IMG/VR virus record: IMGVR_UViG_3300046003_005507
Location: 1 to 35,261 of that record
Direction: 5' to 3' (one strand)
DNA: 35,261 bases
From: a virus
Made by a program: the position numbers and the translations under genes
Notes under the pieces: model-generated
Told to the model about the DNA's origin: nothing
Seen by the model: the letters and a program-made list of their open reading frames with translations, nothing else
Database searches by the model: none
Part shown: piece by piece, positions 1 to 35,261 of the stretch
Position numbering within the stretch: the first letter of the stretch is position 1
Layout of the letters: every line of letters begins with the position of its first letter

Positions 1-504
1 AGATACTGTGAAACTGGTGCATATGCCGGTCGTATCATTGTCCCGTCTTACGATCACACCAACCAATTAAATTATTTTACTGCACGGTCTTTTTACGAGG
101 GTGGGATGAAATATAAGAATCCTCCTGTAACAAAGAATATTGTGTGTTTTGAAAATATGACAAATTGGGAGGATCAAATAATTTTATGTGAGGGCATGTT
201 TGATGCTATATCTCTTAGGAGAAATGCTATACCGTTACTTGGCAAAACGATCCCGAAGAATTTGGAAAAGGCATTATTACAAAACAAAGTAAAAGATGTA
301 ATTATTTTCTTGGACGAAGATGCACAATCTGACGCTATGAAATTGGAACAACATCTTAAACAATATGAAATGAATGTCAGCATCGTCTTAACGAAAGGTA
401 AAGATGCAGCTGACATGGGGTTCGAAACTGCGTGGGAAGAAATCAGCAAATCTCGTAGTACAAATTTTAAAGAATACATTGAACAACGGTTATTAAATAT
501 ATGA
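1..504 (+). CDS. DnaG-type DNA primase, C-terminal part (5' end outside window)
   Basis: The open frame is already running at base 1, so the N-terminus lies outside the window; an internal ATG at 106 is not a convincing start because conserved primase sequence precedes it. Early residues contain GRIIVP followed by an aromatic stretch and TARSF, resembling the DnaG segment where the catalytic core begins. A Toprim fold follows: the glutamate of CEGMFDA (codon at 190) and the DED acidic cluster (codons 313-319) are the expected metal ligands, and KDAADMG near the end matches the KDP-ADMG type motif. In T4-like phages the primase (gp61) makes RNA primers with the gp41 helicase. Its stop overlaps the start of the next gene by four bases (ATGA), suggesting translational coupling of replication and recombination functions. 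The family call is firm; equivalence to gp61 is inferred. Confidence 0.78.
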   Translation, partial: RYCETGAYAGRIIVPSYDHTNQLNYFTARSFYEGGMKYKNPPVTKNIVCFENMTNWEDQIILCEGMFDAISLRRNAIPLLGKTIPKNLEKALLQNKVKDVIIFLDEDAQSDAMKLEQHLKQYEMNVSIVLTKGKDAADMGFETAWEEISKSRSTNFKEYIEQRLLNI

Positions 505-3500
505 TTATACCAGTACATTTTGATACACTAAAATCAATAGTTCACATTGCGGATACGCATATAAGATTATTCCGCCGTCATGAAGAATATGAAGCGGCAT
601 TTGAAACACTGTACGCAGATATTCGCAAAAAGAATCTCAGAGATTTCATCATTGTATTGGCCGGAGATATTGTCCATGCAAAGACCGATATGTCACCAGA
701 AATGGTGGAAGTTACTTCACGATTCTTATCTAACATTGCCAACATTGCCCCTACGATTTTAATTGCGGGTAACCACGATTGCAATCTCGCAAACACCAAT
801 AGATTAGATAGTCTAACCCCAATCGTCAACAGTCTACAACACCCAGACTTACATTACATTAAATATTCGGCAATCGTCACCGTTGCTGATACTAATTTTG
901 CAATCATGTCTATTTTTGACGAGGCAACAGAATGGCCTCGTGCGCAAGAATGTGATGCACCAAATAAAATTGCACTGTACCACGGACCTGTACACGGTTC
1001 AACGACCGATGCGGGATTTACGATTACAAATCGACACGTGCATGTGGATACATTTAATGGATTCGACGCTGTACTTTTAGGAGATATTCATAAACACCAA
1101 GTACTCCAAGAGAGTAATCCTATTATCGTATATGCATCGAGCCTAATCCAACAGAATCATGGCGAAAGTCTTGAGAATCATGGATGGTGTTTATGGAATG
1201 TTCCCAATAGGTCATTTGAGTTTGTTCCACTTAATAATGATTATGGATATGTAACTTTAGAGGCGTCAAACGGAAATATTACCTATCCGTCACATATGCC
1301 GAAAAACGTTCGCATGCGATTGTTTACGGGTGACCTTGATAACACACAAGTAAAAAAGATTATTACCACGCTCCGCACCAATCACAACATCATTGAACTC
1401 AGTGTCAATAAAAGTCGGTTTAACAAAACGATTAATCGGTCTACCACGGTTGCCCATGACGCAATGGATCTCACCGATGTGTCATTGCAGAATACGTTAA
1501 TCACCGATTGGTTGACACGAAATAATACGTCATTAGATGTGGATGTGTTAACTGCTGTCCATCGCATTAATAAAGACCTCAATAGTAAAATTCACCACGA
1601 TGATCAGTCAAGAAATATTCACTGGCGTCCGCTGAAATTTACCTTTTCCAATATGTTTTCATATGGAGAAGATAATGAAATTAATTTTACCGATATGAAG
1701 GGATTGTATGGAATATTTGCCGCAAACGCCAGTGGTAAAAGTTCCATCATGGATTCGTTGATGTTTTGTCTATACGACAAGACTCCACGGGCATTCAAGG
1801 GCGATCATATTATTAATAATCGCAAGGATACGTTTGAATGCGAACTCACCTTTGAAATCAATAACGAAGTGTATGGTATCAAGCGAAATGGTACTCGTAA
1901 GAAAAACGGAGATGTCAAGGTTGATGCGCAATTCTGGAAGGTTACTTCTACTGGTAATGTTTCTTTAAATGGCGAAGACCGTCGAGATACGAATGCTAAT
2001 ATTCGTAATTATGTGGGATCATATGAAGACTTTGTAATGACGGCATTGAGTGGACAAACCAGTAATGCTTTGTTCATTGATAAGTCACATTCGGAACGGA
2101 AAGATTTGCTTATTCAGTTTATGGGATTGAATATCTTCGATAAATTATTTGATGCTGCCCACGATGAAGCAAAGGAAATTACGGGGGTTCTTAAACGATT
2201 TAAAAAATCAGAAGTCACCGATAATATTGCGTCTACACATAATCAACTGACTACGGCACAACAAGAAGTGTCGCACGTTGAAGTAGAACATATGGAACTC
2301 AAAGAAAGTCGTGAATTACTTGATGATGTATTAATTTCTACACAAGAATTAAAACGTCCCGTTCCACCAACGTCTGGTAATCTTGTTGATTTAACTGCTG
2401 CATTAACTAAGGCAACCACCAATCGTAAGATAGCGCAAGAAGATGTAGCCATTGCAGAATATGCATTGACTAATAGTAACGCAGATTTAACTGATGCGCT
2501 AGGTGACTTTGAGCAATATAATATGGTTGCTCTTAAGGAATCCGTTGCAAACTGGAATAAGTTAAATGATATTTTGGTAACGGGTAATAGTGCGCTTCGT
2601 GTTGTTAATACCAAGATTGATGAAAAGACAAAGTTCAAGAATAAACTGTCCAGTTACAAGTATAATTTAAATTGTGATGTATGTGTCACCAACAATGCAT
2701 CGGTTATTGAAGATTTGGGTGCGGTAAATAATGAATTAGATGAGTTAAATGCAAAACGACTTATCCAAGAAGATTCCATCACTCAGATTATTGATAAGAT
2801 GAAACCGTTAGAAGCGGATAAAGAACTATATGAAGAAGCACTTGTTGCACAAAAAGAAATTGAAGTATGTGGGTTTACCGTCGAAAAGTCAAAAACTGTG
2901 CTGGCAAACTGCAAGGTAGTTCTTGAAAAGATAGAAATTTCTATTCCTAATATTGAAAATGAGATTGTTGTTTATAAAACCAATGAAGAAAACATCCTAC
3001 ACAATCAAACTATTGATACAGACATTGCACAGATTCAAGAAAAGATTACTACGAACAAAAAAATGATGCAATCGGTAGAACAGAATCTTCGTACTCTGCA
3101 TGGTAATATTAGTGTATTAGAATCAAAGAAGCAAGAATTGGTCAATAAGTTAAAAGAAGCAGAGGAACTGGAAATTACTTACGAAGCATACAATCAATAT
3201 ATGACGGCGGTGGGCCGTGACGGTATTCCCTACGAACTTATGAGTAAGGCAATTCCTAATATTGAATCTGAGATTAATTCAATCCTCTCACAGATTGTAG
3301 ACTTTACCGTGGCATTGGAAGTAGACGGCAAGAATATTAATGGTAAATTAATTTATGACTATGACCGTATTTGGCCATTGGAAAATTCTTCTGGCATGGA
3401 ACGATTTGTGAGTAGTCTTGCCATTCGCATTGCACTCATGAATGCGAGCAATCTTCCGAAGTCAAACTTTATGATTATTGATGAAGGCTTTGGTGTATTG

Positions 3501-3659
3501 GATGCGGAACATATGCATTCTATGCAAACGCTATTCAATTTACTCAAAACACACTTTGATTTTATATTAATAGTAAGTCACTTGGAAACTGCCCGTGATA
3601 TGGTGGATACTCTAATTGAAATTAAACGAGAGGATGGGTATTCGCAAATCTCAATTTAA
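501..3659 (+). CDS. Fused Mre11/SbcD-like nuclease and Rad50/SbcC-like ATPase (gp47-gp46 fusion)
   Basis: This 1052-residue protein carries both subunits of the recombination nuclease complex in one chain. The N-terminal third is a metallophosphoesterase: D18 and H20 of ADTH, D56 of GDIVH, GNHD at 90-93, a histidine in YHGPVHG and a final GDIHKHQ motif. From about residue 375 a Rad50-type ATPase begins with Walker A at 404-415 (NASGKSS). A long coiled coil follows, with a CxxC zinc hook at C725-C728 at its apex, then the signature SSGMERF and a Walker B, MIIDEG, at 991-996 with a downstream switch histidine. In T4 these are separate proteins that process DNA ends for recombination-dependent replication. 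The frame is uninterrupted and no internal stop separates the halves. The start overlaps the primase stop by ATGA and has no clear Shine-Dalgarno, consistent with coupling. The function call is strong. Confidence 0.93.
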   Translation: MIIPVHFDTLKSIVHIADTHIRLFRRHEEYEAAFETLYADIRKKNLRDFIIVLAGDIVHAKTDMSPEMVEVTSRFLSNIANIAPTILIAGNHDCNLANTNRLDSLTPIVNSLQHPDLHYIKYSAIVTVADTNFAIMSIFDEATEWPRAQECDAPNKIALYHGPVHGSTTDAGFTITNRHVHVDTFNGFDAVLLGDIHKHQVLQESNPIIVYASSLIQQNHGESLENHGWCLWNVPNRSFEFVPLNNDYGYVTLEASNGNITYPSHMPKNVRMRLFTGDLDNTQVKKIITTLRTNHNIIELSVNKSRFNKTINRSTTVAHDAMDLTDVSLQNTLITDWLTRNNTSLDVDVLTAVHRINKDLNSKIHHDDQSRNIHWRPLKFTFSNMFSYGEDNEINFTDMKGLYGIFAANASGKSSIMDSLMFCLYDKTPRAFKGDHIINNRKDTFECELTFEINNEVYGIKRNGTRKKNGDVKVDAQFWKVTSTGNVSLNGEDRRDTNANIRNYVGSYEDFVMTALSGQTSNALFIDKSHSERKDLLIQFMGLNIFDKLFDAAHDEAKEITGVLKRFKKSEVTDNIASTHNQLTTAQQEVSHVEVEHMELKESRELLDDVLISTQELKRPVPPTSGNLVDLTAALTKATTNRKIAQEDVAIAEYALTNSNADLTDALGDFEQYNMVALKESVANWNKLNDILVTGNSALRVVNTKIDEKTKFKNKLSSYKYNLNCDVCVTNNASVIEDLGAVNNELDELNAKRLIQEDSITQIIDKMKPLEADKELYEEALVAQKEIEVCGFTVEKSKTVLANCKVVLEKIEISIPNIENEIVVYKTNEENILHNQTIDTDIAQIQEKITTNKKMMQSVEQNLRTLHGNISVLESKKQELVNKLKEAEELEITYEAYNQYMTAVGRDGIPYELMSKAIPNIESEINSILSQIVDFTVALEVDGKNINGKLIYDYDRIWPLENSSGMERFVSSLAIRIALMNASNLPKSNFMIIDEGFGVLDAEHMHSMQTLFNLLKTHFDFILIVSHLETARDMVDTLIEIKREDGYSQISI

Positions 3660-3672
3660 ACGGGGAGTAAAC

Positions 3673-3680
3673 TATTTATA
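3673..3680 (+). promoter_or_regulatory. Putative late promoter box TATTTATA before the fibre gene
   Basis: The octamer TATTTATA ends 29 bases before the ATG at 3709, in the only gap between the Mre11-Rad50 gene and the fibre gene. The same octamer at nearly the same distance precedes several other leading genes in this window. By analogy with the T4 late -10 box (TATAAATA, no -35 element) transcription would start a few bases downstream. Promoter activity is inferred from position and recurrence. Confidence 0.55.
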
Positions 3681-3708
3681 CATACCCACGGATATAACTG
3701 AGAAGTGA

Positions 3709-6063
3709 ATGGCACGTACCAGAAAATCTATACAACCGTTAAATCTTTATAAATATGATGTTCTTATAGAAGATAAGGCCGCCAGATCAGATTACTTCAA
3801 AGTCACACAATTTGATGGTAATTTTTATGGCGGCCGTAATGCGTTTCTACTGGCAGGAAATGTGGCGTTACGTCCAAATTCAAAAATACTCGCCGAAATA
3901 TTAAACAAAGATGGAAATACTGTATATAGCGCCCCGGTTGCATTTTTCATAGAAGGCAACTCACGACTTGTACAAATTGAAGTATATAATGATACACCTA
4001 TTGGACCTGGAAAAATTGTATTGTTGGGGAGTGTTGATACGTACTTAGATGGAACGCCGATTCCTGATATCTGGCGCGGTAAATATAATGTTCGGTGGAC
4101 GGCAGACGTAGCAATTTCTCCACTGATAGAAAATAAAACACCCATTCGATTTCAAACTCCCCCGTCAGTGGTGGTAGAGGAAAAATTCTACTTTTCACCC
4201 AGCTCATCATTGTTTACAGAGCAACTTGCGGCGACGGCAAGTATTGAACTTACGCCAAAATATTATAATGTATTTCCAAATGGATATTTAGCAAAGATTC
4301 GTGGAGCTGGGCAATATGAGGCTGATTATTTGAACGGCTTCATCACAGGAACAATTACGTTTAGTAGTGCCACCGTCTCCGAAACGGCGAGTGTTAGTAT
4401 ACCAATCACTAAAATTTATAACAAAGACCTTGCAGAATCCAACGGAACATTAATTTATACTAATAACGGAACACTAATATTGGGTGGTGTGATAAGTAGT
4501 AGCGGAATATATACTACCGAAATTCAACCACTGGGGTCAGTTTTAGTGAGTAGTAGTATCAATATTCAATATGGTAAATTAACCACTGCTAATTTAGGAT
4601 CAAGTGTGTCATTTGCAAAACTCCGACTAGTAGATCTAAAAACAATATCTGGTGAAATTAACAAAATTAGATTGTCTTATAAACCCACCACTGAACCCGG
4701 TGAGTTTGTATCACTGGGAGATATAAATACCACCGTTACTGAATTGGTGGCGGTAGACAGCGGTAGTAAAATTGTAAACACTGGCAACTTTGGTGATGTA
4801 ACAATTGCTGATTATTGGTATAGCGAAACCATGTCATTACAAAAAAATGACTATGAACCAATTTTACCTTTATATTACATCTCTTCGTCGCTGTCATCTT
4901 CATATCTTCCCATCGTGTACTCGTCTAATGTGTTATTAGATGCAATAACTGCAACTCCACAAATTGTTAGTAGTAGTTACATTAACAATGTTTCATACTT
5001 TATTGGAACAAAAACTACTAATGCAATACAACTATTCCCCCGAGGAGAATATACACTTGCATTTGATGCAATTGTAAGTCGTACATCGGCATCAATTACA
5101 CTAAATCAAAATGATTATTCATTAGAAGTATATTTAGTAAAAGAACCAGGCGTTGGAGGGAAAATACTAAATACGGATTCCCGTGGACAATTGCTGGGCA
5201 CGTTATCACCAACATCTACCTTTCAACGACAAAATTTTGAAAGCACGGAGTTCAACTTCATACCCAAAATTATTAATACTGGTAATTTTGGATTGCGATT
5301 TGTGGCATATGGTGGATTTTGGAACATTGCAAACGTATCAGTAAAACCTGCACAAGAACCGTTCTTCAGTCCAGATGAAATTGATGTACTTATACCTAAT
5401 ATCAATTATGTCAATAAAATATTAACTTTTAAGGCACAATATTTAGATGTTAATAACAACTCCATTGGATTAGCTACACTTTCAGTGCCCACATATTTCG
5501 TTGGATCATCTATTAGTGCATCGAATAGTATAACGGGTGGAGTTACAAATTATATTCCTTTGTGGACAAGTTCAACGGCATTATCATCTAGTATATTATA
5601 TCAAAGCGGTAGTAATATCGGTATTGGAACAACGGTTCCAAGTGCATCCTTGCACGTGTCGGGTACCGTAATGGTACAATCAATAATTGAAAGAGTGGCA
5701 GTAACTGCCTCGGCACCACCAACCACATTAAATTATAATGTGCTAGATCAAGCAATATTGTTCCATAGTGCAAGTTCAACCACAAATTGGACATTAAATT
5801 TCCGTGGTAACGCAAACACAACACTAAATAGCACGATGTATTCGGGGCAAAGTTTAACGGCAACCGTGTTAGTATTAAATGCAGCAACTGCATATTCTGC
5901 ATCGGCATATCGAATTGATGGTGCGGCAATTACGCCACGGTGGCAGGGAGGAACATCTGGTTCGGCAAACATCAACAGTCTTGATGCACATACGTTCACC
6001 ATCATAAAAACGTCGGCGTCGGCGTCATATATATTGCTGGGATCAATTACCAAGTACACATAA
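3709..6063 (+). CDS. Large virion fibre/tail structural protein
   Basis: This 784-residue protein is beta-rich and full of Ser, Thr, Asn and Ile, with no enzymatic motif, as is usual for phage fibre or fibre-attached proteins. Residues about 610-655 contain TNYIPLWT, a NIGIGTT-x-PSASLHVSG segment and surrounding repeats, a pattern common in fibres just before a C-terminal trimer-forming or receptor-binding domain. The last 130 residues form a separate Thr/Ser/Ala-rich beta domain. It lies directly upstream of a glycine-rich adhesin-like gene, separated by one base, so the pair probably forms part of the host-recognition apparatus. The ATG at 3709 follows a weak GAGAAG Shine-Dalgarno. Which fibre it corresponds to in T4 (short, long or baseplate-wedge spike) cannot be decided. 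The structural call is fairly sure; the exact role is inferred. Confidence 0.7.
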   Translation: MARTRKSIQPLNLYKYDVLIEDKAARSDYFKVTQFDGNFYGGRNAFLLAGNVALRPNSKILAEILNKDGNTVYSAPVAFFIEGNSRLVQIEVYNDTPIGPGKIVLLGSVDTYLDGTPIPDIWRGKYNVRWTADVAISPLIENKTPIRFQTPPSVVVEEKFYFSPSSSLFTEQLAATASIELTPKYYNVFPNGYLAKIRGAGQYEADYLNGFITGTITFSSATVSETASVSIPITKIYNKDLAESNGTLIYTNNGTLILGGVISSSGIYTTEIQPLGSVLVSSSINIQYGKLTTANLGSSVSFAKLRLVDLKTISGEINKIRLSYKPTTEPGEFVSLGDINTTVTELVAVDSGSKIVNTGNFGDVTIADYWYSETMSLQKNDYEPILPLYYISSSLSSSYLPIVYSSNVLLDAITATPQIVSSSYINNVSYFIGTKTTNAIQLFPRGEYTLAFDAIVSRTSASITLNQNDYSLEVYLVKEPGVGGKILNTDSRGQLLGTLSPTSTFQRQNFESTEFNFIPKIINTGNFGLRFVAYGGFWNIANVSVKPAQEPFFSPDEIDVLIPNINYVNKILTFKAQYLDVNNNSIGLATLSVPTYFVGSSISASNSITGGVTNYIPLWTSSTALSSSILYQSGSNIGIGTTVPSASLHVSGTVMVQSIIERVAVTASAPPTTLNYNVLDQAILFHSASSTTNWTLNFRGNANTTLNSTMYSGQSLTATVLVLNAATAYSASAYRIDGAAITPRWQGGTSGSANINSLDAHTFTIIKTSASASYILLGSITKYT

Positions 6064-6064
6064 T

Positions 6065-7111
6065 ATGACGCCGGTATTAGGAACATTTAGTGCTGGATCA
6101 GCACGAGGATATAGAGGAAACGTGGCGGCCGCAACACCGACGCCAACGCCAACACCAACTGTAACCCCAACGTTAACTCCAACGTTAACACCAACACCCA
6201 CGGTTACGCCAACACCAACGCCCACGGCAACGCCAACGCCAACACCCACGGCACCAGCATTTGCTATAACTTATTTAGTAGTAGCCGGTGGCGGCGGTGG
6301 TGGAAATAACCGTGGCGGCGGGGGTGGAGCCGGTGGGTTATTACAAGGAACAACATCTCCATCCATTGGCTTCAGTTACGCAGTTTCCGTGGGCCCAGGT
6401 GGTGGCTCTCAAACAAACGGAACAAATTCTAGTGCAATTGGATTCACTGCAACTGGAGGTGGTGCAGGAGGTACCCATTCAAGTCCTGCCAATGGATCAT
6501 CCGGTGGGTCTGGAGGAGGATGTGCTATGTGCTATGGTGGACTTTCTTTTAGTGGGGGATCAAACACCGCAGGACAGGGAAATATTGGCGGCAGCGCCAC
6601 CTTTACCAGAGCAACTTGGTGCACGACGGTCGTGCCAGCCGGATTAGAAATTAGAAATACAGGCGGCGGCGGCGGCGCAAGTAGTGCAGGATTGAATGGC
6701 GTTGGAACTCGTACAGTTAATAATCAAAAACCAAATGGCGGATCAGGTACAACCGCGTTCGGAGTCACATATGCCGGCGGCGGCGGCGGCGCATCGGGCG
6801 ACGATGACACATACTTTGCTTGCTATGATGGCGGATCATCTGGACCTGGCGCCGGCGGCTCAGGCGGCGGAGGTACTGGGGCAGACGGTTATAATGGACT
6901 TTCACCAAGCGCCGGTACAGTGAATAGAGGCGGAGGGGGAGGCGGAGGTAAATCAGGAGGAAGTGGCGCTTCAGGAGGTAGTGGAATTGTCGTTATACAG
7001 TTCCTAGACAGCTATCCGGCCGCAACAGTTACGGGGTCACCAACATATGTTGTATCAGGTGGATATCGTACATACACATTTACTGGAACCGGAACAATTA
7101 CTTTCAATTAA
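6065..7111 (+). CDS. Pro-Thr repeat linker plus glycine-rich adhesin-like tail protein
   Basis: The 348 residues divide into a short N-terminal anchor (1-23), a Pro-Thr dipeptide repeat linker (24-62) and a strongly glycine-rich body starting with YLVVAGGGGGG at about 70. The body has many GGGGG and GGGAGG runs and ends with an RTYTFTGTGTITF strand. Runs of glycine separated by short hydrophobic or polar segments recall polyglycine-II sandwich adhesins such as phage S16 gp38, which bind the host surface. The PT linker would act as a stiff extended spacer. The gene starts one base after the upstream fibre stop, so the two are probably co-translated. Base composition is richer in G than its neighbours because of the glycine codons. 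Receptor binding is inferred from composition and context; the protein could instead be a fibre-shaft or decoration protein. Confidence 0.65.
   Translation: MTPVLGTFSAGSARGYRGNVAAATPTPTPTPTVTPTLTPTLTPTPTVTPTPTPTATPTPTPTAPAFAITYLVVAGGGGGGNNRGGGGGAGGLLQGTTSPSIGFSYAVSVGPGGGSQTNGTNSSAIGFTATGGGAGGTHSSPANGSSGGSGGGCAMCYGGLSFSGGSNTAGQGNIGGSATFTRATWCTTVVPAGLEIRNTGGGGGASSAGLNGVGTRTVNNQKPNGGSGTTAFGVTYAGGGGGASGDDDTYFACYDGGSSGPGAGGSGGGGTGADGYNGLSPSAGTVNRGGGGGGGKSGGSGASGGSGIVVIQFLDSYPAATVTGSPTYVVSGGYRTYTFTGTGTITFN
6134..6250 (+). repeat. Hexanucleotide tandem repeat (CCAACR-like) encoding the Pro-Thr linker
   Basis: About 117 bases consist of imperfect six-base units of the type ACNCCA/CCAACG, each encoding Pro-Thr with occasional Val, Leu or Ala substitutions. 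Because the unit is six bases, gain or loss of units keeps the reading frame and would only change linker length. The copies have diverged at third positions, which lowers slippage but still allows recombination between copies. Confidence 0.85.
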
Positions 7112-7118
7112 AAAAACT

Positions 7119-7484
7119 ATGGCACATTTTGCAAAGATTGACGATAATAATGTTGTTTTGGAGATATTGGTGGTTCATAACAACGAGTTAATTAATGAAC
7201 ATGGGGTGGAGCTAGAAGAACTTGGAGTTCAATTTTTATCTAGTATATTCAATCATACGAATTGGAAACAAACATCGTATAATAAAACATTTAGAAAGAA
7301 TTATGCCGGCATTGGGTATACCTATGATGCATCCCGTGATGCGTTTATACCACCCAAACCATATAATTCGTGGATACTAAACGCAGATAATTGTCAATGG
7401 GAGCCACCAATATTACACCCAGACGATGGAAAAATTTATATTTGGAATGAAGATATACTATCTTGGAGTTTATTAGGAACATGA
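7119..7484 (+). CDS. Conserved small phage protein of unknown function (fibre-module neighbour)
   Basis: An open frame extends upstream to 7047, but the better start is the ATG at 7119: it follows the adhesin stop and gives a 121-residue protein beginning MAHFAKIDDNNVV, a start familiar from many marine T4-like phages. The sequence contains WKQTSYNKTFRKNYAGIG, then DAFIPPKPY and a Trp-rich end, a pattern I recognise as a widespread aquatic-phage family without an assigned function. There is no signal peptide, membrane segment or catalytic motif. Its place directly after two fibre genes suggests a structural or fibre-assembly role, but this is inference from context only. Confidence 0.75.
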   Translation: MAHFAKIDDNNVVLEILVVHNNELINEHGVELEELGVQFLSSIFNHTNWKQTSYNKTFRKNYAGIGYTYDASRDAFIPPKPYNSWILNADNCQWEPPILHPDDGKIYIWNEDILSWSLLGT

Positions 7485-7566
7485 ATACATTAGCGCAAGA
7501 TGATGAGTTATTGAATTATAGTTGGTGCATAGCAATCCATGATTGATGTTATCTAATAACAACTGA

Positions 7567-7574
7567 TATTTATA
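7567..7574 (+). promoter_or_regulatory. Putative late promoter box TATTTATA before the 1508-residue gene
   Basis: TATTTATA ends 28 bases before the GTG start at 7602, in a 117-base gap that otherwise holds no convincing gene. An AGGAG Shine-Dalgarno at 7591-7595 follows with six bases to the start codon, so box, leader and ribosome site form a complete small 5' region. Confidence 0.55.
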
Positions 7575-7601
7575 ACAATAAGATTAACTTAGGAGTATTC
7601 C

Positions 7602-10600
7602 GTGGAACTTTTACACAATAAACTTATCTTACCACTAGATAATACACAACACTGTGAGGCACTTCGATATACCTTACACCACGAAGTCTCCACCGATACG
7701 AAATTCTTAGCGGCAAAAGCATTAACCGAACTGCACAAGAATTATAATAACTTTATACTATCTATACAGTTAGATGAATTATATACCATATTACCAACGG
7801 ATAGTATAACCACTATTCGTGATAAGTGTAAAATAGCATTTAATGAGGGAGTCCGGCATTATCCTATGCTGGTGACCTATGCACCGTCAACGGACATAGG
7901 TCTAGATGACCTCAGTTTGACTTCTACGGGGGTATCGGAGGGTGGGGTAGGGGAAGGTATAGATTACCCGCTATCGGGGTTGGTGGGTGCATATAATAGT
8001 AATTTGCCCATCCTTAAAAAACCCTTATTATTAAAGTATGCCGACGACGAATCGGGTGCGCAGCGTGATGTCACGGACTACGAAGTAGACGATGCCGTTG
8101 ATGAAGCTAAAAAGAAACGCAAGAAGGTTAAGAAAAAAATTAAACGCTATGGATTTTTCTATCCTCTGTATCCACATATAATGAAAACTGGTCAGCAACC
8201 AAAAGAAGAACCGGCGCCACCACCAACACCACCAACAGATAGCGGCAATACTGGTGGTGATACTGGTGGTGATACTGGTGGTGATACTGGCGGTGATGCG
8301 GGAGTAGAGGAAGATAAAAGAGTGGCCAGAAAATCAGGACAACAAGCCAACAGTAAAAAACATAGTGATCTTTACACAGATGAAAACCCCAAAGGTACTA
8401 TACACGGTTTAAAATTTGCAACGGTAGACGATGCCGAGGCAAGTGTATCCAAGATACGCCGGAGCGGTCGTACTCACGCACACAAGATTCAGGCAGCTAT
8501 AGCTATGGAACAGCGGGCACGAGTAGCTGGTAAGGTGTCGGCAGCTGCGGTGTACCGTGCTTATATTAACAGTGTAAAAAAAGATGAAGCAGGAACGGTT
8601 TATTCTCATTCACTTGAACCGAAACATAATGATGAATTCATCAATAATGAAGCACTGTCAAGCACAGAACGAATGCGGAAATACAATCGTCGTCATCCTG
8701 AAAAAGTTCGTGACTACCTTAAAAAGACTCAAGATGACCGGGTTGCCCGCAATCATGACCGCCGTAAAGCGGTACAGAAGCATGGCAAGAGTAAAATGAA
8801 AAACCACGATGTGCATCATCCGAATGGAGCACAGAATGGTAATTGGAAACTTCGTGAGAAAGATCATGGTAGAGATAAGAAAAACGAAGAATACACACCA
8901 GATAGTATTGCAATGAATGTGCAGCAATTTGTTAGTTATGCGGCACAACGACTAAATTTACAGCAAATACCGGTGGTATCGTTGATGCCTGCATCCGATA
9001 ACTTAACAAGCTTGGGCAAATATGATGTAATCTCCAATCAAATCTTTGTGGTTGTTGAAGATAGATTGCTTGCCGATATTCTACGCACTGTTGCACATGA
9101 AATGGCACACCAAAAACAAAATGAATTGGGATATATTACCAATCCTACTATTGATGGCGCAACTGGGTCACGGATTGAGAACAATGCTAATATTATTGCA
9201 GGCATTCTTCTGCGGGATTATGGAAAAATAGACAATGGTATCTATCTGTCAGAGAATATGTTAATGGAAGGTGGTGCGGCGGGACACCTTGCGCATCCGT
9301 TTGAAGATGAAGAACTCACCTTCAAAGATATGAAGAAAATGATTGATCGTGGTTTGTTGGGTGGATTGGATCAAGAAGCGCCCGTCACTGAAAAACTTGA
9401 CGGGCAAAACATTGCCTTTTCAGTACGGGGCGGACAGATTGTATTTGCTCGCAACAAAGGACAGGTAAAAGGTCGAGGAAAAAATGCACTGGACGTTGCA
9501 GGTATTCGAAATATGTTTTCCGGCCGTGGCAATATTGAAAAAGCATTTACGGGCGCCGCAGAAGATTTACAGGCAGCGGTAAAACGATTGACACCGAAAC
9601 AACGACAGCAAATGTTCGGGGATGGTTCAAAGTTCATGAGCTTAGAAGTCATTCTTCCCGATACTCAAAATGTTATCCCGTATGGAAAAAGTGTATTGGT
9701 AATGCACGGTACTATTGAATATGATGAAGACGGCAACGAAATTGGACGATCTAACACCGATGGTAAGGAATTTGCCGACGCGGTAACCGCAGTTGGGGCA
9801 GATAAACAAAAGACGTTTGGTATTAGTGGACCAAAAACTATTGCGTTTAGTGATGCAGAAACAGAAAAATATCAACAAAAGGCAGAACAATACAATGAAC
9901 GATTGGATCGGGCTGCACAAGAGTTTGGATTGGACGAAAATTCAACATTAGCGGAGTATCGTCGTGCGTGGTGGGAACAAGAAGTTCAAAAGGAAATGGA
10001 GCGGGTGGGGTTAACCGTATCTGAATCGGAATTTGATGGATTAGTTCGTCGATGGGCAGATGGTGATAAGAAATTTGGTGTAAAAAACATAGAAGACGAA
10101 GATACTAAGAAGTGGTTTAGACAATATGAAAAGGAATCATTTGCTACAGCACAAAAGAAAATGATTAATCCTATTGAAATTACTTTTCTGCAGGCAGGAA
10201 CGGACTCGTTGCGTCGAGTCACCAACTTCTTATCAGTTAATAACCCAGAAGCAAGTACACAATTGAAGAATGATGTATTAACGGCAATCAAAGCAATTAA
10301 GGACAGTAATGACCCAAATGCAATTGCTAAATTACAGCGTGAATTAGAACGATTGGAAGCAACGGGTATAGATAATGTAGTCCCATCCGAAGGAGTCGTA
10401 TTTATTTATAATGGGAAACCTTATAAATTTACGGGACAGTTTGCGCCCATCAATCAAATTACCGGCACATTTAAGTTCGGTATGGCGCCACCGGCACCAA
10501 AAGAAGAAGAACCGCCAGTAGAACCATCGTCAACAGAAAAAGAAATACCTACGAAATCTGTTGCACAAAAACCAATTATTCCGCAAGTATCCGAAGTACC

Positions 10601-12128
10601 AAAGCGCACGGTGGCAATATTTACGGGTCGGTTTCAACCATTTCATGCGGGCCATTATAGTATTTATCAAGGATTGGTGGAAAAATTTGGTAAGGACAAT
10701 GTATATATTGTGTCCAGTAATGTGACCGATCCTATTAAATCTCCATTTGAATTTAAGGAAAAGAAGGACATTATGACCCGCATGTTTGATATTCCCGACG
10801 ACATGGTGGTGCAAGTTAAAAATCCATATGCACCAGTAGAAATCTTAGATAAACTTCCTTCTGAAACTTCATATGTAACTGCAGTCAGTCAAAAAGACGC
10901 AGATCGGTTGGGCGGTGGAAAGTATTTCCGTAACTTTGACGATGTACCAGATGGAAAGCATAAAGGATATAAAGATAAAGGATATTTCATCGTCGCGCCC
11001 GAAATGAAATTAGATATTGATGGAAAAAATATTAGTGGAACTCAATTACGTGCTATTATGGGTGACCCAAATATTACCGATAGAGCCAAACAAGAAATCT
11101 TTACGAAAGTATATGGTAAGTTTGATCCAAAAATATTTAAGAAAATTATTAAAACAACAACTGACGCAGAAGAAGCACGGAAGTTGACGAATATGCATGC
11201 AAGTCAGGAAGAACCAGTGACAAAGAAACGGGGAAAGAAAAAACCCGATGCAAAAGCAATTGGTCGTGCAAAATCTGTGTTGGGTAAGAAGGTTCGCAAT
11301 CCAAAAACTAATCGGGATATCTTAGTGGCAACCGCGTTAAAATATCCAAAGAATGAACCTGTGAGAAAGGCAGCAGAAAAAATGGTACAAGCTGCAATGA
11401 ATACAAATGAATCCGTACTAACTGAAAATACCGAGTCTGAAAAAATGAAGGTCTATGTATATGTACGAGATTATACTAAAGACGAATTAGAAAATGAAGT
11501 CGATGAATATTTTGAGAACGAACGCACGATTGAAGCATTTCCCGATTTGGCAGATTCTGCGGAAGAAATAAAGAAATTAATTTTATCGGCACCCAGTGAA
11601 GTTTTGACAAAAGAAGAATTGGAGCAGTTATTAAACAGTGATGTACCCGATATTTTATCCAGCAAAAATCCAAAACAAATTTTAAAGCAGATTGCAAATA
11701 ATAAGAAAGATGTTAAGGGTATATTAACCGCAATAAAACAACACGACAAATTACCAGAACCAATTGTCATCAAACATTCGAATGGATATTATTTAATGGG
11801 TGGAAATACACGATTATCGGCATTAGCAGCAATGAGACATACCATGCCAGTAAAAGTGATACAATATGGAGCACCAATGGTGGGATCAGTTCCTACTACT
11901 GCCGCAGAAAAACCAAAGACTAAAAATAAGGGCAACAAAAAAGAACTCTTTCAAAAAATATTACAAATGAAAATTACTAATCCAGAAACAGGTAATCAAA
12001 TTAAAATTGATACTGCAATGGATTACGACAGATTACATCCTGCGCATAAAATTGCAATGGGCGTCATCCGTCAACATATGCGTGGGTTATCTAACCGCGC
12101 AGGCATTCCCAAAAACAGAACAGATTAA
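7602..12128 (+). CDS. Giant multi-domain protein: HNH-like, zinc metallopeptidase, ligase-type nucleotidyltransferase, NMN-adenylyltransferase-like, ParB-like
   Basis: This 1508-residue protein starts at GTG 7602 with a good AGGAG site. Visible parts in order: an unrecognised N-terminus with a Lys-rich patch; a Gly-Gly-Asp-Thr linker; a small conserved phage motif SGRTHAHKIQ (288-297); an HNH-like segment with HHPNG (405-409) and NGNW; a zincin HEMAH (499-503) with a downstream IENNAN glutamate as likely third ligand; a nucleotidyltransferase with KLDG (598-601, motif I), FMSLEVI (III-like), EGVVF (930-934, IV) and YKFTG (941-945, V-like); an adenylyltransferase with GRFQPFHAGH (1009-1018) and ISGT (1144-1147); an NP-x-T module (around 1233); a ParB-like GGNTRLSAL (1400-1408); and a second NP-x-T module (around 1460). 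I know no standard phage protein with all of these. It lies between fibre and terminase genes, so it may be a virion-carried effector. Domain calls are firm for the peptidase, nucleotidyltransferase and adenylyltransferase, weaker for HNH and ParB. Confidence 0.85.
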   Translation: MELLHNKLILPLDNTQHCEALRYTLHHEVSTDTKFLAAKALTELHKNYNNFILSIQLDELYTILPTDSITTIRDKCKIAFNEGVRHYPMLVTYAPSTDIGLDDLSLTSTGVSEGGVGEGIDYPLSGLVGAYNSNLPILKKPLLLKYADDESGAQRDVTDYEVDDAVDEAKKKRKKVKKKIKRYGFFYPLYPHIMKTGQQPKEEPAPPPTPPTDSGNTGGDTGGDTGGDTGGDAGVEEDKRVARKSGQQANSKKHSDLYTDENPKGTIHGLKFATVDDAEASVSKIRRSGRTHAHKIQAAIAMEQRARVAGKVSAAAVYRAYINSVKKDEAGTVYSHSLEPKHNDEFINNEALSSTERMRKYNRRHPEKVRDYLKKTQDDRVARNHDRRKAVQKHGKSKMKNHDVHHPNGAQNGNWKLREKDHGRDKKNEEYTPDSIAMNVQQFVSYAAQRLNLQQIPVVSLMPASDNLTSLGKYDVISNQIFVVVEDRLLADILRTVAHEMAHQKQNELGYITNPTIDGATGSRIENNANIIAGILLRDYGKIDNGIYLSENMLMEGGAAGHLAHPFEDEELTFKDMKKMIDRGLLGGLDQEAPVTEKLDGQNIAFSVRGGQIVFARNKGQVKGRGKNALDVAGIRNMFSGRGNIEKAFTGAAEDLQAAVKRLTPKQRQQMFGDGSKFMSLEVILPDTQNVIPYGKSVLVMHGTIEYDEDGNEIGRSNTDGKEFADAVTAVGADKQKTFGISGPKTIAFSDAETEKYQQKAEQYNERLDRAAQEFGLDENSTLAEYRRAWWEQEVQKEMERVGLTVSESEFDGLVRRWADGDKKFGVKNIEDEDTKKWFRQYEKESFATAQKKMINPIEITFLQAGTDSLRRVTNFLSVNNPEASTQLKNDVLTAIKAIKDSNDPNAIAKLQRELERLEATGIDNVVPSEGVVFIYNGKPYKFTGQFAPINQITGTFKFGMAPPAPKEEEPPVEPSSTEKEIPTKSVAQKPIIPQVSEVPKRTVAIFTGRFQPFHAGHYSIYQGLVEKFGKDNVYIVSSNVTDPIKSPFEFKEKKDIMTRMFDIPDDMVVQVKNPYAPVEILDKLPSETSYVTAVSQKDADRLGGGKYFRNFDDVPDGKHKGYKDKGYFIVAPEMKLDIDGKNISGTQLRAIMGDPNITDRAKQEIFTKVYGKFDPKIFKKIIKTTTDAEEARKLTNMHASQEEPVTKKRGKKKPDAKAIGRAKSVLGKKVRNPKTNRDILVATALKYPKNEPVRKAAEKMVQAAMNTNESVLTENTESEKMKVYVYVRDYTKDELENEVDEYFENERTIEAFPDLADSAEEIKKLILSAPSEVLTKEELEQLLNSDVPDILSSKNPKQILKQIANNKKDVKGILTAIKQHDKLPEPIVIKHSNGYYLMGGNTRLSALAAMRHTMPVKVIQYGAPMVGSVPTTAAEKPKTKNKGNKKELFQKILQMKITNPETGNQIKIDTAMDYDRLHPAHKIAMGVIRQHMRGLSNRAGIPKNRTD
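8250..8297 (+). repeat. Four tandem 12-base repeats encoding Thr-Gly-Gly-Asp
   Basis: The unit ACTGGTGGTGAT occurs four times head to tail, three perfect copies and a last one with a single T-to-C change. It encodes a flexible TGGD linker between the Pro-rich segment and the next domain of the 1508-residue protein. Copy number may vary without breaking the frame. Confidence 0.9.
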
Positions 12129-12142
12129 CTCAAGAGGCGGTT

Positions 12143-12715
12143 ATGGCAGAACATGAAGCAATTAACAATGCTCGTAGAAAAATCAATGAAGTATTAAAAA
12201 AGAACGGTGAACAAATTGTAGTAGGGTGGCGGCCAGGATTAGAACCCACTCGGAAAGATGGTGATACGTGGACAGATTTAAATGACAAAAAATGGGTCAT
12301 GAAGAATGGCATTAAGCAAACGGTAACAAAACTGGACGGAGCAAAAACTCCGTGGTTCTGCCCACAGTGCGATAAAGCAATGAATCACCGATTTGATATT
12401 AAATTCTGGGGACTTCGTGGCAAGTGTATGGATTGTGTGATCAAAGAAGAAACCGAAATGCGTCGATTGGGCACATGGAAAGAATACGAAGAGCGCAAAA
12501 TTAAAGAAAATTATATTGCGGCACTAAAAGATCGTATTGCTGAACTGCAAAGTTTACATGACACGGTTACCGCACCAGAAGTTATTCATGCAGACGAAAC
12601 GAAAATTTTAATGATTGAAAAATGGCACGTAGACATTGATAAAGTAAAAACGGATATTATGAAAGATATTATAGAATTAAATGAATTTCTCACCGAAGTA
12701 GAAACTGGAGAATAA
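12143..12715 (+). CDS. Zinc-ribbon protein of unknown function
   Basis: The 190-residue product has a four-cysteine site, C73-x2-C76 and C95-x2-C98, preceded by WF and spaced as in a zinc ribbon, followed by a charged helical C-terminal half that probably forms a coiled coil. The N-terminal 60 residues contain GWRPG and two Trp-rich strands. It begins 14 bases after the giant gene, with an AAGAGGCGG ribosome site, and ends one base before the next start, so it belongs to the same transcript leading to terminase. I recognise no named T4 homologue. Its position might suggest a small-terminase or packaging accessory role, but gp16-like features (helix-turn-helix plus oligomerisation helices) are not evident, so no function is assigned. 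Confidence 0.8.
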   Translation: MAEHEAINNARRKINEVLKKNGEQIVVGWRPGLEPTRKDGDTWTDLNDKKWVMKNGIKQTVTKLDGAKTPWFCPQCDKAMNHRFDIKFWGLRGKCMDCVIKEETEMRRLGTWKEYEERKIKENYIAALKDRIAELQSLHDTVTAPEVIHADETKILMIEKWHVDIDKVKTDIMKDIIELNEFLTEVETGE

Positions 12716-12716
12716 C

Positions 12717-13406
12717 ATGAATAAATTATTGACATCATTGATTAATTTTAGTAAAGAATTCAGCACATTAACTTCGGTGAGTAGACTTGCCATCATCGGC
12801 GGTGTCATATTTATTATTTCATTCATGCTTGGTAAGTCCGGCGGCAACAGTAAGCAAGAACAGTTTAATGTAAAATATGCAGAATTTAAAAACAATAGTG
12901 AAAAAGTATCAAATTACGCAGATTCATTAAAAACTGTCGTGGAAAAATTGCAAGAGGAAAGTATAAAAAAAGATGACATCGTTAAGAAATTGAACAGCAA
13001 CATTGTTCAGCGAACAACTCAGCAAAAACTATTAAAGACAGATTTAACAGAGTTAGAAACGCGCGCAAATTTATTAACGAATTTAGCAACAGATACTTCG
13101 TTAGTAGTCGTGTACAAAGATAGTATTATTGGAAATTTAAAAGGACAAATAGTACTTGCGGATTCGGTGATTATTGATCAGCAGTCAATAATTACACAAA
13201 AAAATTCACAAACCGTATTGTTACAACGTGCCGTAGCAATATCTTCTACTCGGGCAGATAGTTTACAGTACATACTTCGCACACTTCCAAAGCCAGCACC
13301 AAATCCAAATAAGCTCTTTGGATTTATCCCCAAGCCTAGTAGAACGGTAGTTGGAGTTGCGGGATTTGTATTGGGAATAGTTGCTGGAGCAGAACTCAAA
13401 CGGTAA
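12717..13406 (+). CDS. Membrane-anchored coiled-coil protein, possible lysis component
   Basis: The 229-residue product has an N-terminal transmembrane segment (about residues 23-39, LAIIGGVIFIISFMLG), then about 130 residues of heptad-like helical sequence without prolines, a short Pro-rich stretch (PKPAPNP) and a second hydrophobic glycine-rich segment close to the C-terminus (VVGVAGFVLGIVAGA). There is no lipobox or cleavable signal. An inner-membrane anchor followed by a periplasmic coiled coil is the plan of i-spanins, but spanins normally lack a second membrane segment, and I see no o-spanin partner. It could also be a holin-like or inner-membrane packaging protein. It starts one base after the zinc-ribbon gene and abuts terminase. 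The gene is certain; the function is not. Confidence 0.75.
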   Translation: MNKLLTSLINFSKEFSTLTSVSRLAIIGGVIFIISFMLGKSGGNSKQEQFNVKYAEFKNNSEKVSNYADSLKTVVEKLQEESIKKDDIVKKLNSNIVQRTTQQKLLKTDLTELETRANLLTNLATDTSLVVVYKDSIIGNLKGQIVLADSVIIDQQSIITQKNSQTVLLQRAVAISSTRADSLQYILRTLPKPAPNPNKLFGFIPKPSRTVVGVAGFVLGIVAGAELKR

Positions 13407-13412
13407 TTGGTT

Positions 13413-14996
13413 ATGACACAAGTAAATTTAAAAGATCTTATTAAACAAGAATACAAAAAATGTGCAATGAGCGCAGAATACTTTTTAAGTAAATACTCGT
13501 ATATTCAACATCCAATTCGGGGAAAGGTATTATTTGAGTTATATAAGTATCAAAAAGATGCCCTTCATGATTTTTACGAACATGATAATAATATCATCTT
13601 AAAGGGCAGACAGATTGGTATTTCCACATTGGTGGCAGGATATTCGTTGTGGTTATTATTATTTCATCGCGACAAAAACATTCTTGTTATTGCTACCAAA
13701 CAAGAAACGGCAAAGAATCTCGTCACGAAAGTACGATTCATGCACGCAAACTTACCCGTGTGGTTACGGGGTAATTGCACAACCGATAATAAACTGTCAT
13801 TACAATTTGCTAACGGGTCACAAATTAAAGCGGTAGCAAGTAGTAAAGATGCCGGCCGTTCCGAAGCATTGTCATTATTGATTCTGGACGAAGCAGCGTT
13901 CATCGACGATGCAGATATTATTTGGACAGCTGCATCTTCCACACTATCCACGGGTGGTAAAGCCATGTTACTATCAACGCCAAACGGCGTGGGTAATTTC
14001 TTTCATAAGATGTGGCAACAAGCAGAAACTAAATCAAATAGTTTCAATCCCATTCTCTTAGATTGGAAAGTTCACCCAGAACGTGATCAAGCGTGGCGAG
14101 ATCGACAAACAGAAATGATGGGTGAAATGCAATCGTCGCAAGAACATGACGCATCCTTTATTTTCTCGGGCAATACGGTGGTTAACCCACAAATACTAGA
14201 GTTTTATAAGAAAACCTATGTGACAGAACCTATTTCCAAACAAGGATTTGATGGAAATTTATGGGTGTGGGAATATCCCGACGCAAGTAGAACTTATATT
14301 GCTGCGGCCGACGTTGCACGAGGAGATGGTGAAGATTATTCTACCATTCATATCATTGACGCAGAACGATCCGTTCAAGTAGCAGAATATAAAGGAAAGA
14401 TTCCGACTAAAGAGTTTGGTAATCTGATGGTATCGTTGGCAACAGAATATAATGATGCACTGCTTATTCCAGACAATAGTTCTATTGGATGGAGTTCTGT
14501 ACAACAAATTATTGACCGTGGATACAAAAATTTGTTTTATATGTCCAAGGATATGCAGTATATTGACGTAGAACATCAAGCATCGTATAAAAGTGAACGT
14601 AATTTAGTGGCGGGATTCGTAATTTCACAAAGAACCAGACCATTAATTATTGCAAAGCTGGAAGAATATATGCGGGAAACGTCAATTACGATTAGATCAT
14701 CCAGAACCTTGGCAGAATTAGAAACATTCATTTGGAAGAACGGCCGCGCTGAAGCATTAAGTGGATACAATGACGATTTGGTAATGGCATTGGGCATTGG
14801 ATTATGGGTTCGTGATACGGCATTGCGATTACGTCAACAAGGAATTGAACTAACGAAGTTGGCACTTAATCACACCGATTACTCCAGTACGCCTTTCATG
14901 AAACGCGGAAATTTACCCAATGATATGGTTGTCAGTCCATATGAAATGCAAATTGGCAATATGGAAACTGAGGATATTCGTTGGTTGTTGAAATAA
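13413..14996 (+). CDS. gp17: Terminase large subunit (gp17-like packaging ATPase-nuclease)
   Basis: The ATG at 13413 is preferred to an in-frame TTG two codons earlier, giving 527 residues. The ATPase domain shows a deviant Walker A, KGRQIGIST (64-72), a Walker B, LLILDEAAF (155-163), and the coupling motif STPNG. The C-terminal RNase-H-like nuclease has D300 in AADVARGDGEDYS, a middle acidic position around IPDNSSIG (352-359) and the closing NDDLVMALG (453-461). These match T4 gp17 and cyanophage relatives, which translocate DNA into the prohead through the portal and cut the concatemer. The usual P-loop lysine of T4 gp17 (GKT) is Ile here, while a lysine sits one residue before the loop glycine. 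Identity is very secure. Confidence 0.96.
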   Translation: MTQVNLKDLIKQEYKKCAMSAEYFLSKYSYIQHPIRGKVLFELYKYQKDALHDFYEHDNNIILKGRQIGISTLVAGYSLWLLLFHRDKNILVIATKQETAKNLVTKVRFMHANLPVWLRGNCTTDNKLSLQFANGSQIKAVASSKDAGRSEALSLLILDEAAFIDDADIIWTAASSTLSTGGKAMLLSTPNGVGNFFHKMWQQAETKSNSFNPILLDWKVHPERDQAWRDRQTEMMGEMQSSQEHDASFIFSGNTVVNPQILEFYKKTYVTEPISKQGFDGNLWVWEYPDASRTYIAAADVARGDGEDYSTIHIIDAERSVQVAEYKGKIPTKEFGNLMVSLATEYNDALLIPDNSSIGWSSVQQIIDRGYKNLFYMSKDMQYIDVEHQASYKSERNLVAGFVISQRTRPLIIAKLEEYMRETSITIRSSRTLAELETFIWKNGRAEALSGYNDDLVMALGIGLWVRDTALRLRQQGIELTKLALNHTDYSSTPFMKRGNLPNDMVVSPYEMQIGNMETEDIRWLLK

Positions 14997-15022
14997 TATT
15001 CATGTAATATGAAAGTTGTTTA

Positions 15023-15030
15023 TATTTATA
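15023..15030 (+). promoter_or_regulatory. Putative late promoter box TATTTATA before the head-block genes
   Basis: TATTTATA ends 32 bases before the ATG at 15062, in the short gap after terminase. A CGGAG ribosome site lies between box and start. It would drive the run of small head-block genes leading towards the portal. Confidence 0.5.
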
Positions 15031-15061
15031 TTGAGATGTACGTATCTTACGGAGATTTTCT

Positions 15062-15343
15062 ATGAAACGTAGTCAGTTGGAAGAACTAATTGAAGAAGAA
15101 TTATATAAATACTTTGCTGAAATGGCACCCGTAGATGAAAAATCAGTGCCAGAACCATACAATAGAAAATCTCCTCCTCGCCGAAAAATGACCGACTCGC
15201 AAATAGAAAAACGGAAAGTCCTCGGTAATAAAATGAAAAATAATAAAAAGGTAGTAGCAAAATTCAAGAAAAAACACGGCGCAGATTGGGAATCATACCT
15301 CTATGCATCGGCATCCAGCATAGCCTTAAAGGGCGGAGAATAA
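15062..15343 (+). CDS. Small basic protein with capsid-targeting-like N-terminus
   Basis: The 93-residue protein starts MKRSQLEELIEEEL, an amphipathic acidic helix similar to the starts of the proteins encoded at 21302 and 21765, then becomes strongly basic (RRKMTDSQIEKRK and a KKKHGADWESYLYASAS end). The opening peptide contains several [LI]xE triplets, the cleavage signal known for the T4 prohead protease gp21. A basic body behind a removable acidic leader would suit a DNA-associated internal head protein. That function is inferred from the leader and from the position between terminase and portal; no database family is recognised with certainty. Confidence 0.8.
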   Translation: MKRSQLEELIEEELYKYFAEMAPVDEKSVPEPYNRKSPPRRKMTDSQIEKRKVLGNKMKNNKKVVAKFKKKHGADWESYLYASASSIALKGGE

Positions 15344-15345
15344 CT

Positions 15346-15729
15346 ATGATACGTTTAATGGGATTGGTAACACTAAAACCAGTAGGTTCTCTAAAAAGAG
15401 AAGCAGTTTCTGACAACGTTGTTACCGGCGAAGCTTCACCTGCCGATGCGAGTGATGATGGTGAAGGATATATGGCCAAGGCTCAATTGATGAGTTTAAA
15501 TAAGCAATCGGGCGAATTATATAATATGTTGAGTGATAACGAAGAATTAGAAGCATGGATTCAAAGTAAAATTACAAAGGCATCAGACTATATTAATGCG
15601 GCATACAATTATTTGCAATATGAAAAAAACAAAGCAAATACTATTGGAAATGGTGAAGGTACACCTGCGGCGCCTACCATGTCAACAGATGACAACTTAA
15701 ATGAAGGTGTTAACGTTAAGAGGAAGTAA
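15346..15729 (+). CDS. Conserved T4-like phage head-block protein, unknown function
   Basis: An open frame reaches back to 15286 inside the previous gene, but the ATG at 15346 has a GGAG site seven bases upstream and starts two bases after the previous stop, giving 127 residues. The central segment, EGYMAKAQLMSLNKQSGEL followed by LEAWIQSKITKASDYI and NYLQYE, is a helical module I recognise from many marine myoviruses next to terminase and portal, where it has no assigned role. The flanks are Ser/Ala/Asp-rich and probably disordered. The family recognition is from memory of the pattern, not from a search. Confidence 0.8.
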   Translation: MIRLMGLVTLKPVGSLKREAVSDNVVTGEASPADASDDGEGYMAKAQLMSLNKQSGELYNMLSDNEELEAWIQSKITKASDYINAAYNYLQYEKNKANTIGNGEGTPAAPTMSTDDNLNEGVNVKRK

Positions 15730-16092
15730 ATGGAAGAAATTGCCAAGTTTTTATCAACCTTGATGAGCAGTAGAACACAGGCCCATATTTTTCATCTACA
15801 AACGCCTTCATTTGCCGCACACAAAGCATTAAATAAATATTACGATGATATTATAGACCTCATTGATTCCTATGCAGAAATGGCGCAAGGCAGATATGGT
15901 ATTATCAAGGGATATACCTCTCCAACGCAGATATTTGAAGACGATTCCGTCGTAAAATATTTTATGGGATTGCAAAAATTTGTAGATATGATTCGTCAAA
16001 CGCTTCCACAAGACGGTGAACTCAATAACACCGTGGATGAAATTTCTGGATTAATTAGTTCAACTATTTATAAACTTAAATTTTTAAAATAG
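15730..16092 (+). CDS. Conserved helical phage protein (ferritin/Dps-like pattern)
   Basis: The ATG directly follows the previous stop. The 120 residues are predicted by eye to be almost wholly helical, with SRTQAHIFHLQTPSFAAHKA at the start and YYDDIIDLIDSYAEMAQGRYG after it. This H-x3-Q-x3-F-x2-H arrangement is typical of a phage family I recall as DUF5856, whose sequence pattern resembles Dps/ferritin-like four-helix bundles. The histidines and acidic residues could bind metal, but the canonical ferroxidase set cannot be confirmed. It is found near portal genes in other T4-like phages. The role is unknown; a head-associated or DNA-protecting function is only a guess. Confidence 0.8.
   Translation: MEEIAKFLSTLMSSRTQAHIFHLQTPSFAAHKALNKYYDDIIDLIDSYAEMAQGRYGIIKGYTSPTQIFEDDSVVKYFMGLQKFVDMIRQTLPQDGELNNTVDEISGLISSTIYKLKFLK
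16065..16072 (+). promoter_or_regulatory. Possible internal late promoter box TATTTATA
   Basis: The octamer lies inside the end of the preceding gene and stops 25 bases before the ATG at 16097, close to the distance seen at other genes. Being within coding sequence in an AT-rich genome it could be coincidental. Confidence 0.3.
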
Positions 16093-16096
16093 ATAT

Positions 16097-17209
16097 ATGA
16101 ACGAAGATTTAGATAAGTGGTTCAAAGAAAAATGGGTAAACATTGGCAAAAAAGTCAATGGTAAACACCCGCCCTGCGGAACTTCGGGGGAAAAGAAAGG
16201 TTATGCAAAATGTGTTCCTGCGGCAAAGGCAGCCAGAATGAGTAAAAAAGAAAAAGAAAGTGCAACTAGGCGAAAAAGAGCAGCACAGAATAAAGCAGGC
16301 AGAGGTGGAAAAGATAGTAGCGGACAGGGTAAAAAACCAATAAATGTTTCTACTAAACCACAAAATGAAGAGTGGAGTCAAAAATATAAAAATTCAATAG
16401 ATTGTAATAATCCAAAAGGTTTCTCTCAAAAAGCACACTGCCAAGGAAAGAAACAAAATGAAAATATGAATATAGAAGAAAGATTAACTTTATTTTTAGA
16501 AAAAAATTGCCCAACTGATCCAGGTAAATGGTCAGCATCAAAATCTGCTGCAAAATCTAAATTTGATGTGTACCCATCTGCGTATGCAAACGGGTGGGCT
16601 GCAAAAAACTATAAAAGTAAAGGCGGCCGCTGGAGAAAATGTAATGAAGGTGACGCAAATGGATTGTGTGAATATGGTGATGATAACTTTAGCGCACCAC
16701 AACCCGACTTTGATAGATATTATGCGATACCTAACCCAGACGTAAATTTACACAAAACGTTAACGGGTCGTTTTACTGACCCGTCTGTTGGATTAAATGA
16801 GGCGTGTTGGGAAGGATATAAACAAGTAGGAATGAAAGATAAAGGCGGTAAAATGGTTCCTAATTGTGTTCCCATTAACGAAGTCGAAGAAATGGACACC
16901 GTAGACGAATATTGCTCGGTGTGTCTTAGAGAATACATGTTAGCACACGAAAATGTTCTTGAGGAAGCAGAATATCAAGGTCGCAAAGTGTCAATTGGCA
17001 AACCATTTAGAACACCAAATGGACCTAAAAAAACTTCTGTGTATGTGAAAAATAAAAAAGGAAATGTTGTAAAAATTAATTTTGGCGATCCTAACATGAG
17101 AATAAAGAAAAGTATTCCAGGTCGCAGAAAAAGTTTTAGAGCACGACACAAATGTGCAACAGCAAAAGACAGAACCAGTGCAAGATACTGGAGCTGTAGA
17201 GCTTGGTAA
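16097..17209 (+). CDS. Mosaic polyprotein of five small phage modules
   Basis: The 370-residue protein joins several modules usually seen as separate small phage proteins. They are: KWVNIGKK with PPCG and YAKCVPAAKAARM (1-60, basic); NPKGFSQKAHCQGKK (105-120); a DPGKWSASKSAAKSKFD and YPSAYANGWAAK module (139-180); ACWEGYKQVG with PNCVP (236-259); and GKPFRTPNGPKKTSVYVKN followed by a basic C-terminus with RARHKCATA and ARYWSC (296-370). Cysteine pairs in each module could bind zinc. [LI]xE triplets, the consensus of the gp21-type prohead protease, occur at 233-235, 260-262 and 288-290, on the borders of the CW and KPF modules. In cyanophages the last module lies near or is fused to head genes. 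Processing into packaged basic peptides is my inference. The start is ATG 16097, four bases after the previous stop. Confidence 0.8.
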   Translation: MNEDLDKWFKEKWVNIGKKVNGKHPPCGTSGEKKGYAKCVPAAKAARMSKKEKESATRRKRAAQNKAGRGGKDSSGQGKKPINVSTKPQNEEWSQKYKNSIDCNNPKGFSQKAHCQGKKQNENMNIEERLTLFLEKNCPTDPGKWSASKSAAKSKFDVYPSAYANGWAAKNYKSKGGRWRKCNEGDANGLCEYGDDNFSAPQPDFDRYYAIPNPDVNLHKTLTGRFTDPSVGLNEACWEGYKQVGMKDKGGKMVPNCVPINEVEEMDTVDEYCSVCLREYMLAHENVLEEAEYQGRKVSIGKPFRTPNGPKKTSVYVKNKKGNVVKINFGDPNMRIKKSIPGRRKSFRARHKCATAKDRTSARYWSCRAW

Positions 17210-17213
17210 CAAT

Positions 17214-17618
17214 ATGATCAGACTCCGTGATTTACTCAAGGAAGAAGCCCCAAAAAAAGAAACTCCCTACATGAGTGGTGATACTTATATAGGTAAGGAA
17301 GACGCAATGCGGGTATATAAAAACATGGAATACGATTTTAATTTCAGTGAATTTCATATGGGCATGAATGTTGAATTGGAACATCAAGATGTAACGGATG
17401 GAAGTTTAGTAAAAACTGCAATGATTGCCGCAGTACATCTCCGAGAAAATCCAAAGTATTATAGTTTACTAAAAAAATATGTGGAAAGATCAACAGTAAA
17501 GGAAGATGGTGCTCCAACGGGGGGAATTGGGTTATCTCTTTCTGGTGGATATATTAATGGCGCACCAAACCCAACAGATGTGAAAAAAACTCGGAAGCAA
17601 CTTAACAAGGAGAAGTAA
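17214..17618 (+). CDS. Small conserved phage protein with ELEHxD motif
   Basis: An open frame runs back to 17154 within the previous gene, but ATG 17214 starts four bases after that gene's stop and opens with MIRLRDLLKEEA, resembling other acidic leaders of this block. The 134-residue product contains FHMGMNVELEHQDVTDG, then KTAMIAAVHLRENPKYYSLLKK, a helical pattern I recall from a phage family named DUF5661. The C-terminus is Gly/Lys-rich. The [LI]xE triplet at residues 8-10 is a possible prohead protease site. The role is unknown; the histidine and acidic residues of ELEH could be structural or metal-binding. Confidence 0.78.
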   Translation: MIRLRDLLKEEAPKKETPYMSGDTYIGKEDAMRVYKNMEYDFNFSEFHMGMNVELEHQDVTDGSLVKTAMIAAVHLRENPKYYSLLKKYVERSTVKEDGAPTGGIGLSLSGGYINGAPNPTDVKKTRKQLNKEK

Positions 17619-17619
17619 G

Positions 17620-17955
17620 ATGTCACTTTCATTAAAATCAATACTTCGTGAAAATGTAGAAAATAGAATTAATTTAATGCGATTGACGGCATTATTAGAA
17701 AAGGTAACGTGTTGCATATCTGCGGCGCACGCAAAAACATTGACGGAAACCTTTGCAGAAGTAAGCATGATGGCAACAAATTTAAATTCGTTGCCGTATA
17801 CAAAGTTTAATATGAACGAGTGGCAGTTATTAATCGCAGCAACCTATGTAAAACTCAATGAAATGCGTAATGAAGCAGTGAAGATTTCAGAATCCCAGAA
17901 GGATGTGGATTTTAGACCACTACTAAAAGCATTAGACGAAGCCTGTAACTATTAA
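17620..17955 (+). CDS. Small helical protein upstream of the portal, unknown
   Basis: The 111-residue product has an AAGGAG ribosome site and begins one base after the previous stop. It opens with MSLSLKSILRENVEN, again a short helix with an LxE triplet (9-11), followed by helical sequence containing two adjacent cysteines (about 31-32) and a WQLLIAATYVKLNEM helix. No catalytic motif or membrane segment is seen and no family is recognised. It sits directly before the portal gene in an unbroken run, so a prohead or connector accessory role is plausible but unproven. Confidence 0.75.
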   Translation: MSLSLKSILRENVENRINLMRLTALLEKVTCCISAAHAKTLTETFAEVSMMATNLNSLPYTKFNMNEWQLLIAATYVKLNEMRNEAVKISESQKDVDFRPLLKALDEACNY

Positions 17956-17965
17956 GTGAGGAGAT

Positions 17966-19849
17966 ATGGCAGATATTAGTAACAATGGAATTTTTGGTAG
18001 ACTAAAGAAACTTTTTTCCACGAACACGATTGTAAGAAACGTTGGTGGAAAAAAACTTCGTATTGCAGACACCGATCAAATACAATCGTTTATTAACAGA
18101 CGAGGTGTTGATCGGTATCATCGTGTATATAATTCTGCCACTGGCGGATATGGATCATCACATGGTCGGTATGAAGCAGCAGCATCATTTCAAGGAGCAC
18201 GATTACAGTTGTTCCGTGATTATGACATGATGGACAATGATCCTATCATTGCTTCGGTGCTCGACATTTATGCGGACGAAAGTACCGTGAAAGACGAATT
18301 TGATCGTATTCTCACGATTAAAACCGATGACACGCAGATTAAAGAAATCCTTCATAACTTATTCTATGACATTCTGAATGTAGAATTTAATTTATGGCCG
18401 TGGGTTCGGAATATGACAAAATATGGAGATTTATTTTTATATTTAGACATTGATCCTGAATACGGCATTGTTAACGCCGTTCCGTTATCTGTTTATGAAA
18501 CTATTCGTGTAGAAGGTGAACAACCTGGTAACCCGTTCTCTGTACGATTCTCTATTGATACCGATTTCTTACAATTGGGTAAGAAAGATTTTGACAATTA
18601 CGAAATTGCTCACTTTCGTTTATTATCCGATACAAATTTCCTCCCCTACGGAAAAGCCATGATTGAAGGTGGTCGGAGAACGTGGAAACAATTACAATTA
18701 ATGGAAGATGCAATGTTAATTCATCGCATCATGAGTTCGCCCGATAAACGGAAGTTCAAAATTGATATTGGTAATATTCCACCTGCCGAAGTCGATACGT
18801 ATATGAATCGTATCATTGATCGGTCGAAGAAAACACCATTAGTTGATCCAAAAACAGGGGATTATAATCTTCGATATAATATGATGAATATCACCGAAGA
18901 TTTTTATCTCCCAGTGCGTGGTAAGGATAGTGGAACGGAAATTGAAACCATGCAAGGTCTACAATTTAACGCAATTGAAGACATTGAATATCTTCGCAAA
19001 AAATTACTTGCGGCATTTAAAGTTCCCAAAGCTTTCATTGGATACGAAGAAGACATTAGCGGTAAAGCAACCTTGGCAGCACAGGACGTGCGATTTGCAC
19101 GAACCATTGAACGTATTCAACGTATCATGGTATCGGAACTCACCAAGATTGCAATTATTCATTTATATGTGCAAGGATTTACGGATGAAAAACTCGTTAA
19201 CTTTGAACTATCGTTAACAAATCCTTCCACTTTATACGAACAAGAAAAGATTAATATCTGGAAAGAAAAGTTTGGATTGGCACAACAAATGACCGGTGGA
19301 CAAACGATTCTCTTATCACAAGATTGGGTATATAATCATATCCTTGAATTGTCGGACGATGAGATTGTCGAAGAACGAAAGAGGATTATCGAAGATGTGA
19401 AACGTCAACAAGAACAACAAGCAATGGCACAACCTCAAGAACCGCCAATGGGTGGAATGCCGCCAGAAGGAGGAGCACCGCCAGAAGGAGAAGCCCCGCC
19501 AGAAGGAGATACTAGTGCAGATGAACAAGAGGCACAAATTGATGACGTAGATCAAATTTTACAAAGTTTAGACGATAGTTCACTTGGAGAAGAACCCGAC
19601 GAGGAACTAGAAGAAGCACTTATGAAAAATAAAGGCGGCCGGCCAAGAGAAGGATTGAAATTTGGTACCGATGCACATCCTCTTGGCCGTGACCCATTGG
19701 GACATAAAGAAAATACTAAACGGTACAAACGTTCTGCACTTTCGTTAGAAACAAAAAGTTTCCTTGGAAAATTGCAGTTAAAAAATACTAGTCGATATAA
19801 ACAAATTATCTCAGAAACTCTATCATCTACCGATAAAGTAGAGGATTAA
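17966..19849 (+). CDS. gp20: Portal vertex protein (gp20-like)
   Basis: The 627-residue protein is a clear gp20 relative. Its core has DPIIASVLDIYADES, WPWVRNMTKYGDLFLY, FRLLSDTNFLPYGKAMIEGGRR, then RKFKIDIGNIPP, and the conserved KKLLAAFKVPKAFIGYEED with ISGKATLAAQDVRFART. These segments form the wing, stem and clip of the dodecameric portal through which DNA enters and leaves the head. After about residue 470 a Pro/Gly/Glu-rich tract (PPEGGAPPEGEAPPEG) leads into a Lys/Arg-rich tail containing GGRPREGLKFGTD and PLGHKENTKRYKRS, which looks like an added module rather than portal core. A GAGGAG site lies two bases before the start. Identity is very secure; the role of the basic tail is unknown. 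Confidence 0.96.
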   Translation: MADISNNGIFGRLKKLFSTNTIVRNVGGKKLRIADTDQIQSFINRRGVDRYHRVYNSATGGYGSSHGRYEAAASFQGARLQLFRDYDMMDNDPIIASVLDIYADESTVKDEFDRILTIKTDDTQIKEILHNLFYDILNVEFNLWPWVRNMTKYGDLFLYLDIDPEYGIVNAVPLSVYETIRVEGEQPGNPFSVRFSIDTDFLQLGKKDFDNYEIAHFRLLSDTNFLPYGKAMIEGGRRTWKQLQLMEDAMLIHRIMSSPDKRKFKIDIGNIPPAEVDTYMNRIIDRSKKTPLVDPKTGDYNLRYNMMNITEDFYLPVRGKDSGTEIETMQGLQFNAIEDIEYLRKKLLAAFKVPKAFIGYEEDISGKATLAAQDVRFARTIERIQRIMVSELTKIAIIHLYVQGFTDEKLVNFELSLTNPSTLYEQEKINIWKEKFGLAQQMTGGQTILLSQDWVYNHILELSDDEIVEERKRIIEDVKRQQEQQAMAQPQEPPMGGMPPEGGAPPEGEAPPEGDTSADEQEAQIDDVDQILQSLDDSSLGEEPDEELEEALMKNKGGRPREGLKFGTDAHPLGRDPLGHKENTKRYKRSALSLETKSFLGKLQLKNTSRYKQIISETLSSTDKVED

Positions 19850-19911
19850 TATATTTTGATTATATTTACTTATATATGGTGGTTGTTTACTCGTCTTAAT
19901 ACGGATAACAT

Positions 19912-20790
19912 ATGAATATACGGCACAATAAAATTAAGAACACAGGCATTCTTTTTGAACTATTAGTTAGAAAAGTTGCCGCAGATGTTCTCGACGGCAA
20001 ACCAGATAGTTTTGCAGTCAAAATGATGCGTGAGCACTTCCACTCAAAATCAGAATTGGGAAAAGAATTACAACTCTATCGTTCTTTTTTTAATGCACCG
20101 AAACTCTCAGAAGGTAAAGCATTTAATATGTTAGATGTCGTATTACAACGACGGGCATCATTAAATGAAAAATTACTAAATACACAGAAATTTTTATTGA
20201 TCCGAGAGATTAAACAAAATTGTGATTTAAAACAATTTATGTCTGGTCGAGTTCCTTCCTACAAAGTTCACGCATCTATTTACAAATTATTTGAAACAAC
20301 CAGTGCTTCGAACATTGACGAATCGGTATATATGCAAATTGACGAAATGGTTGCTGCACGGTTTGTGATTGTGGAACATCTAAAGGGTGAACTCAAAGAA
20401 GAACAGATTGTTAAAGAATCCAATTATTCGGCAATGTTAAAAGACCAACCCGAAGAAATTCGATATCTTTCTTATAAATTTTTATTAGAAAGTTTCAATG
20501 AAAAATATAGTAATTTCAGTGATAAGCAAAAGAATTTACTTCGTGAATATATCAATAATGGAACAAACGTAGAAAAATTTGGTACATATGTGTCTACAGA
20601 AGCAATCAGTTTAATTCGGCATATTAAAAAGAATGTAAACAAAATTACGGATAATGTAACGAAAATTAAAATTAATGAAGTAGTACATCAATTACAACAG
20701 ATTCAACAGAAGAATCAAGTAAAGGATAATTACATTACGGCATTATTGATTGCATATCAGATTTCACACGAACTTGATTCACTGAGATAA
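19912..20790 (+). CDS. Conserved helical head-block protein after the portal, unknown
   Basis: The 292-residue protein starts MNIRHNKIKNTGILFELLVRK, a beginning I recognise from hypothetical proteins of marine T4-like phages located next to the portal gene. It is predominantly helical, with the pattern ELGKELQLYRSF and several charged helices, and lacks membrane, signal or enzymatic motifs. The 62-base gap before it has only a degenerate promoter-like stretch (TATTTACTTATA at about 19865) and a weak ribosome site. Its size and helical nature would suit a prohead-core or connector chaperone, but this is speculation. Confidence 0.8.
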   Translation: MNIRHNKIKNTGILFELLVRKVAADVLDGKPDSFAVKMMREHFHSKSELGKELQLYRSFFNAPKLSEGKAFNMLDVVLQRRASLNEKLLNTQKFLLIREIKQNCDLKQFMSGRVPSYKVHASIYKLFETTSASNIDESVYMQIDEMVAARFVIVEHLKGELKEEQIVKESNYSAMLKDQPEEIRYLSYKFLLESFNEKYSNFSDKQKNLLREYINNGTNVEKFGTYVSTEAISLIRHIKKNVNKITDNVTKIKINEVVHQLQQIQQKNQVKDNYITALLIAYQISHELDSLR

Positions 20791-20793
20791 TCT

Positions 20794-21300
20794 ATGACTA
20801 TTGAAGAAAGATTGCGTGAAATTATTCGAAAATGCATCCGTGAGGCATTAAACGAAATAAGCACCACGGCCAATGTGGCTGGATATTTAACGCCAAACGC
20901 ATTTGTCGGGGATAAGCACGGCAATACGAATCGTATTAAACAAATGGCAAAGTCTATTGGATATTCGTTAACTAAACGTGGTGCAGAAGACACCAAGCCA
21001 GGTGATAAACTCCAAGAACGATTTGCGGCAATTCAAGAAGGTGTAAAAACTCTTCAAGAGAACTATTATTCTTATCGTAATGATGCAACTCGTCAACCCC
21101 ATCAAAAAATTGGCCAAGCAATGTCTGAATTAAATAAACAATTAAAGTTAGTGGAACGTGCGTTAAAAATGAATAGTCGATTAAAGAAAGAATCGGGATT
21201 GTCCAATGATAATTTATGGAAACGCACGACGACACAAATGGTCAAATTAGAAGGTAAACTTACTGAACTAGCAGCTCGTCTGCGCGATATGAGAAATTAA
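20794..21300 (+). CDS. Helical protein with targeting-like leader and STTANVAGY motif
   Basis: The gene starts three bases after the previous stop. The 168 residues open with MTIEERLREIIRKCIREALNE, an amphipathic helix with four [LI]xE triplets, and immediately after the last of these comes STTANVAGYLTPNAF, a short motif seen at the start of mature sequence in several marine-phage head-region proteins. The remainder is helical and basic, with a long central coiled coil. The position of LNE (19-21) just before the conserved motif fits removal of the leader by the prohead protease. That processing, and packaging in the head, are inferred. Confidence 0.78.
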   Translation: MTIEERLREIIRKCIREALNEISTTANVAGYLTPNAFVGDKHGNTNRIKQMAKSIGYSLTKRGAEDTKPGDKLQERFAAIQEGVKTLQENYYSYRNDATRQPHQKIGQAMSELNKQLKLVERALKMNSRLKKESGLSNDNLWKRTTTQMVKLEGKLTELAARLRDMRN

Positions 21301-21301
21301 T

Positions 21302-21703
21302 ATGAAAATATCACAACTGAAGGATATCATTCGTGAAATGATTAACGAAGAATTGGAAGAAAATCTTCGTCGTACTGACAAAAAAGACAAAGGAATGGTC
21401 AAGCAAGCATTTGGACCAGACAAGAATAAAACTAAAAAGAATGCTTTTGCACGGTCATTGGGAGGGGGCCAGAAAACTACTGGCCAAGGTGGTAACGATG
21501 CACAGAAGTTAAGAGCTGGTAGAGCCGCATTAAAAGGTGTAAATTCTCCAAAAATAAAAAATCCACAAACTGGTCAAGAAATTTTAGCCACAACAGCGTA
21601 TAAAGCTGGGTCAACTCACCCTGCATACACTGCGGCCAAAGCTGCTTTGAAGAAAGAAGTTGCTCAATATTTGGAAGAAGGTATAATTGATTTTATTGAA
21701 TAA
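21302..21703 (+). CDS. Small basic protein: targeting-like leader plus NPxTG module
   Basis: The 133-residue product begins MKISQLKDIIREMINEELEE, nearly the same as the protein encoded at 21765, with [LI]xE triplets ending at residues 12, 16 and 20. The middle is Lys/Gly-rich (KGMVKQAFGPDKNKTKK), and the C-terminal half holds a module with NPQTGQEI at 87-94, TTAY and HPAY. Two copies of this module occur in the 1508-residue protein (around 1233 and 1460). The start is one base after the previous stop. A basic, leader-bearing protein in the head block is a candidate internal head protein; the module's activity is unknown. Confidence 0.78.
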   Translation: MKISQLKDIIREMINEELEENLRRTDKKDKGMVKQAFGPDKNKTKKNAFARSLGGGQKTTGQGGNDAQKLRAGRAALKGVNSPKIKNPQTGQEILATTAYKAGSTHPAYTAAKAALKKEVAQYLEEGIIDFIE

Positions 21704-21719
21704 TACAAGGATAAATAAC

Positions 21720-21752
21720 ATGGGACTTCTCTGTGAATATACTGGACAATAA
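21720..21752 (+). pseudogene. Ten-residue mini-ORF resembling the gp21 N-terminus (duplicated remnant)
   Basis: An AAGGA ribosome site at 21707-21711 is followed by ATG at 21720 and a ten-codon frame, MGLLCEYTGQ, then TAA. The real protease gene at 22475 begins MALLCEYTEL, so seven of the first eight residues agree although codons differ. The likeliest reading is a decayed copy of the protease start left upstream when the gene at 21765 was inserted or the region was duplicated. A functional leader peptide is an alternative. The ORF is far too short to judge by coding statistics. Confidence 0.45.
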
Positions 21753-21764
21753 GAGGATAATAAT

Positions 21765-22388
21765 ATGAAAATGACACAACTAAAGGACATTATTCGTGAA
21801 ATTATCAACGAACAAATTGACGCAATGGACGAAGACTCAGAGACGGCAAAACAGGCAAAAGCACAAGGCTTAGACTATATGCAATTTGGCCGGTACGGCA
21901 AAGATGGCAAAGTCACACATAAAAGTGAAACGGGTAAGTTAGTGCCAATTACTAAAGCACAAGCAACTAAATCGACGGGTATGCACTTTGGTCGTGGGAA
22001 AAATGCCAATACCATGTATTCGCCAAGGTCGTATGCGCCATCGGCAACATTTGATCCGAAGATGGGTAAAGTACAAAAAAATAGACCATCGGATTCACCA
22101 GCGGCCCAGCAAAAGAAGAACGCACCAAAAGATTCGTTGGCGCCGGACTATAGTGGTCAGACCTCATCAGATAAAATTATTAGTAAAGTTTCAAGTATGG
22201 TTCCTATAGATATTGATAATCAGTTCGATTATGGGGCACCAATTCCAATGCGAGATTTTCAAGCAGTCACCGGCATTACACAAAAAGCCGCAAAATACTA
22301 CAGTGACAATGAAGGTGGATATGAAAAGCTATTTGATTACGATCCAGACACCGATTCCGTGACAATGTGGGATCCTGCGGATGTATAA
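21765..22388 (+). CDS. Targeting-like leader fused to AKQA/FGRYGK module, unknown
   Basis: The 207-residue protein starts MKMTQLKDIIREIINEQ, almost identical to the leader of the protein at 21302. After an acidic stretch comes AKQAKAQGLDYMQFGRYG followed by KVTHKSETGKLVP, a module that recurs at the C-terminus of the HAD phosphatase encoded at 23460. A Lys/Pro/Ser-rich linker and a C-terminal domain (IDIDNQFDYGAPIPMRDF, QAVTGITQKAAKYY) complete it. [LI]xE triplets at 10-12 and 14-16 offer prohead-protease sites. It lies directly upstream of the protease gene itself. Function unknown; a packaged or scaffold-associated protein is inferred. Confidence 0.78.
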   Translation: MKMTQLKDIIREIINEQIDAMDEDSETAKQAKAQGLDYMQFGRYGKDGKVTHKSETGKLVPITKAQATKSTGMHFGRGKNANTMYSPRSYAPSATFDPKMGKVQKNRPSDSPAAQQKKNAPKDSLAPDYSGQTSSDKIISKVSSMVPIDIDNQFDYGAPIPMRDFQAVTGITQKAAKYYSDNEGGYEKLFDYDPDTDSVTMWDPADV

Positions 22389-22473
22389 TGGATATAGTAC
22401 ACGTTCTGGAAAGAAACCAGTTCATGTAAAAGGATTGAGGGATGTAAAAAACCATTTAAACAGTGAAGAATAA
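22381..22473 (+). CDS. Very small basic ORF wedged before the prohead protease
   Basis: A 30-codon frame starts at ATG 22381, overlapping the end of the preceding gene by eight bases, and stops one base before the protease start at 22475, so it exactly fills the gap. The product begins MYNGYSTRSGKKPVHVKGL and is basic with a short helix at the end. T4 has very small prohead-core genes (67, 68) at this place between portal and protease, which makes a real gene plausible, but sequence homology to them is not evident. The ribosome site is weak. Confidence 0.55.
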   Translation: MYNGYSTRSGKKPVHVKGLRDVKNHLNSEE

Positions 22474-22474
22474 T

Positions 22475-23059
22475 ATGGCATTACTATGTGAATACACAGA
22501 GCTTCAATATAATAAAGAACTTTTAACGGAAGCGTTAGATGGCAATAAGCCACTCATTCTTCGTAATGTCGTATTACAACGTGCAAACGCAAAAAATCAA
22601 AATGGGCGTGTCTACCCCAAAGAAATTTTAATGCGGGAAGCATCAGTATATAAACAAAACTTCGTGACACAACGACGAGCACTGGGTGAATTAGACCATC
22701 CCGAAAGTCCTATAGTCAATTTAAAAAATGTGTGCTGTAACATCGTTGAACTCTGGACCGAGGGTGATGATGTCCGTGGTAATATTGAAATTCTCACGAC
22801 ACCAACGGGAAACATTGTTCGGGAATTAATTCGAAATAATATAAAACTCGGAGTCAGTTCCCGTGGTATGGGATCAGTCAAACAAATGAGTGAAAGTACG
22901 GTCGAAGTGCAAGAAGACTTTGCACTAATTTGCTTCGACATAGTTTCCAATCCTTCTACTATGGGTGCGTTTATTACCGAACATGTGATGCACCAAGTTG
23001 CCGCACCATATGATAATATCAATAAATTAATTCATGACTTTTTGAGTGAAGTAAAGTAA
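22475..23059 (+). CDS. gp21: Prohead core protease (gp21-like)
   Basis: A GTG four codons upstream is in frame, but ATG 22475 gives the better start (MALLCEYTEL) and 194 residues, close to T4 gp21. The family landmarks are clear: GRVYPKEIL, the catalytic-histidine motif LGELDHP (H75) and the serine motif LGVSSRGMGS (S128/S129). This serine protease sits in the prohead core, cleaves scaffold, capsid protein and internal proteins after [LI]xE, and then degrades itself. It lies upstream of scaffold and capsid genes as in T4, though several small genes intervene. No strong Shine-Dalgarno is seen; coupling to the 30-codon ORF is possible. Identity is very secure. Confidence 0.95.
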   Translation: MALLCEYTELQYNKELLTEALDGNKPLILRNVVLQRANAKNQNGRVYPKEILMREASVYKQNFVTQRRALGELDHPESPIVNLKNVCCNIVELWTEGDDVRGNIEILTTPTGNIVRELIRNNIKLGVSSRGMGSVKQMSESTVEVQEDFALICFDIVSNPSTMGAFITEHVMHQVAAPYDNINKLIHDFLSEVK

Positions 23060-23060
23060 T

Positions 23061-23456
23061 ATGCCATCAACCAGCAAATCTCAACAACGATTATTTGGAA
23101 TTGTTCATGCCTACCAAACAGGTAAAATTCCTGCTGGCAAAGTAAGTGGAAAAATTAAAAAGATTGCAAAGAGCATATCGGCCGACGATGCAAAAAAATA
23201 TGCGTCTACGTCACACGATAATCTCAAAGAAATATTGCATGTAATTTTGCACTCTCCTGCATATACCGAAGAAACGTTACGAGAAATTGTAACCACAAAA
23301 ATTCCCGCTCAAGTAAAGGGGCAAACCGTCGATGTCTTTACGGCACAAATGTTGGTAACCGTGATGAATAAGTTAAATGAACAAAATAAAAATACATTAT
23401 TACAAAGTTCATTAAATGAGATGGTTGCCGTATCTTACAAAGTTTTAACCTACTAA
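23061..23456 (+). CDS. SKSQQRLFG-motif phage protein (DUF3008-like N-terminus)
   Basis: The 131-residue product starts MPSTSKSQQRLFGIVHAYQ, then GKVSGKIKKIAKSISADDAKKYASTSH. I recognise this as the short basic module known in many phages and some bacteria as DUF3008, which normally ends near residue 55. Here it continues into a helical C-terminal half rich in Leu, Thr and Gln without recognised motifs. The gene starts one base after the protease stop. Its role is unknown; the basic module suggests nucleic-acid or core contact. The module assignment is from memory of its consensus. Confidence 0.8.
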   Translation: MPSTSKSQQRLFGIVHAYQTGKIPAGKVSGKIKKIAKSISADDAKKYASTSHDNLKEILHVILHSPAYTEETLREIVTTKIPAQVKGQTVDVFTAQMLVTVMNKLNEQNKNTLLQSSLNEMVAVSYKVLTY

Positions 23457-23459
23457 TCT

Positions 23460-24149
23460 ATGGGTAAAACATTATTTGTCAGTGATTTTGATGATACATT
23501 GGCACAAACCGATTCCAAAATTTTTCTTACCCGCAGCGGGAAACGAATTGAAATGGACCCTGCGGCATTTGCCGTATACGATGAGCAACCAGGCGATAAA
23601 TTTGATTTCTCAGAATTTGATAAATTAATTAATCCAAAACCAATTCAACGGTTCGTCAAATTATTAAAACAAGCAATTGGTCGAGCAGATAAAATTGCAG
23701 TATTAACTGCCCGAGGTCATACTCGTCCCGTCGCACAATTTTTAAAGATGTACGGAATTACGTCTGGGGTATCTATTGCAGCACTGGGAGATGCAAACCC
23801 AGAAAAGAAGGCGGCATATATTAGAAAGCATATGAAAGATGGATATGATAGAGTTGCCTTTATTGATGATTCTCCAAAAAATGTACAAGCAGTAAAAGCA
23901 TTGAGAGCAGAGTTTCCCGATGCAAAGATACTAGTACATCAAGCAAAAGAACATCCTGCACCAGATACTCCATCACCCACGCCGTCTACTCCAACGGCAT
24001 CAAAACCAGCAGCAGAAGACGACAGTGAAATTGCAAAACAAGCACAGCAAATGGGATTAGATTATTTAGGATTTGGTCGGTATGGTAAGAATAAGAAAGT
24101 AACACACACATCACAAAATGGACGATTAGTTCCAAAACAAAACAGTTAA
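23460..24149 (+). CDS. HAD-superfamily phosphatase with C-terminal FGRYGK module
   Basis: HAD motifs are complete in this 229-residue protein: motif I DFDDT with D9 and D11, motif II LTARG (82-86), a motif III lysine around 116-117 (NPEKKA) and motif IV FIDDSPKN (135-141). This arrangement is found in small phosphatases, including 5'- or 3'-nucleotide and polynucleotide phosphatases; the substrate cannot be deduced. After a Pro/Thr/Ala linker (166-185) the C-terminus has AKQAQQMGLDYLGFGRYGK and KVTHTSQNGRLVP, the module also found at 21765. It is encoded in the head block between protease and bS21 genes, an unexpected place for a metabolic enzyme, which suggests it travels with the module. 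No strong ribosome site precedes it. Confidence 0.85.
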   Translation: MGKTLFVSDFDDTLAQTDSKIFLTRSGKRIEMDPAAFAVYDEQPGDKFDFSEFDKLINPKPIQRFVKLLKQAIGRADKIAVLTARGHTRPVAQFLKMYGITSGVSIAALGDANPEKKAAYIRKHMKDGYDRVAFIDDSPKNVQAVKALRAEFPDAKILVHQAKEHPAPDTPSPTPSTPTASKPAAEDDSEIAKQAQQMGLDYLGFGRYGKNKKVTHTSQNGRLVPKQNS

Positions 24150-24159
24150 TGGAGGCAGT

Positions 24160-24375
24160 ATGGAAGTTATTGTAAAGGACGGTAAGGACGAACTCAGCAA
24201 ATCATTAAAAGTATTTACCAAGATGGTGAAGAAATCAGAACTATTGCAGGAACTTCGTAATAGAGAACATTATCTAAAGCCATCAAAAAAGAAAATATTC
24301 AAACGTCAAGAAGCATTTCGTCGTAAAAAGCGTGAAGAAAAACGAATTGCACGACAAAAACAATACGATAATTAA
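24160..24375 (+). CDS. rpsU: Phage-encoded ribosomal protein bS21 homologue
   Basis: The 71-residue basic protein has the full bS21 plan: a short strand MEVIVKDG, a helix SLKVFTKMVKKSELLQELR, the hallmark RNREHYLKPS (compare bacterial RR-EFYEKP) and a C-terminal basic helix with KRQEAFRRKKREEKR. bS21 sits on the 30S platform near the anti-Shine-Dalgarno sequence and affects initiation. Phage bS21 genes are known in Pelagibacter phage HTVC008M and in huge phages, and have been linked to late phage gene expression. Here it has the canonical GGAGG site (24151-24155) and lies just before the scaffold and capsid unit. It could replace host bS21 and favour late phage messages; that role is inferred. 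Confidence 0.88.
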   Translation: MEVIVKDGKDELSKSLKVFTKMVKKSELLQELRNREHYLKPSKKKIFKRQEAFRRKKREEKRIARQKQYDN

Positions 24376-24395
24376 CGTTTTACAAATTAATCATA

Positions 24396-24403
24396 TATTT
24401 ATA
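24396..24403 (+). promoter_or_regulatory. Putative late promoter box TATTTATA before scaffold and capsid genes
   Basis: The box lies 96 bases before the scaffold start, much farther than the roughly 28 bases at other genes, leaving a long untranslated leader that contains two hairpins. It would drive scaffold and major capsid protein together, up to the terminator at 27351. Confidence 0.55.
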
Positions 24404-24415
24404 GTATAGTGAAAA

Positions 24416-24473
24416 CACTAATCGTTAATATTAGTGGGAAATTTAATATTCAATAACAGATAAAATATCTGTT
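24416..24473 (+). promoter_or_regulatory. Two hairpins in the leader of the scaffold-capsid transcript
   Basis: The first stem pairs CACTAAT (24416-24422) with ATTAGTG (24430-24436) around a seven-base loop. The second pairs AACAGATA (24455-24462) with TATCTGTT (24466-24473) around AAA and is followed by TTATT. Both are perfect. They precede the AGGAG ribosome site (24485-24489) without covering it. They could stabilise or process the abundant late mRNA, or act as a weak terminator or attenuator; the low GC of the stems argues against strong termination. Confidence 0.5.
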
Positions 24474-24498
24474 TTATTCCTTTCAGGAGTTTAATTTT

Positions 24499-25722
24499 AT
24501 GACGCAAATTACTAACAAGCTTTTAAAACAAGCTATTGCGGATGCCGAAGCAGTTCGTGAAACTGCCGTAGCAAATGCAAAATTGGTTTTAGAAGAAGCA
24601 ATCACCCCACAGATTCGTGATATGATTTCACGGCGTCTTCGTGTCGAAGCTGAAATGGCCGATGATGAAGATGAAGGCAAAGAAAGTGCAAAGCCAGACT
24701 TTCTTGATGCGGACAAGGACGGTGATACCAAAGAGCCGATGAAACAGGCCGTTGCAACAAAGGCTGGTGGCGAGATGAAGAAAGAAGCAACATCAGAAAC
24801 ACCGTGGCAGGATGGTGAAAAGGTTGGCGGTGGAAAAGAGTTTCCCGCCGATACATCAGCAATTGGTTCATCGGATAACAAGGAACCATCGGCCGATGCG
24901 TTCGACGCATCAGATATCGGTACGGGTCCAGAAGCAAGTACAGATAGTTCAACGGATTGGTACGATGATTGGTCAGAAAGTGATTTTGACCTCGACGAAG
25001 TAATTCGTGAACTAGAAGAAGATATTGCAGCACTTTCACACAAGGATATGGACTCCGAAAAGGGTGAATATCCAGAAGGTGAACCAGCCGGCGAAGAAGG
25101 ATCAGAAGTACCTTCGGATTCGTCTGAAATTGGTAAAGGTTCCATGAAGGAAACTGAATCCGCCATGGATACCGGCAAGTATGCTAACGCCGAGTTGAAG
25201 ATGGATGGATCGCATATGAATGCAGAAGAAGATGATGAAGAAATTGATCTTGAAGAAATTCTTGCAGAACTTGAAGCCGACGATGCAGAAATGGGCGATG
25301 AAAAAGTTGCTCACGATGCAAAAACGGCAATGGCTGATAAACTTGCGAGACTCAAGGGCGAAATGGCTCAATATCGAGCGGCAGTTAATACGCTTCGTGA
25401 GCGTTTACAAGAAGTTAACTTACTTAATGCAAAGTTACTCTTCACCAACAAAATGTTCCATAAAAATAGTTTAACCAACGAACAGAAAGTTCGCATTGTT
25501 GAATCATTCGACCGTGCAATGACCGTTCGTGAAGTTAAGATTGTTTATACGACATTAGTTGAAAATCTTTCCGCAGCAGTGAAGACGTTCAACGCATCAC
25601 GTAAGAAAGTTGTTACTGAAGGACTTGCCTCTAAGGCAGTTCCCAGTACTGCTCCAAAGTCGCAAGTTATCGTGGAAAACACGGTAGCAAAAAGATTACA
25701 AGAACTTGCAGGAATCATTTAA
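24499..25722 (+). CDS. gp22: Prohead core scaffold protein (gp22-like)
   Basis: The 407-residue protein is very acidic, with long Asp/Glu/Ser/Ala tracts from about residue 50 to 290, as expected for a scaffold removed by proteolysis. The N-terminus (MTQITNKLLKQAIADAEAV) and the C-terminal third, with a coiled coil (LKGEMAQYRAAVNTLRERL), NLLNAKLLFTNKMFHKNSL and VRIVESFDRAMTVREVK, match the conserved end of T4-like gp22. It directly precedes the major capsid gene, as gene 22 does in T4. It should form the prohead core on which gp23 assembles and be degraded by the gp21 protease. Compared with T4 gp22 (about 270 residues), the acidic middle is greatly expanded. Confidence 0.93.
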   Translation: MTQITNKLLKQAIADAEAVRETAVANAKLVLEEAITPQIRDMISRRLRVEAEMADDEDEGKESAKPDFLDADKDGDTKEPMKQAVATKAGGEMKKEATSETPWQDGEKVGGGKEFPADTSAIGSSDNKEPSADAFDASDIGTGPEASTDSSTDWYDDWSESDFDLDEVIRELEEDIAALSHKDMDSEKGEYPEGEPAGEEGSEVPSDSSEIGKGSMKETESAMDTGKYANAELKMDGSHMNAEEDDEEIDLEEILAELEADDAEMGDEKVAHDAKTAMADKLARLKGEMAQYRAAVNTLRERLQEVNLLNAKLLFTNKMFHKNSLTNEQKVRIVESFDRAMTVREVKIVYTTLVENLSAAVKTFNASRKKVVTEGLASKAVPSTAPKSQVIVENTVAKRLQELAGII

Positions 25723-25742
25723 TTTTTAAGGAGATATAAATT

Positions 25743-27323
25743 ATGTCAGATGTATCAGAATTTATCAACGAAGCGGGTAGTGCACACAAGCACGTTATCG
25801 AACAAACCCGTAAATTAGCAGGTAAGTGGGAAGGTTCAGGCCTCCTAGAAGGATTGAAGGGCTATGAAAAGCAGGCTATGTCCGTGATGCTTGAAAACCA
25901 AGCAACACAGCTTCTCTCGGAAAACAGTAAGACGAACTCAGCTGGAACCAGTGGTGAAAACTGGGCCGGTGTTGCACTTCCCTTAGTCCGCAAGGTCTTT
26001 GGTTCAATTGCCGCAAAGAACTTCGTGTCTGTACAACCAATGAACCTTCCAGCAGGACTTGTGTTCTACATGGACTTCAAGTATGGTTCAACGTCAAATG
26101 GTCAAACGTCAGGACAATCACTTTATGGCACCGCGGCATCGTCAACGTTCGGTGGATTTGGTAACACGAACACGGGTGGTTTATATGGCGCAGGTCGTTT
26201 TGGTTATTCATTGAATGATCAAATTACATCGTCATTAGCAATTGTACCAGCATCTGCATCATTTTCCGATGTAAATTACAATCAAGATTACGTAGCAACA
26301 GGAAGTCTAAGTAAATATACGGTTGCTGGAACAGCATTACCAAGTGCTGATTTCTTAGCAGTTCGCTCATTTGCTTTAAGTGGATCAGTAATTGATTTTG
26401 GGGCATTACTATTACCAGAATTTACCAAGTATGATGGCACTAATGTGACATTCATTGTTAGTTCAGCGGTAGGAGTATCGAAGACACTTAACAGTGTTAC
26501 ATTCACAAAGGCACCTGTCGATACAGCACGTGGCGATTTCGAAGATCGTGACGGTTCAACAAACCTTAACATTCCAGAAATTGATTTGGAACTCAAGAGT
26601 GAAACCATTGTTGCCAAGACACGTAAGTTGAAGGCAGTATGGTCACCAGAACTTGCACAAGACTTGAACGCATATCATTCAGTAGACGCTGAAGCAGAAC
26701 TCACCAGTATGTTAAGTGACTATGTTGCAATGGAAATTGATCTTGAAATTCTTGATATGTTAATTGGCGCTGCACCATCAACCACAACGGAATTCTGGTC
26801 AGCAGAAATTGGTTCAGTCTGGAACGGCAGTGCATTTGCCGCCAGTAGCTTTACGGGTACGGCATGGACAAACATGACCTGGTTCCAAACACTTGGTCAG
26901 AAGATGCAAAAGGTTAGTAACAAGATTCATCAGCTCACGATGCGTGGCGGTGCTAACTTTGCAGTGGTGTCACCAACGGTGGCAACAATTCTTGAAACCA
27001 TCCCTGGCTTTGCAGCCGGAACCGATGGCGACAAGATGGAATTTGCAGCCGGTGTCACGAAGATTGGTAACTTCCAGAACCGCTTCACCATATACAAGAA
27101 CCCATACATGACAGAAAACGTGATGTTAATGGGCTTCCGTGGTAACCAATTCTTGGAAACGGGTGCAGTGTACGCACCATACATTCCATTGATCATGACG
27201 CCACTTGTGTACGATCCAAACAATTTCACACCTCGTCGTGGCGTGATGACGCGTTACGCGAAGAAAGTGGTCAGACCCGAATTTTTTGGAAAAATCTACA
27301 TCGACAAGCTCAACCTCGTCTAA
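25743..27323 (+). CDS. gp23: Major capsid protein precursor (gp23-like)
   Basis: The 526-residue protein has the gp23 landmarks: VQPMNLPAGLVFYMDFKYG, the KTRKLKAVWSPELAQDLNAYHS segment with DAEAELTSMLSDYVAMEI, GGANFAVVSP, YKNPYM and the C-terminal RYAKKVVRPEFFGKIYIDKL. It forms hexamers of an HK97-like capsid shell after prohead proteolysis. A possible gp21 cleavage site is LLSE at 57-60, followed by NSKTNS, close to where T4 gp23 is cut (after residue 65). An AAGGAG site (25728-25733) supports the start. A variable Gly/Ser/Thr-rich insertion around 120-220 may be a surface domain. Codon choice looks more GC-rich and regular than in neighbours, as expected for a highly expressed gene. Confidence 0.97.
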   Translation: MSDVSEFINEAGSAHKHVIEQTRKLAGKWEGSGLLEGLKGYEKQAMSVMLENQATQLLSENSKTNSAGTSGENWAGVALPLVRKVFGSIAAKNFVSVQPMNLPAGLVFYMDFKYGSTSNGQTSGQSLYGTAASSTFGGFGNTNTGGLYGAGRFGYSLNDQITSSLAIVPASASFSDVNYNQDYVATGSLSKYTVAGTALPSADFLAVRSFALSGSVIDFGALLLPEFTKYDGTNVTFIVSSAVGVSKTLNSVTFTKAPVDTARGDFEDRDGSTNLNIPEIDLELKSETIVAKTRKLKAVWSPELAQDLNAYHSVDAEAELTSMLSDYVAMEIDLEILDMLIGAAPSTTTEFWSAEIGSVWNGSAFAASSFTGTAWTNMTWFQTLGQKMQKVSNKIHQLTMRGGANFAVVSPTVATILETIPGFAAGTDGDKMEFAAGVTKIGNFQNRFTIYKNPYMTENVMLMGFRGNQFLETGAVYAPYIPLIMTPLVYDPNNFTPRRGVMTRYAKKVVRPEFFGKIYIDKLNLV

Positions 27324-27350
27324 TAGATTTTGTAACACGATTAATAAATT

Positions 27351-27377
27351 GGGTGACCTTCGGGTCACCCTTTTTAT
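27351..27377 (+). terminator. Intrinsic terminator with UUCG tetraloop after the capsid gene
   Basis: A perfect eight-base stem, GGGTGACC (27351-27358) and GGTCACCC (27363-27370), closes a TTCG loop and is followed by TTTTTATT. The C(UUCG)G tetraloop is exceptionally stable and common in phage T4 terminators. It lies 28 bases after the major capsid stop and before a new promoter box, marking a clear end of the scaffold-capsid unit. Confidence 0.95.
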
Positions 27378-27411
27378 TGTCATAAAGTTATGGTTATATA
27401 AACTATTTTGA

Positions 27412-27419
27412 TATTTATA
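27412..27419 (+). promoter_or_regulatory. Putative late promoter box TATTTATA before the neck genes
   Basis: The octamer, in the context GATATTTATAGTATA, ends 27 bases before the ATG at 27446. It lies just behind the intrinsic terminator, so the neck genes must be transcribed from a new start, which strengthens the promoter reading here more than anywhere else in the window. Confidence 0.65.
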
Positions 27420-27445
27420 GTATATGACTCTAATAGAGGGCTTGT

Positions 27446-28612
27446 ATGCAGAATCGTGAACCAATTATTTTTGAAGAAGCGCCAATCAATCCATATAACC
27501 TAACGGCATTTGGTTTTTATGATAGTGACGCAGAGTTTCAAACGGAAGCCCCTCGGGTTGCATCATTTGTGGCAAGGCGGCTGGGTTATCCTGTCGTGGA
27601 TGTGGAGCTTACCCATAGACAAATGTATACGTGTCTAGAAGAAGCCATTACCACGTATAGCAATCAAGTTAATCAATTCAATGCCCGTGAACACATGCTA
27701 TCATTACAAGGCATGAGCACGTCCACGAATATTACCCAGCGAAATATTCTATCCACGCCACTTCCACAATTGGTGAAATTGTCCGCACAATACGGCATGG
27801 AAGCAGAAAGTGGTGGTAATGTCACAGTAAAGAAAGGTTTTATTACTGCCTCTGCCTATCAACAATCCTATGATCTTAAAACGCTGTGGGCAGATTCAAA
27901 AGAAAGTGGATCGGCAATTGAAATTCGTCGCATTTATCATCAGATGCCACCAGCAATTGCACGATATTACGATCCATTTGCCACAACGGGTCTTGGATTA
28001 ACCAATCTCATGAGTGAGTTTGGATTTGATGGATTTTCTCCACCGGTCACCTTCGTAATGATGCCTGCCTTTGAAGATTTATTGCGTATTCAAGCAATTG
28101 AAATAAATGATATGATTCGTAAAAGTCAATATAGTTTCACGGTATCCAATAATATTGTACGTTTCACTCCAATCTTTACCGAAGCTACTGAAATATGGTT
28201 TGATTACATTGTTATCTCAGATAAACAAAGTGGAAACGCATTACTGCAATCGGGCTCAGAAAATAGTACAGTATCGGATTTATCTAATATTCCCTATGAT
28301 AACATTCAATACAAGAATATCAATAGTATTGGAAGAAACTGGGTATACCGATATACACTTGCATTAGCAAAAGAAGTATTGGGAAATATTCGTTCTAAGT
28401 ACGAAAATATTCCCATTCCTGATGCACAAATACGATTAGATGGTGATACACTTCGTAGAGAATCTGCTCAAGAAAAGGATAACCTAATCAAAGAAATTCA
28501 GGAAACCTTAGAACAAACAGGTCATCAAGCGCAAATGAAAAAACATATGGAAAATGCAGAAGCAATGCAAGCAATGTTCAAGTATGTTCCAGTACCTTTC
28601 TACGTTTTATAA
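27446..28612 (+). CDS. Probable neck / head-completion protein (gp13-like)
   Basis: The 388-residue protein begins a run of three closely spaced genes after the capsid terminator. It has ARRLGYPVVDVELTHRQMYT, a helical EEAITTYSNQVNQFN segment, IRRIYHQMPPAIARYYDP, and a C-terminal helix with ALAKEVLGNIRSKYENIPIPDAQIRLDGD. I associate this pattern, especially the LG-x-IR-x-KY and PIPDA-x-LDG end, with gp13-type neck proteins of marine T4-like phages. gp13 and gp14 form the collar that seals the head and joins the tail. It is longer than T4 gp13 (309 residues). Identification rests on recalled patterns plus gene order, so another connector protein is possible. Confidence 0.6.
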   Translation: MQNREPIIFEEAPINPYNLTAFGFYDSDAEFQTEAPRVASFVARRLGYPVVDVELTHRQMYTCLEEAITTYSNQVNQFNAREHMLSLQGMSTSTNITQRNILSTPLPQLVKLSAQYGMEAESGGNVTVKKGFITASAYQQSYDLKTLWADSKESGSAIEIRRIYHQMPPAIARYYDPFATTGLGLTNLMSEFGFDGFSPPVTFVMMPAFEDLLRIQAIEINDMIRKSQYSFTVSNNIVRFTPIFTEATEIWFDYIVISDKQSGNALLQSGSENSTVSDLSNIPYDNIQYKNINSIGRNWVYRYTLALAKEVLGNIRSKYENIPIPDAQIRLDGDTLRRESAQEKDNLIKEIQETLEQTGHQAQMKKHMENAEAMQAMFKYVPVPFYVL

Positions 28613-28615
28613 TAT

Positions 28616-29074
28616 ATGCCGCGATTTGTCACTGAACGCGACTTTCTATTCTTTCAACATATCAACCGAGAAGTTGTTGTTGATATCGTTGATGTAGAAG
28701 TCGTATTATATAAAATTATTCAAGATATTGCCAACGTGAATATTTACGGGGAATCTATTAGTAAGGCACGGTATCGTGGTATTAGTTTAAATGCATTAAT
28801 AAAATACCCCAAAGCGCAACCTGGGTCAGAAGGATTTGGTTATGATATCACACAACCTGGCGTAGAATTTAGATTTGTACGAAAATTACTACAAGATGTG
28901 AATGTATATCCAGAAGTCGGTGACATTATCAAATATAACGAAAGTTATTATGAAATTGATAATATTAACGAAACTCAACTAGTTGCGGCAAGACCTGAAT
29001 ATAATAATAACATCATTTGTGAAACGCATTTGACTCGTAAAAGCAGTGTTAATATTGAGGAAACCCACACATGA
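28616..29074 (+). CDS. Probable neck protein (gp14-like)
   Basis: The 152-residue product begins three bases after the previous stop and overlaps the next start by ATGA. It contains VLYKIIQDIANVNIYGES, VEFRFVRKLLQDVNVYPEVGDIIKYNESYYEIDNI, resembling the strand arrangement before and after the G-D-x-I-x-Y-N motif of cyanophage gp14 and similar head-tail joining proteins. It is shorter than T4 gp14 (256 residues). Its place between gp13- and gp15-like genes supports a neck role. The homology is weak by eye and the assignment is largely contextual. Confidence 0.55.
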   Translation: MPRFVTERDFLFFQHINREVVVDIVDVEVVLYKIIQDIANVNIYGESISKARYRGISLNALIKYPKAQPGSEGFGYDITQPGVEFRFVRKLLQDVNVYPEVGDIIKYNESYYEIDNINETQLVAARPEYNNNIICETHLTRKSSVNIEETHT

Positions 29075-29859
29075 GTACGCCTATATTCGACAGAAATCGT
29101 ATTACAATGCCAACACGATATAACCGTGGTATGGATAACAAAAATGTCACAGGCGTCAGCTCACCCGTGTCTGTGGGGTTATATACGGTGGACAACGCTA
29201 TCTTAAAATATTTACAGACAAAGATTAAACCCTTACTTATGCAGGATGGCAAACAAATTCAAATTCCCGTTATTTACGGTAATCCAGAACGGTGGAAAAG
29301 TGCGCAACAAGATGGGAATATTCGTGATAAGAATGGAAAAATTCTATTGCCAATTATTATGATAAAACGCACGACTATGAAACGAAATCAAATAGCATCT
29401 CCCGTAAACAAGTACCAACAATATACGTTTCGGGCAGGGTGGAATTCTAGAAATATTTACGATAGATTTACCGCACAAAATGGCATTGTTCCAAGTCAAA
29501 TTTATCATACCACGATGATTCCCGATTATTATGATTTTGTGTATGAGGCAATAATTTGGACGGAATATATGGAACAAATGAATGGGGTTGTTGAAAATAT
29601 TTCGTTTGAAAGTGATGAATATTGGGGTGAAACAAACAATTATAAGTTTGTCACCAAGATTTCTCAATTTGAACAATTAACAGATCTTCCCACAACGAAT
29701 GATCGACTTGTGCGTAATAAATTTTCGATTGATGTAAAGGCATATATACTTCCACAAAGTGCATTGGACAAAAACAGTAATAGAGTAGCAACAACTCAAT
29801 TACAATATTCTCCAAAAAAAGTGGTATTTGACACAGAAATTCTTACGAATACTATATAA
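29071..29859 (+). CDS. Probable tail sheath stabiliser/completion protein (gp15-like)
   Basis: The 262-residue product matches T4 gp15 in size (272). It contains IQIPVIYGNPERWKSAQ followed by LLPIIMIKRTTMKRN, then YDFVYEAIIWTEYMEQMNGVVENI and a beta-rich C-terminus with FSIDVKAYILP, a layout I associate with gp15-type proteins. gp15 caps the tail tube and sheath and provides the surface that binds the neck. The start overlaps the preceding stop (ATGA), indicating coupling with the gp14-like gene. The call is supported by sequence pattern, size and order, but not by a search. Confidence 0.6.
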   Translation: MSTPIFDRNRITMPTRYNRGMDNKNVTGVSSPVSVGLYTVDNAILKYLQTKIKPLLMQDGKQIQIPVIYGNPERWKSAQQDGNIRDKNGKILLPIIMIKRTTMKRNQIASPVNKYQQYTFRAGWNSRNIYDRFTAQNGIVPSQIYHTTMIPDYYDFVYEAIIWTEYMEQMNGVVENISFESDEYWGETNNYKFVTKISQFEQLTDLPTTNDRLVRNKFSIDVKAYILPQSALDKNSNRVATTQLQYSPKKVVFDTEILTNTI

Positions 29860-29884
29860 TAATAACTTTGGAAATAGTGAGTGA

Positions 29885-29892
29885 TATTTATT
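29885..29892 (+). promoter_or_regulatory. Weak promoter-like box TATTTATT in the gap before the sheath unit
   Basis: The 106-base gap from 29860 to 29965 contains TATTTATT, one base off the octamer, 74 bases before the ATG at 29966, and AT-rich sequence (ATATATGTATGATATATAA) nearer the gene. One of these may drive the 86-residue gene and sheath. I see no terminator or RNA gene here. Confidence 0.3.
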
Positions 29893-29965
29893 AATTAGAT
29901 TATATGAGTTTCGACACGAAATTATATATGTATGATATATAACCGTTTTATACAATGAGGCAGGT

Positions 29966-30226
29966 ATGAAAAAAGTTACTGAAACCGAGTTATTAGAAAT
30001 TCAGAAAATGCGGGAATCACTTCTTGAAATTGTTGTTTCGATTGGAGAACTAACGCTTAATAAATTTCTAGTACAAACACAGTTGGATAGTATTTCTACA
30101 GATATTAATGCGCAGCAATCTGCATTTATGGATTTTAAAGAAAAAGAAAGGGTTTTATTTGAGAAGTTGCAACAGACATATGGAACTGGTAACATAGATA
30201 TGGAAACCGGGGAAGTATCAGAATAA
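29966..30226 (+). CDS. Small coiled-coil protein upstream of the sheath, unknown
   Basis: The 86-residue product is a nearly continuous heptad-patterned helix (ELLEIQKMRESLLEIVVSIG onward) ending with YGTGNIDMETGEVSE, a short tail seen in similar small proteins of marine T4-like phages. It has no hydrophobic signal or catalytic motif. The gene lies 27 bases before sheath and is probably co-transcribed with it. It could be a tail-assembly chaperone or trimerising structural subunit; neither is demonstrated. The ATG at 29966 has a GAGGCAGG ribosome site. Confidence 0.75.
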   Translation: MKKVTETELLEIQKMRESLLEIVVSIGELTLNKFLVQTQLDSISTDINAQQSAFMDFKEKERVLFEKLQQTYGTGNIDMETGEVSE

Positions 30227-30253
30227 TACAACCCACACCTTGGAGAATAAGTA

Positions 30254-32593
30254 ATGGCTAACGAGCGCATAGTATCACCCGGAGTATTTACCAGAGAAAG
30301 GGATTTAAGTTTCCTTACTCAAGGTATTAGTGAAATCGGGGCAGCATTTATTGGGCCGACACCAAAAGGCCCAGCGTTTATCCCGACCATAGTACGTGGT
30401 CAACAAGAATATGTTACCAGATTCGGTGAAGCAGATACCAATCATTACACAGGATTGGCGGCAAAAAATTATCTCCGTGAATCTGCCGTGGCAACGGTGG
30501 TTCGTGTATTAGGAACTACTGGATATGATCCGGCTACCACGAAGTCGGTGGTAATTTTTGCCACAGGCTCGGCAGGTAAAAAAGTATACGCGGTATTACA
30601 TCCAAGTAGTACAGGCAATACACTTACAAATGCATTAGCAGCGGGAACTACGAGTAGTTTTAGTTTAGTGGTATCTGGATCAGGCGGCGCAATTATCAGT
30701 GCAAGTGCATTAAGTCCAACGGAAGGATTGTCCAATTCATTCCAAGATTATTTTTCTGCCACGCCAACCACAACACAAAATTCATATGTATATGCAATTT
30801 TCCCAGAAGCAGTTACTGCATCACTAGGAATTAACATTACATTCCAAGCAGTAACATCCAGTACTGTGTTGAATTTTAACGGATCAAGTTATGGTAATTA
30901 CAACCACGCTAGCACGCCGTATATTCAATCACAAACATTGGGTGGTAGTAAATTAGATCTATTTAAGATTAATACACTTAGTGACGGCAATTCTGCAAAC
31001 AAGGAAATTAAAGTATCATTTGCAAACATGAAGCCAAGTGGTGATGCTGAATATAATTTTGGTACCTTTACAATGTTCGTTCGTCGATATGATGATACGG
31101 ATGCACGGTCAGAGATATTAGAACAATTTGATAATGTAAATCTTGATCCAGATAGTCCAAATTATATTGCACGAATCATTGGCAATAGTGCACCAACCGA
31201 AGATACCGTAACGGGTGAAATGTACTATCAAGGTGATTTCCCGAATAATTCACAGTATATTTGGGTAGAAATGACAGACTCGCAGATTCCAGAAACAGCA
31301 CTTCCGTTTGGATTTGCGGCATATTCATCTACGATTTCTGCAGCATCATCAGAATTAAGTGCTCCCGATTATGTTACAAGTCGTTGGCTTGATGGGGCAG
31401 TTGAAGGATATACTACCCAATCAATCGACAAGAAATACTTTTATGGTTGGAATTTTGACGCAGCATATGAAACCAATAATTCTTACCTTGGACCAATTCC
31501 ATCGGGATCATTAACTGTTGGTACGGTATTTAATCTTGAAGACATTGTGGATGTACCGAATGGAGCAGTACCAAAGGCAATCTCATTGACGGACGCAGAT
31601 AGTTTCATCTATCGTAAGTTCTCAGTGGCATTCCAAGGCGGATTCGATGGGTTAAATCCTGCACGTGACATTAATATGGGTGGCGATATCGTTGCTACCA
31701 ATAGTCAAGGATTCAACTTAGCAACGTCAGTATCGGCGGGATCGGTATCCTATAAGAAAGCATTGGATGCTATTAGTAATCCCGATCAGTTTGATTTTAA
31801 CTTGTTAGTACTTCCTGGTGTAATTTATGAACTACATTCATATGTTGCAAACTATGCACTAACATTGTGTGAAGATCGTGGTGATGCATTCTACATCATG
31901 GATACCACACAATTAACGGCAACACTGGCAACAGCAACAACAAAGGCCGCTGAAATTGACAGTAGTTACGCAGCAACCTACTATCCGTGGCTACGAGTCA
32001 TTGATACGAATACCAACAAGTTAATTTATGTTCCACCTTCAGTGATTCTTCCAGAAATCTACGCATACAACGATAATGTTGCAGCAGAATGGTTTGCACC
32101 CGCTGGATTAAATCGTGGTGGCATTGCAAGTGCAGTCGGTGTCAAGGTTCGCTTACCACAAGCAAGTCGTGATACACTCTACGAAGGAAAGGTTAACCCA
32201 ATTGCACAGTTCCCAGGACAAGGCATCTGTGTGTGGGGTCAGAAAACATTACAACGCCGTTCATCAGCATTGGATCGTGTGAACGTCCGTCGTTTGTTAA
32301 TTGCGGTGAAGAAGTATATTGCAAGTTCGTCACGTTATTTAGTGTTCGAACAGAATGTTGAAGCAACGCGAAATCGTTTCCTCAACATTGTTAACCCGTA
32401 CCTTGCAAGTGTACAAGAACGTTCTGGATTGTACGCATTCCGTGTGGTCATGGACGACACAAACAACACACCTGATGTGATTGATAGAAATATCCTCTAC
32501 GGACAACTCTATCTACAACCCACACGAACAGCAGAATTCATTGTTCTTGACTTCAATGTTCTCCCGACAGGTGCGCTATTTCCTACTGCGTAA
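30254..32593 (+). CDS. gp18: Contractile tail sheath protein (gp18-like)
   Basis: The 779-residue protein begins ANERIVSPGVFTRERDLSFL, the typical gp18 start, with GAAFIGPTPKGPAF soon after. The C-terminal third carries the conserved sheath core: YYPWLRVIDTNTNKLIYVPPS, AAEWFAPAGLNRGG, YEGKVNPIAQFPGQGICVWG, RRSSALDRVNVRRLL and the final strand pair before PTGALFPTA. The C-terminal core builds the interlocking mesh that contracts, while the variable Ser/Thr/Ala-rich middle forms outward domains. It is longer than T4 gp18 (659 residues). A GGAG site precedes the ATG. Gene order is unusual: sheath and tube lie downstream of capsid rather than between terminase and portal as in T4. Confidence 0.97.
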   Translation: MANERIVSPGVFTRERDLSFLTQGISEIGAAFIGPTPKGPAFIPTIVRGQQEYVTRFGEADTNHYTGLAAKNYLRESAVATVVRVLGTTGYDPATTKSVVIFATGSAGKKVYAVLHPSSTGNTLTNALAAGTTSSFSLVVSGSGGAIISASALSPTEGLSNSFQDYFSATPTTTQNSYVYAIFPEAVTASLGINITFQAVTSSTVLNFNGSSYGNYNHASTPYIQSQTLGGSKLDLFKINTLSDGNSANKEIKVSFANMKPSGDAEYNFGTFTMFVRRYDDTDARSEILEQFDNVNLDPDSPNYIARIIGNSAPTEDTVTGEMYYQGDFPNNSQYIWVEMTDSQIPETALPFGFAAYSSTISAASSELSAPDYVTSRWLDGAVEGYTTQSIDKKYFYGWNFDAAYETNNSYLGPIPSGSLTVGTVFNLEDIVDVPNGAVPKAISLTDADSFIYRKFSVAFQGGFDGLNPARDINMGGDIVATNSQGFNLATSVSAGSVSYKKALDAISNPDQFDFNLLVLPGVIYELHSYVANYALTLCEDRGDAFYIMDTTQLTATLATATTKAAEIDSSYAATYYPWLRVIDTNTNKLIYVPPSVILPEIYAYNDNVAAEWFAPAGLNRGGIASAVGVKVRLPQASRDTLYEGKVNPIAQFPGQGICVWGQKTLQRRSSALDRVNVRRLLIAVKKYIASSSRYLVFEQNVEATRNRFLNIVNPYLASVQERSGLYAFRVVMDDTNNTPDVIDRNILYGQLYLQPTRTAEFIVLDFNVLPTGALFPTA

Positions 32594-32658
32594 GTTTAAC
32601 TAAATCAACAATTTACACGACTTACAGTGGAAACAAAAATAAAGACAGTTTGAATAAA

Positions 32659-32694
32659 CTCCGTGATACTTATTAGTAAATGGGTATCACGGAG
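32659..32694 (+). promoter_or_regulatory. RBS-sequestering hairpin with embedded late-promoter-like box (first endonuclease)
   Basis: Perfect arms CTCCGTGATAC (32659-32669) and GTATCACGGAG (32684-32694) enclose a 14-base loop. The right arm contains four of the five bases of the GGAGG ribosome site (32691-32695) of the gene starting at 32701, so full-length readthrough transcripts would hide it. The left arm and loop contain TACTTATT in the context GATACTTATTAGTA, similar to the GATATTTATAGTA promoter at 27410. A transcript starting in the loop would lack the left arm and be translatable. Confidence 0.75.
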
Positions 32695-32700
32695 GTCAAA

Positions 32701-33573
32701 ATGACTAAAAAATGTTCGGAATTAAGAAATTGTGAAGTATGTAACACGGATTATGTGGCAAAGATAGTTACGGCAAGATTTTGTTCTCTGAAGTGTATGT
32801 ATGTTTGGAGGTCTACTCTTCCAAAAAAACAACGACAAAAGAAACAACTTGTTATCAAAATATTAGGTACTGGAAACTGCTTATATTGCGGGAAATTGTT
32901 TGATATACTGAAAAATAGAAAAACTTTATGTTCCCGACGATGTATGTATGACTGGAGAAAATCTCAGCATAAAGAAACAGTTCCTTGTCTAACCTGTGGT
33001 AAAGAGTTTGATAAGTACAAGAAAAGTAAAACTCGGTATTGTTCAGATATATGTGCAAAAACTTCCGTTGAGAAAAAAGAAAAACTTCGCAGGTGGGGAT
33101 TGAGTAAGAATAATCACTGGAATAATTCAACCATTCAATCTAAAGTAAGAACTACTAAGAAAGAACGATACGGTGATGAAAATTATAATAATACTGATAA
33201 GCAAATAAAAACTGCATTTGAAAAATACGGAACATATACGATGTGGTTGGGAAAATCTCAAGGAAAACGCATAAGTAATCCACAAAGAAAAGTTTATGAA
33301 AATGTATTAAAAGAACACACGGATGCGTTATTAGAACATTGGTTACGAGATGCACAAAAGAGTGTAGATGTTTACATTCCTTCAACCAAAACTATTATTG
33401 AGGTATATGGTACATATTGGCACTGTGACCCTAGAAAATATGCAGGTAATTACTACAATAAATCAATGAAGTTAAATGCACAAGAAATATGGGAACGAGA
33501 TACAAAAAGAAAAAATTTTCTAGAGTCACTTGGATATACAGTAAAAGTTTTGTGGGAGTTGGATGTAAAATAA
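32701..33573 (+). CDS. Free-standing homing endonuclease, Vsr-like (EDxHD type), with three zinc modules
   Basis: An in-frame ATG at 32680 lies in the hairpin loop; the start at 32701 is preferred because GGAGG sits five bases before it, giving 290 residues. The N-terminal 120 residues hold three repeated Cys4 modules (C11/C14/C28/C32, C60/C63/C77/C81, C96/C99/C114/C118), likely zinc-binding DNA readers. A linker with KKERYGDENYNNTDK follows, and the C-terminal domain has VDVYIPSTKTIIEVYGTYWH (D223, E234, H241) plus ERDTKRKNFLESLGYTVKVLWE. This is the Vsr/PD-(D/E)XK-like nuclease core of phage EDxHD homing endonucleases such as I-Bth0305I. It interrupts the sheath-tube gene pair. Family is clear; the cleavage site, probably in tail genes of a related phage, is not. 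Confidence 0.85.
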   Translation: MTKKCSELRNCEVCNTDYVAKIVTARFCSLKCMYVWRSTLPKKQRQKKQLVIKILGTGNCLYCGKLFDILKNRKTLCSRRCMYDWRKSQHKETVPCLTCGKEFDKYKKSKTRYCSDICAKTSVEKKEKLRRWGLSKNNHWNNSTIQSKVRTTKKERYGDENYNNTDKQIKTAFEKYGTYTMWLGKSQGKRISNPQRKVYENVLKEHTDALLEHWLRDAQKSVDVYIPSTKTIIEVYGTYWHCDPRKYAGNYYNKSMKLNAQEIWERDTKRKNFLESLGYTVKVLWELDVK

Positions 33574-33583
33574 ATAATATACA

Positions 33584-33591
33584 TATTTATA
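33584..33591 (+). promoter_or_regulatory. Putative late promoter box TATTTATA before the tail tube gene
   Basis: TATTTATA ends 27 bases before the ATG at 33618, after the endonuclease stop, so the tube gene keeps its own promoter despite the inserted endonuclease. A CGGAG ribosome site (33606-33610) follows. Confidence 0.55.
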
Positions 33592-33617
33592 GTTAGATAT
33601 CCTTTCGGAGATTATAC

Positions 33618-34106
33618 ATGGCAAACTTAGTATCAGAACAAGAACTTTTCTTTACCGCGTTCGAACCAAAAATGAAGAATCGGTTCGTCCTATATATGGA
33701 TGGAATCCCTTCATATATTGTAAAAAAAGTCGCACGTCCAACACTTAAGCAAGATTCAAAACCATTAGACCATATTAATCTCCAACGATATGTGAAAGGC
33801 AAGACCACATGGGGAAGTATGCAAATGGAATTATACGATCCTATTGTTCCATCGGGTGCACAAGCCGTTATGGAATGGGTGCGTTTACATCACGAATCGG
33901 TCACGGGTCGTGACGGATATCTTGAATTCTACAAGAAAGATTTAACGCTCAATGTTCTTGGACCTGTTGGCGATAAGGTTGAAGAATGGATTATCAAGGG
34001 CGCACAAATTACTGAAGTTAACTTTGGTGAACTTGATTGGAGTACAGATGATGTAATGTCATTTACACTTACCGTGCAAATGGATTATTGTGTTTTAAAT
34101 TTTTAA
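33618..34106 (+). CDS. gp19: Tail tube protein (gp19-like)
   Basis: The 162-residue product equals T4 gp19 in length (163). It has FEPKMKNRFVLYMDGIPSYIV, VARPTLKQDSKPLDHINLQR, YVKGKTTWGSMQMELYDPIVPSGAQAVMEW, and the last segment DVMSFTLTVQMDYCVLNF, all conserved in gp19. It polymerises into the inner tube inside the sheath. The gene is bracketed by two homing endonuclease genes, which is where such elements often insert without harming the essential gene. Identity is very secure. Confidence 0.96.
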   Translation: MANLVSEQELFFTAFEPKMKNRFVLYMDGIPSYIVKKVARPTLKQDSKPLDHINLQRYVKGKTTWGSMQMELYDPIVPSGAQAVMEWVRLHHESVTGRDGYLEFYKKDLTLNVLGPVGDKVEEWIIKGAQITEVNFGELDWSTDDVMSFTLTVQMDYCVLNF

Positions 34107-34128
34107 ACTACATCTTGATTATTGTGTT
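34083..34128 (+). repeat. Direct repeat GATTATTGTGTT at and after the end of the tube gene
   Basis: GATTATTGTGTT occurs at 34083-34094, inside the last codons of the tube gene, and again at 34117-34128 in the spacer, 34 bases apart. It may be a remnant of a duplicated gene end created when the downstream endonuclease inserted, or coincidence. Confidence 0.35.
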
Positions 34129-34163
34129 CTTTGGTTAGAATCACATAATTTAGTTGTATTTTC

Positions 34164-34210
34164 AATCTCCTCTGTGATATATATAGTAAACGTATATCAC
34201 AGAGGAGATT
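34164..34210 (+). promoter_or_regulatory. RBS-sequestering hairpin with embedded late-promoter-like box (second endonuclease)
   Basis: Perfect 18-base arms AATCTCCTCTGTGATATA (34164-34181) and TATATCACAGAGGAGATT (34193-34210) flank an 11-base loop. The right arm contains the GAGGAG ribosome site (34202-34207) of the gene starting at 34214, so long transcripts would hide it. TATATATA (34178-34185), in the context GATATATATAGTA, sits at the top of the left arm and in the loop. A start about six bases further on would fall in the loop and free the site. Confidence 0.85.
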
Positions 34211-34213
34211 TTT

Positions 34214-35086
34214 ATGTTTATTTGTAAGCGTTGTGGAAATGAATATCCTTCATATAATTCATTGTCAAAACACACTAGAACTGCATACAAATTAAGCGGA
34301 GAAGCATTATATCGTGAATATTATTGTATAAAAGAAGTTCCCACTTGTAAATGTGGTTGTAAAACTCCTACCAAGTGGCGTATTGACCGTGGATATGGAG
34401 AATATGTCAATGGTCATAATTCAAAAGGAGCTTCAAACTCAATGTTTGGAAAAACTCATAATAAAACTGCACGTGAGAATATTTCTAAGAAACGTAAAGA
34501 AAAATTTGCTAATGGTGAATATAATTTTATCAATTCTGTAAAATGGGCAGAGATTCAAAAAGAAGTTTGGAAGCGAGACGGTTATAAAGAAAAAATGAAA
34601 GCGGCTCGTGAAAAATCGGGATGGCGTGAAAAAATATCAAAAAAACTATCGGGTGAAAATAATCCATTTTATGGTAAAAAACGACCTGAACACAGTAAAT
34701 TGATGAAATCCCCTGAAATGGTAAAAAAAATATTTGCTAAACGCAGTATGACTGATATTGAACAAATAGTTACAAAAAAACTAGACGAACATAATATTCA
34801 ATATTACCATCAATTTTTCCTTACCGACGATGACGATACCTTTGCATATGACTTTAAAATTAAAGGACATCCAATATTAATTGAAGTAGACGGTGATTAT
34901 TGGCACGGCGGCCCTGGTGTAGATATACATGTTCCGTTTTTAACGGAGATACAAGAAAAAGATGTATTGAAAACAAAGATAGCCCAACAACACGGTTATA
35001 CGGTATTACGTTTTTGGGGTAGTGATGTTAAATCGCGCCCCTTCTGGGTTATCCAACAATTATTATCTCACATCAATCCTTCATAA
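34214..35086 (+). CDS. Free-standing homing endonuclease, Vsr-like, with NUMOD3-type DNA-binding repeats
   Basis: The 290-residue protein opens with a Cys2-His2/Cys-rich finger (C4, C7, H20; then C45, C47, C49). Two NUMOD3-like repeats follow, NSMFGKTHNKTARENISKK and SGENNPFYGKKRPEHSK, as found in DNA-binding parts of GIY-YIG and HNH homing enzymes. The C-terminal domain has D213 in AYDFKIKGHPILIEVDGDYWH with E224, D226 and H231, then KTKIAQQHGYTVLRFWGSDV, the Vsr-like EDxHD nuclease pattern shared with the gene at 32701. The N-terminal modules of the two proteins differ, so they share a catalytic domain but read different sites. It starts six bases after GAGGAG. It probably inserted next to the tube gene by homing. 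Confidence 0.87.
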   Translation: MFICKRCGNEYPSYNSLSKHTRTAYKLSGEALYREYYCIKEVPTCKCGCKTPTKWRIDRGYGEYVNGHNSKGASNSMFGKTHNKTARENISKKRKEKFANGEYNFINSVKWAEIQKEVWKRDGYKEKMKAAREKSGWREKISKKLSGENNPFYGKKRPEHSKLMKSPEMVKKIFAKRSMTDIEQIVTKKLDEHNIQYYHQFFLTDDDDTFAYDFKIKGHPILIEVDGDYWHGGPGVDIHVPFLTEIQEKDVLKTKIAQQHGYTVLRFWGSDVKSRPFWVIQQLLSHINPS

Positions 35087-35112
35087 AAACATCCGATTAA
35101 CATACTGTTTGA

Positions 35113-35120
35113 TATTTATA
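35113..35120 (+). promoter_or_regulatory. Putative late promoter box TATTTATA before the last gene
   Basis: The octamer in the context TTGATATTTATAGAAGA ends 29 bases before the ATG at 35149, repeating the spacing of the other boxes. Confidence 0.55.
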
Positions 35121-35148
35121 GAAGAGTATTTTTTACAATGAGAATTAT

Positions 35149-35261
35149 ATGGCAGACACTACTTATTTTCAAATTGGACAAGGCGAAACATTTACAGTAT
35201 TGGTGCAATTGAAAAATCGCAGTGATAACAACACCCCATTGGATATTACTAACTATATATT
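35149..35261 (+). CDS. 5' end of a probable tail structural protein (truncated by window end)
   Basis: An open frame starts at ATG 35149 and is still open at the window end (37 complete codons, MADTTYFQIGQGETFTVLVQ at the start, then a PLDITNYI segment). The beginning resembles marine-phage structural proteins that open with a beta domain describing a Q-G-E-T-F/L-DITNY pattern, as in some baseplate or fibre N-termini. A competing ATG at 35138 gives only a short frame. The ribosome site is weak. Context (after tube, with its own promoter box) supports a tail role; nothing more can be said from the fragment. Confidence 0.6.
   Translation, partial: MADTTYFQIGQGETFTVLVQLKNRSDNNTPLDITNYI

Follow-up and report, generated by a model that had tools for sequence, protein, structure and literature searches.

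Hairpin leaders with promoter-like boxes at two endonuclease genes in the tail cluster of a T4-superfamily phage

Two free-standing endonuclease genes among the tail genes

The window, that is, the whole 35,261-nucleotide stretch analyzed (IMG/VR record IMGVR_UViG_3300046003_005507), is a metagenome fragment of a T4-superfamily myovirus in which major capsid, portal, terminase, sheath, and tube genes are present. By major capsid protein its nearest cultured relatives are Flavobacterium phage immuto (55%) and Microcystis phage Mel-JY01 (52%). The tail cluster is split by two free-standing endonuclease genes, HEG-A between the sheath and tube genes and HEG-B behind the tube gene. All features described lie on the plus strand. 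The gp18-like tail sheath gene (30254–32593; phrog_23 tail sheath, 1.7e-73; Pfam Phage_sheath_1) is upstream of HEG-A (32701–33573), a homing-endonuclease-like gene encoding 290 aa (phrog_1271 HNH endonuclease, 2.7e-15; phrog_3339 homing endonuclease). The gp19-like tail tube gene (33618–34106; phrog_4542 tail tube protein, 1.5e-24) is followed by HEG-B (34214–35086), which encodes a zinc finger, NUMOD3, and an EDxHD/Vsr-like nuclease (Pfam NUMOD3, 8.7e-10; DUF559, 7.9e-06). The AlphaFold model of HEG-B is weak except in the two end domains, and the best fold match of this low-confidence model (overall pLDDT 57.5) was the catalytic domain of I-Bth0305I (TM-score 0.74 on target, E 1.1e-3). Only weak matches to HEG-B were found in cultured phages and none in genome contigs. 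The neighbors of the two nuclease genes, sheath and tube, are late structural genes rather than members of an early or middle transcription unit.

When relatives were sought with the tube protein as query, 80 related loci were obtained. HEG-A was missing from the sheath/tube site in most relatives, and relatives having empty HEG-B sites were also found, the pattern of site-specific insertion. In the gp18-gp19 gap of HEG-less relatives (e.g., L005 and L020) there is a conserved GTGGAGGG...CCCTCCAC hairpin without a U-run, which is missing where HEG-A is present.

Hairpins and promoter-like boxes at the ribosome sites

Hairpin H1 (32659–32694; arms 32659–32669 and 32684–32694) has 11 perfect base pairs, or 16 with G-U pairs, and the same stem is found in relative L056. 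The Shine-Dalgarno (SD) sequence of HEG-A, GGAGG (32691–32695), lies mostly within the right arm. The HEG-A start codon is most likely that at 32701; an in-frame ATG at 32680 sits in the H1 loop. Hairpin H2 (34164–34210; arms 34164–34181 and 34193–34210) has 18 perfect base pairs and occupies the position that the terminator of the tube gene has in relatives. The SD sequence in its right arm, GAGGAG, is followed by a U5 run (the two spanning 34202–34213) that is both terminator tract and spacer between SD and start codon, a pattern kept in HEG-B homologues. The first-pass annotation had reported 11 and 18 bp perfect hairpins at the two ribosome sites, and both sets of arms were confirmed. It had also named folding of both leaders as a check. 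The calculated folding energy was −25.4 kcal/mol for H1 (z −8.1) and −27.8 kcal/mol for H2 (z −8.4), and 0/200 shuffles were equally stable in either case. On read-through RNA the SD of the two leaders is paired with a probability of 0.97–1.00 (0.97 for HEG-A), whereas on RNAs started in the left arm, loop, or right arm the value falls to 0.41–0.59 (about 0.48 for loop-started HEG-A RNA). The SD on loop-started RNA is about half open, which is comparable to the ordinary tube leader with its paired probability of 0.67.

The box in question is a version of TATTTATA, the octamer that ranks first or joint first for enrichment upstream of genes on the coding strand of related contigs, where its distance to the start codon is mostly 29–45 nt (median 34.5 nt). 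TATTTATA is the reverse complement of the T4 late box TATAAATA; the T4 late promoter TATAAATA itself is nearly absent from the coding strand at promoter distance. Positions were ranked (70,478 in all) with a weight matrix made from five other contigs only, the window being left out, and the matrix placed the gene promoters of the window first. Canonical copies lie 34 nt before the tube start (33584–33591; rank 3, 15.8 bits), where the box is kept in nearly all relatives, and before the next structural gene after HEG-B (35113–35120; rank 1, 19.4 bits). A late-promoter-like box had been claimed for the left arm and loop of each endonuclease hairpin, and such boxes were found: TACTTATT in H1 (32667–32674), 34 nt before ATG 32701 (rank 21, 8.9 bits), and TATATATA (GATATATATAG) in H2 (34178–34185), 36 nt before ATG 34214 (rank 57, 5.8 bits), a form accepted as a variant after the fact. 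The best pre-gene sites score 12–19 bits. Given these ranks and a spacing like that of the structural genes, the two boxes are plausible, but weak, candidate promoters. The H2 box is kept in L017 and L052, and L024 and L170 have TATGTATA instead. A search of eight related contigs for Sigma70_r2 (PF04542) gave no match, and hence no late sigma factor was identified in them; psbA (PF00124) was likewise absent. Scans of the window for sigma-70 promoters and terminators gave nothing above chance, the terminator scan having missed H2 because of its long loop.

This anatomy is that of T4-type leaders, in which a hairpin silences the read-through RNA made at early and middle times (PMC2988022; PMC3014915). 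A translational timing switch of that type would leave early and middle read-through RNA untranslated, and a late promoter inside the hairpin would give RNA without the left arm, such that the endonucleases are made only late. The same arrangement is seen at I-TevI, segB, Aeh1 mobE, and T4 e and soc (PMC2988022; PMC3014915), and the SD that is closed on long RNA and more open on loop-started RNA, together with the resemblance of the box to that before structural genes, fits such a switch. However, the genes upstream encode structural proteins and are themselves late, and the same box stands before the tube gene, so that read-through RNA would also be late. The earlier proposal that endonuclease synthesis is limited to late infection is therefore doubtful, and timing is not an obvious benefit.

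The HEG-B family and the tube-gene terminator

The first-pass annotation overlooked that the HEG-B start codon directly follows the U5 run, which gives H2 the form of an intrinsic terminator: the 18 bp stem runs directly into UUUUU, and the hairpin lies after gp19, a place kept in relatives both with and without HEG-B. HEG-less relatives have a hairpin plus U-run behind the tube gene, several with the same stem motif (e.g., AAACTCCTTCGTGATATGTTATCGTATCACGGAGGAGTTTT in L055), and a left-arm scar remains in L004–L006. In the pair L023 (HEG-B absent) and L024 (HEG-B present), the hairpin and U5 run are found in both and a box-like loop only in L024. The HEG-less relatives and the L023/L024 pair argue that H2 is the tube terminator, with the HEG-B start codon placed at the end of its U-run.

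A profile scan gave 80 loci having HEG-B homologues, many at 27–35% identity, and in 76 of these a tail-tube gene lies directly upstream. A hairpin ending close to the ATG was present in 35/44 non-redundant HEG-B leaders, 31 of them with a U-run of at least four, and the distance from 3' arm to start codon is 2–9 nt in the listed cases. As a control, 849 called genes (1,509 starts) from the same loci plus five large contigs were searched; the other hairpin plus U-run matches were eight further HEG-B members and three weak others. Of the 164 intrinsic-terminator-like hairpins in all loci together, 39 abut an ATG, and all but two of these (37) belong to the HEG-B family. Many loops of the family (up to 23 nt) are longer than those of typical terminators, and many stems are AU-rich. 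The hairpin also abuts the start codon in HEG-B homologues lacking a clear SD sequence; some of these phages may infect Bacteroidota, where SD pairing is little used. Hence, of the claim that the hairpins bury ribosome sites, the burial of the SD stands for both genes, but for HEG-B the conserved core is an intrinsic terminator abutting the start codon.

Boxes of the form TA[TC]TTAT[AT] or TATATTTG occur in the left arm or loop of 26/37 HEG-B-family terminators versus 7/125 other terminators. In shuffles, which ignore pairing constraints, the mean count was 2.7 and the maximum 8, with 0/1,000 reaching 26; the box and hairpin counts are not independent because the family members are related. 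With variants included, 32/37 family leaders have a box, the exceptions being L292, L296, L299, L300, and L305. A characteristic TTG spacing belongs to the Bacteroidota sigma-A promoter form. A subset of the family has TATATTTG with TTG 19–20 nt upstream, which is the sigma-A layout; the Bacteroidota sigma-A −7 consensus has been published (PMC9723704). RNA starts were predicted from the published position for the −7 box and, by analogy, from a T4-like position for TATTTATA. The predicted RNAs retain no left-arm base in any boxed family leader, and 19 predicted starts fall in the loop versus 12 expected under the null, a modest excess.

These data bear on the timing switch in two further ways, since many family members have a host sigma-A-like promoter instead, and the U-run with only 2–9 nt to the ATG points to termination. 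H1, which lacks a U-run, fits timing better than it fits termination. Overall we consider the timing switch unlikely. H2 could also be only a tube terminator kept for the tube gene, with HEG-B inserted behind it, poorly expressed by read-through, and the boxes chance matches in AT-rich loops. HEG-less relatives do keep a terminator there, the boxes of the window are weak, and five family leaders have none. Against this stand the excess of boxes over shuffled sequences and over other terminators, the constant TTG-N19/20-TATATTTG spacing, the joint absence of box and gene from L023, and H1, which is no terminator and yet has hairpin and box. We judge this explanation quite improbable.

In the five close HEG-B leaders 94% of cells are paired and 6/18 pairs are changed on both sides, and the geometry is kept at 27–35% identity, in agreement with the selection on the hairpins that had been suggested. 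The GTGATA/TATCAC stem core is kept among the close relatives. One might thus take the inverted repeat for a DNA element, either an autorepression operator or part of the homing site, its RNA folding being incidental; I-TevI does autorepress at an operator overlapping its late promoter (PMC2988022). Among distant homologues, however, the stem sequence is wholly different whereas the stem, U-run, and ATG spacing stay, which argues for selection on structure and layout and makes a DNA element highly improbable. The proteins vary in another manner: in comparisons of L017 and L296 with the window, the N-terminal part of HEG-B (zinc finger, CKCGC, DRGYGEY) is conserved and the C-terminal nuclease part differs, which suggests that domains have been exchanged behind a target-recognition part that stays constant.

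H1 was said to differ from H2 in stem sequence, but the motif CTCCGTGATA...TATCACGGAG is common to H1 and the H2 hairpins of relatives L017, L052, and L170. The H1 stem is followed by GGAGGTCAAAATG rather than by a U-run and thus does not have the form of an intrinsic terminator. Leaders of HEG-A homologues have a hairpin in only 3/48 cases and a U-run in none, and we rejected a general rule for all phage homing endonucleases on these counts. The stem motif and box of H1 are those of the HEG-B/tube terminators in the same phage group. Because HEG-A homologues lack the hairpin, H1 looks recruited from that source, and the simplest account would be that HEG-A took up a copy of the HEG-B/tube terminator element. 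The two endonuclease genes are therefore not clearly two independent inventions of one switch.

Hairpins of related design were seen elsewhere. Three phages (L196, L207, and L216, on contigs G001–G003) have a gene of unknown family encoding 133–134 aa (ME..TQLLCTF...), and in all three a hairpin with a ATATTTATTA-like box in its left arm ends two bases before the ATG. Ordinary structural genes in L068, L069, L074, and L077, behind the tube gene, and in L200 are preceded by terminator-like hairpins whose loop holds a TACTTAT box. The promoter-in-hairpin layout is not confined to endonucleases. CGTGATA-N-TATCACG hairpins were also sought in public viral contigs; the matches were mostly unrelated ones, plus three loci. 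In L187 and L194, from a GC-rich unrelated phage, a GIY-YIG-like gene behind a capsid-like gene has the ribosome-site hairpin CCCTCCGTGATACG...TATCACGGAGGG, and in L165 (2433–2930), from an unrelated phage, an HNH-like gene has a CGTGATA...TATCACGGAGG hairpin over its ribosome site. We do not claim a stem element shared across nuclease families, since the search pattern itself selected that sequence.

A proposed terminator with an embedded promoter, and known systems

The reading we favor, drawn from sequence comparison, is that H2 is probably a terminator with an embedded promoter, which would block read-through expression and give the nuclease its own weak transcript. The tail-tube terminator would have been turned into the HEG-B leader, with its 3' arm as SD sequence, its U-run as spacer, and the start codon next. 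RNA from the tube gene would fold the full H2 hairpin, and because this forms, most tube RNA would end there and the remaining read-through RNA would have a closed ribosome site. The weak TATTTATA copy in the left arm and loop is proposed to start a separate RNA in the loop, which, the left arm being gone, would neither terminate nor hide its ribosome site. Terminator plus embedded promoter would therefore insulate the nuclease from strong structural-gene transcription and make it a low-level unit of its own. We infer box firing, termination at H2, the translation block, and the copying of H1 from the tube terminator; the benefit would be that the very strong structural transcripts do not include the nuclease, a view supported by the terminator form of H2. 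H1 would be a derived form before HEG-A, with the same stem motif and box, and since it has no U-run it probably acts only as a translation block with an internal promoter, the classical block being the more likely role there.

In its broadest form the proposal stands, in our estimate, at about even chances. The tube-associated endonuclease family would keep an element of ~50 bases across very diverse phages in which the terminator of the target overlaps with both the promoter and the ribosome site of the nuclease. The kind of promoter would change (phage late-like or Bacteroidota host-type) and its place in the left arm and loop would stay, such that the victim's terminator becomes the on/off leader of the nuclease. 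If so, free-standing selfish genes could persist inside strongly expressed structural clusters by using the resident terminator as both shield and ribosome site, with a small promoter hidden in the loop. The design is compact and gives a sequence signature, a terminator abutting the ATG with a box in its loop, for finding such genes.

Control of homing endonucleases by ribosome-site hairpins with internal late promoters is already known (I-TevI, segB, and mobE). The open-licence papers searched did not describe a fusion of the target gene's terminator with promoter and ribosome site that is preserved through a tube-associated family of nucleases. HEG-B appears to share the fold of its nuclease domain with the EDxHD homing endonuclease I-Bth0305I, according to the model, but it differs in its N-terminal part, with zinc finger and NUMOD3, and in being a free-standing gene behind tube genes. 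T4 mobE and segF have internal intrinsic terminators able to limit endonuclease transcripts (PMC2988022); those are situated within the 5' part of the coding sequence, whereas here the terminator would be the leader itself and carry the promoter. The leaders of T4 e, soc, and 49 likewise place a hairpin over the ribosome site, and the late promoter of e is located within the DNA that encodes the 5' strand (PMC3014915), but these are phage genes and no terminator role has been described for them. The closest likeness is to I-TevI, I-TevII, I-TevIII, T4 segB, and Aeromonas phage Aeh1 mobE, homing endonuclease genes with the SD in a stable hairpin and a promoter placed to give a short RNA without the 5' arm (PMC2988022, section 12 and Fig. 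5). The leaders described here likewise sequester the SD in a stable hairpin on long RNA, and the box and its spacing fit a promoter RNA lacking the 5' arm, its start position being predicted. The I-TevI, segB, and mobE leaders lie on early or middle gene transcripts and act in timing, whereas those of the window lie in a late structural cluster. In further contrast to them, the HEG-B hairpin has the terminator form, with a U-run at the start codon, and its layout is preserved throughout a family of nucleases found at a single target gene.
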